From Geminocystis herdmanii PCC 6308 (GTDB taxonomy: Bacteria > Cyanobacteriota > Cyanobacteriia > Cyanobacteriales > Cyanobacteriaceae), in contig NZ_CM001775.1 of NCBI RefSeq assembly GCF_000332235.1, positions 1,766,230 through 1,830,229 of the forward strand: a DNA stretch of 64,000 nucleotides, given 5' to 3'. The notes under the pieces were generated by a model. It saw nothing but the letters and a program-made list of their open reading frames with translations. It had not been told where the DNA came from and ran no database searches. Made by a program: the position numbers and the translations under genes. Numbering within the stretch: the stretch's first letter is position 1; the number at the start of each line of letters is the position of its first letter. This document shows, piece after piece, positions 1-64,000 of the stretch.

Positions 1-702
1 TACCGTCAGATGTCATTGTTATTACGCCGTCCTCCCGGTCGTGAAGCCTATCCCGGAGACGTATTCTATTTACACTCTCGCTTATTAGAAAGAGCCGCTA
101 AACTCAGCGATGCTTTAGGTGGTGGCAGTATGACTGCATTACCTATCATCGAAACCCAAGCCGGTGACGTATCCGCTTATATTCCTACCAACGTAATTTC
201 TATTACTGACGGTCAAATTTTCTTATCTTCCGACTTGTTTAACTCTGGTTTCCGCCCTGCCATTAACGCTGGTATCTCTGTATCCCGTGTGGGATCTGCG
301 GCTCAAACCAAAGCCATGAAACAGGTTGCAGGTAAATTAAAATTAGAATTAGCCCAGTTTGCTGAATTAGAAGCCTTCTCTCAATTTGCTTCTGACTTAG
401 ATGCGGCCACTCAAGCACAATTAGCCAAAGGGCAACGTTTACGTCAGTTACTCAAACAGCCTCAAAACTCTCCTTTAGCGATTTGGGAACAAGTTGCTCA
501 GGTTTATAGTGGTATCAACGGTTTGTTAGATGATATTGCTGTGGATAAAGTTGTAGAATTTGTGGCTGAGTTAAGAAACTACATCAAAAACAACAAGCCT
601 AAATTTGTGGAAATCGTCAGCACTGAGAAAAAATTAACCGACGAAGCTGAAACCTTATTGAAAGAGGCGATCGTCGAAGCTAAACAGGCTTTCTCTGCTT
701 AA
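1..702 (+). CDS. atpA: ATP synthase F1 subunit alpha, C-terminal part (5' end outside window)
   Basis: This is the C-terminal 233 residues of the F1 alpha subunit, which forms the alpha3beta3 catalytic head of the thylakoid/plasma-membrane ATP synthase. The frame is open from base 1, so the gene begins upstream. Visible family sequence includes the stretch around [17 protein letters not shown] and [19 protein letters not shown], then [22 protein letters not shown] and the helical C-terminal domain. The gamma gene follows 119 bp downstream on the same strand, which is the usual cyanobacterial order delta-alpha-gamma. The spacer carries a palindrome and a seven-base repeat rather than a clear terminator, so co-transcription is likely but not shown. 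Confidence 0.97.
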
Positions 703-726
703 TTTAATTGATTACTCGATGATTTT

Positions 727-743
727 GGTGGGCAATGCCCACC
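727..743. repeat. GGTGGGCAATGCCCACC palindrome between atpA and atpG
   Basis: A perfect 17-base palindrome (8-base arms around one A) lies in the atpA-atpG spacer. It has no following T run, so it is not a standard terminator. It could act as a processing or stability hairpin in the atp mRNA. Related but weaker forms occur near 24580 (GGTGGGCAGTGCATCGCCCC) and near 51908, which suggests a dispersed small repeat. Confidence 0.6.
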
Positions 744-765
744 CTACTTGGGTAATATTTTTTAT

Positions 766-820
766 TGTCAATTGGTAATTTTCAATTTTCAATTCTCCAT
801 TCTCAATTATCAATTAATAT
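766..820. repeat. seven-base tandem repeat (TCAATTN) directly before atpG
   Basis: About seven imperfect copies of TCAATTN run up to two bases before the atpG start codon. They are the complement of the GAATTGA-type repeats seen elsewhere in this window. Reading through this repeat gives an artificial N-terminal extension to AtpG (residues resembling [10 protein letters not shown]), which is why the ATG at 822 was chosen as the start. Confidence 0.75.
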
Positions 821-821
821 T

Positions 822-1769
822 ATGTCTAATTTAAAAGCGATACGCGATCGCATTGACTCAGTAAAAAATACAAAAAAAATTACTGAAGCTATGCGTCTAG
901 TAGCGGCGGCGAAGGTGAGAAGAGCTCAAGAACAAGTGACAGCAACCCGCCCTTTTGCGGATACTTTAGCACAAGTTCTTTACGGCTTACAAAATCGTCT
1001 CCGTTTTGAAGATGTGGATTTACCCCTACTCAAACAACGAGAAGTTAAAACCGTTGCTTTATTCGTAGTTACGGGCGATCGAGGTTTATGTGGTGGTTAC
1101 AATACCAACGTAATTAAAAAAGCCGAACAACGAGCTGCTGAATTAAAAGCCCAAGGTATTAATTATACCTACGTCACGATCGGACGTAAAGCAGGACAAT
1201 ACTTCAAACGTAGAAACGAGCCCATTGCGGGGCAGTATTTTGGTTTAGAGCAAATTCCTACGGCGAATGAGTCGGGAGCGATGGCGGATGAATTACTATC
1301 CTTATTCTTTACAGGAACGGTCGATCGAGTAGAATTAATTTACACTCGTTTTGTGTCCTTAATTAGTTCTTCTCCTGTCATTCAAACTCTGTTGCCCTTA
1401 ACTCCTCAAGGTTTAGAAGTACAAGACGATGAAATTTTCCGTTTAACCGTCAAAGGTGGTAGTTTTCAGGTAGAAAGAGAAAGCGTTGCTAATACTGCTT
1501 CTAGTTTACCTAGAGACATGATTTTTGAACAAGACCCCGTTCAGATTCTTGACTCACTACTTCCGTTGTACATTAATAACCAATTATTGAGAGCATTACA
1601 GGAATCGGCGGCTAGTGAATTAGCTGCGCGGATGACGGCTATGAGTAACGCTAGTGAAAATGCTAAGGAATTGATGAAAACCCTTACTTTATCCTATAAC
1701 AAAGCTCGTCAAGCCTCTATTACTCAACAAATTCTCGAAGTTGTCTCTGGGGCAAATGCACTAGGTTAA
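822..1769 (+). CDS. atpG: ATP synthase F1 subunit gamma
   Basis: This gene encodes the 315-residue gamma subunit, the rotating central stalk of the F1 motor (named atpC in many cyanobacterial papers). The N-terminus [20 protein letters not shown] and the C-terminal stretch ending [14 protein letters not shown] are the two conserved coiled-coil ends of the family. Between about residues 190 and 240 is the extra segment typical of cyanobacterial and plastid gamma. It contains no cysteine pair, so the thiol switch of chloroplast gamma is absent. The start is ATG at 822; the open frame extends to 765 but only through repeat DNA. It follows atpA on the same strand. Confidence 0.96.
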
Positions 1770-1793
1770 TTTCAGAAAATGTTAGTAAAAAAT

Positions 1794-1825
1794 AAGCCTT
1801 TCTCTTATGTGGAGGAGGGCTTTTT
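1794..1825. terminator. terminator hairpin between atpG and the convergent kinase gene
   Basis: AAGCCTTTCTC pairs imperfectly with GGAGGAGGGCTT, followed by TTTTT on the plus strand and, read from the other side, by a T-rich run as well. The position between two converging genes suggests a bidirectional rho-independent terminator. Confidence 0.65.
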
Positions 1826-1861
1826 AAATGTTTAATTCTTTTAAATATACTGATTATTAAT

Positions 1862-3364
1862 TCAATTTTCTTCTGTATTAATAATTTTTAAAAAGGCTTT
1901 TTCTGTATCCGTAAAAAGTTCTAATTTAGCTTGTTGTTGTGCTAATAATTCAGGGGTTGCATCAGAAATATCTCCTTTTCTTTGCTGAAGTCGATCGAAC
2001 AAAATATTTAAAGGTGCGGTACAGTAAATAATTTGTAAATCAATATTTTCTTGAATGGCAAATTCAACCATTGGTTGTCTTAAAGAAACTCGATCGAATT
2101 TAGCATCTAAAATAATAGTAAATCCTTGTTTTGTTAACAATTTTGCTAAGTAAAATAATCGCTCATAGGTTTTTTGTGTCATGGAAGAAGAATAAAGAAA
2201 ATCGTCTCCTTTTTCCTCTAAAGATATTCCTGCTAAATGTTTTCTGACAGCATCAGAGCGAATATGTATAGCATTATTTTGTTGAGCGATTTTTCGAGCA
2301 ATAGTACTTTTACCTGAGCCGGATAATCCCGACATTAAAATTAATTTTCCTTGAGATTTTTGGGTATATTGCCAAGCTAAATTATAATAATCGTCTGCAT
2401 TTTTTTTCGCCTCTTTTTTAAGAGTTTCAGTAATAGCAGAATCATCTAATAAAAAGGAAGTAACTTTTGCTCTCACATAGGCTTGACGGCTTAAATATAA
2501 AGGTAAAACTTGTAAACCTTCCCAATCTCCTGTTCTTTCTAAATAGGTATTTAGAAACACATTAGCTAATTCTTTTTCCCCTTTAGAATTAATATCCATC
2601 ACTAAAAAAGCAACATCATACATCACGTCCACAAAACGGAAAGGCTCATTAAATTCTATTCGATCGAACAGTTGAATTTTGTCTTGCCAAATACAGATAT
2701 TTTTTAAATGTAAATCTCCATGACATTCTCTAATTTTATGGTTAATTTGTCTTTGTTTAAAGAGGTTTTCATTTAACCTTAAAAAATTATCAGTAAAGGC
2801 TTTTGTTTGTTGATATTTTTCTAAAGTTTGAACTTCTCCAATATATTTAGCAGTTTGTTGATAATTTTGATTAATAGATTCTCCAATTTTTTCGGCAGTA
2901 CCAAAACTATTAATATAATCATTAGTGTCAGTATTTTTATGGAAATTTGCAACTATTTTACCTAAATCTTGAAGATGTTTTTCGGTTAATTTACCCACTT
3001 CAAAAAGATTTAAAAAAAGATTTTCTTGGGGAAACTGTCTCATTTTTAAGATATATTCGATCGATTGGCTATCATCATTAAAAATAAATTCTTCCTGAAA
3101 ATAACTAATAGGAATTACTTGTAAATAAAGTTCTGGAGCGATGGTTTTATTCATTCTCAATTCTTCTTCAAGAAAGTGCTTTCTTTTCTCAAGGGTAGAA
3201 TAATCTAAAAAACCAAAATCAACTTTTTTTTTCATTTTATAAGCATAATCTCCTGTTAAAAAGACGATCGAACAATGAGTTTGTATAATTTCAATAGGAT
3301 GGTTAACTTTATGGGGATAAAAATTTCCCTCTTGCATTTTTTGGATTAATTTTTCTTGATACAT
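1862..3364 (-). CDS. APH-like phosphotransferase fused to P-loop kinase (AAA family ATPase)
   Basis: This 500-residue protein has two parts. Residues about 1-330 resemble aminoglycoside/choline-type phosphotransferases, with the catalytic motif CHGDLHLKNICIW near residue 215 and the metal-binding DRIEFN about 15 residues later. Residues about 340-500 are a small P-loop kinase domain with Walker A GLSGSGKST near residue 345. This fusion is widespread in bacteria, but its physiological substrate is not known to me. The gene is convergent with atpG and divergent from the permease gene at 3470. The start is ATG at 3364. Confidence 0.85.
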   Translation of the reverse strand: MYQEKLIQKMQEGNFYPHKVNHPIEIIQTHCSIVFLTGDYAYKMKKKVDFGFLDYSTLEKRKHFLEEELRMNKTIAPELYLQVIPISYFQEEFIFNDDSQSIEYILKMRQFPQENLFLNLFEVGKLTEKHLQDLGKIVANFHKNTDTNDYINSFGTAEKIGESINQNYQQTAKYIGEVQTLEKYQQTKAFTDNFLRLNENLFKQRQINHKIRECHGDLHLKNICIWQDKIQLFDRIEFNEPFRFVDVMYDVAFLVMDINSKGEKELANVFLNTYLERTGDWEGLQVLPLYLSRQAYVRAKVTSFLLDDSAITETLKKEAKKNADDYYNLAWQYTQKSQGKLILMSGLSGSGKSTIARKIAQQNNAIHIRSDAVRKHLAGISLEEKGDDFLYSSSMTQKTYERLFYLAKLLTKQGFTIILDAKFDRVSLRQPMVEFAIQENIDLQIIYCTAPLNILFDRLQQRKGDISDATPELLAQQQAKLELFTDTEKAFLKIINTEEN

Positions 3365-3469
3365 TATCTAAATCTTTTTTAGGAGTATTATAGTTAATAA
3401 ATTAGAAAGCATCTAAGTTGTTTGTTGCCTACTTTCAGCAAAAAACTTTTTCATCACACCTATTTAATT

Positions 3470-4318
3470 ATGTTTTGGCGTAAATTTACTCAAGATAAAA
3501 TGGCGATGACGGGGTTATGGATTTTAATATTAATTATTCTCAGTATCTTAATTTTGCCCTTATTTTATCAAACCTCGATCGAGCAAATAGATTTTTCTAA
3601 ATCCACTCTTACCCCTAGTTTACAGCATCCTTTTGGTACAAACGATCTAGGACAAGATCAATTAGCACGCGCATTATTTGGAGGGAAAATCTCCTTAACC
3701 GTAGGAATTTGTGCTATGGCGGTTTCTATTACTATTGGTACAATTATTGGTGCGATCGCAGGTTATTATGGAGGCATCCTTGATAATATCCTGATGAGAT
3801 TAACAGATATATTTTTATCCTTACCTCAATTACCCGTATTGTTGTTAGTCGTTTATTTATTTCGGGATGCCATTAAAACCATTTTGGGCGCACAAACAGG
3901 AATTTTTGTTTTAGTAATCTTAGTTATTGGGTTGCTTAATTGGATGTCTGTGGCAAGACTTGTCAGGAGTTCATTTTTACAACTCAAAGAAAGAGAGTTT
4001 ATTAGTGCGGCGAAAAGTTTAGGGGCAAATTCAGCTCGTATTATTTTGGTGCATATTCTGCCTAATGTTTTTAGTGTCATTGTCGTGGCGGCAACTTTAT
4101 CGATCGGGAATGCTATTATTGTGGAGTCCACCCTTAGTTTTTTAGGGTTAGGGTTTCCTCCTGATATTCCGACATGGGGAAGAATGCTTTATGATGCCCA
4201 AAATTATCTCACCTCCGCTCCCTATATGGCGATATTTCCCGGGTTAGCAATATTTTTGACCGTTTTAAGTATAAATTATATTGGCGATGGACTTAAAGAC
4301 GCTTTAAATCCCAAGTAA
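3470..4318 (+). CDS. ABC transporter permease, DppC/OppC type
   Basis: This is a 282-residue inner-membrane permease of the dipeptide/oligopeptide/nickel ABC family. It has an N-terminal transmembrane helix (MTGLWILILIILSILIL), a periplasmic segment with HPFGTNDLGQDQLARALFGG (the typical GTDxxGRD-like motif), and the cytoplasmic EAA loop EFISAAKSLGANSARIILVHILPN. No binding protein, partner permease or ATPase gene lies beside it, which is common for scattered cyanobacterial peptide transporters. ATG at 3470 was preferred over an upstream TTG at 3422 because residues before it do not look like the family. The stop codon is formed at the edge of an inserted 204-bp element. Confidence 0.88.
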   Translation: MFWRKFTQDKMAMTGLWILILIILSILILPLFYQTSIEQIDFSKSTLTPSLQHPFGTNDLGQDQLARALFGGKISLTVGICAMAVSITIGTIIGAIAGYYGGILDNILMRLTDIFLSLPQLPVLLLVVYLFRDAIKTILGAQTGIFVLVILVIGLLNWMSVARLVRSSFLQLKEREFISAAKSLGANSARIILVHILPNVFSVIVVAATLSIGNAIIVESTLSFLGLGFPPDIPTWGRMLYDAQNYLTSAPYMAIFPGLAIFLTVLSINYIGDGLKDALNPK

Positions 4319-4521
4319 CCTGAGTGAACTATAAAATTATTGGTGAGAACTGACTTGGCAGACAGGCAGACAGGGGGATTATATTTCTTGTGAATCAATA
4401 AAATTCTCTCAAAAATGTACAAATATTGAAAATTTTTCTTCCATTCGACTTGTCCACTTGTCCACTTGTCCACTTGTCCACCTGTCTCGTCTTCACCATT
4501 TTTCTTCTGTCGAACTGAGGT
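4318..4521. mobile_element. MITE-like element, ends ACCTGAGT / TCGAACTGAGGT
   Basis: A 204-bp segment begins ACCTGAGT and ends with TCGAACTGAGGT, its approximate inverted complement. It is flanked by the 5-bp direct repeat AAGTA (4313-4317 and 4522-4526), as expected for a transposed element. A second copy with the same ends lies at 62448-62639. The interior has no gene but carries four copies of the 8-base unit ACTTGTCC near 4446-4480. It lies exactly at the permease stop codon: TAG before insertion, TAA now. Confidence 0.7.
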
Positions 4522-4555
4522 AAGTAGGGTTTTGTTAAACATCGAAATAGAGGTA

Positions 4556-5470
4556 TTATTCACCTTCCACGGCGATCGTGTTTAATAAACGGGCAACGAT
4601 AACTTTAGCATTCCTACCGCCAGAAGGAATTAAACGATGACATAGCACACTAGGCGCTAAAAATTTAATATCATCGGGGATAACGTAGTCTCTACCTTCT
4701 AAATAGGCGAAGGATTGACTGGCTTTTTGTAGAGCGATCGCACCACGAGGACTAATCCCCAATGTAATCTCGTCATCAGTTCTAGATGCGGAAACTAAAT
4801 TTACAATATATTTTTGTAACTCATTACTTACTTTTACTTTGATTACTTCTGCTTGTAACTGTTTTACTTCATCTAAAGAAATACAGGGAGAAAGCTCATC
4901 AACAGTAGTGGTGTTTAGTTGCCTTTCTAACATTTGAACTTCTTCTTCAAAGGAGGGATAACCCAAGCTGAAAGAAATAGTAAATCTATCCATTTGCGCT
5001 TCTGGTAAAGGAAACGTACCCTGATACTCTACGGGGTTTTGAGTGGCAATAACAAAGAAAGGAGACGGCACAAAACGAGCTACACCATCCACGGTTATTT
5101 GTTTTTCTTCCATGACTTCTAATAAAGAGGATTGGGTTCGAGGAGTCGCCCTATTGATTTCATCGGTTAATAAGATATTAGCAAAAGCAGGTCCTGCTAA
5201 AAATTCAAATTCTCTGGTGTTGGGATTCCAAATATTTGTACCTGTTACGTCACTAGGCAATAAGTCGGGAGTGCATTGAATCCGTTGAAATTTGCCGTTG
5301 ATCGATCGAGCTAAAGACTTAGCTAATAAGGTTTTGCCCACTCCGGGGACATCTTCTAATAAAGCATGACCACCACTTAATAATGCTACAATAACTAATT
5401 TAATTGCGTCATCTTTGCCGACAATAGTACGAGCTAAGTTTTCTTTGAGGGTGGTAATTTTATCTCTCAT
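4556..5470 (-). CDS. MoxR family AAA+ ATPase
   Basis: This 304-residue AAA+ ATPase has Walker A GVGKTLLAKSLA near residue 44, Walker B ILLTDEINRA near 100, the sensor stretch FFVIATQNP near 140, and arginine-finger region PEAQMDRF. MoxR proteins act as chaperone-like ATPases, often together with von Willebrand A-domain and DUF58 proteins. Neither is adjacent here, so the partner is unknown. The start is ATG at 5470, and the stop lies 34 bp from the right end of the neighbouring MITE. Confidence 0.92.
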   Translation of the reverse strand: MRDKITTLKENLARTIVGKDDAIKLVIVALLSGGHALLEDVPGVGKTLLAKSLARSINGKFQRIQCTPDLLPSDVTGTNIWNPNTREFEFLAGPAFANILLTDEINRATPRTQSSLLEVMEEKQITVDGVARFVPSPFFVIATQNPVEYQGTFPLPEAQMDRFTISFSLGYPSFEEEVQMLERQLNTTTVDELSPCISLDEVKQLQAEVIKVKVSNELQKYIVNLVSASRTDDEITLGISPRGAIALQKASQSFAYLEGRDYVIPDDIKFLAPSVLCHRLIPSGGRNAKVIVARLLNTIAVEGE

Positions 5471-5571
5471 TGGCTATTCTGATTCCGTTATATTTGCCTT
5501 TCCTTAGTATTTTATCTTAGAAGTAGGAGTTACTGAAAAAGTATTTTCATAGAGGAAGAGTTAGTTTCCAA

Positions 5572-5717
5572 CCCACATTCCGCACGTCATAAAGTACTAA
5601 TGTCAAAGTATGAAAATTGAACAACTTATTCTAGACAAAACATATTTCTTGTAGTAGTCAATCACTTTTCTTAACCTCATAATCTGGATTTATACAGTTT
5701 GACGTGCCGAATGTGGG
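5572..5717. mobile_element. 146-bp MITE-like element with 18-bp terminal inverted repeats
   Basis: CCCACATTCCGCACGTCA at 5572-5589 is mirrored by TGACGTGCCGAATGTGGG at 5700-5717, with 17 of 18 bases matching. The 110 bp between them has no reading frame of note. Such short elements with terminal inverted repeats are typical non-autonomous transposon derivatives. No clear target duplication was seen and no transposase with these ends lies in the window. Just outside the right end is a doubled ATAATATG. Confidence 0.65.
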
Positions 5718-5756
5718 ATAATATGATAATATGTTTTATTCTCCATCGTCCATTAT

Positions 5757-8700
5757 TTATGTGATAAGATTAATTTGTGAGCCTTCCTCTGTTTTATATA
5801 CCTCTATTCTGGTTTGGAATGCCTCTTTGAATTGAGGCATATGAGTTACTGTTAATATACAAGCAAAATCATCGGCGATCGCATTCAAGGAAGCAATAAG
5901 GCGATCGCACCCTTCACTGTCTTGAGTGCCGAAACCTTCATCAATGATGAGAAATTGTAAGGGAGTGCCAGATTTTTGGGCTAAAATGCGGGATATTGCC
6001 AAACGAATGGCGAAATTGATGCGAAATGCTTCCCCTCCTGAATAGGTTTCGTACGATCGAGTTCCTTGAGTATCAGCTATGATAATGTCGAGGGTATCTT
6101 TTAAGGCTGAAGAAGATTTACTACGACTTGCCTTCGGTTTTTGGGTGATAAATTGAACGTTTAATTGACTACCTGTTAAACGAGTTAAGATGTTATTTGC
6201 TTCTGTTTCTAATTGGGGTAAAATGTTTTCAATCATTAGAGATTGAATGCCGTTTTTGCCAAAAGCAATGCTTAATTCCTGATAAACTCTATAGTTTTTC
6301 TGACATTCTTCTAATGTTTTTTCTAGTTTTATTCGATCGTTTTCTCGATCTTTTAAAGTAGCTAAAGATTGTTCTAAACCGCCTTTTTTTCTGAATAGAT
6401 CATCAATATTTTTGCGAAATTGCTCCCATTCTTGTTGTAAAGTCTGTAATTGTTCACTATAATCTTTTAACGATAATAGCTGTTCTTCAAGAATTTTTAA
6501 CTCCGTTTCAGTGGTTAATTTTTCCTGTTGATAACTTTCTAAATTAGTTATTAATTGACTTAAATTTTCTTCTAATTGAGGATATTGTTTTTTACCTTCT
6601 TCTAATTGTAAATATTGAAATTCATAGGATTGTAATGATTGTAAATTTTGCCTAATATTTTGATGATATTGGCTATCATAATTAATCTCTTGAATTTCAG
6701 TATTAATCTCGTTAATTTCTAATTGTTTAGGAGAATTTTCTGTTAATTCTTTTAATTGTAATTCTAAATCACTGATCTTATTTTCTAATTCTGGTTTACG
6801 TTGTAATAATTTATTTAAGTCTTTTTGAGCATCGTTTATTTTTAATTGTTGATATTCCACTCGTCTTAAATTAGATTCTTCCTGTCTCAATAAAGCGTGA
6901 TCTTTTTCGTTATAATTAAAAGATTCGATCGAGTGTTGAATTTCGATTAATTTTTCTTGAATTTCTGGAGCATAATTATCATTAGTTAATAATTGAGTTA
7001 ATCTTTCTTTTTCTGTTTGAATTTCCTCGTATTGAGCGTAAATATCTTCAATAGAATCTAGTTGATTTTCTAATTTAATGTAACTCTGTTTTAAAAGATT
7101 TTCTGAGGCTAATTCTTGATTTAATTGCCCATATTCTAACCTAAGTTTTTCTAACTCCCTTTCACAGTTTCTTTTTTCTGCGTCATAATGCCAAGATTCC
7201 GATTCTAACTGTTTTTCTTCTTCTTTAGTTTTACTAATTACATGGTTTAAATGATTTTCGTCTAACTCTCGATCGCACAAAGGACATACAGCATGATCCT
7301 GATTAAGAATATCAAGTTTTTGATGCAATTTTTCGATCTGTTTTTCGAGACTTTTTTGATTATTAAGATAGACTTGAATTAAACTTTTATGACTTTCCCC
7401 TTTTTCTTGGACTCTTTTTTGATAATTTTTCTTATTTTCTAATTCTTTAAGTTGTTTTTCGAGAGTAAAAAACTCTTGCCTTTTATTTGGCACTTCTGCC
7501 AATTTATTTTGTAAAATAACTTCTTCTTGGGCTAGTTTTTCTAAGTTAATTTGTATTTTAGTTAACTCTCTTTCTAACTCAGTTTTTAATTTTTGTTCTT
7601 GTTGTATATAAGGTACAATATCTTTTTGAATTTGATCTAGTTTTTTTAATCTATCTCGACAGATTTGTAAGGCTTCAATGTCCGCCGTTAAATCTCCTGC
7701 TTTATTAATAGTTTTTTCTAATTCTTCCTGTTGTTTAATGAGGTTTTCAAGATTAGTTTTTTCTTTTTGAATCGTCAAAATTAAGTTATTCGTTTCTTCC
7801 CTTAATTGTTGCTCTAATGTTTGTTTTTTACTTAATAAATTTTGATAGGTTTGAAATCGATCGTTTAATTGTTGATCTTCATTTCTTAAACTATTTAATT
7901 CTTGATATTTTTCTCGAATAATATCTTCTTTATTGAGGATAATATTTAATTTATTAATCTGCTCATTTACTGTGTTTTTTTCTATATCTAAACTATTAAT
8001 TCTTCTAACAATACCATCTAATTGACTTCTTAATCTAACGGCTCGATCGAGTTGGGCATCCCGTTGACTATGGAGTAAGTTAATCTCCCTTAGTTGTTGA
8101 GCTTTTGTTTCCTCTTTTTCTTGTAAAAATTTTAAATCTTTTTCCGTATTTTCTAACTCTAAAAATACCGCTTGTTTTTCCTCTAGTTGACTAACAATTT
8201 CTGTTACATTTCGAGCTATTTCTTCACTTCTAATTTTATATTCTCTAGCCAAATTTTTAGCAGAATCCGCTAGTTTTTCATATTGATTTAAGTTTAGTAA
8301 ATCCGCTAGAATTTGTTTTCTTTCCGCCGATGTATGTAGCATAAATTCATCAGCTCTACCCTGTCTTAAATAAGCAGAATTAATAAAGGTTTTATAGTCT
8401 ATCTTTAGACATTTTATAATGTTATCTTGGGTATCTTTTAATCCTTTTCCTGATAAAGATTTATAACCATCGCTATTTACTACTTGAAAATCTAAAGTAC
8501 TTCCCCCTTTCCGTTGACGAGTGCGAATAATACGGTAATATTGGTCATCATAAATAAACTCAAAGTCCACCCTTGTATTTTTTTCTCCTAAATGAATAAT
8601 ATCCTCAATACTATTAGTACGAGTTTCACCCCAAATAGCCCATGTAATTGCTTCTAAAAGAGATGATTTTCCTGCACCATTAGCACCGCAAATACAAGCG

Positions 8701-8777
8701 GTATGAAGTCCACTAAAATCAAGAATGCTCGATCGATAACTGAGGAAATTTTTAAGGGTTAATTTTCTAGGAATCAT
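5757..8777 (-). CDS. sbcC: SbcC/Rad50-type SMC-like ATPase (exonuclease subunit)
   Basis: This 1006-residue protein belongs to the SbcC/Rad50 family, which with the nuclease SbcD/Mre11 cuts DNA hairpins and processes double-strand ends. The N-terminus has Walker A GANGAGKSSLLEAITWA near residue 35. Two long coiled-coil arms (rich in E, Q, K, L) surround the zinc hook CPLC near residue 500. The C-terminus has the ABC signature YSGGEAFRINFA and Walker B FLIIDEGFGTQDSEG near residue 945. No sbcD gene is adjacent, so the partner must lie elsewhere. The start is ATG at 8777. Confidence 0.93.
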   Translation of the reverse strand: MIPRKLTLKNFLSYRSSILDFSGLHTACICGANGAGKSSLLEAITWAIWGETRTNSIEDIIHLGEKNTRVDFEFIYDDQYYRIIRTRQRKGGSTLDFQVVNSDGYKSLSGKGLKDTQDNIIKCLKIDYKTFINSAYLRQGRADEFMLHTSAERKQILADLLNLNQYEKLADSAKNLAREYKIRSEEIARNVTEIVSQLEEKQAVFLELENTEKDLKFLQEKEETKAQQLREINLLHSQRDAQLDRAVRLRSQLDGIVRRINSLDIEKNTVNEQINKLNIILNKEDIIREKYQELNSLRNEDQQLNDRFQTYQNLLSKKQTLEQQLREETNNLILTIQKEKTNLENLIKQQEELEKTINKAGDLTADIEALQICRDRLKKLDQIQKDIVPYIQQEQKLKTELERELTKIQINLEKLAQEEVILQNKLAEVPNKRQEFFTLEKQLKELENKKNYQKRVQEKGESHKSLIQVYLNNQKSLEKQIEKLHQKLDILNQDHAVCPLCDRELDENHLNHVISKTKEEEKQLESESWHYDAEKRNCERELEKLRLEYGQLNQELASENLLKQSYIKLENQLDSIEDIYAQYEEIQTEKERLTQLLTNDNYAPEIQEKLIEIQHSIESFNYNEKDHALLRQEESNLRRVEYQQLKINDAQKDLNKLLQRKPELENKISDLELQLKELTENSPKQLEINEINTEIQEINYDSQYHQNIRQNLQSLQSYEFQYLQLEEGKKQYPQLEENLSQLITNLESYQQEKLTTETELKILEEQLLSLKDYSEQLQTLQQEWEQFRKNIDDLFRKKGGLEQSLATLKDRENDRIKLEKTLEECQKNYRVYQELSIAFGKNGIQSLMIENILPQLETEANNILTRLTGSQLNVQFITQKPKASRSKSSSALKDTLDIIIADTQGTRSYETYSGGEAFRINFAIRLAISRILAQKSGTPLQFLIIDEGFGTQDSEGCDRLIASLNAIADDFACILTVTHMPQFKEAFQTRIEVYKTEEGSQINLIT

Positions 8778-8831
8778 AACAAAATTAATGGAGAATGGAG
8801 AATGTTACCTATTACCGAATACTGCCCTGTT

Positions 8832-8908
8832 AAGCCCCCCTACCCCCCAACTTTGGGGGAATCAAACTTGGTGAAAGTCCCCAGTATTGGGGATTTAGGG
8901 GCGGACAC
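8832..8908. repeat. C/G-rich dispersed repeat in the 368-bp spacer before urtA
   Basis: The spacer 8778-9145 holds no gene. Its left half contains a repeat of the type TAAGCCCCCC...CTTTGGGGG...GTCCCCAGTATTGGGGATTTAGGGGCG, with two hairpin-forming parts. The same repeat occurs at 34067-34141 and, remarkably, inside the mfd coding sequence at about 63931-63983. It is preceded by a short GGAGAAT-type repeat near 8790. The right half of the spacer carries the urtA promoter. Confidence 0.75.
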
Positions 8909-9065
8909 AATAACTTGAGCGACTAACCGAACAGTATTGATTATCTATAGCACCTAAAGCCTAACAACGCTTTAATGCTTTGATGTTAACAAATTATTTC
9001 AGGGAAATGATTAAGCAATTCTATATTATTTAATTAGTATAACACTACATTCATAGGAAAAATAT

Positions 9066-9107
9066 GTATTCTACGATACAAAATTTTATTAACCTTATCT
9101 TTACCAT
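9066..9107 (+). promoter_or_regulatory. NtcA-activated promoter of urtA
   Basis: GTATTCTACGATAC at 9066-9079 fits the NtcA palindrome GTA-N8-TAC. Exactly 22 bases later comes TACCAT (9102-9107), which fits the -10 box TAN3T. This is the canonical class of NtcA-activated promoter, in which the activator site replaces the -35 box. It implies induction of the downstream urea-binding protein under nitrogen limitation. The leader would be about 30 bases, with AAGGA at 9134-9138 as the ribosome binding site. Confidence 0.85.
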
Positions 9108-9145
9108 GAGTAAGTTTAACACAGAAAAATAGCAAGGATTAAATC

Positions 9146-10447
9146 ATGTCCAGACTTGGTAGAAGAAAATTTCTCTTATATGGTTCTGCTACGATCGGCA
9201 CAAGTATATTATTGAAAGCCTGTGCTGATGCCCCTCCAGCAGATGATACCGCCGTTACTCCCACAGAAACTCCCACCAGTGGAGATACCATCAAAGTGGG
9301 TATTTTACACTCCCTAAGCGGTACAATGGCGATTAGTGAAACCAGCGTGGTGGATGCAGAAAAATTAGCTATCAAAGAAATTAATGCCTCTGGCGGTGTT
9401 TTAGGCAAACAAATCGAAGCCATTGTGGAAGATGGACAATCTAACTGGGATACTTTTGCAGAAAAAGCGAATAAACTTATAGATCAAGATAAAGTCAGTA
9501 CTGTATTTGGTTGTTGGACTTCGGCTAGTCGTAAAGCTGTATTGCCAGTTTTCGAGTCCAAAAAACATATGCTCTGGTATCCTGTACAGTATGAAGGACA
9601 AGAATGTTCTAATAATATATTTTACACGGGAGCGGCCCCTAACCAACAAATTGAACCTGCGGTGGATTGGTTATTAGAAAACAAAGGTAAAGAGTTTTTC
9701 CTAGTTGGTTCAGATTATGTTTTCCCCCGTACTGCAAACACCATCATTAAAGCCCAATTAGAAGCCAAAGGCGGTAAAGTTGTCGGAGAGGATTATTTAC
9801 CTTTAGGAAACACTGAAGTAACTCCTATTATCAGTAAAATTAAAACGGCGTTACCTAACGGGGGCGTAATTTTTAACAGTCTTAACGGTGATAGTAACGT
9901 GGCTTTCTTCAAACAAATTCAGGCGGCAGGTTTAACTCCTGATAAATACCCTGTTATGTCTGTAAGTATTGCGGAAGAAGAAGTACAACAAATTGGGGTT
10001 GATTACCTCAAAGGACATTATGCGGCATGGAACTATTTTCAAACCGTTGAAAGTCCTGAAAATACAAAATTTGTCGAGGCTTTCAAAGCGGAATACGGTC
10101 AAGATCGTGTAGTAAATGATCCTATGGAAGCGGCTTATACTATGGTTTATCTCTGGAAACAAGCCGTAGAAACCGCAGGTAGTGTGGATGATATTGAGAA
10201 GGTTCGATCGAGCGCCGTAGGACAAACTTTTGCTGCTCCCCATGGTGCTGTTACACTATTACCTAATCATCATATTGCTAAAACCGTGCGTATTGGTCAA
10301 GTGAGAGATGATGGTTTATTTGATATTGTCTATGCTACTGATGGACCCATCGACGCAGTGCCTTGGAATCAGTTTGTAGCTGAAACCAAAGGTTATTCTT
10401 GTGACTGGACTGATCCTGCTAAGGGTGGTAAGTTTAAAATGAGCTAG
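9146..10447 (+). CDS. urtA: urea ABC transporter, substrate-binding lipoprotein UrtA
   Basis: This 433-residue periplasmic binding protein belongs to the urea branch of the branched-chain amino acid/amide receptor family. The N-terminus has a twin-arginine motif (GRRKFLLYG) followed by a hydrophobic core and the lipobox LLKAC with C26, so it is probably a Tat-exported lipoprotein. Family hallmarks include [40 protein letters not shown] and YPVQYEGQE. The permease and ATPase genes urtB-E are not next to it, and the following gene is on the opposite strand, so this is a detached urtA. Regulation by NtcA is indicated by the promoter at 9066-9107. Confidence 0.94.
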
Positions 10448-10549
10448 GAAGAATTAAGAATTAAGAATTAAAAATTAAGAATTAATGAGTGAAAAAAAGA
10501 GTTCAATAAATTGAACTTTACACTATTAGCCGTGTAATAAATTACACGG
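10448..10549. repeat. AAGAATT heptamer repeat plus two palindromes
   Basis: After urtA come about five copies of an AAGAATT-type repeat (10448-10487). Two perfect palindromes follow: AGTTCAATAAATTGAACT (10500-10517) and CCGTGTAATAAATTACACGG (10530-10549). They might end transcription of the converging genes, but neither is followed by a T run. The same two palindromes recur in the opposite order at 11885-11933. Confidence 0.65.
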
Positions 10550-10579
10550 TGGATTATTCATTAACACCCTAATTCCTCA

Positions 10580-11782
10580 TTATTCAACCCTCATCATAAC
10601 TAGCTGTTTTTTGATCAACGATCGAACTCCATCGAGACTAAAATTAGTTTGAGCAATAATATTTTTTACCGTTAAATTTGCTTGAGGATTTTTAGCGCAA
10701 TATTGCATAAAAATAAACTCCTCATCATTAACGGTAATCGGTTGAAATTGATAGTCTAATAAACTCTTACTTTCCCAACCAAAAATACAAGGATTTAACT
10801 CAGGTTTAGCTTGTTGAAGTCGATCGTCATCTTCCCAATTTTCCCTTATTAAAGGCGGTTTACTCAAGAAAAATTCATAATGAGTAATATTATCAGGATC
10901 GAGTAATTCTATTAAACGAAAACGCTCTTGATGAGTTAAATTATTCGCCCGATTAATTAAGTCTTGATTTTTGCCAATTAATCTATCTAATTGCCATATA
11001 TCAGGGTTAGAAAAACCGATAAATTCTAAACCAGAAGCATTAATAAAATCGAATAAAGTATCAATATTGTAATCCGTTTCGCAGGGATGCACATACATAT
11101 CCGCAAAACATTCATCTCGTTGATTTTCCCATTGCCAACGCTCTTTTTCTCTCCTCACTAAACGATTATTTTCAGGTAAAGTCGCAAAAACATCTCTACC
11201 AACTTTCACCCCGTCTGTGTAATCTCCTCTTTTGTCACCCTGTAGAAGTGCGATCGCCTGTTGCATCAAAGAAATTTCCCATCTGCCCAATTCACCATAA
11301 ACGAAGATGTGCATAATGCCCCCCTCCGCCAATTTTTCAGCTAAATTTTTGATGCCAATTTCGGGTTCGGGTAAATGATGTAATACACCAACGGAGTTAA
11401 TTAAATCAAAAGTACCCTCTAAAGTATGAGCAGATTCCAGGGGAAGTTGTTTAAAAGTAATTGTACCGTGAAAGTTATTTAATACCCCCGATTTTTCGAG
11501 GCGTTTTTGTGCCATTGCTAAGGCATTTTCGCTTATATCAACGGCGATAATTTCTGCATAGGGATTATGTAAAACTAAATATTCCGTTCCCGAACCTGTA
11601 CCACAACCAGCATCCAAAATGCGGATTTTTTCCCGTTGGGGTTTCATTCCCGTACAAAAATTATAGACAGATTGATAATGCCAACGCCAATTATAACCCG
11701 GAGGTGGTTCATCTAATAAAGGATCAGGAGGAAAGGGATATGTGTTATAAAGTTTTTGAACGGCTTTTCTAACTTCGGACAT
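10580..11782 (-). CDS. class I SAM-dependent methyltransferase
   Basis: This 400-residue protein contains a Rossmann methyltransferase domain in its first half, with motif I ILDAGCGTGSGTEYLV near residue 60, the acidic residue of EIIAVDIS after it, and GTFDLINSVGVLHHLPE as motif IV. The N-terminus starts with a YNTYPFPPDPLLDEPPPGYNWRWHYQS segment, and the C-terminal half is alpha-helical without a motif I recognise. Proteins of this layout are common in cyanobacteria, but the substrate is unknown to me. It is bracketed by copies of the same palindrome pair. The start is ATG at 11782. Confidence 0.82.
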   Translation of the reverse strand: MSEVRKAVQKLYNTYPFPPDPLLDEPPPGYNWRWHYQSVYNFCTGMKPQREKIRILDAGCGTGSGTEYLVLHNPYAEIIAVDISENALAMAQKRLEKSGVLNNFHGTITFKQLPLESAHTLEGTFDLINSVGVLHHLPEPEIGIKNLAEKLAEGGIMHIFVYGELGRWEISLMQQAIALLQGDKRGDYTDGVKVGRDVFATLPENNRLVRREKERWQWENQRDECFADMYVHPCETDYNIDTLFDFINASGLEFIGFSNPDIWQLDRLIGKNQDLINRANNLTHQERFRLIELLDPDNITHYEFFLSKPPLIRENWEDDDRLQQAKPELNPCIFGWESKSLLDYQFQPITVNDEEFIFMQYCAKNPQANLTVKNIIAQTNFSLDGVRSLIKKQLVMMRVE

Positions 11783-11884
11783 TTTTATTTATACTTATTA
11801 TTGATCAACTCTTTATTATCGATCGAAATGGCATCATTCTACATTGTGATTGGGAAGTAGGAAACAAAGCAATAAGCAATCTCA

Positions 11885-11933
11885 CTGTGTAATAAATTAC
11901 ACAGCTATTATGATCACGTTCAATAAATTGAAC
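11885..11933. repeat. second copy of the palindrome pair, reversed order
   Basis: CTGTGTAATAAATTACACAG (11885-11904) and GTTCAATAAATTGAAC (11918-11933) repeat the two palindromes found at 10500-10549 in the opposite order. This copy lies between divergent genes, so it cannot be a terminator there. The 253-bp spacer 11783-12035 otherwise holds only A/T-rich promoter-like sequence. Confidence 0.65.
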
Positions 11934-12035
11934 TCTCAATTTTGGAAGGGGGCAACATTGCTAATTATTAACAAAATATATTTTTCCACGAAATAACTGA
12001 TAGACTAAACTTTTAATAGTCTCTTAATCAATGCT

Positions 12036-12350
12036 ATGGCTAAAAATAGAGAACAAAATCTGGATAAATTTCAATTATCATTATATTTAATGCCGATATT
12101 TGGACCTATTTGGGCATTAATTAACTTAAAACTTTTTTCTTATAATCTCAATTCACAACAGAAAAAAACAGGTAAAATTTCTGTTAACTTAGGTTTGGCA
12201 TGGTTAATAAGTTATAGTACTTTATGGTTAGGAGGAAGTCTTGCTTCTGATGTTATTTCTTTTAGATTACTTTATCTTAATGGCATAATTACTACTACTT
12301 ATTTTTTAGTTTGTTTAATTTTAATTACTCGGCTTTGGAGTAAAAAATAA
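12036..12350 (+). CDS. small membrane protein, uncharacterised
   Basis: This 104-residue protein appears to have three transmembrane helices: LSLYLMPIFGPIWALINLKLF at about residues 16-35, VNLGLAWLISYSTLWLGGSL near 52-72, and LLYLNGIITTTYFLVCLILI near 79-98. The N-terminus is charged and likely cytoplasmic. I do not recognise the family, although the arrangement recalls small DUF4870-like proteins. It lies 45 bp upstream of cbiT on the same strand and may share its transcript. Confidence 0.65.
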   Translation: MAKNREQNLDKFQLSLYLMPIFGPIWALINLKLFSYNLNSQQKKTGKISVNLGLAWLISYSTLWLGGSLASDVISFRLLYLNGIITTTYFLVCLILITRLWSKK

Positions 12351-12395
12351 CAACTAAAAACGATTATTTATTATTCTTTATTACTAATAATTATT

Positions 12396-12989
12396 ATGAT
12401 TTGGCAATATAAAACTCCCGGTATTCCTGATGAACTTTTTGAAAGATTAGACGGTATTCCCCTCACAAAAAAAGAAGTTAGATTACTAATTTTATCGGCA
12501 TTAAAATTAAAAGAAAATTCTGTTATTTGGGATATAGGGGCTGGAACTGGTACAGTATCGATCGAAATAGCTTTATTATGTCCTCAAACAAAAGTTATTG
12601 CCATTGAAAGAGATGCAGATGTAGCAAACTTAATTAAAAAAAATTGTGAGGTTTTTCAAGTAAAAAATGTCGAAGTAATCGAAGGAAATGCTCCTGATTG
12701 TTTTACAAAATTAACACAAAAGCCCGATCGAGTTTTTATTGGGGGAGGAAAGTCTGTCAAAAATATCTTATTGACTCTCTGGGATTATTTACCCTCCGAA
12801 GGGAAAGTGGTGGCAATGGCTAGTAATTTAGAAAATCTGTATCAACTTTCTGAAGGTTTTGCTCAACTACGAGCCTGTAATATTGAAGTTGTACAATCTT
12901 CCATTAACCGTTTAGAAACAAGGGGATTAAGTCAAGTATTCGCTGCGATCGCACCTGTATTTATTTTGAGTGGTGAAAAAATTAGTTAA
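12396..12989 (+). CDS. cbiT: cobalt-precorrin C15-methyltransferase (decarboxylating) CbiT
   Basis: This 197-residue methyltransferase matches CbiT, which methylates C15 and decarboxylates the acetate side chain of the corrin ring precursor in cobalamin synthesis. Family features are GIPDELFERLDGIPLTKKEVR at the N-terminus, the SAM loop IWDIGAGTGTVSIEIALL near residue 45, the acidic VIAIERDAD, and VFIGGGKS near residue 113. In many bacteria CbiT is fused with or next to CbiE; here no CbiE gene is adjacent. No cobalamin riboswitch was seen upstream. Confidence 0.9.
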   Translation: MIWQYKTPGIPDELFERLDGIPLTKKEVRLLILSALKLKENSVIWDIGAGTGTVSIEIALLCPQTKVIAIERDADVANLIKKNCEVFQVKNVEVIEGNAPDCFTKLTQKPDRVFIGGGKSVKNILLTLWDYLPSEGKVVAMASNLENLYQLSEGFAQLRACNIEVVQSSINRLETRGLSQVFAAIAPVFILSGEKIS

Positions 12990-13021
12990 TCAGGAGATAA
13001 GGAGAGAGGAGAAATATTTAT

Positions 13022-15034
13022 TTATCGGAGATTTTGTTGAGAAGAAGAACGACGATTTTTTTTCGTATTATTAGAGTTAGAAGTCGATTTTTGAGTATAT
13101 TTAGGAATAGTAAAATAGAATTGACTTCCTTTATTTTTACCTTGGGATTCTGCCCAAATTTCTCCCCCCCAATTCTTCACAATTTGCCGACAAATGGCTA
13201 ATCCTAATCCCGTGCCTCCTGCCGATCGTCTTAATGCGCCTTCTTCCTGATAAAATCGATCGAACACTTGTTTTAATTTTTCTGGTTCGATTCCTCTCCC
13301 ATTATCTGATACCATAACTTTTAATTGACTAGGATTTTTTTCTTCAACTTGGATGATAATTTGTCCTTTTTTATCGGTAAATTTACAAGCATTATCCAAT
13401 AATTTACTCAAGACTTCTACCAACCATTCTCCATCGGCTTCCACTAAAACCATAGAATCGAGAATAAAGTTATTAATGGAAGGGATATTACTTTGATCTT
13501 GTCTCGATCGAATATGAGATAATGATAAATCAACACATTCTTGCAAAGATAAAGGCTCAGGATTCCATTCCACCGTACCACTTTCGAGGCGGGAGAGGGT
13601 AAGAAAATCTTGCACTAATTTACGCATTCTTTCCGCATCTTCTAAGGCTGTACTTAACATCACTTGTCTTAATTCTGGTGACATATCAGGTTCATTCGCC
13701 AAACTTTCTAAACATACCTGAATGGTAGAAAGGGGAGTACGCAATTCATGTCCCGTAATCGCTACTAAATTCGAGCGTGTTCGATCGAGAGCCTCCAATT
13801 GTTCATTAAGGTCTTCTAAATTAGCATAAGACTCCGCTTGAATCAAGGCAACCCCCACTTGAGTAGCAATAGCATCTACTAACGCAATATCTTCGGGTTT
13901 CCATGTGACGGGCATAGAGTCACAATGATGTAATTCCATCATCCCCAATAATTTCCCTTGATAAAGTATCGGCACAATTAGCCATGAAATGATGGAGCAA
14001 CTATTGACTAATTGTGATAATAATGATTTATTATTCTGAATACGAGGATCGATCGAAACATCATCAATACTTAAAGATTCCCGTAAAGTCAACACTTCCT
14101 CAAACAAAGGATTCGCTTTAACCGGCCAACTTTTGCCCTTAATTGATTTTATCTTACCATTCAAAAACTCGTGTTGAATTTCCGCATTTAAGTCCGTTTC
14201 CTGACAACGATAAATCAAACAACGACAAACATCTAACCCCTCTCCTAACTTATCCACTGCCACTTGTAAGATTTGATCAGGATCGAGCGATCGACGTATT
14301 GCTTCCGTAATCGAATTAAGTAATCGTTCTTTTTTCTCCTTGACACTCAAAAAACGATTAGCCTTAATCAGTTTATATTGTCCAGCCTGTAAATATGTTA
14401 CCAACCTTTGTACAAAAGGATCAGGATTGGAACTAGAGGAAAATTCTAAGGGCGTACTTGTGATATTGTCAATATCACTGCAATAAAGTTCTAACGCCTC
14501 ATCTATTTTACCCTTCAATTCGGGGCGATAATTGACAATGCGTTTTAGTAATATTACTGCTGATTTTTGACTTACAGTTCGATCGAACGTCCAAATCCCC
14601 TCAAAACGGCGACTATTATCCATAGCTATTTCCGAGGCTTGAGTTTTAGGATGATGGGTTTTTTCCCGACAAATTAAACAATTAGCATAATGTTTGGCAA
14701 TTACCACTAAATGCCATTCGTGAATTAACTCATCTTCAGGGGTAAAAGCGATTTTTTCATACACATCCGAAATACTGCTAAACTCAGTTTCAGGAGCAGC
14801 CAAAACGTAAACATGGGGAGAAATACGCCCAATACGTTGATAGCGGTGGGCTTCTTGACGATAAAACCTTTCCTTTTGAAAACTAGCGATAATTAAAGGT
14901 TGTTCATCTCCCGCCAAAACTTGATCTTCCATGGCATGGGATAAAGCCGTCAGAGAAGACTTAAAATACATTTGAGAGCGCCATTGGGGGAAGGCTGTTA
15001 ATAAATCGGTAACGACAGAATTAGGATTACTCAT
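13022..15034 (-). CDS. sensor histidine kinase, DICT-GAF-HisKA-HATPase
   Basis: This 670-residue soluble kinase has an N-terminal DICT-type sensory domain (about residues 20-200) and a GAF domain (about 245-410, including LLGMMELHHCDSMPVTW). The HisKA domain follows, with its phosphorylated histidine in AITGHELRTPLSTIQ near residue 428. The ATPase domain has N box LLDNACKFTDKKG, G1 VSDNGRGIE and G2 GGTGLGLAICRQIV. No transmembrane helix is visible. DICT domains are known from cyanobacterial light-related and two-component sensors, but the ligand here is unknown. No response regulator is adjacent. ATG at 15034 was chosen over a preceding TTG. Confidence 0.9.
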   Translation of the reverse strand: MSNPNSVVTDLLTAFPQWRSQMYFKSSLTALSHAMEDQVLAGDEQPLIIASFQKERFYRQEAHRYQRIGRISPHVYVLAAPETEFSSISDVYEKIAFTPEDELIHEWHLVVIAKHYANCLICREKTHHPKTQASEIAMDNSRRFEGIWTFDRTVSQKSAVILLKRIVNYRPELKGKIDEALELYCSDIDNITSTPLEFSSSSNPDPFVQRLVTYLQAGQYKLIKANRFLSVKEKKERLLNSITEAIRRSLDPDQILQVAVDKLGEGLDVCRCLIYRCQETDLNAEIQHEFLNGKIKSIKGKSWPVKANPLFEEVLTLRESLSIDDVSIDPRIQNNKSLLSQLVNSCSIISWLIVPILYQGKLLGMMELHHCDSMPVTWKPEDIALVDAIATQVGVALIQAESYANLEDLNEQLEALDRTRSNLVAITGHELRTPLSTIQVCLESLANEPDMSPELRQVMLSTALEDAERMRKLVQDFLTLSRLESGTVEWNPEPLSLQECVDLSLSHIRSRQDQSNIPSINNFILDSMVLVEADGEWLVEVLSKLLDNACKFTDKKGQIIIQVEEKNPSQLKVMVSDNGRGIEPEKLKQVFDRFYQEEGALRRSAGGTGLGLAICRQIVKNWGGEIWAESQGKNKGSQFYFTIPKYTQKSTSNSNNTKKNRRSSSQQNLR

Positions 15035-15173
15035 CAAGTCTGCTTAATGTTGCTTTCAGCTTTAATGCTGTAAAAATATTAATAACCTATCACAAATAAT
15101 TGCTTTAAATTCTATCCTACATTAGTTAGTCATCCCTCGTCATCAATCAAATTTTAATTTATGTTAAGAAAAC

Positions 15174-15302
15174 AATGGAGAATGGAGAATGGAGAATGGA
15201 GAATGGAGAATGGAGAATGGAGAATGGAGAATGGAGAATGGAGAATGGAGAATGGAGAATGGAGAATGGAGAATGGAGAATGGAGAATGGAGAATGGAGA
15301 AT
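15174..15302. repeat. GGAGAAT seven-base tandem repeat, 18 perfect copies
   Basis: From 15177 to 15302 the unit GGAGAAT repeats 18 times without error, with a partial copy in front. Because seven is not a multiple of three and the unit contains no stop in any phase, it is open in several frames on both strands. That generates false peptides such as (MENGEWR)n. It lies between the start of the histidine kinase gene and the end of the NIL-ferredoxin gene. It belongs to the class of cyanobacterial short tandemly repeated repetitive (STRR) heptamers. Confidence 0.95.
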
Positions 15303-15378
15303 TAAAAAATATCTTCTTTTCTTCGGAGTCTCCCCAACACCCCAACACCCTAATTCCTTGATTTATTGCAAAAGTCTA

Positions 15379-15783
15379 TTATAAGTTAGCTGTAATAGCT
15401 TGTACAGGACAAGTAGGAATACACTGCTCACACACGACGCAAGTCTGTTGTCGAAACTGTAGTTTATAAGTACTAGCATTCAATGTTAAAGATTCCGTAG
15501 GGCATACTCCCGTACATAATCCACAATGTACGCAAATATTTTCATCAATCATGATCTCTCCTGTGGTAAGAGAAACATTAATATTGTTTGCTTTCATCCA
15601 GTCAATGGCAGCATCTAATTGATCTATATCTCCCGACAATTCTAATACTAATTTTCCCACTTGATTGGGTGCAACTTGTCCTCGTATGATATTAGCGGCG
15701 ATGTTAAAATCTTTCGCTAATCGATAGGTGACGGGCATTTGTACTACGCTTCGGGGAAAAGTTAAATTTACTCTCTTTTTCAT
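15379..15783 (-). CDS. NIL domain 4Fe-4S ferredoxin-type protein
   Basis: This 134-residue protein joins an N-terminal NIL domain (about residues 1-75, the ACT-like domain first named from methionine ABC ATPases) to two 4Fe-4S binding motifs. The motifs are CVHCGLCTGVCP and CVVCEQCIPTCP, giving eight cysteines for two clusters. It is small and soluble. The NIL domain may bind an amino acid or thiol compound and link it to electron transfer; in other organisms similar proteins are linked to sulfur amino acid metabolism. The start is ATG at 15783. Confidence 0.87.
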   Translation of the reverse strand: MKKRVNLTFPRSVVQMPVTYRLAKDFNIAANIIRGQVAPNQVGKLVLELSGDIDQLDAAIDWMKANNINVSLTTGEIMIDENICVHCGLCTGVCPTESLTLNASTYKLQFRQQTCVVCEQCIPTCPVQAITANL

Positions 15784-15810
15784 AGGTATTTGTTAATCGG
15801 TTATAAGCTA

Positions 15811-15837
15811 GTTTGTAGTGATGGCTAAAGTCATTTT
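15811..15837. repeat. GTTTGTAGT-hairpin dispersed repeat, copy 1
   Basis: GTTTGTAGT is followed by a short imperfect palindrome (GATGGCTAAAGTCATT). The same nine bases followed by different hairpins occur at 24668, 25906 and 37603 and, on the other strand, at 36668-36692. It sits in the divergent spacer between the ferredoxin-like gene and tal. Confidence 0.6.
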
Positions 15838-15921
15838 ATTATAAGTATTTAAAGAAATATTTAATTTTTTTATGATTATCATGGAAAAATAATCCTCTTT
15901 AAAAATTGAGTTGAGACAAAA

Positions 15922-17097
15922 ATGACTAATTTACTAGAACAATTAAAACAATACACCATCGTCGTGGCAGATACGGGAGAAATTCAAGCCATTGAAAATT
16001 TTACTCCTAGAGACACTACCACCAATCCTTCTCTGATAACGGCGGCTGCCCAAATGCCCGAATATCAAAGTATTGTTGATGATACTTTAAAATTGGCTAG
16101 ACAGGAGTTAGGGGAAAAAGCTGATATTGATACAGTGGTGAAACTTGCCATTGACTGGTTAGCCGTTGCCTTTGGTAAACAAATCTTAAATATTGTACCG
16201 GGGAGGGTTTCCACTGAAGTTGATGCTCGTTTATCCTATGATACCCAAGGTTCGATCGAAAAAGCGCGTTATTTAATTTCCCAATATGAAAAAGCGGGGA
16301 TTCCAAAAGAGCGTATTTTAATTAAAATTGCATCTACATGGGAAGGTATCAAAGCCGCCGAAATTCTCGAAAAAGAAGGTATCCACTGCAATTTAACCTT
16401 ATTATTCGGTTTTCATCAAGCGGTAGCCTGTGCCGAAGCTGGAGTTACCCTGATTTCTCCTTTTGTGGGTAGAATTCTTGATTGGTATAAGAAAACCACT
16501 GGTAAAGATTATACTGGTGCAGATGATCCGGGGGTGCAATCCGTGACGGAAATTTACAATTACTATAAAAAATTCGGCTATAAAACCGAAGTCATGGGAG
16601 CAAGTTTTCGCAATATTAGCGAAATTATTGAACTTACGGGCTGTGATTTATTAACTATTTCTCCTAAACTTTTAGAACAATTAAGTAATACACAAGGAGA
16701 TTTGCTTCGTAAATTATGCCCTGAGACGGCTTTAAACCTTGATATTGAGCGAATAACCGTTGATAAGGCTACTTTTGACAAAATGCACTCAGAAGATGCT
16801 ATGGCTTCGGAAAAACTAGAGGAAGGTATTATCGGATTTACAAAAGCCTTAGAAACTCTTGAACAACTTTTAGCGACTCGCTTAAAAAGGTTAGAAGGGG
16901 ATAAATCTTTAGCCCATGCAGTGGCAGATATTTTTCATGTCTATGATTTAGATGGTGATGGTTTTATTTCCAGAGAAGAATGGGCAGGCGCTGATGCGGT
17001 GTTTGATGCTATTGATATTAACCATGATGGTAAAATTACCCCTGAAGAAATGGCTTCTGGTTTAGGTGCGATCGTCTATTTAGCTCAAACAACCTAA
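15922..17097 (+). CDS. tal: transaldolase with C-terminal EF-hand pair
   Basis: This 391-residue protein is a TalB-type transaldolase, moving a three-carbon unit between sugar phosphates in the pentose phosphate pathway. The Schiff-base lysine lies in [12 protein letters not shown] near residue 135, and the N-terminal [10 protein letters not shown] is typical. After about residue 330 there are two EF-hand loops, [12 protein letters not shown] (near 341-352) and [12 protein letters not shown] (near 363-374), each with the expected acidic and glycine positions. A calcium-binding tail is known on cyanobacterial transaldolases and suggests Ca2+ control. The start is ATG at 15922. Confidence 0.95.
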
Positions 17098-17223
17098 CCT
17101 ATTAGGATAAAAAAAGATGTGTTATGATCAATTTTCAATTCTGGATAATTGACTTTAATGACAAAAAGTGAGGTCGATCGAGTATAATTTTAGACTCGTT
17201 GCAGTAATTTATCACTCAAAGGA

Positions 17224-18168
17224 ATGTCTAAATCTAATTATCATCTTTATAACGCCGTGTCAGGGGTTTTCGGGGGAATATTATTTGTCTTCCTTGCTCA
17301 TTCTGTGGCATTATCTCAAGAGATTGATACTGTCACGAGCAATAATTTCTCAGAAGTAAATATTTTTCAAGCCTTTATTTTAGGCATGATTCAAGGATTA
17401 ACAGAATTTATCCCCATTAGTAGCACAGCCCATTTAAAGGTGATACCTTTAGCTTTAGGATGGAACGATCCGGGAGTTTCTTTTACTGCTATTATCCAAC
17501 TAGGAAGTATTGTGGCGGTTTTATGGTATTTTCGTCAAGATTTAAGCAATTTAACCCAAGGTATTTTTAAGTCGATCGAAAAAAAAAATTATGATACCCA
17601 AGAGTTTAAAATCGGTTTAGGTATCGCCATCGGTACAATTCCCATTGTTATCTGTGGGTTGGCTTTAAAACTTCTTGTCACAGATTTAGATAACGCTGGT
17701 TTTCGCAGTCTCAAAACTATTGCTATTGCTTCGATCGTCATGGCTATATTATTAGGTATCGCCGAAAAAATAGGCACTCATAAACGCAATTTTGACCAAT
17801 TATCCACAAAAGACGGTATTCTCATGGGATTAGCTGAAGCCCTAGCCCTTATACCCGGTGTTTCTCGCTCAGGCTCAACTATTACCGCAGGATTGTTTCT
17901 CAACTTAGAAAGGGCAACCGCAGCTCGTTTTTCTTTCTTACTAGGTATTCCAGCTATTACTCTAGCAGGTTTAGTAGAACTAAAAGACGTTTTTGATCAA
18001 ACCCTAACCTTTTCCTCTTTAATACCTTTAACCATTGGTTTAATCTCCTCTTGGATTTTTTCCTATCTTTCCATCGCTTGGTTAATTCGCTTTTTACAAA
18101 AACAAAATACTTGGGTTTTCGTGTGGTATCGTCTTATTTTTGGCGTTGCAATTCTGATAACGTTTTAA
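17224..18168 (+). CDS. uppP: undecaprenyl-diphosphatase UppP (BacA family)
   Basis: This 314-residue membrane phosphatase recycles undecaprenyl pyrophosphate for peptidoglycan and surface polysaccharide synthesis. The two active-site motifs are visible: GLTEFIPISSTAHL near residue 57 and PGVSRSGSTITAG near residue 210. The family core starts near residue 43. The first 40 residues form an additional hydrophobic segment (AVSGVFGGILFVFLAHSVAL) resembling a signal peptide, so the protein is longer than the usual 265-275 residues. A start further in cannot be excluded, because AAAGGA lies immediately against the ATG at 17224. Confidence 0.92.
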   Translation: MSKSNYHLYNAVSGVFGGILFVFLAHSVALSQEIDTVTSNNFSEVNIFQAFILGMIQGLTEFIPISSTAHLKVIPLALGWNDPGVSFTAIIQLGSIVAVLWYFRQDLSNLTQGIFKSIEKKNYDTQEFKIGLGIAIGTIPIVICGLALKLLVTDLDNAGFRSLKTIAIASIVMAILLGIAEKIGTHKRNFDQLSTKDGILMGLAEALALIPGVSRSGSTITAGLFLNLERATAARFSFLLGIPAITLAGLVELKDVFDQTLTFSSLIPLTIGLISSWIFSYLSIAWLIRFLQKQNTWVFVWYRLIFGVAILITF

Positions 18169-18297
18169 TCAATATGCTCATCAAAAATAATATAAATTGC
18201 GAAAATAAATGATAACGTAATAATATACTTTTCCCTTCAAGGTTATTTTCAACTAAACATTTTTAGTTAAAATAATATTTTGAAGTATCATAAAAAT

Positions 18298-19191
18298 ATG
18301 TTAAATTGTGTCTATGAAATCTTGTTAGTAGAGGATAATTCAGTTAATGCCAAATTAATTCAAAGTTTACTCTCCCATGCCCATCAATCTGTTTTAGCAG
18401 AAGGATTGTCTTTCAACCTATCCTTAGTCAGTAATTTAACCGAAGCGATTAATCTTCTCAATCAACAAGAATTTGATGCTATCTTACTAGATTTAATGTT
18501 ACCCGATGCCAAAGGTATCGAATCCCTATTAAAAATTAAAGAAAATGCTCCTGATACGCCGATTATTGTTCAAACAGCTAACCATGATCAAGAGGAGAAT
18601 ATTGTAGTTAAAGCATTCCAAATGGGTGCTAACGGTTATCTACGCAAAAAAGATTTAGATACTAACTTGTTAGTTTATGCCCTTCGTCTTGCGATCGAGC
18701 GACAACAATATATTGATAAAGTAGCTCAACTAAAACAGCAACAGCAACAGCGAGAGGAATTTGCCAATTTAGAAATTTTCGCTAATTCCATCCAACCTAG
18801 TATCACGGCGAGAATGTTTGCTTCGGAAGCACTCAAAGAGAGTATTCCCGAAGTTTTTGCCGAATTAAGCGAAAAATATGGAGAATTGTTGGATTTAGCC
18901 TTAGAAGAAAGGGCTTTTCGAGTCAATCATGACATTTCTGAGCAATTAAGAGAATTAGCTAGTAAATTAGGGTTTTTTAAAGCAAGTCCGAGGGATATTG
19001 TCGATATTCACACAAAAGCGCTCAAAAAGAAAACCCAAAATGTTAATTTTGCCAAAATTCAAGCCTATGTAGATGAAGGTAGGTTAAGATTATTAGAATT
19101 AATGGGTTATTTAACTTCTTATTATCGAAAATATTATATTGGTTTAGGTAATCTTAATCTTATCTCTACCCCTGACTTGGATCAATTTTAA
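18298..19191 (+). CDS. response regulator with KaiA/RsbU-like C-terminal domain
   Basis: This 297-residue protein starts with an intact receiver domain: acidic pair in LLVEDNSVNAK, phospho-accepting aspartate in DAILLDLMLPDAKG, and the lysine in LRKKDLD. A glutamine-rich linker follows near residues 142-151. Residues about 170-290 form a helical domain containing LGFFKASPRDIVDIHTKAL and YVDEGRLRLLELMGYLTSYYRKYY. By eye these resemble the helical domain of clock protein KaiA (FF...VEIH and the DYRLTLIDVI...MYRR stretch) and the RsbU N-terminal domain. No DNA-binding domain is present. The KaiB-like gene starts three bases after its stop, so the two were probably co-transcribed. ATG at 18298 was preferred over TTG at 18280. 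Confidence 0.8.
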   Translation: MLNCVYEILLVEDNSVNAKLIQSLLSHAHQSVLAEGLSFNLSLVSNLTEAINLLNQQEFDAILLDLMLPDAKGIESLLKIKENAPDTPIIVQTANHDQEENIVVKAFQMGANGYLRKKDLDTNLLVYALRLAIERQQYIDKVAQLKQQQQQREEFANLEIFANSIQPSITARMFASEALKESIPEVFAELSEKYGELLDLALEERAFRVNHDISEQLRELASKLGFFKASPRDIVDIHTKALKKKTQNVNFAKIQAYVDEGRLRLLELMGYLTSYYRKYYIGLGNLNLISTPDLDQF

Positions 19192-19194
19192 TTC

Positions 19195-19616
19195 ATGAGC
19201 AACTACATATTACGTTTATACATTACAGGAAATTCTCTTAATTCTCAACGAGCGATCGCTAATCTGTTAAAATTGTGCAAAGAGGAATTGAGTAATCAAT
19301 ATATAGCAGTCAGTTATGAGTTGTGAAAATTATCTTATCATCAAAGGCAAGAGGCAAAAGGCAAAAGGCAAGATTAGTCGTATCTTCGATATTTTTTCTA
19401 ATAATTTATTTCTCACAAATGATTCCTGATTGCTATAAAGTAGAAATTATTGATGTATTAGAAGAACCACAAAGGGCGGAAAGAGAGAAAATCTTAGTAA
19501 CTCCCACCCTCATTAAACAATTACCTCCTCCATTACAAAGAATTATTGGTGATTTATCTAACCGTGAAAAAGTTATTTGTGGATTAGATTTAATTACTAA
19601 ACAATCCGATAAATAA
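19195..19616 (+). pseudogene. KaiB-like gene split by a 132-bp MITE
   Basis: The first part (19195-19303) encodes MSNYILRLYITGNSLNSQRA and on to KEELSNQY, the thioredoxin-like start of KaiB. The second part (from about 19437) encodes [18 protein letters not shown], then [19 protein letters not shown] and [13 protein letters not shown], a near-perfect KaiB C-terminal half. Between them a TA-flanked element shifts the frame and brings a TGA stop at 19324-19326. Removing the element and one TA gives the continuous reading ...[11 protein letters not shown]..., about 96 residues, a normal KaiB length. As it stands only a 43-residue fragment would be made. It lies between a response regulator and a histidine kinase gene. 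Confidence 0.88.
19304..19435. mobile_element. 132-bp IS630-like MITE inside the KaiB-like gene
   Basis: The element begins TAGCAGTCAG and ends CTGATTGCTA, with a TA on each side (19302-19303 and 19436-19437). The inverted repeats extend about 25 bases with roughly 20 matches. The terminal TAGCA and the GTTATGAG further in also occur in the ends of the IS630-family element at 27216-28244, which suggests a related non-autonomous derivative. Its interior carries four to five copies of a seven-base AGGCAAA-type repeat at about 19343-19372. Confidence 0.85.
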
Positions 19617-19704
19617 TTAAGAATTAACAATTAAAAATTAAGAATTAAGAATTAAGAATTAAGAATTAAGAATTAAGAATTAAGAATTAAGAATTAAGAA
19701 TTAA
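19617..19704. repeat. AAGAATT seven-base tandem repeat, about 12 copies
   Basis: Directly after the KaiB-like stop codon, AATTAAG-type heptamers run for about 88 bases. They are followed to 19760 by a looser C-rich repeat of CCCTAATT type. The spacer 19617-19800 holds no gene. It separates the KaiB-like gene from the histidine kinase and may have grown after the operon formed. Confidence 0.9.
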
Positions 19705-19800
19705 CAACCCCTAATTCCCTAACTCCCTAATTTCCTAATTCCCTAACCTCTTAACATTTAACTCCCTAATCGATAAATACTATAAGGCAAAATCTACTTA

Positions 19801-21063
19801 ATGACTATGAGGGAATATGAAGACGATATAAATATTAGTCAAGAATTTCTCAATGTTTGTCATGCTCAATTAACGATACTCATTAAGAGTTTTTTTGTGC
19901 AAGAAATCGCTATTTATTTAACGAATAATAGTATTGATAAAACCCAGTTAATTCCTATTTTTATTTATCCTGATAGTGCTTTTAATAATTATATTAAATC
20001 TTTATTTTATTTACCTGATAATATCTCCAATGATAGTTATTATAACTATAGTCAAATATTAGAAGATTCTTTGTTATCCCAAGAAATAACTCGTTATCTT
20101 CCCAATACTTCTTCCCCTCATCAATTAATTTTACCCCTTATTTATCAAGGAATAATCCTCGGTTTATTTGCTATTAAAAGAAATACGAATCCTTGGCATG
20201 AATCAGAAATTTTACAAATTAAAGAGATTGCGAACACCATCGCTTTAGTTCGTTTTATTGAGCAAAAACAACAATTAATGGAGCTTAAATTAAATCAAAT
20301 ACAGCAATTAAGATCGATCGAAAATGACCATATAGACGATTTTGTACATCAATTACGCAATCCTTTAACAGCTATTCGTACCTTCGGAAAATTATTATTA
20401 AAACGTTTATTACCCGATGATAAAAATTATCAGATTACTGAAAATATTATCAGAGAGAGCGATCGAATGAAAGACTTAATTACTGATTTTAGTCAACAAT
20501 GGGATGGTTTTAACAATGATGAAATTATTACTTTAAATCAAAATCAAAGTAGTTTCTTTTTACCAGAAAAAATTGAAGCCTTAGAATCTTTAGATATAAC
20601 CAATATTCTTAATCCTTTAATTAACAGTATTAAAGTTATTGCCGAAGAAAAAAATATCAAAGTTTTTTATCAAACTAATGATTTTTTACCTTTAATTTTA
20701 AGCAATGAAAAAGCCTTAAAGGAAATTCTGAATAATATCTTAGAAAATGCGGTAAAATATACCCCTAATCAGGGTAAAATTATGATAGAATTATCTCCAG
20801 AAAATCAAGAATTACTGATTAAAATTAGTGATACTGGTTATGGTATTCCCGAAGAAGATCAACCTCATATTTTTGAAAGACATTATCGAGGTATTCAAAC
20901 TCAAGGAGATATTTCTGGCACTGGTTTAGGGTTGTCGATCGTCAAGGAATTATGTGATAAAATAGGAGTTAAAATTAGCCTAATTAGTCCCTATAATTGG
21001 GTAAAAAATCAACAAAATAAAGGAACACAATTTTCTCTTTTTATACCACTTATATCACAATAA
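19801..21063 (+). CDS. GAF sensor histidine kinase
   Basis: This 420-residue soluble kinase has a degenerate GAF-like sensor (about residues 10-165, ending GLFAIKRNTNPWHESEILQIKEIA). The HisKA domain has its histidine in DDFVHQLRNPLTAIRTF near residue 183. The ATPase domain (about 300-418) has N box EILNNILENAVKYTPNQG, G1 SDTGYGIPEED and G2 GTGLGLSIVKEL. It follows the response regulator and broken KaiB-like gene on the same strand and may be the cognate kinase. Its N-terminus is not KaiB-like, so it is not SasA itself. The start is ATG at 19801. Confidence 0.88.
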   Translation: MTMREYEDDINISQEFLNVCHAQLTILIKSFFVQEIAIYLTNNSIDKTQLIPIFIYPDSAFNNYIKSLFYLPDNISNDSYYNYSQILEDSLLSQEITRYLPNTSSPHQLILPLIYQGIILGLFAIKRNTNPWHESEILQIKEIANTIALVRFIEQKQQLMELKLNQIQQLRSIENDHIDDFVHQLRNPLTAIRTFGKLLLKRLLPDDKNYQITENIIRESDRMKDLITDFSQQWDGFNNDEIITLNQNQSSFFLPEKIEALESLDITNILNPLINSIKVIAEEKNIKVFYQTNDFLPLILSNEKALKEILNNILENAVKYTPNQGKIMIELSPENQELLIKISDTGYGIPEEDQPHIFERHYRGIQTQGDISGTGLGLSIVKELCDKIGVKISLISPYNWVKNQQNKGTQFSLFIPLISQ

Positions 21064-21259
21064 TTTGTATGCCTTCTTCTAAACCTTTCTGTATGCCTTC
21101 TTCTAGTGCTTGTTCTTTCCACATTTGAACTACTAATTTATACAAACGAGGTTCTTTTGGCATTGTGGCAGTTGTTAGGTCTAACATAGCTAATATCTCC
21201 TGATCACTTAATTGAACGAATTTACTATTTAGTATAGTTTCGATTATATTTAATCGTCT
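21062..21259 (-). pseudogene. C-terminal fragment of an Rpn/DUF2887-type nuclease gene
   Basis: The minus strand encodes a piece matching the intact gene at 23704-24546. It covers the QLSDQEILAMLDL region, then TATMPKEPRLYKLVVQMWKEQALEEG and a GIQKGLEEGIQ repeat. The first two thirds of the gene are missing, and the fragment abuts the stop of rfbD. It is a dead copy, probably left by recombination or deletion. Confidence 0.75.
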
Positions 21260-22132
21260 TTAAAATTTCTCATCATTCCCGTAAAAATTAAGTCCTTCGA
21301 TCGTACCTTTTAAATTCCAGTTGAGAGTAGAGGAAAGTTTATCACATATCATCCCTGCTTTTAAAGGACGTGGAGCTAGTTGGTGTAAACTAGGAGTATC
21401 GATGGGGATAACATATTGACAATCTAAATTAAATACATCTGCAACTTTAAGGGCAAAATCATAACGACTAATAACATCAACTCCTGCCACATGAAATAAA
21501 CCTTGTTGTTTAGTTTCCACTAATCGACAACTAGCTTCTGCTATATCATTAACTAAAGTAGGTGAACCAATTTGATCCATTGGTACTTTTACAATCTCCT
21601 TATTTTGTAATGACTTAATTAATCTAGTAACAAAATTTTTCCCTTGTAATTCATAACCATAAACAACCGTTATTCTTAATAATAAATAATCATCTAATAA
21701 CTTAGTAATTAAATTTTCTACTTCTAATTTTTGTTTACCATAAACACAAATAGGATTTACTAAATCTGTTTCTTTATAAGGTCCTGATTGACCATCAAAA
21801 ACATAATCAGAAGAATAAAAAACTAATTTTGCACCAATTTCTTTACTTGCTTTAATAACATTTAAACTGCCTTCCACATTTATTAAATGACTTTCTTCAG
21901 AATTAGTTTCACAATAATTAACGTTAGATAAAAAAGCTGGTAAAAAAATAATTTCAGGTTGAATTTGAAAAATGAGCGATCGCACCTTTTGTTCTTGGAT
22001 TGTTTCTAAAGGTGATAATTCTGGTAGTTGATAATTATGATAAGTTCCAGTAACATCCCAACCACGAGATTTAGTCGTTTGTAAAAGATGATAACCGACT
22101 AAACCTGAAGCACCAATAATTAAAGTTTTCAT
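21260..22132 (-). CDS. rfbD: dTDP-4-dehydrorhamnose reductase-like SDR protein
   Basis: This 290-residue extended SDR protein has the NAD(P) motif IIGASGLVGYHLL at residues 5-17 and the YxxxK catalytic pair in YGKQKLEVE near residue 145. It also has the RfbD-like stretch LVFYSSDYVFDGQSGPYKETD. RfbD reduces dTDP-4-keto-rhamnose in the last step of dTDP-rhamnose synthesis for cell-surface polysaccharide. It lies directly downstream of rfbC, 18 bp apart, on the same strand. rfbA and rfbB are not in the window, so the exact nucleotide sugar is inferred. The start is ATG at 22132. Confidence 0.85.
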   Translation of the reverse strand: MKTLIIGASGLVGYHLLQTTKSRGWDVTGTYHNYQLPELSPLETIQEQKVRSLIFQIQPEIIFLPAFLSNVNYCETNSEESHLINVEGSLNVIKASKEIGAKLVFYSSDYVFDGQSGPYKETDLVNPICVYGKQKLEVENLITKLLDDYLLLRITVVYGYELQGKNFVTRLIKSLQNKEIVKVPMDQIGSPTLVNDIAEASCRLVETKQQGLFHVAGVDVISRYDFALKVADVFNLDCQYVIPIDTPSLHQLAPRPLKAGMICDKLSSTLNWNLKGTIEGLNFYGNDEKF

Positions 22133-22150
22133 GATTTTATAATGTGTTCA

Positions 22151-22696
22151 CTACGGATAAATAAAAGGACTTTGAAATTCAACAAAAGGAATAAAACTAC
22201 TATCTCGTTGAGAAATAATCGGCTTATCTATTTCCCAAGGAATTCCTAGAGAATCGTAACGAATACCAGTATCAGATTCAGGATGATAAACAGTAGAAAC
22301 TTTATACATCATAATTGCTGTTTCACTCATCACCGCAAAACCATGGGCTAATCCAGAAGGGATATAGATTAAATTAGCTTTTTCAGCACTTAAATCAAAA
22401 ATTTCAAACTGTCCATAAGTGGGAGAATTAACTCTTAAATCGACTACCACATCTTTAACAGCACCTTGAACACAATAAACTATTTTTATATGCTCATGGG
22501 GAGGTAATTGAAAATGTAACCCACGTACAACATTTTGATAAGAAAAAGAATAATATTCTTCGGCAAAATTAGTATCTAATCCTAAATCTTGGAAAATTTC
22601 TTCATGAAAAGTCTTGACAAAACTGCCTCGATTATCTTCAAATTTTTTCGGTTGCAGTTGATAACAATTAGGTCTTTTAGTTTCAATTCTGTGCAT
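22151..22696 (-). CDS. rfbC: dTDP-4-dehydrorhamnose 3,5-epimerase
   Basis: This 181-residue cupin-fold epimerase acts on the 4-keto sugar nucleotide before RfbD. Family motifs are present: FEDNRGSFVKTFHEE near residue 20, the catalytic histidine in VVRGLHFQLPPHEHIK near residue 55, VKDVVVDLRVNSPTYG, and YIPSGLAHGFAVMSE. ATG at 22696 was preferred over TTG at 22702. With rfbD it forms the only intact sugar-nucleotide pair in this otherwise eroded region. Confidence 0.93.
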   Translation of the reverse strand: MHRIETKRPNCYQLQPKKFEDNRGSFVKTFHEEIFQDLGLDTNFAEEYYSFSYQNVVRGLHFQLPPHEHIKIVYCVQGAVKDVVVDLRVNSPTYGQFEIFDLSAEKANLIYIPSGLAHGFAVMSETAIMMYKVSTVYHPESDTGIRYDSLGIPWEIDKPIISQRDSSFIPFVEFQSPFIYP

Positions 22697-22764
22697 TATC
22701 AAAGTTGAGAAAAACGATTTATAAATGTTAATAATAAATTAATTATCTTCCTTAGTGACCATGT

Positions 22765-23349
22765 TTAGTTTAACTCATTAATAAATTCAGTAACTGCATC
22801 GTATTGATCGTGATAGTTAATATATTTCGTTAAAGTTTCTAAATTTAATTCTGGCAATAATTGACTTTGATTTACTTTTATATACTGACTATTCTTTAAG
22901 CTATAAACTGTTAATAAACCATCTTCATAAAACCAAACTTCAGAAATTCCAAGACGGCGATACACTTCCAACACGTTAATATTACCACTGGTAACAATTA
23001 CCTCAATAATTAAATCGGGAATGTCCTTTTTACTATAAATATTATAGGATTCATCGGGTTCTTTTCTTCCTGTTATTTCTTTGCTACCTAACGTTGTACT
23101 TCCCCACATATAGAATCTAATTCCCTTATGCCTCATGTAAGTTTCCAATAAATTACCAATGAGACTTTTGATGAATTCATGGGCTTGACTTGGACTCATG
23201 ATAATTTCTAATTCTCCATCTAAATAAATAAATCTTACTTCTTCAATATCTTGAAATATAGTTTCTATTTGCTCAAATTTTTCCCAATTAATACCATCTA
23301 AAACTAATTTATTAGGTTTTATGGGAGGATTTTCTAGTAATGTTGTCAT
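22765..23349 (-). CDS. Uma2 family putative endonuclease (DUF820)
   Basis: This 194-residue protein belongs to the Uma2/DUF820 family, which is greatly expanded in cyanobacteria. It has the PD-(D/E)XK-type core seen in FIYLDGELEIIMSPSQAHE, then KEPDESYNI and IPDLIIEVIVTSG, followed by VYRRLGISEVWFYED. Nuclease activity is inferred from fold, and a defined cellular role is lacking for the family. It sits alone between rfbC and nuclease-gene fragments. The start is ATG at 23349. Confidence 0.88.
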   Translation of the reverse strand: MTTLLENPPIKPNKLVLDGINWEKFEQIETIFQDIEEVRFIYLDGELEIIMSPSQAHEFIKSLIGNLLETYMRHKGIRFYMWGSTTLGSKEITGRKEPDESYNIYSKKDIPDLIIEVIVTSGNINVLEVYRRLGISEVWFYEDGLLTVYSLKNSQYIKVNQSQLLPELNLETLTKYINYHDQYDAVTEFINELN

Positions 23350-23413
23350 AATGTCTGATTCTCCTTATTATTTTGAGGTAAAATATTTAGTATTTAAAAC
23401 AGATAAACTTAAT

Positions 23414-23610
23414 TTAATTCAGGTTATTTAACCACTCGATCGCATCTTCAAAGGATTGAAAATCAAATAGACTTTCAGCCAAAGATTCTAATTGAGGAAT
23501 AGAGATCGATCGTGCGATCGCCACTTCGTGATCGAATTTTGGTTTGTAACTCAGGTTGATAAAGCACCACAACGACGGGTTAACATACGAATTAACAAAT
23601 CTGCTTCTCC
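23414..23610 (-). pseudogene. decayed C-terminal fragment of an Rpn/DUF4351-type gene
   Basis: This part of the 354-bp spacer 23350-23703 is a damaged copy of the end of the neighbouring gene at 23704-24546. The shared stretch runs from the RLTRLCGALSDELQTK region to the C-terminus, here ending AIEWLNNLN and a stop at 23414. Small insertions with CGATCG motifs (near 23500-23540) break the frame. Only the C-terminal third is present. Confidence 0.7.
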
Positions 23611-23702
23611 TTATTCAGGATAATCTTCGATGATTTCAGCTTGTTTTATACTAATGACAATGTCCTTTACAAAGATGTTATCATTTGCTAAATCAATGGA
23701 AG
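23611..23702 (-). pseudogene. fragment resembling the tail of a DUF4258-type protein
   Basis: The minus strand reads as a short frame ending [18 protein letters not shown] and a stop at 23611. This recalls the segment before the ...IIEDYPND... motif of DUF4258 proteins. Both the beginning and the end of the normal family length are missing. The call is tentative and based on a short motif. Confidence 0.4.
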
Positions 23703-23703
23703 A

Positions 23704-24546
23704 TTAATCTTGATTTACCTTAAACCAATTATCTAAATCTGTGATGCCCTGAAAGTCTAATAAAGCTTCTCCTAAAGACTCTAACTCAGGAATAGACAGC
23801 GATCGAATTTTGGTTTGTAACTCATCTGATAAGGCACCACAAAGACGGGTTAACTGACGAATTAATAACTCCGCTTCTCCCTCTTGTAAGGCTTTTTCTT
23901 TCCAGTAACTAACTACTTGTTTATACAAACGGGGTTCAGCCGGCATTGTTGCCGTTTTTAGATCTAACATAGCTAATATCTCCTGATCACTTAATTGACT
24001 GAATTTACTACCTAGTATAGCCTCAATTATATTTAATCGTCTTTGAAATTCCTTGTCATTTCCAGAACCATCTAAAATGTTTTGAGCAAGATTAATGGCT
24101 TCAGTTTCTGGTACTACAATTAATTTGAGTAAAGCTAAATTAGGAGTCAAATCCTTTAAACTTAATAAATCTTCCAAATATAATCGAGTCACTCTTGTAT
24201 TTAATTCATTTTCATAAGGTAATTCCGTACCTAAATCATCTTGATGATTTTTTAGAATTAATAATCCACGCCATCGTTTTTTTATTTTATATTGGTGGAG
24301 ATACAAGAATATCTCAGCAAAGTATCGACTATAAAAGTCTGAATCTCTTTGCATTTGTGCCTCCAAAAAGATTAGAGGTAAATTCTCCGCCGTCGGTGTT
24401 AATACGCCGTCAAGACGAAATTCTGTTTCTTTAATCACAGGAGCATTATAAATATATTCACTGTCAGCAGGAATACTGGGAATTAACTCATGAATCAAAG
24501 AAGGTTGAGAAAGAAAGATTGTGTAAAATAACTTATCAGTTTTCAT
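23704..24546 (-). CDS. Rpn family (DUF2887) putative recombination-promoting nuclease
   Basis: This 280-residue protein starts MKTDKLFYTIFLSQPSLIHE and has the PD-(D/E)XK-like core EFRLDGVLTP...PLIFLEAQMQRDSDFYSRYFAE typical of DUF2887/Rpn proteins. The C-terminal 60 residues are the DUF4351-like segment ending ALLDFQGITDLDNWFKV. Rpn relatives promote RecA-independent recombination in Escherichia coli; here the function is inferred. Partial copies lie at 21062-21259 and 23414-23610, so this family has multiplied locally. ATG at 24546 was chosen over TTG at 24573. Confidence 0.85.
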   Translation of the reverse strand: MKTDKLFYTIFLSQPSLIHELIPSIPADSEYIYNAPVIKETEFRLDGVLTPTAENLPLIFLEAQMQRDSDFYSRYFAEIFLYLHQYKIKKRWRGLLILKNHQDDLGTELPYENELNTRVTRLYLEDLLSLKDLTPNLALLKLIVVPETEAINLAQNILDGSGNDKEFQRRLNIIEAILGSKFSQLSDQEILAMLDLKTATMPAEPRLYKQVVSYWKEKALQEGEAELLIRQLTRLCGALSDELQTKIRSLSIPELESLGEALLDFQGITDLDNWFKVNQD

Positions 24547-24609
24547 GGGTGTTAGATTTTGGGTATTTACCAAGTTGGTGGGCAGTGCATCGCCCCAACG
24601 TTTATTGAG

Positions 24610-24838
24610 AGTAAAGGTTGATTAGAATTTTCAGTGCTGGATGTCATAGTTAATAAAATTTTTATTAGTTTGTAGTAAGGGCTGAAGCCCTTTTTTTTTT
24701 GTACATTGTAGTCATTTTTTATTATGACAAAAATCTCTAATAGTTTGAACTACATATGTTAACATCTCCTTCGTTAAGCCGGGAAATACCCCTAGCCAGA
24801 AGACACAATTCATAATACGATCGCTATTTTTTAAGACT
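24610..24838. repeat. 229-bp direct repeat, left copy
   Basis: This segment matches 25848-26075 almost base for base. On the minus strand it holds the first dozen codons of a glycosyltransferase gene (MTSSTENSNQPL) and a truncated end of rfbH ([16 protein letters not shown] region). It is therefore a scar of a second rfbH-glycosyltransferase junction. It fills most of the 319-bp spacer 24547-24865. Confidence 0.85.
24668..24700. terminator. GTTTGTAGT repeat with AGGGCTGAAGCCCT hairpin and T run
   Basis: AGGGCT/AGCCCT forms a perfect stem followed by ten T residues, which is terminator-like on the plus strand. It is also a member of the GTTTGTAGT-hairpin repeat family. The sister copy in the right direct repeat (25906-25938) has a G-to-T change that weakens the stem. 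Confidence 0.6.
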
Positions 24839-24865
24839 CTTACCTAAATAATCCTAAGTATATTT

Positions 24866-25885
24866 TTAATATTTAAGATTAATTTTTTCTCCTTTGGGAA
24901 AAAGAGGATATTTTCCTTGACGAAGAAAGTAAGTTCCAATTAAAGTTTTATTGATTACAAAACGCATAAATAAAACCAAAAAACCGTAAAATGAGTGAGA
25001 ATGAATTTGTTGAAATAAAAAATCTACTTTTTGATAATATTCTTCATTGGCTTTAAATACAATTAACTTTTTGAAAATTTCCCTTAATAGAGATAATCTT
25101 CTCAATTCAACGAAAATCCTAGTTTTTATTGTTAATTTATCACTTTTAAGAACCTTCTCATACAGATAAGGATATTCAAATAAATCAGAAATAGCATGAC
25201 GAGGGGCAAACCAGTAATTAATAGATTCTGTTGTGTTGACTGCATTTGCTGCTCCCGCCTTGACTAATTCTTGATTATTGACAACAATACTAAACTGAGC
25301 GCAAGTTTCGATAAAACAGTCTAATTGAGGAATACCCATTTCTTTAGGATATTCAAAATAAGGATAATTCAACCAATTATCTCGCTCCCAGATGACACTA
25401 GAAATAAAAGCGGGTTCATTAATTGAAATATACTCTAACCATTCAAAGCCCTTGCCTAAGAAAAGCGTGTTGTTTTCGTAACGAAGTCGTTTATTACATA
25501 ATATTGCTTTACTTTTACTTTTTTCAGCTAATAAAATTAAATCATGAATTTTTTCAAAAGCATTATCACATAAATAATCATCATCGCCCAATATATATAT
25601 ATATTGGGCTTTACAAACTAAAGTACATAATCTAATATTTTTTATTCCACCTACATTAGTCTCATTTTTTGAATAAAACCAATTAGGAATATTTTGGGAC
25701 TCATCATGAAACACTAATTCTGTACTGTCTGTACTGCAATTATCTCTTACTCTCAACTCATAAGATAAAGGAAATGTTTGATTTTTAATAGATGACAATG
25801 TATTTCTCAAAAAACTAGCTCTATTGTAAGTAGGAATACAAATTGATAGTAAAGGTTGATTAGAATTTTCAGTGCTGGATGTCAT
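24866..25885 (-). CDS. family 2 glycosyltransferase
   Basis: This 339-residue GT-A fold glycosyltransferase has the N-terminal nucleotide-sugar motif LLSICIPTYNRASFLRNTLSSI at residues 13-34 and the metal-binding acidic motif in YIYILGDDDYL near residue 97. The C-terminal part is helical. It probably adds a sugar to a surface polysaccharide. Its neighbours on the same strand are the remains of rfbH, rfbG and rfbF upstream. The gene is bracketed by a 229-bp direct repeat, indicating duplication or insertion by recombination. The start is ATG at 25885. Confidence 0.87.
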   Translation of the reverse strand: MTSSTENSNQPLLSICIPTYNRASFLRNTLSSIKNQTFPLSYELRVRDNCSTDSTELVFHDESQNIPNWFYSKNETNVGGIKNIRLCTLVCKAQYIYILGDDDYLCDNAFEKIHDLILLAEKSKSKAILCNKRLRYENNTLFLGKGFEWLEYISINEPAFISSVIWERDNWLNYPYFEYPKEMGIPQLDCFIETCAQFSIVVNNQELVKAGAANAVNTTESINYWFAPRHAISDLFEYPYLYEKVLKSDKLTIKTRIFVELRRLSLLREIFKKLIVFKANEEYYQKVDFLFQQIHSHSFYGFLVLFMRFVINKTLIGTYFLRQGKYPLFPKGEKINLKY

Positions 25886-26075
25886 AGTTAATAAAATTTT
25901 TATTAGTTTGTAGTAAGTGCTGAAGCCCTTTTTTTTTGTACATTGTAGTCAATTTTTATTATGACAAAAATCTCTAATAGTTTGAACTACATAAGTTAAC
26001 ATCTCCTCAGTTAAGCCCGGAAATACTCCTAGCCAGAAAACACAATTCATAATACGATCGCTATTTTTTAAGTCT
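25848..26075. repeat. 229-bp direct repeat, right copy
   Basis: This copy is the natural junction: the 5' end of the glycosyltransferase gene and the 3' end of the rfbH remnant. It matches 24610-24838 with few differences. It includes a GTTTGTAGT-hairpin repeat at 25906-25938. Confidence 0.85.
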
Positions 26076-26880
26076 CCTACAATCCGATAATTTAAGCCAT
26101 GATACAGAGGTTGACGTACTAAATTCCCCCCAAATAGTAAACGAGTACCAATACGATTTTCTTCTAAATGACGTACTAAATCGTTACGGGTAAAAGGTGC
26201 AGATTCTTTGACAAAGACAGGAAAACCAAACCAACTCGGTTCAGAATTGGGTGCTGGATCAGGTAAAGTTAAGAAATCTTGTAAATCAGCGAGATTCTCT
26301 TTTAAAAACTGGAAATTTTCCTGACGTTTTGTTACAAATTCAGGTAATTTATCTAATTGAGCGACACCGACGGCGGCTTGCATATCTGTCATTTTTAAGT
26401 TATAACCGACATGATCATAAGTATATTTGTGATCGTAACCAAAGGGTAAATCTCCTAGTTGCCAACCGAAACGTTTATTACAAGTATTGTCCACCCCCGG
26501 AGGACACCAACAACTTCTACCCCAATCACGGAAAGACTCGACAATTTTTTTCAAACGGGTATCATTGGTTAAAACTGCACCTCCTTCACCCATAGTAATA
26601 TGATGGGCAGGATAAAAACTTACTGTGGCTAAATGTCCAAAAGTACCTGTTTTTTTCCGTTATAAACGCTTCCCACTGCGTCGCAATTATCTTCAATTAA
26701 CCATAAATCATGTTTTTGGGCAAAGGCAGTAATAGCGTCTAAATTGAAAGGATTACCCAAAGTGTGAGCGATCATAATTGCCCTTGTTTTATCAGATAAA
26801 GCTGATTCTAGTTGATCTACATCAATGTCATAACTAGGTAATTTTACATCAAGAAAAACTGGTACTAAATTGCTCAAAAA
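25949..26880 (-). pseudogene. rfbH: RfbH (CDP-4-keto-6-deoxyglucose 3-dehydratase), truncated and frameshifted
   Basis: About 310 of some 435 residues of a PLP-dependent RfbH-like enzyme remain. The first segment (26880 to about 26640) reads [20 protein letters not shown] and [17 protein letters not shown]. Then a one-base deletion in a run of A (A7 where A8 restores the frame) breaks it. The second segment resumes as [24 protein letters not shown] and continues to the normal C-terminus. The first roughly 125 residues are gone, fused to an rfbG fragment. The enzyme, needed for CDP-3,6-dideoxyhexoses, cannot be made. Confidence 0.87.
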
Positions 26881-27034
26881 GAGAAGGTTGCGTATTTGGT
26901 GATAAACTCAAACCTGCTACTTCTGCCCCTAAGTTTAATAACCATAAAGATAACCATGCACCTTTAAAGCCCGTATGCCCAGTTATAAATACTTTTTTAC
27001 CTTGCCAAAATTGTGGCGTTACCAAACTTTCCAA
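26874..27034 (-). pseudogene. rfbG: RfbG (CDP-glucose 4,6-dehydratase), N-terminal remnant
   Basis: Only about 54 of some 360 residues remain. The frame includes PQFWQGKKVFITGHTGFKG and [20 protein letters not shown], the NAD-binding start of the SDR dehydratase. At about 26874-26880 it runs straight into the interior of rfbH in another frame, the mark of a deletion that removed the rest of rfbG and the start of rfbH. It overlaps the end of the rfbF gene, as in intact rfbFG operons. Confidence 0.85.
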
Positions 27035-27215
27035 GGTGCGTCTCCTTTTTCGTATAAAGATTTTAATAATTCTAATTCTCTATAGGTATCCATACATTGC
27101 CAGAAACCTTCATGGTGATAAACAGCTAATTCTCCTTTATCTGCTAGGATGCGTAAAGGTTCGGCTTCAAAAATGGTATCATCGTTTTCGATTAAGTCTA
27201 AAACTTGTCGATTTA

Positions 27216-28244
27216 TAGCAATTTCTACCCTTATGAGGTACACTATCTTTAGATTTTAATTAAAACTAATATAAACAAAGATGAAATCATACTCTATTGA
27301 TCTTAGGCAAAAAATAGTTGATGTTTATTTACAAAATAAAGTCTCTATCAGATCATTAGCACAAAGATTTTCCGTGGCAAAAAGTTTTGTCCAAAAAATT
27401 ATTAAACAATATCAAGATACTGGTGATGTTTCCCCTTTGAAGCGAGGAGGAGCAAGTCAAAGTAAAGTTCAAGAACCAAACTTATTAGTTTTAGAAAATA
27501 TTATTAAGAACAATAATGATTGTACATTAAAAGAACTTTGTGATTTATTAACTTTAGAAACAGGTATTCAGGTAAGTATATCAACAATGTGGCGACTGTG
27601 TGAAAAACTCAATTATACTGTAAAAAAAAACTCTGTACGCCACAGAAAAACATACTGAAAAAGTACAACAGAAACGATGTGAATATTGGCAACAAATTAG
27701 AGATATTGACGAAAAAGACTTAATATTTTTAGATGAATCAGGGGTTAATTTAGCATTAGTAAGATTATATGCAAGAGCTTTAAAAGGAGAAAGAGCAAGA
27801 GGAGAAAAACCACAAAAAAGAGGTAAAAATATATCCATGATAGGAGCAATATCATTAGAAGGAGTAATAGAATTAAGCAATATTTATGGAGCAGTAGATG
27901 GATTAACTTTTGAGGCTTTCATTGTCAGAAAATTAGTCCCAAAATTATGGAAAGGAGCTTGCGTAGTAATGGATAATGCAAAGATTCATTTGGGAGAAAC
28001 GATCAGAAAAGAAATAGAAAAAGTCGGCGCAAAATTAATATATCTATCACCTTATTCACCAGATTTTTCCCCCATAGAGAATTTCTGGTCAAAAATAAAA
28101 GCATTATTGAAAAAAATGTCCCCAAGAAGTTATGTAGAATTAATAGAGGCTATTGAATTAGCAATAGAAAAAGTGAGTAAAAACGATATTCATGGTTGGT
28201 TTACTCATTGCTGTTACTGTACCTCATAACAGTGAAAATTGCTA
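27216..28244. mobile_element. IS630-family insertion sequence (1029 bp)
   Basis: The element starts TAGCAATTTCTA and ends TAGTGAAAATTGCTA-like sequence, with inverted repeats of about 26-28 bases matching at 24 of 28 positions when the flanking TA is included. It is flanked by TA on both sides (27214-27215 and 28245-28246), the IS630/Tc1-mariner target. The inside holds a two-phase transposase gene. It interrupts rfbF. Confidence 0.9.
27281..28229 (+). CDS. IS630-family transposase in two overlapping frames
   Basis: The first frame (27281-27658, 125 residues) is the helix-turn-helix DNA-binding part starting MKSYSIDLRQKIVDVYLQ. The second frame (readable from about 27620 to 28229) is the DDE catalytic part, with IFLDESG, CVVMDNAKIH and SPDFSPIENFWSKIK carrying D, D and E. 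The switch lies at a run of nine A residues near 27622-27630, where skipping one base joins ...NYTVKK to TLYATEKHTEK. IS630 elements often use frameshifting or slippage at A runs, so it may be functional. A simple inactivating indel is the alternative. Confidence 0.88.
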
Positions 28245-28980
28245 TAATACCATATAACCACCGTTAATCCAACCATCTGAAGTTTGAGGTTTTTCTTTAA
28301 AACTGGTGACAAGATTATTCTCAATTTGTAACTCACCGAAACGAGAAGGAGGACGTACAGCGCTAACGGTGGCTAGTTTACCATGACTTTGATGATAAGC
28401 TAATAACTTATTTAGATCAATATTGGCAACACCATCACCATAGGTAGCCATGAAAATATCTGAATTTGATTTATCTAGGTAATTTTTGAGGCGTTTTAAC
28501 CTACCGCCCGTCATGGTTTCTTCTCCCGTGTTAATTAACCAGATTTTCCAATTTTCTTCATCATGCCCTTTATCTAAATGGGTGATTTTCTGTTGTCCTA
28601 ATTCTAGTAAAATATCGCTATGATTCCAGTCATAGTTAATAAAATACTCTCGAATCATATCGCCTTTGTAGCCTAAGCAGAGCATGAAGTTATGAAACCC
28701 ATAACTAGAATAGCTTTTCATTATATGCCAAATCATCGGTCGATCACCTACCATAACCATCGGCTTAGGGCGAAATTCCGTTTCTTCTTTTAAACGAGTG
28801 CCTTTCCCGCCACACAAAATAGCGATAGGGATATTATTACTCATGATGGATTTTAAAAACAAATTAAATTTGTTAAAAATTATAATCGATTCACGCTTGA
28901 AAATTTAGAAAATAAAGCCTCTAATTACTGGTAAATTATTAATTTGCAAGTGTTTTTTATAATTTCTTAACTTTCAAAGT

Positions 28981-29664
28981 ATGTATTTATTGATTCCAGC
29001 AGCAGGAATGGGCAAAAGAATGGGAAGTTCTCAAAATAAGTTGTTATTACAATTAAAAGGGAAACCCCTATTAGCATGGACATTAATCTCTGCTAATGAA
29101 TCAAAAACCATCGAATGGATTGGAATTATGGGACAATCCTATGATTTTCCTGTGTTTGAAGAAATTATTGATCGAATTCAATTGTCCAAACCAGTGAAAT
29201 TGATTCAAGGAGGTGACACTCGGCAACAATCTGTCTATAACGGTTTACAAGCCTTACCATCAGAAGCAAAAAAAGTCTTAATTCATGATGGAGCGAGATG
29301 TTTGGCGACTCCAAATTTGTTCGATCGATGTACACAAACTTTATTACACTGTCAAGGATTAATCGCTGCCGTACCTGTCAAAGATACCATTAAAATCGTT
29401 GACGATAATCTACAAGTAACTGACACTCCCCCCAGAGAAAATTTATGGGCTGCCCAAACTCCCCAAGGTTTTGACGTAGAATTATTAAAAAAATGTCACG
29501 AAAAAGGACTTAATTTAGGTTGGGAAGTAACAGACGATGCGGCATTACTAGAAAAATGTGGTTTTTCTGTACAGATAGTTAACGGTGAAGAAACTAACCT
29601 GAAAGTAACTACCCCCATAGACTTGACGATCGCAGAATTTATCTTACAACAAAAAAGTTATTGA
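28981..29664 (+). CDS. ispD: 2-C-methyl-D-erythritol 4-phosphate cytidylyltransferase
   Basis: This 227-residue enzyme performs the CTP-dependent step of the MEP isoprenoid pathway, which supplies carotenoids, the chlorophyll phytyl tail and quinones. The N-terminal nucleotide loop LIPAAGMGKRMGSSQNKLL has the conserved Gly, Arg and Lys residues. VLIHDGARCL near residue 100 and AAVPVKDTIK near 130 are further IspD hallmarks. It is divergent from the rfbF remnant. The 234-bp spacer after it holds no gene and no obvious repeat. The start is ATG at 28981. Confidence 0.95.
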   Translation: MYLLIPAAGMGKRMGSSQNKLLLQLKGKPLLAWTLISANESKTIEWIGIMGQSYDFPVFEEIIDRIQLSKPVKLIQGGDTRQQSVYNGLQALPSEAKKVLIHDGARCLATPNLFDRCTQTLLHCQGLIAAVPVKDTIKIVDDNLQVTDTPPRENLWAAQTPQGFDVELLKKCHEKGLNLGWEVTDDAALLEKCGFSVQIVNGEETNLKVTTPIDLTIAEFILQQKSY

Positions 29665-29898
29665 TCAATTCCTCATTTATTAGACTTCTCCACAAATTAT
29701 ATTTTTAATAGCTAAAACTATTGTAGAGACGTAAAATTTTACATCTCTATCTCAATTCTTGCAGGTGTCTATTGTGCATTCTCCATTTGACCTTGTTCAT
29801 TTGTCTTGAAAATAGCTATGATTAAACATAGTAATGATGTTGCCCATTGTTAAATTTTCCTTTCATTGTTTAGAGTCGAAACTTCTTGAGAAAAAGCT

Positions 29899-32800
29899 AT
29901 GATTACCAGTGAACAAGCCAGTCAAAACCAAAAACTCTACAAACAGACTTTGATTCGTCTGGGAGAAATGTTAAAAATCCTCAAACAAGGTGATAACAGT
30001 CGTAATCGAGAACATATTAAATCTCATTGTAATTTTTTATCCATTGAAGGCAAAAAATTAAATCTTTTTGGCTGGGTGGAAATTATGGAAACCGCCAAGA
30101 TAGCTATTCTTAATTCAGAAAATGAGTATAACTCCACCACGAAACTCATTATCAAAGAAATTAAAAAAGCGGCAGAATATTTACTCAAAAATGAAGTTAA
30201 TTCTATTTTTGTCGATGATAGCCTACAAATATTAGCACCCAACGCTCGATCGAGACTAATGGACTTAGAAACCGTTTATATCGATGCAGCAGAAATAAAA
30301 ATGGCACAGGAAGAAGCCGAATTCTATACTCCTAGCCCTACCCTAGCAAAAGATTTATGGAAAGAAACTCAAATCGACTTTAATCCCCCCATTCCACCCG
30401 TACCAGAAAGTGATGATATTATCTCCGAAGATGAAGAAGAAGACAGCGACATATTCAATGACTTAGGATTATCCGATAACGATGGATTACTCGATGATTG
30501 GTTAGACGATGACTCATTTGCCGATGACAGTCAAGAAGTTAGTGCTGTATTTGTAGGAGAAAAAGATTTTAATACCCATATTCAAAAACCAGAAGAATCA
30601 GAAGAAGAGGACGATTTAAGTAACTTATTTGACGATGATGATAACGAACATTTTGAAATTGATGGCTGGGAAAATAATCAAGAAATCCCTCAAGGAATAG
30701 AATCGGATGATTGGTCATTTTTCTCAGAAGATGATCAAGATAATTCTGTTATTTCTTCATCCCTTGACATGGATGATATAGACGAAGGCTTAGAAGCACT
30801 ATTTGATGAAAACGATCGTGAAACGGCACTGCACGAACACGAAGTGGAACTCCACGATGCCAACGGCAACTTGCACGATCGAACATCTTCCATTGACTAT
30901 AAATCAACCTTTATTCAAGGAGACTTTAATTCAGAAGAATTAGATGAATTAGATAACTTATTCACAGATAACGAAAATGTCAGAAGTACCGTTATCATTG
31001 ATGATCCTGAAGCGGAATTAGAAGGAATATTACAAAACCTTGATGACTTAGAAATAGAAGACGATTTTCCCAGTACGGGCAGTGCCAACACCTATCAAAT
31101 TTTACAACCTCAAAAACGCAAACAACCCCTTGTTCTTGTTTATGATGAATTTGAAGACTTAAATAACTTACTCACTCATAACTTATTATGGGTAGAACCA
31201 GAAGACCCATTTTCTGATTTAGAATCAATTATCTTTAACTCCTTTATTAACTATTATGAAGATCATCGGGATTTAGAAAGATTCGTTAATACTTCCCCTC
31301 ATCTTGAAAACGTTGATTGGCAAGAATTGAGTAATATTATTAATGACTTGCCCGTGGGAGACTTTTCAGGAAATCAAAATATCTCCAAAGAAACCAACAC
31401 AGGTTTAAGTGAATTAGATAAACTTCTAGCTCAAGCGGATAAAACTAAAGGGAAATCTTCACAAAAATGGACTCGCCCTCAAAATAATTCCCCAGCAAAA
31501 ACTGCACCAAAAACTTTTGAACAAAGTATGCGAGTACCAGTTAAACAACTGGATAACTTAAATAACCTCATTGGGGAAATGGTAGTTCGTCGTAATCGTC
31601 TGGAGGAAGATCAAGACAAGTTAAGACAATTTTTAGAGAATCTTCTTTCCCATGTGCAAAATTTAAGTGATGTGGGTGCAAGAATGCAAGATACTTACGA
31701 AAGAAGTCTTCTTGAGGGGGCTTTAATTGATAGCCGTAAAAGAAATGAAGCTACCGTAAAAGCTCAATTGGCAAGGGCTGAAAATCGATCGATGGGACGC
31801 TCACAAAGTGGCACTATGCGATCGAGCAACACCTACATAGGGGGAGATGATTCAGAAAATAATAAATTTCAACCCCCCGAATTAGACGAGTTAGAATTAG
31901 ATCGTTTTACAGGATTTCACCTGTTAGCCCAAGATATTTTAGAATTAATTGTACGGGTAAGAGAGTCAACTTCTGATATTCAATTCCTTGTGGATGAAAC
32001 AGATCAATTAGGGCGAAACTTAAGGCAAGTTACAACTCAACTCCAAGAGGAGATTAATAAATCTCGCATGGTGCAGTTTTCCCAAAATGCCGATCGACTT
32101 CCCCTACCCATTCGCAAAATTGCCGAAGGCTACAACAAACAAATACAACTAAAAGTAGAAGGTAGAGAGGTTCTCATTGATAAAATGATCCTTGAACATT
32201 TATGGGATCCTCTCCTACAAATTACCAAAAACTGTGTTACTCACGGCATCGAACTCCCCGAAGAGAGGGAATCGATCGGTAAACCTCCTGCTGGTACAAT
32301 CACCGTCAGAGCCTTTTTACAAGGACCTCAAACCGTAATTTCAGTGTCCGATGACGGAGCAGGAATCGATCCTCACAAAATTAAGAAAAAAGCCATTCAA
32401 AACAAGCTCATCACCCCTAGCCAAGCCCAAAGCCTGAAAGATCAAGAAGTTTACGAGTTTTTATTCCATGCAGGATTTACTACCAAAGAAAAAGCCGATA
32501 GTCACGCTGGTAGAGGGGTTGGTTTAGACATTGTACGCACAAAATTAAACGAAATTCGAGGCACAGTCACCGTTGATTCTACTTTAGGATTAGGTACAAC
32601 TTTTACCATCCGTTTACCTTTAACCCTGAGTATTGGTAAAGCACTCTGTTGTATGAATGACGGAACTCGTATTGCCTTCCCCATAGACGGAATTGAGGAC
32701 ACGAAAGATTATTCCGCCAATGAAATTAAAGTCAACGCTCAAGGGCAAAAATGTATTCTTTGGAAAAATAATTTATTACCTTTCCGTCCTTTAAGTACAT

Positions 32801-34005
32801 TGATGAACTATAATCGTCAAATAACTCGTAGTATTATTTATACTAGCAATGTCCAAGATGAAACCATCCCCATCGTTATCTTGAGAGGTGGTAACAATCT
32901 TTTGGCAATTCAAGTAGATCAAGTATTAGGACAAGAAGAAATCGTTATTAAGCAAATTGCCGGTCCTTTACCCAAGCCCAAAGGTATCGCCGGGGCTACC
33001 GTACGCAGTGACGGTATTGTTATGCCCATTGGCGATGTTATCGAACTTATTGAAATTGCTCAAGGTAATCTCAGTACCAAAGTCCATCTTGATATGCCCG
33101 AAGGTTTCCAGTCCGATCGAACCGTCGTCGCTCAACCCGTCAAAACTCAACCATTAATCCTAATTGTCGATGACTCCATCACCGTGAGAGAAATGTTATC
33201 CATGAGTTTAAGTAAAGCTGGTTATCGTTTTGAACAAGCCAGAGACGGACAAGAAGCATGGCAGAAACTTCGATCGGGCTTACCCTGTGATATAGTATTC
33301 TGCGATATTGAAATGCCGAGAATGAACGGATTAGAGCTATTACAGAACATCCAAGAAGACCCCACCCTTAATCATCTTCCCGTTGCGATTTTATCCTCAA
33401 GGGGTGCAGAAAAACATCAGCGTATCGCTGCGGAATTAGGAGCTTCCGCTTATCTAATCAAACCCTATGTGGACTCAGATTTGCTAGAATCGACTAAGAG
33501 AATGTTAGAAGGGGAAGTATTACTAGCAGGAAGTACAAAAAAACCGAAAGCCAAAGCCGAAAAATCTACTTCTTCACCCCAACAACAAAATACCGTTGCC
33601 GGAAAGAAAAAAACCAAATCTTCTCCGATGGTATTAATTATCGATGACTCCGTAGTAGTCAGAGAAATGTTATCGATGACATTCAAAAAAGCAGGTTATC
33701 AAGTGGAACAAGCCAGAGATGGACAAGACGCATGGGATAAAGTGGTAGGTGGGCTACCCTGTGATTTATTACTGTGCGACATTGAAATGCCTCGCATGAA
33801 CGGTTTAGAGTTACTGGCAAAAATGCAACAAGACGAAAAGTTATCTAAATTACCCGTTGCCATGGTGACATCTCGTGGAGCAGAAAAACACCGTAAAATT
33901 GCTGCCGATTTGGGAGCAAAAGCCTATTTTACGAAACCTTATTTAGAGGAAGAATTACTAACCGCAGCCCAAAAATTAATCAAAGGAGAAGTTTTATTAA
34001 GTTAG
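29899..34005 (+). CDS. CheA-like hybrid histidine kinase with two receiver domains
   Basis: This 1368-residue chemotaxis/phototaxis-type kinase has an N-terminal Hpt-like region (residues 1-110), then a long acidic linker (about 170-480). A dimerisation segment follows (about 540-640), then a CheA-type ATPase (about 760-905; KNCVTHGIELPEER, DDGAGIDPHKI, GRGVGLDIV) and a CheW domain (about 910-1060). Two similar receivers (from about 1085 and 1243) carry VDDSITVREM/CDIEMPRMNG and IDDSVVVREM/CDIEMPRMNG. The usual Hpt motif HSxKG is not seen; HCNFLSIEGKKLNLFGW stands in its place. Cyanobacterial relatives control type IV pilus motility. No cheW or mcp genes adjoin it. Residues 306-326 hold a 7-residue repeat (DRETALH type). 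Confidence 0.92.
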   Translation: MITSEQASQNQKLYKQTLIRLGEMLKILKQGDNSRNREHIKSHCNFLSIEGKKLNLFGWVEIMETAKIAILNSENEYNSTTKLIIKEIKKAAEYLLKNEVNSIFVDDSLQILAPNARSRLMDLETVYIDAAEIKMAQEEAEFYTPSPTLAKDLWKETQIDFNPPIPPVPESDDIISEDEEEDSDIFNDLGLSDNDGLLDDWLDDDSFADDSQEVSAVFVGEKDFNTHIQKPEESEEEDDLSNLFDDDDNEHFEIDGWENNQEIPQGIESDDWSFFSEDDQDNSVISSSLDMDDIDEGLEALFDENDRETALHEHEVELHDANGNLHDRTSSIDYKSTFIQGDFNSEELDELDNLFTDNENVRSTVIIDDPEAELEGILQNLDDLEIEDDFPSTGSANTYQILQPQKRKQPLVLVYDEFEDLNNLLTHNLLWVEPEDPFSDLESIIFNSFINYYEDHRDLERFVNTSPHLENVDWQELSNIINDLPVGDFSGNQNISKETNTGLSELDKLLAQADKTKGKSSQKWTRPQNNSPAKTAPKTFEQSMRVPVKQLDNLNNLIGEMVVRRNRLEEDQDKLRQFLENLLSHVQNLSDVGARMQDTYERSLLEGALIDSRKRNEATVKAQLARAENRSMGRSQSGTMRSSNTYIGGDDSENNKFQPPELDELELDRFTGFHLLAQDILELIVRVRESTSDIQFLVDETDQLGRNLRQVTTQLQEEINKSRMVQFSQNADRLPLPIRKIAEGYNKQIQLKVEGREVLIDKMILEHLWDPLLQITKNCVTHGIELPEERESIGKPPAGTITVRAFLQGPQTVISVSDDGAGIDPHKIKKKAIQNKLITPSQAQSLKDQEVYEFLFHAGFTTKEKADSHAGRGVGLDIVRTKLNEIRGTVTVDSTLGLGTTFTIRLPLTLSIGKALCCMNDGTRIAFPIDGIEDTKDYSANEIKVNAQGQKCILWKNNLLPFRPLSTLMNYNRQITRSIIYTSNVQDETIPIVILRGGNNLLAIQVDQVLGQEEIVIKQIAGPLPKPKGIAGATVRSDGIVMPIGDVIELIEIAQGNLSTKVHLDMPEGFQSDRTVVAQPVKTQPLILIVDDSITVREMLSMSLSKAGYRFEQARDGQEAWQKLRSGLPCDIVFCDIEMPRMNGLELLQNIQEDPTLNHLPVAILSSRGAEKHQRIAAELGASAYLIKPYVDSDLLESTKRMLEGEVLLAGSTKKPKAKAEKSTSSPQQQNTVAGKKKTKSSPMVLIIDDSVVVREMLSMTFKKAGYQVEQARDGQDAWDKVVGGLPCDLLLCDIEMPRMNGLELLAKMQQDEKLSKLPVAMVTSRGAEKHRKIAADLGAKAYFTKPYLEEELLTAAQKLIKGEVLLS
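30814..30876. repeat. three 21-bp repeat units inside the CheA-like gene
   Basis: Three consecutive 21-bp units, the first beginning GATCGTGAAACGGCACTG, end in the next GATCG at 30877. They encode DRETALH, EHEVELH and DANGNLH. Related units occur at 42151-42192, 47173-47193 and 62335-62355. Confidence 0.75.
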
Positions 34006-34066
34006 GTAATCGGTGTTAGGTAATCGGTTTTAGAAGCTGTTTGAAAAGCCTTAATTTTGACCATTG

Positions 34067-34141
34067 CTCCCCCCTTGCCCCCTTGAAGAAGGGGGAAATA
34101 TTAGAGAAAGTCCCCCTTAGTAAGGGGGATTTAGGGGGATC
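34067..34141. repeat. C/G-rich dispersed repeat between the kinase and DUF928 genes
   Basis: Two hairpin-forming parts (CCCCCTTG...AAGGGGG and GTCCCCCTTAGTAAGGGGGATTTAGGGG) match the family at 8832-8908 and in mfd. It lies in the 238-bp spacer 34006-34243, which otherwise ends with the DUF928 ribosome binding site. Confidence 0.75.
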
Positions 34142-34243
34142 AGAAACCTTTAAAACAGGTTCTTAGATTATAAATGGATTGAACTTTTTATTTTTTATTA
34201 CGTCTTAATCTTAGTTAAATTATTTTATTTGGAGGTCAATCTA

Positions 34244-34933
34244 ATGTTAAAAATACACAAAAAATCATTAATAGGACTTAGTTTATTAATTAGTATAATA
34301 CCTTCGTTAATTTTTTCCGTGAAGGCGATCGAATTTCCTGATGCACCAGAAAGAGAACCTCCTCAAAGTACGGCGGCAGGAGGAAGAAGGGGCGGTTGTG
34401 TTCGTGGTAATATGCCTATTACACCCTTAACTCCTAATCAGGATAATTCTGTCAAAACTGTTTCCCCTCAACCTCAATTTTTTGTTTATATTCCTCCCTC
34501 AAAAGCTAAATTTTTCCAATTTATCTTAAAGGATGAAACGGGTAATGAAATCGATAATCAAGAAATTCCTATTACTGAAAGTGATGCTATTATGAGTATA
34601 AATGTTAGCGAAAAAACCAATTTAGAAGTAGGGAAAAAATACCTATGGGAAATCTCTTTGATTTGTAATCCTATGGTCGTGAATAACAGTAGTTATACAA
34701 AAGGTTCGATCGAACGAGTTACCTTAGACGAAAATATCAAAAAAGAATTATTGGCAAATAAAGACATCCTCAAACAAGCACAAATTTATGCTAATAATAA
34801 TATTTGGCAAGATACTATCTCCTTAGTGGGTAGTATTCAAGAATCACAACCTCAAGAATGGCAACAATTATTAACCTCTGTGGGTTTGGAAAATTTAAAA
34901 GAGAAAAAATTAATTTCTGAAGACTCGCCATGA
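34244..34933 (+). CDS. DUF928 domain secreted protein
   Basis: This 229-residue protein starts with a lysine-rich N-terminus and a hydrophobic stretch (SLIGLSLLISIIPSLIFSVKA) typical of a signal peptide, so it is probably exported. The mature part begins with a GGRRGGCVRG segment and continues with FFVYIPPSKAKFFQFILKD and GKKYLWEISLICNP, features of DUF928, a cyanobacterial family often found near CHAT-domain and adenylate-cyclase-type proteins. The function is unknown. GGAGG at 34231-34235, eight bases before the ATG, fixes the start at 34244. Confidence 0.82.
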   Translation: MLKIHKKSLIGLSLLISIIPSLIFSVKAIEFPDAPEREPPQSTAAGGRRGGCVRGNMPITPLTPNQDNSVKTVSPQPQFFVYIPPSKAKFFQFILKDETGNEIDNQEIPITESDAIMSINVSEKTNLEVGKKYLWEISLICNPMVVNNSSYTKGSIERVTLDENIKKELLANKDILKQAQIYANNNIWQDTISLVGSIQESQPQEWQQLLTSVGLENLKEKKLISEDSP

Positions 34934-35069
34934 TAACCTTAGCAGATATTTATTCTGGGAAGGGTTTTTTTAATTCGTGTTGAATTTCAGAAAACTATCC
35001 ATTCAAGTAGCAACAGGTTATTGTAGAATAGGATAAACAATTTTTAGTAAGCAAAAGTATAAAAAAGTT

Positions 35070-35186
35070 ATGACACCTTCTTTAAGTAGTTTTTTGTGGA
35101 GTTTGGTGTGGGGTGCGGCGATCGTAGTTATTCCTGCAACCATCGGCTTAATTGCCGTTAGTCAAGCGGATAAAATTCGCCGTTAA
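35070..35186 (+). CDS. psbX: photosystem II protein PsbX
   Basis: A 38-residue protein, [20 protein letters not shown] followed by [18 protein letters not shown], matches cyanobacterial PsbX closely. It has one membrane helix (about residues 9-30) and a basic cytoplasmic end. PsbX is a small intrinsic subunit of photosystem II near the secondary quinone site and cytochrome b559. The gene is too short for most length cut-offs. It lies upstream of ycf66 on the same strand, a recurring cyanobacterial pairing. The spacer to ycf66 contains a seven-base CTCCTAA-type repeat at about 35205-35258. Confidence 0.95.
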
Positions 35187-35293
35187 ATCAAGATTCAGAT
35201 ATTCCTATCTCCTAACTCCTATCTCCCAACTTCTAACTCCTAATTCCTAATTCTCTGATAGGATAGAAAAATATAGCAGTTTAAGTTTTAGTC

Positions 35294-36088
35294 ATGGTTA
35301 ATTTTGGTTTTAATGCCGCTAGTATTCTCGGTATCGTTCTCTTTTTGGCAGGAGGCGCTTTATATGCGATGCGTTCTTGGAAACCTGAAGTATCAAAAGA
35401 TCATGACATATTTTTTGCCGCCGTTGGTTTACTTTGTGGCGGTATCTTATTTTTTCATGGTTGGCGTTTAGACCCCATTCTTCAATTTTGTCAATTATTA
35501 TTGGCAGGATCGGCAATCTTTTTTGTGATAGAATCAGTACGTTTAAGAGCCGTTACCAGTACTCAGGTGCGGGGAAGAACATCTAGTTATGTGGATAACG
35601 ATCGAGCTAATAGTCGAGTCTATCGAGCCGAATTAGACCAAATGGAAGACGATTACGAAGAAGAAGAAGTTCCCCGTCGTCGTTTACAAGGTACACCACC
35701 TCGATCGACTTCTCGTCGTAGCACTTATGAGGAAGAAGCTCCTCGTCCTCGTCGTCCTCGTCCTTCCAACTATAATCAAGAACCTCCCGTCAGTCGTAGT
35801 CGCAATAATCCTCCCTCTCGTGGTAATCGTCAATATGATGATTGGCAGGATACTCCAGATCATTGGGAAGATGAAACACCAACTCCCCGTCGTAGTTCTT
35901 CTCGCAGACCACCTTCAGATGTACCACCAACTAGAAGAACCCAAAAACGTCGTCCCAAATCTGCGGATGATATAGTCTCTAGCGTTGGTACACAGTATGT
36001 AGATTATCAACCCCTTGATGTTGATGGTGAGAATCAAGACTATGATAATTCAGACAATTCTCCTAAACCTGACAATTTTGATTACTAA
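35294..36088 (+). CDS. ycf66: Ycf66 family protein
   Basis: This 264-residue protein has the Ycf66 membrane part in its first 95 residues. Hydrophobic helices lie at about 8-28 (ASILGIVLFLAGGALYAM), 40-57 (IFFAAVGLLCGGILFFHG) and 62-82. It is followed by a long, highly charged tail rich in Arg, Pro, Ser and Tyr (residues about 100-264) that is probably disordered. Ycf66 is conserved in cyanobacteria and some plastids, but its role is unknown. The start is ATG at 35294. Confidence 0.92.
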   Translation: MVNFGFNAASILGIVLFLAGGALYAMRSWKPEVSKDHDIFFAAVGLLCGGILFFHGWRLDPILQFCQLLLAGSAIFFVIESVRLRAVTSTQVRGRTSSYVDNDRANSRVYRAELDQMEDDYEEEEVPRRRLQGTPPRSTSRRSTYEEEAPRPRRPRPSNYNQEPPVSRSRNNPPSRGNRQYDDWQDTPDHWEDETPTPRRSSSRRPPSDVPPTRRTQKRRPKSADDIVSSVGTQYVDYQPLDVDGENQDYDNSDNSPKPDNFDY

Positions 36089-36115
36089 AACCCTTTCCGT
36101 ATATATTTTTCACTC

Positions 36116-36637
36116 TTGAAGTTTCTTGTACTCTTACTTCTTACGGTTATTATTGGTGGTTGCAACTCTAACAATGTCTCTCCCCTGTCCACCTCCCTTA
36201 ACAGTCGCTATAATGACGAGCAACCCTTTCTTAGTGGGGATGGTCGTTTTTTGGCTATGGTATCGAATCGTTATGGGCGACGGGAAATTTTATTGTATGA
36301 TTTACAGCAAAATTCTTTTGTAGATATATCAGGCTTAAATTTACCTAATGCCATTACGGATAGTCCGAGTTTGAGTCGTACGGCGAGGTATATAGTTTAT
36401 ATTTCTAGTATTCAAGGCAGACCCGATATATTTTGGTTCGATCGAGCCACAAAACAAACAAAATTACTAACTCAAGGCTATCGTAGCTGGTTAAGAAATC
36501 CCCGTATCAGTCCTGATGGTCGTTATGTAGTTTTTGAAACTGCTCGTCGTGGTCAATGGGATATAGAAGTAATGGATTTAGGACCAAATATTGAACTAGA
36601 TCAACCTGATGGTGTTGTTAATACTGAGGAAAATTAA
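36116..36637 (+). CDS. TolB-like PD40 repeat lipoprotein
   Basis: This 173-residue protein starts MKFLVLLLLTVIIGGCNSN, a lipoprotein signal with lipobox IIGGC (C16). It then has three WD40-like PD40 blades: QPFLSGDGRFLAMVSNRYGRRE, SPSLSRTARYIVYISSIQG and NPRISPDGRYVVFETARRG. Such blades are shared with TolB, but the protein is much shorter and lacks the TolB N-terminal domain. The start is TTG at 36116, 28 bp after ycf66, and no ATG lies before the signal peptide. Co-transcription with ycf66 is likely. Confidence 0.83.
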   Translation: MKFLVLLLLTVIIGGCNSNNVSPLSTSLNSRYNDEQPFLSGDGRFLAMVSNRYGRREILLYDLQQNSFVDISGLNLPNAITDSPSLSRTARYIVYISSIQGRPDIFWFDRATKQTKLLTQGYRSWLRNPRISPDGRYVVFETARRGQWDIEVMDLGPNIELDQPDGVVNTEEN

Positions 36638-36667
36638 TTAAATAACATTGAGCATAACTAATAAAAG

Positions 36668-36692
36668 AAGGGTTAAAAACCCTACTACAAAC
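36668..36692. repeat. GTTTGTAGT-hairpin repeat, minus orientation
   Basis: AAGGGTTAAAAACCCT followed by ACTACAAAC is the reverse form of the GTTTGTAGT-hairpin family. It sits between the TolB-like gene and the NUDIX gene. Confidence 0.6.
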
Positions 36693-36724
36693 AAATAAAA
36701 AAATTTTAAATTGAAGTCTAATAT

Positions 36725-37273
36725 ATGTTAAATAATCAAGAATTACCCGAAATTTTAGCACCTCGTTTATTTTTTCAAGGGCGTAAATTTCAATTTGAAG
36801 TGAATAAATTAAAATTGCCCAATGGAGTGCAAGGGGAATGGGAATGTATCCGCCACCCCGGAGGTGCTTTAGCCGTACCCGTTACTAATGAGGGAGAATT
36901 AGTTTTAGTGCGTCAATATCGTTTTGCCGTTCAAACTAGATTGTTAGAATTTCCTGCGGGTACAGTAGAACAGGGAGAAAGTCCAGAAACGACAATTCAG
37001 CGAGAAATTGAAGAAGAAACGGGCTATAGTGCCAAAAAATGGCGTAATTTGGGTAAATTTCCCCTCGCCCCCGGCTATTCCGATGAATATATTTACGCTT
37101 TTCTTGCCCAAGATTTAGAAAAATTACCGAATCCCCCTAGTCAAGATGATGACGAAGATATTGAAGTAGTTTTGATGACTCCTGCTGAGTTTGAAAAATT
37201 AGCCCTCACAAGTGCAGAAATTGACGCAAAAACCATCACCAGTTATTTTTTAGCTCGTCCTTTTTTAGCTTAA
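36725..37273 (+). CDS. NUDIX hydrolase, ADP-ribose pyrophosphatase type
   Basis: This 182-residue protein contains a complete NUDIX box, GTVEQGESPETTIQREIEEETGY (G-x5-E-x7-REUxEExGU), at about residues 79-101. It is preceded by VPVTNEGELVLVRQYRFAVQTRLLEFPAG, characteristic of ADP-ribose/sugar-nucleotide pyrophosphatases. It probably cleaves ADP-ribose or a related nucleotide diphosphate. It is convergent with sipA. The start is ATG at 36725. Confidence 0.92.
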   Translation: MLNNQELPEILAPRLFFQGRKFQFEVNKLKLPNGVQGEWECIRHPGGALAVPVTNEGELVLVRQYRFAVQTRLLEFPAGTVEQGESPETTIQREIEEETGYSAKKWRNLGKFPLAPGYSDEYIYAFLAQDLEKLPNPPSQDDDEDIEVVLMTPAEFEKLALTSAEIDAKTITSYFLARPFLA

Positions 37274-37302
37274 ATGTCATGTAAAAGTATCATGAGAAAA
37301 TA

Positions 37303-37524
37303 TTAGCTAATTACTTGAAAATATTTGCTTTCTAATAAAAAAGCGCCCTGAGTAAAACGAATTGCCCAATAACCAGCCGGGCGAGGATTTAAGATAATTC
37401 CTTTTTCTCCCAAGGTAATGACACTAGAAGAGCGTAACATGGGCATAGGATCGGCTGTTTTAATATATGGTGGTAACTCTATTACTTCAACTTGATCGCC
37501 CGACTTAATATTTAATGATGCCAT
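37303..37524 (-). CDS. sipA: SipA, NblS-interacting regulatory protein (DUF3148)
   Basis: This 73-residue protein has an SH3-like beta-barrel pattern and the conserved signature LPPYIKTADPMPMLR, then GEKGIILNPRPAGYWAIRF and GAFLLESKYF. It matches SipA, which binds the histidine kinase NblS (Hik33) and affects high-light and stress responses in cyanobacteria. Neither nblS nor rpaB is nearby. The start is ATG at 37524. Confidence 0.9.
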   Translation of the reverse strand: MASLNIKSGDQVEVIELPPYIKTADPMPMLRSSSVITLGEKGIILNPRPAGYWAIRFTQGAFLLESKYFQVIS

Positions 37525-37602
37525 AATTACTAAAAACTTTGTTAAAAATCGAAAAGCCCTAATCCATTTTAGATTAAGTTTGGATAATCATTTATAAAAT
37601 AA

Positions 37603-37628
37603 GTTTGTAGTGATGGCTTTAGCCATTT
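37603..37628. repeat. GTTTGTAGT-hairpin dispersed repeat
   Basis: GTTTGTAGTGATGGCTTTAG continues with CCATTT; the ATGGCT/AGCCAT arms pair perfectly. It lies in the spacer between divergent sipA and hypB. Confidence 0.6.
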
Positions 37629-37716
37629 ATTCATAAGCATTTAAACGAACTTGATATTATTTGTAATTGGAGTTTGCTAAAAAAGTATAATTAACTTATA
37701 GATTTATAGGTAAATT

Positions 37717-38451
37717 ATGTGTACTAATTGCGGTTGTAGCGTTACCCCTCAAAATGTGACTATTCACAGTCATAATCACCATGAAAAACAACATTCTCAT
37801 CATGACGATCGAACTATTAATATTCATCGATCGATCTTAGCAAAAAATGATCATTTAGCCTATCATAATCGAGAATTATTTACTGAGAAAAAAATTTATG
37901 TTTTTAACATTTTATCTTCTCCCGGTTCAGGAAAAACAACCTTTATTGAAAAAACATTAACAGACTTAAATTCTACTTATAAAAGTGCGGTAATTGTGGG
38001 AGATTTAGCCACAGATAATGATGCTCAAAGATTAAGGAGAAGTCAAGCCGAAGTTGTGCAAATAACCACAGGAGATATATGTCATTTAGAAGCCGAAATG
38101 ATTAATAATTCTCTCAAAGAAATAAATTTAGATACTTGTCAATTATTAATTATTGAAAATGTAGGTAATTTAGTTTGTCCTTCCGCTTATGATTTAGGAG
38201 AAAATGAAAGAATTGCTATCTTATCCGTGACAGAAGGAGAAGATAAACCCCTAAAATATCCTACTCTTTTTAAGTCTGCGGATGTGGTAATTATTAATAA
38301 AATAGATATTGCTGAAGCGGTAGAATTTAATCAAGATTTAGCCTTAGAAAATATCACAAAAATTGCCCCTCAAGCTAAAATTTTCCTTTTATCTTCTCGT
38401 ACTGGTGAAGGCATGAATATTTGGTATAATTATCTTCAACAAAAATTATAA
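37717..38451 (+). CDS. hypB: hydrogenase nickel incorporation GTPase HypB
   Basis: This 244-residue metal chaperone GTPase delivers nickel to [NiFe] hydrogenase. It begins MCTNCGCS with the N-terminal cysteine site, followed by a histidine-rich stretch (HSHNHHEKQHSHHDD). The P-loop SSPGSGKTTFIEK lies near residue 67. VGDLATDNDAQRLR, ENVGNLVCPSAYDLG and VVIINKIDIAEAV are further HypB and GTPase motifs. hypF follows 62 bp downstream. No hydrogenase structural genes are in the window. Confidence 0.96.
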   Translation: MCTNCGCSVTPQNVTIHSHNHHEKQHSHHDDRTINIHRSILAKNDHLAYHNRELFTEKKIYVFNILSSPGSGKTTFIEKTLTDLNSTYKSAVIVGDLATDNDAQRLRRSQAEVVQITTGDICHLEAEMINNSLKEINLDTCQLLIIENVGNLVCPSAYDLGENERIAILSVTEGEDKPLKYPTLFKSADVVIINKIDIAEAVEFNQDLALENITKIAPQAKIFLLSSRTGEGMNIWYNYLQQKL

Positions 38452-38513
38452 TTTAGGCTTGTGTTATAAAGTTTTGCTTAGGAAAAAAGATAGGACTTAG
38501 GAGATAGTAAATT

Positions 38514-40889
38514 ATGACGAAAACTTGTTATCAAATTTTTATTACTGGTATTGTGCAAGGTGTGGGATTTCGTCCTTTTATTTATAAATTAGCCCAAGAA
38601 TTAAACTTAAAAGGATGGGTAAATAATTCTGTGGATGGTGTCTCGATCGAGCTAGAATTAACTAAAGAAGAATTAGAGATATTTATTAATAAAATCAAGT
38701 TAGAAAAACCGCCTCATTGTCAAATTGATAGTATCAACATTAATCAATCTAGTCTTAAGAATTATCAAGAGTTTATTATTAAAAATTCAGACTCTATTAA
38801 TAATAATAATAAAAGTGCTTTAATTTTACCAGACTTAAATGTTTGTAATGATTGTTTAAAGGAAATTTTCGATCGAAAAAATCGCCGTTATCGCTATCCT
38901 TTTACTAATTGTACCAATTGCGGTTCTCGTTATTCTATCATAAAAAATTTACCCTACGATCGAGCTTTTACTACCATGAATAAATTTATCATGTGTGTAG
39001 AATGTGAAAAAGAATATCATAACCCAGAAAATAGACGTTTTCATGCCCAACCAAATGCTTGTGAAAAATGTGGCGCTCACTTAGAATTATGGGATAAAAA
39101 AGGACATTGTTTGAGTAAATTTGATACCGCATTAACAGAAAGTTGTGAGTTAATTCGACAAGGAAAAATTTTAGCGGTAAAAGGATTAGGGGGTTTTCAG
39201 TTAATCGCTGATGCGAGAAATCCAGAAGCTATTAATACCTTAAGAAAAAGAAAATATCGCCCTCATAAACCTTTTGCTTTAATGTGTCCAAATTTATCGA
39301 TGGTTAAGAAAAATTGTTTAGTTTCCTCCGCAGAAGAAAAACTTTTATTATCTTCCGCTTCCCCAATTGTTTTATTAAAAAAAATTGATAACTTTAAGAT
39401 AAATCAAGGGCAAAATAAAGATAATTTTATCTGTGAAGAAGTCGCCCCAAATAACCCTTACTTGGGGATAATGTTACCCTATACTCCCTTACATCATTTA
39501 TTATTACATGAGTTAAATTTTTCGATCGTTGCCACCAGTGGAAATCAAAAAAGTGAGCCTATTTGTATTGATGAATTGGAAGCCTTAGAAAGATTAAATT
39601 CCTTAGCTGATTATTTTTTAGTGCATAATCGCCCTATTTTTAGAGCTGTAGATGACTCCATTGTCAGGGTAATTAATAACGAAATAATGATTTTAAGAAG
39701 GGCAAGAGGTTACGCCCCTTTACCCCTAAAATTAACTCCAAACTTATCTGATAAATATTATCAATCTCAAGAGAAATTACCACAAATTTTAGCATTAGGT
39801 GGACATCTTAAAAATACCATCTCGATCGAGCTTAATCAAAAAATTTTTATAAGTCAACATCTAGGAGATTTAGATAATCCTGAAACAATTAAAGCCTATC
39901 AAGAAACTATCAATAATTTTAGTAAAATCTATGATTTTGAACCAGATATAATTGTTTGTGATGCTCACCCTAACTATTTTTCTAGTCAATATGCAGAAGA
40001 ATTAAGTCATAAAAAAAAGCCGAATATTCCTATTATTAAAGTACAACATCATTTAGCCCATATTTTTACTACTATTGCCGAACATAATTTAAAATTACCC
40101 CTATTAGGTATAGCATGGGATGGTACGGGTTACGGTTTAGATGGTACTATTTGGGGTGGAGAATTTTTTTATATTACTGAAACAGAAATCAAAAGAATTG
40201 CTAGTTTTTTACCCTTTCCTTTAATCGGTGGTAATCAAGCAATTTTACAACCCCAACGCATCGCTTTAGGCTTATTAAATACTGTTTATAATCAGTTAGA
40301 AAATATACCGCAAAATTTACCAATTTTTAATCATTTTTCCTCTCAAGAATTAATCTTATTTCAAAAAATGATAGACAAAAAAATTAATACTCCTTTAACT
40401 AGCAGTGTCGGGCGTTTATTTGATGGTATTGCTTTTTTATTAAATATAATAAATGATGTCACTTTTGAAGGGCAACCTGCTATGGCATTAGAATTTTTAG
40501 TTAAGGATATAACACCTGATAAACTTTATAATTTTTCATGGCAATATGATTCTAATAACTGTAATTATATTAATATAAGTTCGATCGTGCTAGAAATTAT
40601 TAAAGATTATTTAGACAACAAAAATTTAAGTTTAATCGCTACTAAATTTCATCTTACTTTAGTAGAAATTATTAATAAAATTGCTCAAGAAATTGATACA
40701 GAAACAATAGTTTTAAGCGGTGGTTGTTTCCAAAATAAATATTTATTAGAAAATGCCATTAAAAGTTTAATTAACCATAATTTTAAGCCCTATTGGTCAC
40801 AAAAAATTCCCATTAATGACGGTGGTTTATCCGTGGGGCAAATTCAATGTGCTAAAACGATAATAGGCGGCACAAGCCCCTTCCGATGA
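38514..40889 (+). CDS. hypF: carbamoyltransferase HypF
   Basis: This 791-residue enzyme makes the cyanide ligand precursor of the [NiFe] centre from carbamoyl phosphate. Domains in order: acylphosphatase (residues 1-90, [16 protein letters not shown]), two zinc fingers (about 110-180, CNDCLKEIF...CTNCGSRY and CVECEKEYH...CEKCG), YrdC-like (about 200-390), and a Kae1-like carbamoyltransferase domain (about 415-785, [16 protein letters not shown] and [10 protein letters not shown]). The natural end is near QIQCAKTI; the last residues GGTSPFR come from sequence antisense to hypD. The two stop-ends overlap by 63 bp. Confidence 0.95.
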
Positions 40890-41933
40890 TACCATCGGCG
40901 CTCCTAATGGTTCTTCTGGGGTGCATTTTGTGCCGAAGGAAGGGCATTCATGAGGTTTTTTAATACCTTGTAAAATTTGACCACTAATACAGTTTTGGCT
41001 TTCTAAATTATCATTATTTTTTATGGTTAAATTAAATTTTTGTTCGGCATCAAACTGCTGATATTTTTCTTTAATTTTTAAGCCACTTTTAGGGATATTA
41101 GCAATACCTCTCCAAAAATAATCTACAGTTTCAAATACTTCTTGGAGAAAAATTTGAGCGTGTTTATTTCCTTCTTGATTAACTAAACGACTATATTGAT
41201 TTTCTACCTTGAACTCTCCCTTTTCTAGCTGTTGAATTGTCATCAAAATTCCTTGTAAAATGTCCACTGGTTCAAATCCTGTTACGATAATTGGTACTTG
41301 ATATTGAGCAGAAATAGCCTCATATTGCTGATAACCCATTACGGTACAAACATGACCTGCCGCTAAAAATCCTTGTACTTGACACTGATTTGATGATAAA
41401 ATTGCTTCCATTGCAGGAGGTACTAATACATGGGAAACTAACACAGAAAAATTACTGATATTTTGCTGATATGCTTGATAAATTGTCATAGCAGTACTGG
41501 GGGCTGTGGTTTCAAAACCTACGGCAAAAAAAACCACCTCTTTATCAGGATTTTGGTGAGCAATTTTTAGACAATCTAAGGGTGAATAAATAATGCGAAT
41601 ATCTGCCCCTAATGCTTTAATAATTAATAAATCTTTTTCGCTTCCCGGTACTCTTAACATATCCCCAAAAGAGCATAATATTGTATTAGGTAAAGAGGCG
41701 ATTTCTATGGCTCGATCGAGCAAATTAATATTAGTTACACACACAGGACAACCGGGTCCATGAATTAAAGTTATTTCTGAGGGTAATAGTTCATGAATAC
41801 CATACTTGACGATCGTATGGGTTTGCCCTCCGCAGATTTCCATGATTTGCCATGGTTGAGTAATGATAGACTCGATCGAATGACAATATTTTTTAACTAA
41901 ATTTATATCTCTATATTCATCAACAAATTTCAT
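40827..41933 (-). CDS. hypD: hydrogenase maturation protein HypD
   Basis: This 368-residue iron-sulfur protein assembles the Fe(CN)2CO unit with HypC. Conserved motifs include [14 protein letters not shown] near residue 34, [10 protein letters not shown] near 60, [11 protein letters not shown] near 147 and the C-terminal [20 protein letters not shown] with 4Fe-4S cysteines. ATG at 41931-41933 (MKFVDEYRD) was chosen; the open frame continues to 42023 only through repeat-like sequence encoding TGILPVW, not part of the family. HypC, HypA and HypE genes are not in the window. It is convergent with hypF. Confidence 0.95.
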
Positions 41934-42040
41934 AATTTTAAAAAGTATTACTGGATTATCGCTATTTGATTTCTCACAATCTAGCCATACAGGCAAAATG
42001 CCCGTATTACGGTGAAAAATCACTATTTTTCTTGAAAATT

Positions 42041-43294
42041 TTATGATTTACTGAGGTTTAGAGAATATTTTAAATATTGTAAAATTCCCATAGCGATAAA
42101 TACACTAAACCCTAAGATTAACCAGAAATTATGTGCATAAATTATACCTTGATCGTGAAACGGCGCTGCGCGATCGTGAAACGGCGCTGCTCGATCGAGT
42201 ACCCAACCCCCCAAAGGAGGACCAATTAAATAACCTATCGCCCAACATTGAGAGTTAATGGCAAAGTAAATTCCTCGTAAGGAAACTGGAGCTAAATCTA
42301 CTATTAAAGCAGAAGCTGGAGGATTATAGCTTATCAAAGCGATGGAAGCGATTAAAACCCCAAAAAGAGCATAATAAAAGGCAAATTGAGCCATATTACC
42401 AGTAATCCAAATTAAACTAAAACTAATACCCCACATCATCAAAGAAAAAGTCAACCCTTGAATACGATCGAGATGATTTAAAATCTTCAACATGGGTAAT
42501 TGAAACAGCGCCGCAAAAATGATGTGTAAACTAAATAAACTGCTGATATTTTCGATGGAAAATTGATTATTAAGGGTAAAGTTAGTCAAATAAAGAGGTA
42601 GAGTCGTTTGAATTTGAGAGATATAAGTAGTAAACATAATATTTACCACGCAAAAAATCCATAAACTTTTATCTTGTAAAGCCTTATCCCAACCTTGCCA
42701 CTTTCCTTGAGATTCAGGAAAATTTTGTGCAGTTTCTTGAATAGTAAAAGAAATGACTATATAAAAAACGACAAAAGAAAAACCATCAATAATAAACAAA
42801 AGACGATAATTATTCGTCACACTAATAAGCCAACCACCGATAACAATACCCAATCCCAAGCCTAAGTTATCCGCCAGACGACTGATGGCAAAAGCGGAAT
42901 TTCTTTGATTTGGAGTGGTTAAATCCGCCACTAAGGCTTCCGCAGGAGGCCAATAAAAGCCAATACCCAAGCCCATTAACAGGTTTCCCCATAACAAAAA
43001 ACTGTAACTATGTGCTGAAGCTAAAAATATATCGGCGATCGCACTTATTACCGCAGAGAGTAAAAGAATTTTTTTTCTACCCCATGCCGGAGAATCGCTC
43101 CAACTTCCTCCTAAAAAGCGTCCCAAAATTCCTGATACCGATGCACTACCCAGTGCAATCCCTACCATAGTCGGGGAAAACCCTAACTGATTAACAAAGA
43201 AAATAGGAGCATAAAATAAGGTAAAACCAGTACCAAATTGTAATAATAACCTTCCTCCTGCTAATATCCAGACTTGAGAATTAAGATTATTCAT
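42041..43294 (-). CDS. MFS transporter
   Basis: This 417-residue protein has about twelve transmembrane helices and MFS features. It opens [23 protein letters not shown], has the loop 2-3 motif [19 protein letters not shown] near residue 62 and a central cytoplasmic loop near 190-210. The substrate is unknown; the sequence resembles drug-efflux-type permeases. Near the C-terminus two copies of a 21-bp repeat unit add HDRAAPF-type residues (about 368-382) in a loop between helices. It lies 17 bp beyond the end of the extended hypD frame. The start is ATG at 43294. Confidence 0.88.
42151..42192. repeat. two 21-bp repeat units inside the MFS gene
   Basis: Two tandem units, each starting GATCGTGAAACGGCGCTG, are followed by GATCGAG. 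On the coding (minus) strand they give [15 protein letters not shown]. Being multiples of three they keep the frame. The same unit occurs at 62335-62355. Confidence 0.85.
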
Positions 43295-43403
43295 GAAAAT
43301 TACAGTGTTATTTTTCTGCTTTTTTATAAGTAGTTATGATAAGCTCGATCGAACTCAGGTTTAATAAGATAAAATTAATTAGTTAATAATTTCCGACAAA
43401 AAT

Positions 43404-43523
43404 ATGACTAAACTTTTACAAAAAGTATTTAACAAAATTGAACAGTTAAATCCCGAATTACAAGATGCGATCGCTTCTCGTTTATTAACGGAATTGGAAA
43501 GTAAAATGATTCCTTTTACTTAA
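43404..43523 (+). CDS. short antitoxin-like protein (possibly truncated)
   Basis: This 39-residue frame, MTKLLQKVFNKIEQLNPELQ followed by DAIASRLLTELESKMIPFT, resembles the N-terminal part of small cyanobacterial antitoxins, with a short amphipathic helix. It is followed 15 bp later by a RelE/ParE-like fragment. The usual antitoxin of this type is about 70 residues, so it may be cut short. The assignment is by position and pattern. Confidence 0.45.
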   Translation: MTKLLQKVFNKIEQLNPELQDAIASRLLTELESKMIPFT

Positions 43524-43538
43524 CTAAATATAAAAAAA

Positions 43539-43667
43539 ATGAAAGGAGAATGGGAAAATTTTTATCGCCTTAGAATAGGTAAAATTAGAGTTATTTTTAC
43601 CGTAAATTTTGATAATTATGAACTAGAAATATATGCTATTAGTTTTCGAGGAGATATTTATAAATAG
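43539..43667 (+). pseudogene. RelE/ParE toxin C-terminal fragment
   Basis: This 42-residue frame contains GEWENFYRLRIGKIRVIFTV and ends EIYAISFRGDIYK, the conserved C-terminal half of RelE/ParE-type toxins (YRLRvGdyRviy and hRgdvY). The N-terminal half of about 45 residues is missing, so the toxin is probably inactive. With the preceding short frame it marks a decayed toxin-antitoxin pair in the 385-bp spacer 43295-43679. Confidence 0.65.
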
Positions 43668-43679
43668 TCGTCGATGGCA

Positions 43680-44366
43680 TTAGACGATCGAACCCTTCAA
43701 ATAATGATAAGCTCGATCGAGTGTACCTTTACCCCTTAAATAACCCGTATTAGCTCCCGGACAGATATAATTAAGAGTATCCTCAGAAAATCGATCGAGC
43801 AATAAATTCACACTGCGCAACTGTCGGCGCCAATGAAAAGTTTTTTTCAATTTTAAGGCAGTAATACCCTCTTTTATCGGTAATAAATGCCTTCCACTAA
43901 ACAAAACTCCCCCATAATTACCATAATATAAACAAGAAGAAGCTGGGGAATATCCACAAGTCCAAATCAACTCACAATCATCATAGATATTATAACTATC
44001 CCCAAAAGTAATCGGGCTTAAATTAGGCAACAAATAACCCTCTTGCTCTTGAATAATTAAATCACAATTTAAGTCGTTTTTAATAGATTTAATGGATTTA
44101 CTAATACCATCTCGCTGAGTCAAAAATAAATATTTCACCCCCCCATTATTTAAGCAAAAATCTCTATTTCCCATGTGCCATGATGGACAATCAATTAAAA
44201 TATTACCTTCAGGGTGAATAAGTAGATAAGAAGTACCTCCCAAAGTATCTCGATTCGGTGGAAAAGCGAAAATATTGTCTAAAATGAGTTTAGGAGATTT
44301 ATAATTATTTCCTTGAATCGTAGTTTCAGTATTTTTTTCTGTAAAATTAGTATTAGAGTTCATCAT
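43680..44366 (-). CDS. metallo-beta-lactamase-fold protein without metal motif
   Basis: This 228-residue protein has the early strands of the fold (NRDTLGGTSYLLIHPEGNILIDCPSW) and later GGVLFSGRHLLPI. The histidine-rich metal motif HxHxDH is replaced by FLTQRDGISKS near residue 82, so binuclear zinc binding is unlikely. Proteins of this kind in cyanobacteria are annotated as MBL-fold hydrolases, but catalysis is doubtful here. The first 25 residues look like a variable tail. It begins next to a seven-base repeat region. Two ATG codons lie at 44366 and 44363. Confidence 0.75.
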   Translation of the reverse strand: MMNSNTNFTEKNTETTIQGNNYKSPKLILDNIFAFPPNRDTLGGTSYLLIHPEGNILIDCPSWHMGNRDFCLNNGGVKYLFLTQRDGISKSIKSIKNDLNCDLIIQEQEGYLLPNLSPITFGDSYNIYDDCELIWTCGYSPASSCLYYGNYGGVLFSGRHLLPIKEGITALKLKKTFHWRRQLRSVNLLLDRFSEDTLNYICPGANTGYLRGKGTLDRAYHYLKGSIV

Positions 44367-44371
44367 AAAGA

Positions 44372-44458
44372 ATTGAGAATGGAGAATTGAGAATGGAGAA
44401 TTGAGAATGGAGAATTGAAAATGGAGAATTGAGAATGAAGAATTGAAAATTGAAAATT
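44372..44458. repeat. GAGAATGGAGAATT-type heptamer repeat
   Basis: Alternating seven-base units GAGAATG and GAGAATT/GAAAATT run for about 87 bases between the MBL-fold gene and the M50 protease gene. They are followed by a C-rich stretch of CCCTAATT type. Confidence 0.85.
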
Positions 44459-44552
44459 AACACCCTAATTCCTTCTTACTCATTACTCATCACTTATCTT
44501 TTAAGTTCGATCGAAATTAGATACCAGACAGCTATATTATTATAAATTAAAC

Positions 44553-46055
44553 ATGGAATTAATTATTCTTTTCTTAGTACTCAGTACCCTTAGCTACATC
44601 ATAATTAAACGCAATATTGCCAAGATAACAAAAACCCCCACTTGGTTATTATGGTTAGCTTTAATGATACCGCCATTAATTTGGGTGGGATGGTATCTGA
44701 CGAATCCGAAAAATTCCATGCCCTCTTTATTAGTCTTTATTCCCCTAATTCTTTCCCCTATACTCTATATTTGGTTGATTGAAATCGGAAAAATAACCCC
44801 TGAGAAACCATCTAATTTAGAGTCTTCTGAAGTACAAAAATCCGCAAATCCCTTAAATAATGATAATGTTTCTGGGGAAAATTCTCAGAAGAATAAAACA
44901 CCCCCCATTAATCCACAGGAGGAAAAAGCCTTGAGAGATTGTTTTCCTTGGGGAGTTTATTACCTTCAAAAAATTGATTATTTACCCCAAGCCATCCTTT
45001 GTTTAGGGAAATTAATGACAGCGCCAGAAAAAGCCTATCCCACCATCAAAAGTAATTTAGAAAAGGTTTTTGACGATCGATTTTTAATTATCTTCCAAGA
45101 AACCCTACAAGGTCAACCTTTTTTTGCCTTAGTGCCAAATCCCCATTCTGTCACCATTAAAACTAAGTTACCCGAAGAAAAATTAACTCGTCCTGTCACC
45201 GCTATAATCTTATTATTCCTAACCCTATTAACTACCACCATTATCGGTGCAGAAATTAGCGGAGTACAAGTCACAGAATTAGAAACAAATCCTGAATTGA
45301 TTTTAGAAGGGTTGCCCTATAGTCTCTCCCTAATCGCCATTTTAGGGATTCACGAATTAAGTCATTATCTATTTGCTGTTTACTATAAAATCAAAACAAC
45401 TTTACCCTATTTCATCCCCATTCCCTTCTTTTTAGGTACTTTTGGGGCATTTATTTCCATTAAATCTCCCATGCCTAACCGTAAAGCCGTTTTTGATGTG
45501 GCGATCGCCGGTCCTTTAGGGGGATTTTTAGTTACTATCCCCGTATTAGTCTGGGGTTTAGCCTATTCCCATGTGGTGGATATGCCCGATCGAGTCAGTA
45601 TGTTACAGTTTGACGCATTAGACCCTCGTTTTTCTTTTTTACTGGCAGTATTGGCTAAATTAGTCATGGGGAGTCAATTAGTGGCAGACAAGGCAATCGC
45701 ACTACATCCTGCCGCCATAGCTGGTTATATTGGCTTAATCGTCACCGCCTTAAACTTGATGCCTGTAGGACAATTAGACGGTGGACATATAGTTCATGCT
45801 ATGTTTGGGCAAGGAAAAGCCGTTATAGTAGGGCAAATTACCCGGGTTTTAATGATCATATTAGCCTTAGTGCGAGGAGAGTTTTTATTATGGGCAATCA
45901 TCTTAATTTTTATGCCCGTAGTAGATCAACCCGCCTTAAACGATGTGACAGAATTAGATAACGGTAGAGACTTACTAGGCTTATTTTCCCTCATTTTACT
46001 CATTGTCATCTTATTACCTCTACCCACCACCGTGGCACAATGGCTCAATTTATAG
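44553..46055 (+). CDS. site-2 protease, M50 family (EGY1-like)
   Basis: This 500-residue integral membrane metalloprotease has two N-terminal helices (residues 1-20 and about 30-75), then a soluble segment (about 80-215). The catalytic core comes next, with zinc motif HELSHYLFA near residue 267 and the second site NLMPVGQLDGGHIVHA near residue 410. Cyanobacterial and plastid homologues of this layout include EGY1-type proteases. Substrates are unknown; regulated intramembrane cleavage of membrane-bound regulators is the family role. The start is ATG at 44553. Confidence 0.9.
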   Translation: MELIILFLVLSTLSYIIIKRNIAKITKTPTWLLWLALMIPPLIWVGWYLTNPKNSMPSLLVFIPLILSPILYIWLIEIGKITPEKPSNLESSEVQKSANPLNNDNVSGENSQKNKTPPINPQEEKALRDCFPWGVYYLQKIDYLPQAILCLGKLMTAPEKAYPTIKSNLEKVFDDRFLIIFQETLQGQPFFALVPNPHSVTIKTKLPEEKLTRPVTAIILLFLTLLTTTIIGAEISGVQVTELETNPELILEGLPYSLSLIAILGIHELSHYLFAVYYKIKTTLPYFIPIPFFLGTFGAFISIKSPMPNRKAVFDVAIAGPLGGFLVTIPVLVWGLAYSHVVDMPDRVSMLQFDALDPRFSFLLAVLAKLVMGSQLVADKAIALHPAAIAGYIGLIVTALNLMPVGQLDGGHIVHAMFGQGKAVIVGQITRVLMIILALVRGEFLLWAIILIFMPVVDQPALNDVTELDNGRDLLGLFSLILLIVILLPLPTTVAQWLNL

Positions 46056-46080
46056 GTATTTCCCCTAACTCCCCAACTTC

Positions 46081-46530
46081 TCAACTTTCCTTTTCCCAAT
46101 CTGGACATTTTTCGCCATCCCAACCATAGGGATACATGGCACATACAAGTAAGTTGCCATTATAAGTTTGTCCATGATAATGAGTACATCCAACACAAGC
46201 AGGATGTTTTTGAGTATTAGGTATCGGTTTATAATCCTCAAATAAAGAGTATAACTCTTCTGAGTCAAGATTTTGATCGTCCTCAAATCTAGTTAAATCC
46301 TCATCAAGAAAAACTCGAAAAAAATCGATCATCAAATCATCCATATCCTCCAAAAACTGATTTAACTCGGCGGTGACAGCATTTTCTACTTCTTCCGTTA
46401 AATCATTAAGTTTTGTATCCAATTCTATGATGTTTTTTTGCCATTCTTGATTAATATGAATCGAAAACGACTCTAATCCTTGTTGTACATCATTTAACCA
46501 TTTCCATAAGTTATTATCCCAATTATCCAT
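46081..46530 (-). CDS. conserved cyanobacterial protein with Cys-rich C-terminus
   Basis: This 149-residue protein has an acidic helical first half (about residues 1-100, coiled-coil-like, with VENAVTAELNQFLEDMDDL). The compact C-terminus contains HPACVGCTHYHGQTYNGNLLV and then CAMYPYGWDGEKCPDWE. The four cysteines and two histidines may bind a metal. I do not know a function. ATG at 46530 was preferred over ATG at 46551 because the intervening residues (MIIIRTR) are unlike the helical start. It ends 25 bp from the convergent protease gene. Confidence 0.72.
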   Translation of the reverse strand: MDNWDNNLWKWLNDVQQGLESFSIHINQEWQKNIIELDTKLNDLTEEVENAVTAELNQFLEDMDDLMIDFFRVFLDEDLTRFEDDQNLDSEELYSLFEDYKPIPNTQKHPACVGCTHYHGQTYNGNLLVCAMYPYGWDGEKCPDWEKES

Positions 46531-46605
46531 TCTTGTCCTAATAATTATCAAATTAAACGACTAATTTCATCAATAACCAATAACGGATTCCTTATTCCTC
46601 ATTAA

Positions 46606-46932
46606 TTAATTATCTTCCTCATCGGTAATAATTTCAATGGGGCGTGGTTGAGAAGATTGACTAGAAGTATCATTTTTTTTAATGGTTTGATTTTGAGATT
46701 GTTTAACCATATCATCCACAAAAGTACGAGCTTCTTCCGCCGTCATTTTTCCTTTATTTACCATGTCATCCGCCATTCTTTGCAATTGTTGCGGAAAATC
46801 TGGAGTGTTAGCGATTTTTTCTACTTGTTGCTTCAATTCTTGAAATTTATCATTCGCTTTTTCCACAGCATAACCGGCTATGCCTACACCTAAATAGAAG
46901 GCTTTTTGTAATAAGTTTTCTGAGTTTGCCAT
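46606..46932 (-). CDS. small phasin-like helical protein
   Basis: This 108-residue protein begins NLLQKAFYLGVGIAGYAVEKA, followed by an amphipathic helix and QRMADDMVNKGKMTAEEARTFVDDMV. It has a polar disordered tail. The pattern resembles short phasin-like or poly(hydroxyalkanoate) granule-type proteins common in bacteria, but the resemblance is weak. It lies 75 bp upstream of the Cys-rich gene on the same strand and may share its transcript. Confidence 0.68.
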   Translation of the reverse strand: MANSENLLQKAFYLGVGIAGYAVEKANDKFQELKQQVEKIANTPDFPQQLQRMADDMVNKGKMTAEEARTFVDDMVKQSQNQTIKKNDTSSQSSQPRPIEIITDEEDN

Positions 46933-47278
46933 AAATACATTACCTGTAAAATCAATATCTATTTCTCTATTCTAGTCTATAAAAGAGAATAGAGACGCTC
47001 AGATGAACGCCTCTATCAGGTATTAGGTGTTAGGTGTTATTAACATTATAGCAAAACTTGTTCACAAATAACATCAATTATTTAATTTTTTTTTTGTGGC
47101 GAATAAAATTTTCTCTTGATTTCGATCGAACTCTCTATAATCGAACTTTCCCAAGAAGCAATCTCTAAACTCGATGCCAAAGGCACGCTGCGCGCCCGAA
47201 CTCCCTGTAAACTTCATGACTTCTTCTGATCAATTAATGGTAAAATGTCAATGGAAAAACCCGAAATGTTGATCTTAA
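46933..47278. other. 346-bp spacer with dispersed repeats, no gene
   Basis: No gene is visible. The spacer holds a TTAGGTG repeat (about 47019-47036), CGATCGAACTC words (about 47122), a single GAAGCAATCTC word (about 47155) and one 21-bp unit at 47173-47193 beginning GATGCCAAAGGCACGCTG. The final 30 bases lead into the next start codon. Confidence 0.7.
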
Positions 47279-48196
47279 ATGTCTCAATTTCCCCATGACG
47301 AATTTGTCAAAGAAGTGTTACCAGAATTGTATCAAAATTATGGTCAAGTAATTCCTTCAGCGGATGTAAGTAGCGAAAGAAGAGAAGTGGATATTCTTTT
47401 TATTCCTGATAAATCAGTACCGACAACACCCGACACATTAGGATTATTAGGAAAAATTGCACAAACAACTTGTTTAATAGAAGTTTACCGTAATCATATT
47501 CAAGCCGAGCAGATTATGGATTGTATTGGTAAACTAATTAGTGTCAAAAACAATCTTTTAAAAGACCAAAAAAAAGACATCGCTTTATGGATTATAACCC
47601 CTACGGTTTCTAAACAGATTTTGAGTCAATTTTCAGGACAACCTCAAGAAAATTGGGAGAAAGGAGTGTATTTTTTACCTCAAGGATTTAACACAGGTAT
47701 TATTGCCGTACATCAATTACCAAAAACTCCCCAAACATTATGGTTAAGACTATTTGGCAGGGATAAAATACAGCTTAGTGCCATCGAGGAATTGGAATCA
47801 TTACCCGATAACCACCCTTCCCGAAAAAATATATTAAAATCGGTATATGGTTTATTAAATGCTATGGAAGCAAATCAGAATAAATCATTCTCACTCAATC
47901 AAAAAAGGCAGGTGTTAATTATGAGTTTAAGAGCAATATTTGATCAAGAATTCGCCCAAAAAGAAGAAGAAGCAGTGCAACAAGGTATTCAACAAGGTAT
48001 TCAACAAGGTATTCAACAAGGTATTCAACAGGGTATTCAACAAGGTATTCAACAAGGTATTCAACAAGGTAAATTTGAAGGGAAACTGGAAACAGTACCA
48101 CTTTTAATCCAATTAGGTGTGAGTGTCGATGACATTGCTAATCGTCTTAATTTACCCCTAGAGATGATAAAAAAAGCTGTTAATCCCCAAAACTAA
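47279..48196 (+). CDS. Rpn/PD-(D/E)XK-like protein with QQGI repeat
   Basis: This 305-residue protein begins MSQFPHDEFVKEVLPELYQN and has a nuclease-like core with SSERREVDILFIPD and TCLIEVYRN. It ends in a helical region whose tail contains seven perfect QQGI repeats (about residues 234-261), followed by GKLETVPLLIQLGVSVDDIANRLNL. Relatives are often misnamed flagellar assembly proteins because of the QQG repeat. Nuclease activity is inferred only from the fold pattern. The start is ATG at 47279. Confidence 0.72.
   Translation: MSQFPHDEFVKEVLPELYQNYGQVIPSADVSSERREVDILFIPDKSVPTTPDTLGLLGKIAQTTCLIEVYRNHIQAEQIMDCIGKLISVKNNLLKDQKKDIALWIITPTVSKQILSQFSGQPQENWEKGVYFLPQGFNTGIIAVHQLPKTPQTLWLRLFGRDKIQLSAIEELESLPDNHPSRKNILKSVYGLLNAMEANQNKSFSLNQKRQVLIMSLRAIFDQEFAQKEEEAVQQGIQQGIQQGIQQGIQQGIQQGIQQGIQQGKFEGKLETVPLLIQLGVSVDDIANRLNLPLEMIKKAVNPQN
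47978..48073 (+). repeat. 12-bp tandem repeat CAACAAGGTATT inside the gene
   Basis: Seven units of CAACAAGGTATT (one with CAACAGGG) plus a partial eighth encode (QQGI)7QQGK. Near-perfect identity shows recent copy-number change, which always keeps the reading frame. Confidence 0.95.
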
Positions 48197-48209
48197 AACT
48201 AAATGTCTT

Positions 48210-48425
48210 CATAGCTCGATCGAACTCCCACCAAAATCGATCGAACCTCCCCACAATCCCCAAAATCGATCGAACCCTATAACCTCAATCGAACTCCCTT
48301 AAAATCGATCGAACCCTCCCCCCTCTTACAAAACCTCGATCGAACTCCTATCCTGTCATTGCGAGGAAACGAAGCAATCTCCAAAGTCGATCGAACCCCC
48401 CGTCATTGCGAGGTAACGAAGCAAT
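48210..48425. repeat. cluster of CGATCGAACYC words with GAAGCAATCTC repeats
   Basis: Within about 215 bp there are six perfect CGATCGAAC words (near 48216, 48239, 48267, 48307, 48334 and 48389) and one damaged one, each followed by CCC- or TCC-rich sequence at irregular spacing of 23-55 bases. Two copies of a CATTGCGAGGNAACGAAGCA-type repeat lie at about 48357-48381 and 48403-48428. The 469-bp spacer 48197-48665 holds no gene. Confidence 0.8.
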
Positions 48426-48665
48426 CTCCTGAGATGGCTTCACTATCGTTCGCCATGACACCAAATAGTTCTACTAAAGTGAGTTAAATTTTCCCCAAAA
48501 ATGATTGAGGAGGTTGGGGTGTTCAAGGCAATTGTTACAATTTCGTGACCTTTACCCCAAAAAGTAATCATATCGATCAAAAAAGTGTTAATTTTATGTA
48601 TGTAAATGTTTGAGCAAACATATTTATTCACACCCCCTATTCAACTATCCACTAACCACTATTCT

Positions 48666-51600
48666 ATGACTATCAATATCAACCCTTTTAATACTTTAGT
48701 TGTCAATGCTAACAGTAATGATACTATTCTAAATCTATTTCAATATTTTGATGATCCTTTTACCACTGGGAAAATTGCCACTTTTAACTTATACGACAAC
48801 AACCTTGGTAATGGAGAAATTAATGTTTTATTATTTGATCAAAATGGAGAAGGTGCGCCCCTAACAGTTAACAATTTTTTACAATATGTTGACGATAACG
48901 CCTATGTTAACTCTATTATCCATCGATCTCTACCGAATTTTGTCATTCAAGGAGGCGGTTTTACCACTAATAATTTGGAGGTGAATAATATACAAACAAA
49001 TCCTCCAGTGGTTAACGAGTTTAGCTCAAATCGTTCTAATACAAGGGGTACAATCGCTATGGCAAAGTTAGGAGGTGATCCTAATAGTGCTACAAGTCAA
49101 TGGTTTTTTAATGTAGCTAATAACGCCAGTAATTTAGATTATCAAAATGGTGGTTTTACTGTCTTTGGTGAAGTACTTTCTGGAAATGACTTAAATACTA
49201 TAGATTCGATCGCATCTTTATCTACTATTGACGCTAGGGTTACAAATCCCGCTTTTACTAACCTACCCGTAATTAATTCTCCCGTAAATGACGACAATGA
49301 TTTAGTTAGATTCGAGAATATCACCGTTACTGATGTACCTGAATTGAGTTTTACCATCCAAAATAACACCAATCCTAGTTTAGTTACTTCTACCATTAAC
49401 AATCAGGGAGAAATTTTATTTGATTACCATAGCAATACCAATGGTGTCGCTGAAATTACCATCCAAGCTACCAATTTATTAGGAGAAACTCAAAACAATA
49501 CTGTCAGAGTCTTAGTCTTAGTTACTGATGATACCCTTGATGGTGGCACGGGTGCGGATAGTATGGTAGGAGGTGCTGGTAACGATACCTACTATGTGGA
49601 TAATGTTAATGATGTAGTGATAGAAAGACTAAATGAGGGCATAGACACTGTTATTTCCACCATCACCTATACCTTACCCAACCATGTAGAAAACTTAACC
49701 TTAAGTGGCACTGCGAATATTAACGGCACGGGTAATACTCTGAATAACATAATCAGTGGTAACAGTGGTAATAACAAGCTAAGTGGAGGCGGTGGTAATG
49801 ATACCTTAAATGGTGGTACTGGTGCAGATACTATGTTTGGCGGTAGTGGTGATGATCTTTACTATGTGGATAATACGGGCGATCGAGTCATTGAAAAAGC
49901 TAATCAAGGTATTGATACAGTTATCTCAACCATTACTTACACTTTACCTAACCATGTAGAAAACTTAACCTTAAGTGGTAGTGCAAATCTCAACGGTACG
50001 GGAAACGGATTAAATAATGTCATCAGGGGTAACAGTGGTAATAATATCCTTAATGGGGGTGCAGGTGCAGATACCATGAGAGGAGGTGCAGGTAACGATA
50101 CCTATTATGTGGATAATACGGGCGATCGAGTTATCGAAAATGTCAATCAGGGTACAGATACGGTTCGATCGACCATCACCTATACTTTACCGAATCATGT
50201 GGAATACTTAATCTTAACCGGTGCAGCAAACATTAATGGTACAGGCAATACTTTAGATAACCGTATCACTGGTAACAGTGGTAATAATCGCCTTATCGGT
50301 GGTGATGGTAATGATACCCTTATTGCTGGTGCGGGGAATGATACCTTATCTGGGGGAGTGGGTGCAGATAGTATGGTAGGAGGATTAGGAAATGATCTTT
50401 ACGGTGTAGATCATCCGGGGGATGTGATTGTGGAAGCCTTGAATGGTGGTATCGATACCGTGAATAGTTCCATTACTTACACATTGCCTGACAACGTCGA
50501 AAATCTGAAGTTAACAGGCACAACCAATATTAGTGGTACAGGGAATATCTTAAATAACGTCATCACTGGTAACAGTGGCAATAATCGCCTTAATGGTGGT
50601 GATGGTAACGATACCTTAATCGGTGGTGAGGGGAATGATACCTTATCAGGAGGAGTGGGTGCCGATAGTATGGTAGGGGGTAGTGGAAATGATCTTTACG
50701 GTGTAGATCATCCGGGGGATGTGATTGTGGAAGCCTTGAATGGTGGTATCGATACCGTGAATAGTTCCATTACCTACACACTGGGAGCAAACTTAGAAAA
50801 CCTCACTTTAACAGGCACAACCAATATTAGTGGTACGGGGAATATCTTAAACAATGTCATCAGGGGTAATAGTGGTAATAATCGCCTTAATGGTGGTGAT
50901 GGTAACGATACCTTAATCGGTGGTGAGGGGAATGATACCTTATCAGGAGGAGTGGGTGCCGATAGTATGGTAGGGGGTAGTGGAAATGATCTTTACGGTG
51001 TAGATCATCCGGGGGATGTGATTGTGGAAGCCTTGAATGGTGGTATTGATACCGTGAATAGTTCCATTACCTACACACTGGGAGCAAACTTAGAAAACCT
51101 CACTTTAACAGGCACAACCAATATTAGTGGTACGGGGAATATCTTAAATAACGTCATCACTGGTAACAGTGGCAATAATCGCCTTATCGGTGGTGATGGT
51201 AACGATACCCTCATTGGTGGTGCAGGTAACGATACCTTATCAGGAGGCACGGGTGCGGATAGTATGATCGGAGGATTAGGAAATGATCTTTACGGTGTAG
51301 ATCATCCGGGGGATATGATTGTGGAAGCCTTGAATGGTGGTATTGATACCGTGAATAGTTCCATTACCTACACACTGGGAGCAAACTTAGAAAACCTCAC
51401 TTTAACAGGCACAACCAATATTAGTGGTACGGGTAATACCTTAAATAATGTTATCATCGGTAATAGTGGTAATAATATTCTGACAGGAGGAGCTGGTAAC
51501 GATACCCTAACGGGGGGAGGAGGCAATGATACCCTTATCGGTGGTATTGGTAATGATACCCTGACGGGAGGCTCTGGTAATGACTTTTTCCGCTTTAATT

Positions 51601-51884
51601 CTTCCAATGAAGGGCTCGATCGAATTACCGACTTTAGCGTCATTGATGACACTATCTTAATTAGCCGTAGTGGTTTTGGCGGTGGTTTAACAGTTGGTAC
51701 ACTATTATCAACTCAGTTTATCATAGGTGCATCTGCTACTACTTCCGCTCATCGTTTCATTTATAATTCTAGTACTGGAGGGTTATTCTTTGATGTTGAC
51801 GGTAGTGGTGCGACTTCTGCGGTACAATTTGCGACTTTAAGTACTGGTTTAGCCTTAACTAATGCTGATATTGTCGTAATCTAG
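48666..51884 (+). CDS. secreted cyclophilin (peptidyl-prolyl isomerase) fused to RTX calcium-binding repeats
   Basis: This 1072-residue protein begins with a cyclophilin domain (about residues 30-180: IIHRSLPNFVIQGGGF, GTIAMAKLGGDPNSATSQWF, FTVFGEVLSG). A beta-sandwich linker follows (about 215-285). Then come many GGxGxDxUx nonapeptides of the hemolysin type, such as GGAGNDTY and GGDGNDTLIGG. It has no signal peptide; the C-terminus ends STGLALTNADIVVI, as in type I secreted RTX proteins. Four tandem 297-bp units occupy about 50270-51465. Extracellular peptidyl-prolyl isomerase or S-layer-like roles are plausible. ATG at 48666 was preferred over ATG at 48606. Confidence 0.9.
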   Translation: MTININPFNTLVVNANSNDTILNLFQYFDDPFTTGKIATFNLYDNNLGNGEINVLLFDQNGEGAPLTVNNFLQYVDDNAYVNSIIHRSLPNFVIQGGGFTTNNLEVNNIQTNPPVVNEFSSNRSNTRGTIAMAKLGGDPNSATSQWFFNVANNASNLDYQNGGFTVFGEVLSGNDLNTIDSIASLSTIDARVTNPAFTNLPVINSPVNDDNDLVRFENITVTDVPELSFTIQNNTNPSLVTSTINNQGEILFDYHSNTNGVAEITIQATNLLGETQNNTVRVLVLVTDDTLDGGTGADSMVGGAGNDTYYVDNVNDVVIERLNEGIDTVISTITYTLPNHVENLTLSGTANINGTGNTLNNIISGNSGNNKLSGGGGNDTLNGGTGADTMFGGSGDDLYYVDNTGDRVIEKANQGIDTVISTITYTLPNHVENLTLSGSANLNGTGNGLNNVIRGNSGNNILNGGAGADTMRGGAGNDTYYVDNTGDRVIENVNQGTDTVRSTITYTLPNHVEYLILTGAANINGTGNTLDNRITGNSGNNRLIGGDGNDTLIAGAGNDTLSGGVGADSMVGGLGNDLYGVDHPGDVIVEALNGGIDTVNSSITYTLPDNVENLKLTGTTNISGTGNILNNVITGNSGNNRLNGGDGNDTLIGGEGNDTLSGGVGADSMVGGSGNDLYGVDHPGDVIVEALNGGIDTVNSSITYTLGANLENLTLTGTTNISGTGNILNNVIRGNSGNNRLNGGDGNDTLIGGEGNDTLSGGVGADSMVGGSGNDLYGVDHPGDVIVEALNGGIDTVNSSITYTLGANLENLTLTGTTNISGTGNILNNVITGNSGNNRLIGGDGNDTLIGGAGNDTLSGGTGADSMIGGLGNDLYGVDHPGDMIVEALNGGIDTVNSSITYTLGANLENLTLTGTTNISGTGNTLNNVIIGNSGNNILTGGAGNDTLTGGGGNDTLIGGIGNDTLTGGSGNDFFRFNSSNEGLDRITDFSVIDDTILISRSGFGGGLTVGTLLSTQFIIGASATTSAHRFIYNSSTGGLFFDVDGSGATSAVQFATLSTGLALTNADIVVI
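50270..51465 (+). repeat. four tandem 297-bp units in the RTX gene
   Basis: The landmark TTTACGGTGTAGATCATCCG recurs at about 50398, 50695, 50992 and 51289, a constant period of 297 bases (99 residues). Units two and three are almost identical, down to silent positions, so they were duplicated recently or homogenised by gene conversion. Confidence 0.9.
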
Positions 51885-51935
51885 TTATAATTATCTCGTC
51901 GGCTAGGTGGGGTGTGCATCGCCCTACATTATTTT

Positions 51936-52883
51936 ATGACAGAAATAAACGCTAATTATGATGAACCATGGAAAGAAGCTATAGGAGACTATTTCGATAA
52001 ATTTCTCGACTTCTTCTTTCCAGATGTATATAACTTAATTGACTGGTTAAAACCAATAACATCTTTAGATAAAGAATTGCAAAAAATCACTGCCGATTCC
52101 GATGATAGTAAAAGATTGGTGGATAAACTATTTCAAGTGTGCTTGAAAGATGAACAAGAAGTGTGGATTTTAGTTCACATCGAAGTACAAAGTCAGTATG
52201 ATAGCGACTTTAATCAAAGAATGTTTATTTATCATTATCGTGCTTTTGACTTGTATCGAAAACCAGTAATTAGCCTTGCTATACTGGGAGACGAAAAGGA
52301 AAAATGGCGACCATCCAATTATGGTTATGATTTAGGAGGATGTCAACTGAATCTTAATTTTCCCACGATCAAATTATTAGATTATCAAGAAAAATGGGAA
52401 GAATTAGAAAGAAATTTAAACCCTTTTGCCATGATGATAATGGCTCATTTAAAAACGAAAGCTACCACCAGTAACTTAACAGAAAGAGAGCAATGGAAAT
52501 GGTATTTAATCAGAAGTTTATACGATAAAAAATACAGTAAATTAGAAATAGTAAAACTGTTTAAATTTATCGATGCTATGATGACTTTACCATCATTGTT
52601 ACAGCAAGATTTGAACAAAAAAATTATTAAATACGAGGAGGAAAAAATTATGCCCTTAATTAGTCCTTTTGAACAAATGGCGGAAGAAAGAGGTTTACAG
52701 CAAAGGATCGATCGAGATAAAGAATTAATTATTCGTTTAATTCAAAGAAAATTAGGAGTAATTAATAAAGATTTACAAATGCAAGTAAAAGCATTAAATA
52801 TTGAGGATTTAGAAATCTTAGCAGAGGAGTTATTTGACATGGATTCTGTGGAAGATTTACAACAATGGTTAAGTAAGTTCTAA
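51936..52883 (+). CDS. Rpn/DUF4351-type putative nuclease
   Basis: This 315-residue protein starts MTEINANYDEPWKEAIGDYF and has the nuclease-like core FQVCLKDEQEVWILVHIEVQSQYDSDFNQRMFIYHYRAFDLY. The C-terminus is the DUF4351-like tail (RKLGVINKDLQMQVKALN and LAEELFDMDSVEDLQQWLSK). It is annotated in other cyanobacteria as a cytosolic or transposase-like protein. No partner gene is near. ATG at 51936 was preferred over the upstream TTG frame, which reads through a GTGGGGTGTGCATCGCCC repeat. Confidence 0.8.
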   Translation: MTEINANYDEPWKEAIGDYFDKFLDFFFPDVYNLIDWLKPITSLDKELQKITADSDDSKRLVDKLFQVCLKDEQEVWILVHIEVQSQYDSDFNQRMFIYHYRAFDLYRKPVISLAILGDEKEKWRPSNYGYDLGGCQLNLNFPTIKLLDYQEKWEELERNLNPFAMMIMAHLKTKATTSNLTEREQWKWYLIRSLYDKKYSKLEIVKLFKFIDAMMTLPSLLQQDLNKKIIKYEEEKIMPLISPFEQMAEERGLQQRIDRDKELIIRLIQRKLGVINKDLQMQVKALNIEDLEILAEELFDMDSVEDLQQWLSKF

Positions 52884-52921
52884 TTTTTATCTCTAAAATT
52901 TGATCAAAAAAGATATTAATG

Positions 52922-52947
52922 GTAGCTTGAAATATAGCTACTTTTTT
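52922..52947 (+). terminator. rho-independent terminator after the Rpn-like gene
   Basis: GTAGCT (52922-52927) pairs with AGCTAC (52936-52941) around an A/T-rich loop and is followed by six T residues. Confidence 0.75.
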
Positions 52948-53066
52948 ATCTCAATTTCGATCATGAAAAACTCTCATTCTTAATTTTTTTTGTGGCAAAT
53001 AGAATCATTATTGGTTAAAATTACCAAAAATACCCCAACCCTTGCAAAAAACCAGATTTCAAGATT

Positions 53067-54725
53067 TTGAATCATAAATATTCTTTTCCCCATAGCTTTG
53101 ATGTTATCATCATCGGTTCAGGTGCGGCAGGTTTATATTCTGCTTTATGTCTTCCTGATAATTTGCGTGTTGCAGTTATCACTAAAGATAAATTGAAAAA
53201 AGGTGCGAGTGATTGGGCGCAAGGAGGCATTGCGGCGGCGATCGATCCTGATGATTCATCACAACTTCACTTAGAAGATACTTTGAAGGCGGGTGCAGGT
53301 TTATGTGATGCACAAGCTGTTAAATATTTAGTGGAAAATGCGGTAATTTCGATTCAATCTTTGTTAAAAATGGGGGTGGATTTTGATAAGGATAATGGAG
53401 AGTTAGCGACTACTTTGGAGGCTGCCCATTCTTTCCCTAGGGTGCTTCATGCGGCGGATACTACGGGAAGGGCGATCGTATCTATCCTAAGACAAAAAGT
53501 GTTAGAAAGTCAACATATTAGCGTTTATGAACAAGCCTATGCTCTGAATTTATGGTTAGATGACGATAAAAAACAATGTCAGGGAGTTTGTTTATTATAC
53601 GAAAATGGCATTCATTGGCTAAAAGCACAAGGGGTTATTTTAGCCACAGGTGGAGGAGGGCAGGTTTTTGCCCATACCACTAACCCCCAAGTTAGCACGG
53701 GAGATGGTGTTGCTTTAGCTTGGCGCGCAGGTGCGGTGTTACGAGATTTAGAGTTTGTACAATTTCACCCTACGGCTTTAGATAGAGAAAACGCTCCTCA
53801 TTTTTTGATTAGTGAAGCGGTGAGGGGTGAGGGTGCGCATTTAATTGATAAGGATGGAAGACGTTTTGCTTTTGATTATCACCCCAAAGGAGAGTTAGCA
53901 CCTAGAGACATTGTGAGTCGATCGATCTATAATCATTTACATAAGGTTAGTAATGATCCTGTCCATGATAAGGTATATTTGGACTTACGATCGATTCCCG
54001 TGCCTCGTATCGAATACCGTTTTCCCAATATCATCAATAAATGTAAACAGTGGGGCATCGACTTATTTTCACAATCCATTCCCGTATCTCCTGCCGCCCA
54101 TTATTGGATGGGGGGAGTAAAAGTCAATCTGAATAATGAGACTTCGATTAAGGGGTTATACGCCATCGGCGAAACCGCTAGTACTGGTGTTCACGGTGCA
54201 AATCGTTTAGCCAGTAATTCTCTGTTGGAGTGTGTGGTGTTTGCTGAAAGTTTCCGCAATTTAAGCCTTGATTCTAGGTTAATAGAAGAATCATTGCCTT
54301 TAGTTTCTGAGTCTGTTAATGATGATTGGGGAAAAGAGATGCCTTTAATTCAACAAATTCGTCAAGATTTACCCATTGTTGTGTGGGAGGGAGCTGGAAT
54401 TTGTCGCACTCAAGTAGGTTTAGAAAGCTCGATCGAACAAATAGTAACTTGGCGCAATCAATTAAAATCCTTAGCAATTTATCAATGGCTGACAGAATTA
54501 TCACCCTCTCAACAGTATGAATTAAAGTCACCCCAAGGAGAGGAGTACTTGAAATTAACCGCAGAAACCCTTAATTTAATAGATATAGGTTATTTAATCC
54601 TCAAAAGTGCGCTTTTTCGAGAAGAAAGTCGAGGAGGACATTATCGTTTAGACTATCCCCATAGTAATGATAATTGGTTAACCCATACTTTAGTTCAAAA
54701 TGATCATTGGCAACAAAGCAATTAA
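53067..54725 (+). CDS. nadB: L-aspartate oxidase
   Basis: This 552-residue flavoprotein makes iminoaspartate in the first step of NAD synthesis. The FAD motif VIIIGSGAAGLYSALCL lies at about residues 14-30. Further family motifs are KGASDWAQGGIAAAIDPDDS near 46, ATGGGGQVFAHTTNP near 194, FVQFHPTAL near 231, and HYWMGGVKVN then GANRLASNSLLECVVF. No ATG precedes the FAD motif in frame, so the start is TTG at 53067. A seven-base repeat follows the stop codon. Confidence 0.94.
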   Translation: MNHKYSFPHSFDVIIIGSGAAGLYSALCLPDNLRVAVITKDKLKKGASDWAQGGIAAAIDPDDSSQLHLEDTLKAGAGLCDAQAVKYLVENAVISIQSLLKMGVDFDKDNGELATTLEAAHSFPRVLHAADTTGRAIVSILRQKVLESQHISVYEQAYALNLWLDDDKKQCQGVCLLYENGIHWLKAQGVILATGGGGQVFAHTTNPQVSTGDGVALAWRAGAVLRDLEFVQFHPTALDRENAPHFLISEAVRGEGAHLIDKDGRRFAFDYHPKGELAPRDIVSRSIYNHLHKVSNDPVHDKVYLDLRSIPVPRIEYRFPNIINKCKQWGIDLFSQSIPVSPAAHYWMGGVKVNLNNETSIKGLYAIGETASTGVHGANRLASNSLLECVVFAESFRNLSLDSRLIEESLPLVSESVNDDWGKEMPLIQQIRQDLPIVVWEGAGICRTQVGLESSIEQIVTWRNQLKSLAIYQWLTELSPSQQYELKSPQGEEYLKLTAETLNLIDIGYLILKSALFREESRGGHYRLDYPHSNDNWLTHTLVQNDHWQQSN

Positions 54726-54830
54726 GAATTAAGAATTAAGAATTAAGAATTAAGAATTAAGAATTAAGAATTAAGAATTAAGAATTAAGAATTGAGAATT
54801 GAGAATTAAGAATTAACAATTAACAATTAA
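54724..54830. repeat. AAGAATT seven-base repeat after nadB, about 14 copies
   Basis: AATTAAG/AATTGAG/AATTAAC heptamers fill about 107 bases from the nadB stop. A CCTGTCTT eight-base repeat follows at about 54841-54870. The spacer 54726-54915 holds no gene. Confidence 0.92.
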
Positions 54831-54915
54831 CAAAATATCCACCTGTCTTCCTGTCTTCCTGTCTTCTAGTCTCCCTAACCTCCTAACTGTCTAAAATCTA
54901 ACATTTATTATAATC

Positions 54916-55770
54916 ATGAACATAAAGGGTACAACAAAATTATTAGGTATTATTGGCTATCCCATTGAGCATTCTAAGTCGCCGTTGATGCAAAATGCGG
55001 CGATCGAGGTGCTAAACTTAGATTATGTATATGTCCCCTTTGAGGTAAAAAAAGAGGATTTAGAGACGGTTTTTAAAGGGTTTCAGGCAATAAACTTGAG
55101 GGGTTTTAACGTTACCATTCCCCATAAAGAAAATGTGCTTCCCCTCTTGACAAAAATCACAGAATCTGCTAAGAAAATTGGTGCTGTCAATACTGTCTGG
55201 TTAACAGAAGAAGGTTGGCACGGCACAAATACCGATATTGATGGTTTTATTGCACCCTTGCAAGAATTAAATAGAGATTGGAGTAAAATTGTACCCTTGA
55301 TATTGGGTGCTGGGGGCGCAAGTCGAGCGGTAATTGTGGGCTGTGAGGAGTTGGGCTGTGAGGAAATCAGAGTAATTGGTAGAGATTTGGCTAGGTTAGA
55401 AGCATTTAAGGCTAGTTTCGCTGAAAGTAACTTAAATTGCTCTATTTCTGTTGATTCTTGGGATAAGTTAACGGAGTTAATTCCTGATAGTGAATTGATT
55501 GTTAATACTACTCCTCTGGGAATGTCTCCGAATGTTGACATTTCTCCCTTGACTTCCGAGCAAAATAGTTTGATTAAAGAGAGTTCGATCGTCTATGATT
55601 TAATTTATACTCCTCGCCCGACTTTATTTTTACAAGAAGCTCAAAAACAGGGGGCAATTATTGTTGATGGTAGTGAAATGTTAGTGCAACAAGGTGCCAT
55701 CGCTTTTGAAATTTGGACAGGGGAAAAACCTGACGTTGAAGTTATGCGTCAAGCGTTGTTAAATAAATAA
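54916..55770 (+). CDS. aroE: shikimate dehydrogenase
   Basis: This 284-residue NADPH-dependent enzyme reduces 3-dehydroshikimate in aromatic amino acid synthesis. Substrate-binding motifs are GYPIEHSKSPLMQNAAIE near residue 14 and FNVTIPHKENVLPL near 62, with the catalytic lysine in PHK and the asparagine in GAVNTV. The NADP loop LGAGGASRAVIVG lies near residue 130, and VDGSEMLVQQGA with the conserved Q is near 253. The start is ATG at 54916. Confidence 0.96.
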   Translation: MNIKGTTKLLGIIGYPIEHSKSPLMQNAAIEVLNLDYVYVPFEVKKEDLETVFKGFQAINLRGFNVTIPHKENVLPLLTKITESAKKIGAVNTVWLTEEGWHGTNTDIDGFIAPLQELNRDWSKIVPLILGAGGASRAVIVGCEELGCEEIRVIGRDLARLEAFKASFAESNLNCSISVDSWDKLTELIPDSELIVNTTPLGMSPNVDISPLTSEQNSLIKESSIVYDLIYTPRPTLFLQEAQKQGAIIVDGSEMLVQQGAIAFEIWTGEKPDVEVMRQALLNK

Positions 55771-55777
55771 AAATCAA

Positions 55778-55870
55778 GTGGTAATTAAATATGTTTCTAG
55801 TAATTCGATCGTACTGGAAAATCCTGCTAAAGTCGTCAAAGAGCGAATAAAAGGATATAATCTTGATTAA
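55778..55870 (+). pseudogene. 31-codon open stretch, possible gene remnant
   Basis: From GTG at 55778 the frame reads through SSNSIVLENPAKVVKERIKG and ends YNLD and a stop. It looks like the tail of a longer protein but matches no family I recognise. It lies just after aroE without a convincing ribosome binding site. Confidence 0.25.
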
Positions 55871-55919
55871 ATTAATTAATGAATAATTAACACCCTAATT
55901 ACTTTTTACTTCAAAATTC

Positions 55920-56132
55920 GTGGATAAAGATAATCGTTTTGCTCTTCTCGTCATCGGTTTACCCTTTTTAGGATTAATTTATTGCCTTGGTATCATCTTA
56001 ATCTTTATCCTGTCACCTTTTGCCCAAAATCATGCTTTTATTACCGGCATTCTAGCGGCTATGATACCATTTTCGATCGCTGCTTCCATCTGGATTCGAG
56101 CTTCCGCTAAAGCCTACGATCGAAATAAATAG
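55920..56132 (+). CDS. small membrane protein with two helices
   Basis: This 70-residue protein has two hydrophobic segments, ALLVIGLPFLGLIYCLGIIL (about 8-27) and FITGILAAMIPFSIAASIWI (about 40-59), and a positively charged end (RASAKAYDRNK). It starts with GTG at 55920. I do not recognise a family; similar short hydrophobic proteins are frequent in cyanobacteria. Confidence 0.6.
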   Translation: MDKDNRFALLVIGLPFLGLIYCLGIILIFILSPFAQNHAFITGILAAMIPFSIAASIWIRASAKAYDRNK

Positions 56133-56265
56133 GGATTACAAGAGTATTTTGATGAAGGGAGGAGATAGGAGTTAGGAGACAGGAGATAGTAATAAGAATT
56201 AAAGCCTCAAAACTTTGATTTTTCATTCTTTAACCTGATACCTAAAACCTAATACCTGAAACCTC

Positions 56266-57447
56266 TTAATAGTGAATACCTGCATTTTCCCAACGTTTTA
56301 AGGCTTCTCCCAATCGAGGGCAATCAGCAATTAAACTCAGACGCACATAACCTTCTCCCCCTTCACCAAAAGCATTGCCGGGGGTGACGACTACTCCAGT
56401 TTTCTGTAATAAATCGAGGGCAAAATCCGTCGAATTAGAATTACGAGGCACTTCTACCCATAAATACATAGTTGCCTTAGATGGTTTCATACTCCATCCC
56501 AATTTACTTAATCCGTCAATGACGAAATCTCGTCTTTCTTGATAGCGCTTTTGTACTTGTTGAATATAAGTATCAGGAAGTTGTAAAGCGGTTTCGGCGG
56601 CAGCTTGAATCACGCTAAAAATGCCATAGTCAAGGTTAGTTTTGAGAGTGCGCAATCCTTGAATAATGTCGCTGTTACCTACCACAAAACCCACACGCCA
56701 ACCAGCCATATTATAGGTTTTTGACAAAGTATGAAATTCTACCCCTATATCCTTCCCCCCTTCAATTTGCAATAAACTTGTGGGTTCGTATCCTTCAAAG
56801 GCTAATTCTGCATAAGCCAAATCATGAACTAACATAATCTCGTAATGTTTTGCCCATGATACTACTTCTTCAAAAAAACTGCGGGGAGCGGTGGCACTGG
56901 TAGGATTATTAGGATAGTTAAAGTAAAGAATTTTCGCTTTTTGGGCAACATCTTCGGGAATACTTTTTAAGTCTAACACCCAGTCTTGTTCTGCTTTGAG
57001 AATTGGCGCATAAATATTTGCCCCGGCAATGGCAGGTCCTCGGTAATGAGCAGGGTAAGATGGACTTGGTACAATAACGGTATCTCCTTGATTAACATAG
57101 GCTAAGGCAAGGTGTGATAAACCTTCTTTTGAGCCTAATAATGGTAATGCTTCGCTATCGGCACTCAAATCTACTTGGTAACGTCTTTGATACCAATTAG
57201 CGATGGCTTGACGAAAATTTGCCGTACCCTCAAAAGGGGGATAACCGTGATATTTGGTAACATTTAAAGCCTCTTTTGCTGCATCTATAATGGGTTGCGG
57301 AGTTGCACCATCAGGGTTGCCCATACCTAAGTCTATCAAATCTAAACCTTGCTCTCTGGCTTTGATTTTCAATTCATCTAAACGGGCAAAAACATACGGT
57401 GGTAAGGCTTTCAATCGATCGGCACGGTTAATCCAACTAATTTTCAT
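56266..57447 (-). CDS. PLP-dependent aminotransferase, aspartate/alanine type
   Basis: This 393-residue fold-type I aminotransferase starts MKISWINRADRLKALPPYVF. It has LIDLGMGNPDGATPQP near residue 38, YFNYPNNPTSATAPRSFF near 172, and the PLP lysine in FHTLSKTYNMAGWRVGFVVG near 235. R-containing GEGYVRLSLIAD near the end binds the substrate carboxylate. Relatives are annotated as aspartate aminotransferase or LL-diaminopimelate aminotransferase-like; the exact substrate cannot be set from sequence. ATG at 57447 was preferred over TTG at 57474. Confidence 0.88.
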   Translation of the reverse strand: MKISWINRADRLKALPPYVFARLDELKIKAREQGLDLIDLGMGNPDGATPQPIIDAAKEALNVTKYHGYPPFEGTANFRQAIANWYQRRYQVDLSADSEALPLLGSKEGLSHLALAYVNQGDTVIVPSPSYPAHYRGPAIAGANIYAPILKAEQDWVLDLKSIPEDVAQKAKILYFNYPNNPTSATAPRSFFEEVVSWAKHYEIMLVHDLAYAELAFEGYEPTSLLQIEGGKDIGVEFHTLSKTYNMAGWRVGFVVGNSDIIQGLRTLKTNLDYGIFSVIQAAAETALQLPDTYIQQVQKRYQERRDFVIDGLSKLGWSMKPSKATMYLWVEVPRNSNSTDFALDLLQKTGVVVTPGNAFGEGGEGYVRLSLIADCPRLGEALKRWENAGIHY

Positions 57448-57566
57448 GGGTAATTTTATCTTTAAAGCATCCAAAAAAGTTGTATCTATTTCTAAAAGAG
57501 AATTTTAGGTATAAATAACTAAGATAACCCTTCATCATACCATATTGGGAGAAATTTGAGTTGGGG

Positions 57567-57649
57567 AGTAAAAAGTAATAAGTAAAAAGTAATGAGTAAT
57601 AAGTAATAAGTAATGAGTAATGAGTAATGAGTAATGAGTAATAAGTAAT
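57567..57649. repeat. GTAATRA seven-base repeat, about 11 copies
   Basis: AGTAATA, AGTAAAA and AGTAATG heptamers run almost to the stop codon of the next gene. They are A/T-rich and imperfect. Confidence 0.85.
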
Positions 57650-57651
57650 TG

Positions 57652-58575
57652 TTAATTTTTAGATAAATTAATAACTAAATCTGTGAATTTATTGTCTAAA
57701 TTTTCATTTCTGCGCACTCTTATTAAATAATAACCTTGATTAATAATAGGGATCGTTTTTTGTTTTAATTGACTGAGTTGAAAGAAACTGAGGGGTAAGC
57801 TCGATCGATCATATACTGTGATATAAATATCATAGGTTTTAAGGCTAAATTCATCGACTTCAATGGTTAATGATTCTCCTTTATCTAAATAGTCATAGAA
57901 AAATTTAGTATCTGTTGCACCTACGGGTAAAAATTCATTTTTTATAAAGGATTCTGGTAAGTATTTGCGATATTTTAAAATTGTATAAATATAATAATGA
58001 AGGGCTAAGAAATAAAAGTTTTTTCTGCTAATTAAACTGTCATAAAATTTATTACTATCATTGGGTATTTCTTGGGCTGAAGTGATAGTTTCTCCATCAA
58101 CTTTAACTGTAGGTAACACTAATCGATCGAAATAGTTATAATATCTTAAACCGATGGTATATTTACCTTTTTTGAGGTTAATAGAATGCCAATCTTCTTC
58201 TGAATTAACTTGATTAGATTCTATCGTACTGATGGTATTATAGTTAGGAAAATCATAAAAAATAGCAATCCATGATTCACAGGAATTATTGCCAGATTTT
58301 AAGTCAATACTTAAAGAATTATTTACAGAAAAAGGGCCTAATGTACCAATAATAGCATGGGTATTCCAACGAGGAGCTTTTGTCATTAATACCCCTAAAT
58401 TTATGCTAGAAGAAACTAAGTCATTATCAATAACTCGCCATTGTTTAGCCTTTTTCTTATTAAAAATTAAGTATAAAGTATATAAATTACCAATCAAAAA
58501 TTTATTAATTTTAGCAAATATAAAAGATAATAAAGCAAGGGGTAATTCTTTTAAAAGTAAAACTGTGTTTCTCAT
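57652..58575 (-). CDS. uncharacterised cyanobacterial protein (DUF6208-like)
   Basis: This 307-residue protein begins MRNTVLLLKELPLALLSFIF with a hydrophobic segment to about residue 40. A beta-rich middle part includes APRWNTHAIIGTLGPFSVNN, then SWIAIFYDFPNYNTI and KKGKYTIGLRYYNYF. The C-terminal domain ends QGYYLIRVRRNENLDNKF. This pattern resembles the cyanobacterial family DUF6208, whose function is unknown; my family call is tentative. The domain in the middle looks like a jelly-roll carbohydrate-binding type. ATG at 58575 was preferred over TTG at 58608. Confidence 0.65.
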   Translation of the reverse strand: MRNTVLLLKELPLALLSFIFAKINKFLIGNLYTLYLIFNKKKAKQWRVIDNDLVSSSINLGVLMTKAPRWNTHAIIGTLGPFSVNNSLSIDLKSGNNSCESWIAIFYDFPNYNTISTIESNQVNSEEDWHSINLKKGKYTIGLRYYNYFDRLVLPTVKVDGETITSAQEIPNDSNKFYDSLISRKNFYFLALHYYIYTILKYRKYLPESFIKNEFLPVGATDTKFFYDYLDKGESLTIEVDEFSLKTYDIYITVYDRSSLPLSFFQLSQLKQKTIPIINQGYYLIRVRRNENLDNKFTDLVINLSKN

Positions 58576-58822
58576 ATTTTTTAATGAATAAAATAATTTA
58601 CTTGACAATAGTTTATCTTATTAATGTTACTTTACTATTATTTTTTATGACATATAATCAAGGTTTTTGAGTATAATTACTCAGAGAAGTTATGTTTCCC
58701 TCGATCGAAGAAAAAAAGTCAAATTCTGATATATTCAAAATGGATAAAAGGCTATCTAAAAATGATATACTGCTTCGAGTTGAACACAAATTTTAAAATT
58801 GGAATTTATTATAAGGAGAAAC

Positions 58823-59179
58823 ATGGTATTAAAACTGTTTGGCAAAAAAGACAAATCTCAAGAATATTTTTTTGAAGCAAAAGAAACCCCTGTAGAAGAA
58901 ACTGTCACCAGTGAAGAAACAACCACAACGGAAACAACTTCTCCTGAAGGGGAAAAATCTGCTCCCGTTGCCGTGGCTTCTGCTAATGTAAGTTATGATG
59001 TACCTGATTGGGTGAAAGCCATTAAAAATTACTCTAATCAAAGTAATGAAAATGCTTCCGTTACTGAGGGTGAGAATTTTGCGGGTAAATACGTTACTAA
59101 TAATGTACCTCAATCTCGTCGTCGTCCGGGTGCGAGTTTAGCTAAATTTAAAGCTATGGCTTCTCAAATTGGGAAATAA
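58823..59179 (+). CDS. small conserved cyanobacterial protein, unknown
   Basis: This 118-residue protein begins MVLKLFGKKDKSQEYFFEAK, followed by a Thr/Glu-rich low-complexity stretch (residues about 25-55). Then come VSYDVPDWVKAIKNYSNQ and the basic C-terminus VPQSRRRPGASLAKFKAMAS. I do not recognise a function. AAGGAG at 58813-58818 sets the start at ATG 58823 rather than an upstream ATT/TTG-type start. The 247-bp spacer upstream (58576-58822) holds only A/T-rich sequence. Confidence 0.75.
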   Translation: MVLKLFGKKDKSQEYFFEAKETPVEETVTSEETTTTETTSPEGEKSAPVAVASANVSYDVPDWVKAIKNYSNQSNENASVTEGENFAGKYVTNNVPQSRRRPGASLAKFKAMASQIGK

Positions 59180-59215
59180 TTATTAGAGATTGCCTTATCG
59201 TATTCTGATGACGGA

Positions 59216-59281
59216 AGAAGTTAGGAGATAGAAGATAGAAGATAGGAGATAGGAGATAGAAGATAGAAGATAGAAGATAAG
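59216..59281. repeat. AGAAGAT/AGGAGAT seven-base repeat
   Basis: About nine heptamers of AGAAGAT, AGGAGAT and AGGAGTT type lie between two genes on the same strand. They are purine-only on the plus strand apart from T. Confidence 0.85.
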
Positions 59282-59325
59282 GGGGATACTTTTCGTAATT
59301 ATTATTAAGTATTAACTATTTTAAA

Positions 59326-59865
59326 ATGTCTGATAATTCTGGAAAAATTTTATTAAAAGATTTAGAGTTTATCTCTTATATTGATGAAAACGGGTTTATA
59401 AATGCTGATTTAGAAGGAGTAATTGGAATTTACGCTATTTTTAATCAAGAAAAAGTTTTGCAATATGTGGGATATTCTCGCAATCTTTTGATGAGTTTAA
59501 AACAACATTTAGTCAGACAACCTGATAAGTGTTACTGGTTTAAATTTTATCAGATCGATCGAGCTAATCGAACTATTTTAGAGGAAATTCGCCGTAATTG
59601 GTTAGAAGAAAATCAGGAGTTGCCTTCGGGTAACGGTGAAGAAGAAAATTTGTGGACTCAGTCGATCGATGCTAAATTAACTATGACAGAAGATGATAAA
59701 TTAGCATATCAAAATAGTGATGAATTAGGCAAAATTAAGTTACTGAAAAAAGTCGCCCGAAGGTTAGAAGAAGAAATAAAAACCATCCTCGAAAATCGTC
59801 ACGTCAAAATGGAAATTCGTTTTAATCCGAAACTCAAGGAAGAAGGCTTACTAGATTTGAAATAA
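59326..59865 (+). CDS. GIY-YIG nuclease-fold protein
   Basis: This 179-residue protein has a GIY-YIG-like core: VIGIYAIFNQEKVLQYVGYSRNLLMSLKQHL at about residues 29-59, with GIY, YVG and a conserved arginine. A helical C-terminus (KIKLLKKVARRLEEEIKTIL, then EIRFNPKLKEEGLLDL) follows. Proteins of this layout are conserved in cyanobacteria and plants; whether they cut DNA is unknown. The start is ATG at 59326. Confidence 0.82.
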   Translation: MSDNSGKILLKDLEFISYIDENGFINADLEGVIGIYAIFNQEKVLQYVGYSRNLLMSLKQHLVRQPDKCYWFKFYQIDRANRTILEEIRRNWLEENQELPSGNGEEENLWTQSIDAKLTMTEDDKLAYQNSDELGKIKLLKKVARRLEEEIKTILENRHVKMEIRFNPKLKEEGLLDLK

Positions 59866-59907
59866 TTTTCGCCATCTATTTATGTAGATAGCAGTCAGTA
59901 TTTTACC

Positions 59908-59955
59908 CAAAACCTAAAACCTAACACCTAAAACCTAACACCTAACACCTGACAC
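59908..59955. repeat. CCTAAAA/CCTAACA seven-base repeat
   Basis: About six heptamers of ACCTAAA/ACCTAAC lie between converging genes. A similar but looser run precedes the aminotransferase stop at about 56235-56264. Confidence 0.8.
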
Positions 59956-59956
59956 T

Positions 59957-60766
59957 CTATTCTATTTCGATCGAAGTGGGTTGATTATCCCCATCGCTGT
60001 TAAAATTATTACTACTAGACTTGTCCACAGGTTGACGATAATCAGCATAAATTCGATCGCGCCATGTAAAAAACGACTCATAAACACCATTATCAGCGAT
60101 ACCCGGAATACCCTTGTTTTCCAAATCAAGAGGTAAATCAAAATAAGCAACAGGAGGAAACTTAACAATAGTAGTTAAAGCAGCCACCGTCAAATCCGCT
60201 AAAGTTAGCTTATCACCAACTAAATAAGGTTGAGTTTGTAGAATTAAAGTCAAATTTTCCAAATCTTTTTTTAAACCTTTTTCCCCAACCTTGAGAATAT
60301 CCACACCGAAAGTTAATCCCATACCAATAGCGTTGAAAATTTCCGAAGGAAAAGCGCTAACAAAGGTTTTGAAAATATCAGGAGTATTTTTAGGTAAAAA
60401 AGAAGTACGGAAATTAGGATAATGATTCAAAGCGCCCATAAAAGCCTTACGCGCCTTCAATGCCAAAGACTCATCCGCCCATTCTTCCATCAGTAAACAT
60501 TGCGCCCTAGCAATACCATCCGCAGGAATCAAAGGTTTTTCAGGGTATTTACTATCTAAATATAAAGCGATTTCTGTGGAATCAGCAATAAATGTATCAC
60601 CATCTTTTAACACTGGAACTTGTTTTTGTCCCGAAAGCCTAAATACTTCAAACTGCCCAATACCCGGCGTAACTTCAATTTTTTTATACTCCAAGCCTTT
60701 ATAATCAAGAATTAATCTAACTTTCTCACAAAATGGACATAATTCAAACTGATATAGTTCTAACAC
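59957..60766 (-). CDS. glutathione S-transferase family protein
   Basis: This 269-residue protein has an N-terminal thioredoxin-like domain with the CPFC motif in YQFELCPFCEKVRLILDY (residues 5-22). QVPVLKDGDTFIADSTEIALYLD near 50-72 corresponds to the glutathione-binding site. A longer helical C-terminal domain contains PYLVGDKLTLADLTVAALTT near 185. The CPxC pair suggests a disulfide or dehydroascorbate/Omega-like GST. A low-complexity tail ends near SSNNFNSDGDNQPTSIE. The start is ATG at 60766. Confidence 0.88.
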   Translation of the reverse strand: MLELYQFELCPFCEKVRLILDYKGLEYKKIEVTPGIGQFEVFRLSGQKQVPVLKDGDTFIADSTEIALYLDSKYPEKPLIPADGIARAQCLLMEEWADESLALKARKAFMGALNHYPNFRTSFLPKNTPDIFKTFVSAFPSEIFNAIGMGLTFGVDILKVGEKGLKKDLENLTLILQTQPYLVGDKLTLADLTVAALTTIVKFPPVAYFDLPLDLENKGIPGIADNGVYESFFTWRDRIYADYRQPVDKSSSNNFNSDGDNQPTSIEIE

Positions 60767-60960
60767 TTATTTAACCTCTATCTTTATAAAACTTTACAAT
60801 TATCTTAGCCTTTTTCTCGGAAATAGTGAATAATTAATGGAGAATGGAAAATTGAGAATGGAGAATTTAAAAGTCATCAAAGCCATAAGTAAGTAAGGCA
60901 TAATAAAGGTTTTAACCCTAAAGACAAAAGAATCAAAATATTTTTTTCTGGAGATGTTTA

Positions 60961-62448
60961 ATGTTAGTGACTGACGAATTGTTATTTCAATATAAACGTT
61001 GTCATCGTCGTGCCTTTCTTAATATTTATGAAGAAAATAATCAGAAACAGGAGGAAAAAGATTTTATTGTTAAGTTAAGACAAGAAAGAGAATCTCATAG
61101 TTGGCAAGTTTTGCAAACTTATAATTTACCCTATCATCAACCAAAACTGTTAGTAGAAGATAGTGAGAATAATTTTCAAGTGGCATCCATGACAGAAAAT
61201 TTGATGCGTCAAGGGGTGGATTGTATCTATCAAGGGGTTGTTATTTATACTCACTATGGGGAAAATCAAGAAAAAATTGTTTTTGAAACATCTCCTAGTT
61301 TATTAATTAAACAAAATATTCCCAGCCTTTTAGGGGATTGGAGTTATATTCCTGTTAACACTCATTTAGGCAAAAGTATGAAGCCTGAATATAAATTAAT
61401 TTCTGCTTTTCAAGGAGAGGTTTTGAGTCTTTTTCAGGGAGTGAATTTGTCAGAGTCTCAGATTTTTTTGAGGTGTATAGATAAACCTTATTATCTTAAT
61501 CTGAAGATTTGGATTCCTCATTGTCGAGAGTTGATAAGGGAATTTATCTTTATGGTATCAGGAAAAAATGAACCTGATGTTTTTATTTCTCGCCAACGTT
61601 GCAGTTTTTGTCAATGGTTTGAAAGTTGTCATTCTCTGGCAAAATCTCAACAACATTTGTCTTTAATTCCGGGGATTACTCCGAAAAAATATGATTCTTT
61701 AATGGCGGAGGGAATTAATAATTTAGCTTCTCTTTGTGAGGCGGATTTATCTGAGTTAATCAGACTTTTTGGTAATGAGATTGGTAATAATATTCATCAA
61801 CAAGCCCTATCTTTATATCATTCTCAAGCTATTTTTAGGCATCCAATTATTACATCTATTCCTACTAATTCGATCGAGTTATATTTTGACATAGAAGCGC
61901 AAAATTTTGATTATTTATTAGGAGTGTTATTAGTTAATAATGAAACTAAGGAGAAAAAATATTATACTTTTTTAGCGGAAAATATTGAGCAAGAAAAAGA
62001 GATTTGGTTAAGTTTTCTGGAATTAGTAAATCAATATCCCGATGCACCGATATTTCATTATTCTGAGTATGAAAGAGAAACTGTTAAACGTTTAGCTTAT
62101 GTTTATCAAACTTCTTCTGCTGATGTACAACCTCTTTTAAAACGCTTATTTGATTTACATAAATTTGTGACAAATTCCTTTTTTTTACCCGTAGAAAATT
62201 ACTCTTTAAAATCTGTGGCTAATTGGTTAGGTTTTCGGTGGCGTGATCCTGTGACGGGAAATTTAACTTCTGGTTATCATACAATAGGGGGAGATCAATG
62301 TGTTTTCTGGTATGATCAATGGTTAAAGACGTTCGATCGTGAAACGGCGCTGCGCGATCGAACTTGGTTGAATTATATCTTAATCTATAACGAAGATGAC
62401 TGTTTAGGCACTTATCAACTCAAAAAATGGTTATCCACCCAAATATAA
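60961..62448 (+). CDS. TM0106 family RecB-like putative nuclease
   Basis: This 495-residue protein has a RecB-like N-terminal part (residues 1-220) ending in a cysteine cluster, QRCSFCQWFESCHS, which fits the iron-sulfur-type nuclease motif. A helix-hairpin region (about 228-280) follows. The C-terminal RNase H-like exonuclease part (about 298-495) has IELYFDIEAQNFDYLLG, FHYSEYERETVKRL and ILIYNEDDCLGTYQL as acidic motifs. The role is inferred as DNA/RNA repair or defence; the family is uncharacterised. An in-frame 21-bp repeat adds RETALRD near residue 460. The stop codon lies at the edge of an inserted element. Confidence 0.87.
   Translation: MLVTDELLFQYKRCHRRAFLNIYEENNQKQEEKDFIVKLRQERESHSWQVLQTYNLPYHQPKLLVEDSENNFQVASMTENLMRQGVDCIYQGVVIYTHYGENQEKIVFETSPSLLIKQNIPSLLGDWSYIPVNTHLGKSMKPEYKLISAFQGEVLSLFQGVNLSESQIFLRCIDKPYYLNLKIWIPHCRELIREFIFMVSGKNEPDVFISRQRCSFCQWFESCHSLAKSQQHLSLIPGITPKKYDSLMAEGINNLASLCEADLSELIRLFGNEIGNNIHQQALSLYHSQAIFRHPIITSIPTNSIELYFDIEAQNFDYLLGVLLVNNETKEKKYYTFLAENIEQEKEIWLSFLELVNQYPDAPIFHYSEYERETVKRLAYVYQTSSADVQPLLKRLFDLHKFVTNSFFLPVENYSLKSVANWLGFRWRDPVTGNLTSGYHTIGGDQCVFWYDQWLKTFDRETALRDRTWLNYILIYNEDDCLGTYQLKKWLSTQI
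62335..62355. repeat. 21-bp repeat unit inside the nuclease gene
   Basis: One unit beginning GATCGTGAAACGGCGCTG is bounded on both sides by CGATCG. It adds seven residues (DRETALR) between KTF and the conserved DRTWLNYIL. Confidence 0.85.
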
Positions 62449-62639
62449 CCTGAGTTCGACATAAAATGATGAAGAATAAGAGGGGGAAGAGGGAGGAGAG
62501 GGGGAGGAGAGGGAAGAAAATGCTTTAAAACCTTCATTAAATTTAGTAAATAAATCTAAAAAATCAATCTTTGATAAGTTTGAGTCAAATCTTAATATTA
62601 TTTTATCGATTTAGTCTAAATTTTATCTCGAACTGAGGT
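62448..62639. mobile_element. MITE-like element, second copy of the ACCTGAG family
   Basis: The 192-bp segment starts ACCTGAGTTCGACATAAAAT and ends with its near inverse (19 of 22 bases). It is flanked by the direct repeat AAATATA (62441-62447 and 62640-62646). The ends match the element at 4318-4521, while the middle differs and contains a GAGGGAGG-rich purine tract at about 62481-62515. It makes up the left part of the 447-bp spacer before mfd. Confidence 0.75.
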
Positions 62640-62644
62640 AAATA

Positions 62645-62860
62645 TAGCAATCGCTATTTTAGTTAAGGTTTGAGTTAAAATGAAAATAAAATGCCAAAAC
62701 TCTATAGTAAAGAGAAAGAATTGTTGATAATTACTCTAGTGCTTTTGTAGAGGAGGGCATTGCCTTTGAATTACTAGCCTAAGGTTATCGACAGACAATA
62801 TAGGAGAATTAACTCCTATGCTGTCATTGCGAGGTTTGACATTTAAAGATAGGATTGCTA
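62645..62860. mobile_element. possible IS630-like MITE next to mfd
   Basis: TAGCAATCGCTATTTT at the left and the reverse of AAGATAGGATTGCTA at the right form imperfect inverted repeats of about 16 bases. The segment is bounded by TA on each side (62643-62644 and 62861-62862). The terminal bases match the IS630-type ends at 27216 and 19304. The interior contains CTGTCATTGCGAGG, part of a dispersed repeat. The call is tentative. Confidence 0.45.
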
Positions 62861-62895
62861 TATTATCTCCTCTTCTGTTTTATCTATCCTTATCC

Positions 62896-64000
62896 ATGCT
62901 CAACTCTGTAATTCGATCGATCTCTAAATCCCCCTTAACCAGCGAATTAATTCAAAAACTCAACCACAGTCAAAAGCTGAATTTACAAGGAGTTGCTCGT
63001 TTACCTAAAGGTTTAGTTACCGCTTCTATTAGTCAAAGTGAACAGAAAAACTTACTTGTAATTTGTGCCACCCTTGAAGAATCAGCCCGTTGGATGGCTA
63101 ATATTGAGGTTATGGGCTATAAACAAGTTTTTTTCTATCCCACCACAGAAGCGAGTCCCTATGAACCTTTTAACAGTGAATCTGAGATGATTTGGGGACA
63201 GATGCAGACCCTTTCAAGCCTAATTGCTCAAGATGTTACAAGCTCTCCTTTAGCGGTTGTCACCACAGAAAAAGCCTTACAACCCCACTTACCACCCCCT
63301 TGCATTTTTGCTGACTATTGCTTAAATTTGAGCAAGGGCATGACTTTAGAGAGTAAGAATATTGATCTAACTTTAACAAGGATGGGGTACGATCGAGTTA
63401 ATTTAGTGGAAATCGAAGGACAATGGAGTAAAAGAGGGGATTTAATCGATATTTTCCCAGTTTCGGCAGAATTACCCGTCAGATTAGATTTTTTTGGCGA
63501 TGAATTGGAGTCTATTCGAGAATTTGATCCTGTTACTCAACGAAGTTTAGATAAGATAGACGAATTAACTCTGACTCCCACTACATGGACGGGGATAATT
63601 AGTCAGAATTTGCCTAGTATAGAAATTATTAAACCATATATTAGCACTAAGGAGCAAGAAAATTTAGATAATGGTATTTATCCCGAAGCTATGAGTCGTT
63701 TTTTAGGGTGCGCTTTTCATGGTGAAAATGGTCATGTTGCCTCGATTTTAGACTATTTTCCTGAGAATTCGATCGTTGCCATTGATGAGGTAGAACAATG
63801 TACTGCCCATAGCCGTATTTGGGTGGAACAAGCGCAAGAAAAATGGCAATTAATTAATGAATCTGTTATTCTCCCTGACGGAATAATCCCCCCTAACCCC
63901 AAGTCTGAGGAAGAAAAATTAAGCCCCCTTGCCCCCAAATCTGGGGGTAAAAATGAAGTCTCTAATATTGGGGATTTAGGGGCGATTCCGAAAATTCATC
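62896..64000 (+). CDS. mfd: transcription-repair coupling factor Mfd, N-terminal part (3' end outside window)
   Basis: The frame opens at ATG 62896 and stays open to the end of the window (368 codons). It covers the UvrB-like N-terminal module: LVICATLEESARWMANIEVM near residue 55, FFYPTTEASPYEPFNSESEM near 85, and VEIEGQWSKRGDLIDIFPVSAELPVRLDFFGDELESIREFDP near 175. Mfd removes stalled RNA polymerase and recruits UvrA to the lesion. Residues about 328-363 are encoded by a dispersed C-rich repeat inserted in frame. Mfd is normally about 1150 residues, so the RNA polymerase-binding and motor domains lie beyond 64000. Confidence 0.93.
   Translation, partial: MLNSVIRSISKSPLTSELIQKLNHSQKLNLQGVARLPKGLVTASISQSEQKNLLVICATLEESARWMANIEVMGYKQVFFYPTTEASPYEPFNSESEMIWGQMQTLSSLIAQDVTSSPLAVVTTEKALQPHLPPPCIFADYCLNLSKGMTLESKNIDLTLTRMGYDRVNLVEIEGQWSKRGDLIDIFPVSAELPVRLDFFGDELESIREFDPVTQRSLDKIDELTLTPTTWTGIISQNLPSIEIIKPYISTKEQENLDNGIYPEAMSRFLGCAFHGENGHVASILDYFPENSIVAIDEVEQCTAHSRIWVEQAQEKWQLINESVILPDGIIPPNPKSEEEKLSPLAPKSGGKNEVSNIGDLGAIPKIH
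63880..63985. repeat. dispersed C/G-rich repeat inserted in the mfd coding sequence
   Basis: CCCCCCTAACCCC, then CCCTTGCCCCCAAATCTGGGGG and TATTGGGGATTTAGGGGCG, match the intergenic repeats at 8832-8908 and 34067-34141. Here the repeat is read as protein (LSPLAPKSGGKNEV and SNIGDLGAIP among others) without breaking the frame. Confidence 0.85.

Follow-up and report, generated by a model that had tools for sequence, protein, structure and literature searches.

The window analysed here is the 64,000-bp stretch at positions 1766230-1830229 of C1 in genome G000, which is a single contig of 4,263,418 bp. The closest relatives of G000 are Geminocystis sp. GBBB08 and a cyanobacterial MAG, both of the same genus. 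At the right end of the window lies, on the forward strand, the 5' part of mfd, the gene for the transcription-repair coupling factor (62818..63999). Its frame contains DGIIPPNPKSEEEKLSPLAPKSGGKNEVSNIGDLGAIPKIH and runs past the window end to about C1:1832718. With the DNA beyond the window read, the complete ORF is 1223 aa long with no stops and no frame breaks, and it encodes the UvrB_inter, RID, DEAD/Helicase_C and TRCF domains in this order, as in members of the Mfd/TRCF family. The longest ORF opens 26 codons ahead of the Met where relatives start aligning (62818-62896), and the annotated start may be too early; the alignment with relatives suggests that the true start is likely at 62896 (Met27 of the longest ORF).

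Within mfd, a 66-bp C/G-rich, palindromic repeat core, here called type A (63919..63984, forward strand), encodes LSPLAPKSGGKNEVSNIGDLGA in the mfd frame (residues 368-389 in the numbering of the longest ORF). Numbering from the start at 62896 is consistent with the residues (328-363) first assigned to the segment. Just upstream of the core, in frame (IPPNP) on the same strand at about 63886-63901, is a C-rich stretch, ATCCCCCCTAACCCCA, that by sequence similarity is probably the decayed remnant of a second repeat unit and that resembles ATTCCTCCTAACCTCC of the Mfd loop in another Geminocystis genome, G004. The original prediction, that a repeat found between genes also occurs inside the mfd frame without a stop or frame change, is borne out by the intact 1223-aa ORF. 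A frame break further downstream was looked for and is absent, and all Mfd domains are intact.

The mfd repeat is not a chance resemblance, because BLAST against its own genome gives 23 more matches to the segment (best E 2.6e-11) and the 13-bp sequence GGGGATTTAGGGG is in excess in the window, with nine occurrences at up to two mismatches versus 1.2 expected. Exact copies (n = 3) are at 8889, 34125 and 63970. The original prediction had equated the mfd repeat with intergenic copies at 8832 and 34067. This holds for the former, a type-A copy with 76% identity to the mfd segment (E 3.7e-6), but not for the latter. That copy is of type B, a sister subfamily whose terminal inverted repeats differ, and it gave no BLAST match to the mfd copy at E<=1e-3. 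Both intergenic copies lie on the forward strand within MITE-like elements: one at 8818..8938 (type-A core about 8833-8902; terminal inverted repeats AATACTGCCCTGTTA and TAACCGAACAGTATT), and one at 34032..34163 (type-B core 34068-34138; AGAAGCTGTTTGAAA and TTTAAAACAGGTTCT). Each has several copies and falls within 70-300 bp, and in their length and terminal inverted repeats they resemble the cyanobacterial MITEs reviewed in PMC10969869. In contrast, the mfd repeat is a bare core that lacks terminal inverted repeats and is thus not a MITE.

The core has the layout GCCCC(C)..CCCCC-loop-GGGGG-spacer-AAGTCCCC-loop-GGGGATTTAGGGGC, which amounts to two hairpins and a closing outer stem. In the copies read, its ends are GCCCC..GGGGC in type A and GATCCCC..GGGGGATC in type B. 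For the mfd copy, RNA folding predicts hairpin 1 (CCCCC..GGGGG) at 63929..63950 and hairpin 2 (AAGTCTCTA..TGGGGATTT) at 63956..63977, both on the forward strand, as is the 5' arm of the outer stem (63923..63927), which pairs with 63979-63983. The predicted three-way junction has a free energy of -31.7 kcal/mol and a z-score of -3.55, and the orthologous mfd segments fold more weakly (z -1.05 in G002, -1.6 in G003 and -0.8 in G001). The G000 copy is a near-perfect three-way junction although it has diverged as much as the other mfd copies, a possible hint that copies elsewhere have converted it. Among known RNA families, the only match was to PhotoRC-II; it was sub-threshold (22 bits against a threshold of 39) and was treated as chance.

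The position of the repeat in the protein was examined by alignment and by structure prediction. The interval from the W of the EEKW helix to the H of (K)IHR measures 50 residues in G000 and 32-50 across the genus, versus 9-26 residues in cyanobacteria outside the genus (median 12 in 55 other sequences). In an AlphaFold2 model covering Mfd residues 32-560, pLDDT drops below 50 at this loop (fragment 325-354, about residues 356-385) and nowhere else within the UvrB-like module; the other low-confidence parts of the model are short stretches near the fragment end. The loop, which is predicted to be disordered, sits between a confident long helix (residues 325-351) and the next element, and the UvrB-like module superposes on E. 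coli Mfd 2EYQ (Z 27.9, rmsd 3.5, 340 residues). These observations support the proposal that the repeat was inserted in frame into a loop of this module, and the otherwise intact Mfd supports the suggestion that the repeat is tolerated. The longer Mfd of Hydrocoleum (L072) was considered as another insertion and rejected, as it is a scaffold duplication.

Orthologues were compared across five Geminocystis genomes (G000-G004). The mfd segment is readable in G000, G002 and G003 and decayed in G001, and a recent, strain-specific entry is therefore not supported. Because the Mfd loop of G004 is not clearly repeat-derived, it is uncertain at which point of the tree the core entered. Whether all relatives carry the segment, a point on which the idea of an insertion had been made to depend, thus has a split answer: largely so in Geminocystis, but not beyond that genus. 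The readable segments share the same spacer (GAAAATnAAgT-like). Gap-free mfd columns give the tree ((G000,G002),(G001,G003)),G004, in which the four-species grouping has weak support (0.74 by nucleotides, 0.43 by protein). From about 18 synonymous sites, dS of the loop is 0.42-0.68, near the 0.69-0.79 of gap-free mfd, and the insertion would therefore be about as old as the species split. In the loop, dN is 0.20-0.32 versus 0.06-0.07 in gap-free mfd, three to five times higher, and dN/dS is about 0.4-0.5. Judged by these rates, evolution of the loop is relaxed, yet not free. The simplest reading of the alignments is that of one insertion before the split of G000, G002, G001 and G003, followed by relaxed in-frame evolution.

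The mfd repeat is not a single curiosity, as the original prediction might have implied, since many genes carry such repeats. A census of G000 was anchored on GGGGATTTAGGGG, which was picked without regard to genes and searched by exact matches, so that diverged copies are missed; the anchor reads the same backwards, and a pattern control for the genome count is thus meaningless. There are 43 exact sites, of which 42 were read; one is native gyrA, and the remaining 41 were counted as repeats. Eighteen of these lie within 17 long ORFs. Seventeen of the in-gene copies are fully open with a long frame on both sides, all in +0 or -2. The sense frame (+0) reads ..VPxxGDLG.. and the antisense frame (-2) ..PKSPxxGTF.., and both are stop-free in most cores. 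In-gene and non-genic copies also differ at their ends: both terminal inverted repeats are present in none of the 18 in-gene copies versus 13 of 23 non-genic ones, and 20 of the 23 carry one or both (Fisher P about 1e-6, in-gene versus non-genic).

In a raw tally by Pfam, the majority of host genes encode MmeI, ISP and Eco57I methylases or belong to other restriction-modification (R-M) genes (L005, L162, L196, L198, L199, L208, L210, L150, L006 and L195). Other hosts encode the magnesium chelatase ChlH (chlH), a CobN-like chelatase (cobN), glutamate synthase (gltB), a CBS-DHH-polyA polymerase protein and a helicase. In-gene repeats are not always harmless, because in the eighteenth copy, in an MmeI paralogue at G000:C1:854504 (L199), a C6 to C5 change within the repeat breaks the gene. 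Its paralogues L208 and L216 carry the same repeat and are intact. The repeats thus bring slippery runs into R-M genes.

In gltB, chlH, uvrA and gcvP, which repeat family occupies a given loop varies among the five Geminocystis species. For instance, the gltB loop is filled by type B in G000, by a related core in G003 and by five copies of a 24-bp unit (AGSLNHIE units) in G004, and is short in G001 and G002. The chlH loop of G000 and of G003 carries type A in antisense orientation, and that of G001, G002 and G004 an AAGGCAG heptamer array. Similarly, CGCAAAGA-type repeats fill the uvrA loop of G002 and G004, where G000 has type B and G003 two type-A copies, and the gcvP loop contains type A in G003 and AGCTATC-type heptamers in G001 and G002, and is short in G004. 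Orthologues of a second GOGAT (GOGAT2) vary in repeat content, and the loop is short in G004. Orthologues without a repeat therefore exist for gltB (G001, G002), gcvP (G004), GOGAT2 (G004) and, outside the genus, Mfd. Dispersal of the G001, G002 and G004 repeats in their own genomes was checked within the fetched loci. Because repeats fill loops of several important proteins in frame, repeats in this genus presumably become protein repeatedly.

Among 291 genomes of the order, the type-A peptide was found in G000 and G003 only. The type-B peptide occurs in 108 of the 291, mostly in short frames with stops, and also in some long frames, which encode an NRPS, Cas1, an nSTAND protein, a CHAT protein and, in another taxonomic family, the MmeI loop that also hosts repeats in G000. 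Additional in-gene cores were seen in G003, in which an ISP methylase (L142; G003:C42:44449-44730) has three tandem cores where the G000 homologue has one, and a DUF1156 protein (L176; G003:C98) has several. In this MmeI loop (TTCFETFPFP..), homologues of different genera have type A, type B or mixed repeats (L218 of G027 versus L006 and L210 of G000).

We consider it probable, at roughly 80%, that the mfd segment reflects the ancient entry of a core into a permissive loop where it was kept in frame, and that the same process operates more generally in Geminocystis. The UvrB-like domain 1b would have taken up the palindromic C/G-rich core, in a permissive loop at its surface, before G000, G002, G001 and G003 diverged. 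It would presumably be translated as a disordered Pro/Gly-rich linker that leaves folding and function undisturbed, and translation of the in-gene segments in general is suggested by the frame rule and by conservation. Dispersed repeats may fall into many sites, with selection acting as a sieve, such that the survivors in genes sit in loops or interdomain linkers in a stop-free frame; selection of this kind appears to be the best account of the data. Later, the palindrome would decay while the frame stays, and some hosts would gain tandem copies. The bare core is presumably mobile and the mfd segment probably neutral. The junctions read show no target duplication. Origin from a RAYT/REPIN system was also considered and rejected: there are 13 PF01797 matches in four of the five genomes, none of them with a core in the fetched flanks, and no Y1 transposase was found in G002.

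The mfd loop could instead be a hot landing pad that type A entered separately in G000, G002 and G003. Repeated entry into one loop does happen, because the gltB, uvrA, gcvP and chlH loops differ in repeat family by species. However, the mfd copies agree in spacer length and sequence and in the derived TAAT of hairpin 2, and they diverge from one another at a gene-like dS, while independent copies elsewhere vary in spacer length; separate entries into mfd are thus unlikely. A broader proposal, which we regard as tentative and on balance doubtful, is that unrelated repeat families (the two palindromic cores, heptamer arrays, the 24-bp array and CGCAAAGA-type repeats) replace each other in frame in loops of essential proteins during species divergence, and that in R-M genes the repeats also bring in C/G homopolymer runs able to switch the gene off and on. 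If so, "intergenic" repeats would turn over as protein linkers.

The remaining alternatives concern what the segment does and how it arose. An adaptive segment, one that alters the activity of Mfd (or UvrA) and thereby, for example, nucleotide excision repair or mutation rate, would fit with mfd and uvrA both bearing repeats in Geminocystis. In other bacteria REPs recur in repair genes, and an adaptive role in such genes has been speculated for intragenic REPs (PMC3733652). Nevertheless, most hosts here are not repair genes, the loop is predicted to be disordered and its dN/dS is relaxed, and we consider adaptation quite improbable. The segment might also be present in the mRNA and absent from the protein: in yeast mitochondria, ribosomes reportedly bypass palindromic insertions (cited in PMC6649704), and the RNA structure predicted here is strong. 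Bypass needs neither open frames nor lengths in multiples of three, yet nearly every in-gene copy keeps a stop-free frame, and in G001-G003 the structure decays while the frame persists, which makes this explanation very hard to sustain. Equally remote is growth of the loop in place by low-complexity slippage, with a merely fortuitous resemblance to the repeat. Loop lengths do vary among cyanobacterial Mfd proteins, and tandem arrays such as that in gltB of G004 are known in such loops. However, the core matches dispersed copies over 66-74 bp and through both hairpins, at the low E values given above; slippage is thus refuted for the core and is possible only for the upstream remnant.

The preferred reading, early entry followed by in-frame retention, has precedents. 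The closest in kind are the Rickettsia palindromic elements (RPE; Ogata 2000, 2002, cited in PMC10969869), which are in-frame palindromic repeats. As with RPEs, multicopy palindromes are dispersed both between genes and in frame in unrelated genes, the peptide is preserved, the hosts are otherwise intact, and repeat-free orthologues exist. The likeness is one of functional class and not of homology. The core here is about 66 bp rather than ~150 bp, the host is a free-living phototroph, and here the intergenic copies are embedded in MITEs, whereas those in genes are bare. Intragenic GTAG/CGTC REPs (Di Nocera et al. 2013, PMC3733652) are short palindromes, often dimers, that add 20-30 residues in frame to uvrA and other repair genes, are thought to lie in linkers or loops, and include GTAG families in cyanobacteria. 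The Geminocystis cores are likewise short palindromes in frame with uvrA among their hosts, but they have two hairpins with an outer stem, no Y1/RAYT link and mainly R-M methylases as hosts, and no unpaired GTAG or CGTC tag was found at the stem-loop end in the copies read. They also share two inverted hairpins with a spacer with REPINs, which are mobilised by RAYT transposases (PMC3116915, PMC3733652), although no Y1 transposase found in Geminocystis has a core within the fetched flanks.

In-frame palindromic repeats (in Rickettsia) and intragenic REPs in repair genes are therefore already known. A search of the openly accessible literature turned up no earlier description of this repeat family lying in frame in cyanobacterial genes. 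What appears to be new is the high in-gene share, the division between bare cores and MITEs, and the presence of unrelated families in the same loops across one genus. Intergenic repeats are usually regarded as kept out of coding sequence, and here, in a free-living phototroph, they are in frame in enzymes of chlorophyll, nitrogen and glycine metabolism and of DNA repair. The empty, filled and decayed versions of these loops over five species form a datable series of repeat DNA entering protein, which can show the cost of entry and the passage of a repeat into ordinary sequence. For annotators they are a warning that such segments may be real protein.

Other repeats were observed in the window. 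Intergenic heptanucleotide tandem arrays (AATGGAG, AATTAAG, AGAATTG and others) are common, at 15174-15302, 19615-19704, 44369-44458, 54720-54830, 57567-57649 and 59216-59279, and relatives carry arrays of this class in frame within chlH and gcvP. A 305-aa ORF contains a 12-bp tandem array of about eight units (47978-48071), which encodes (QQGI)n. Additionally, about four 297-bp tandem units of GGTGGTAACGAT-type sequence, RTX-like by appearance, are present at 50232-51539.
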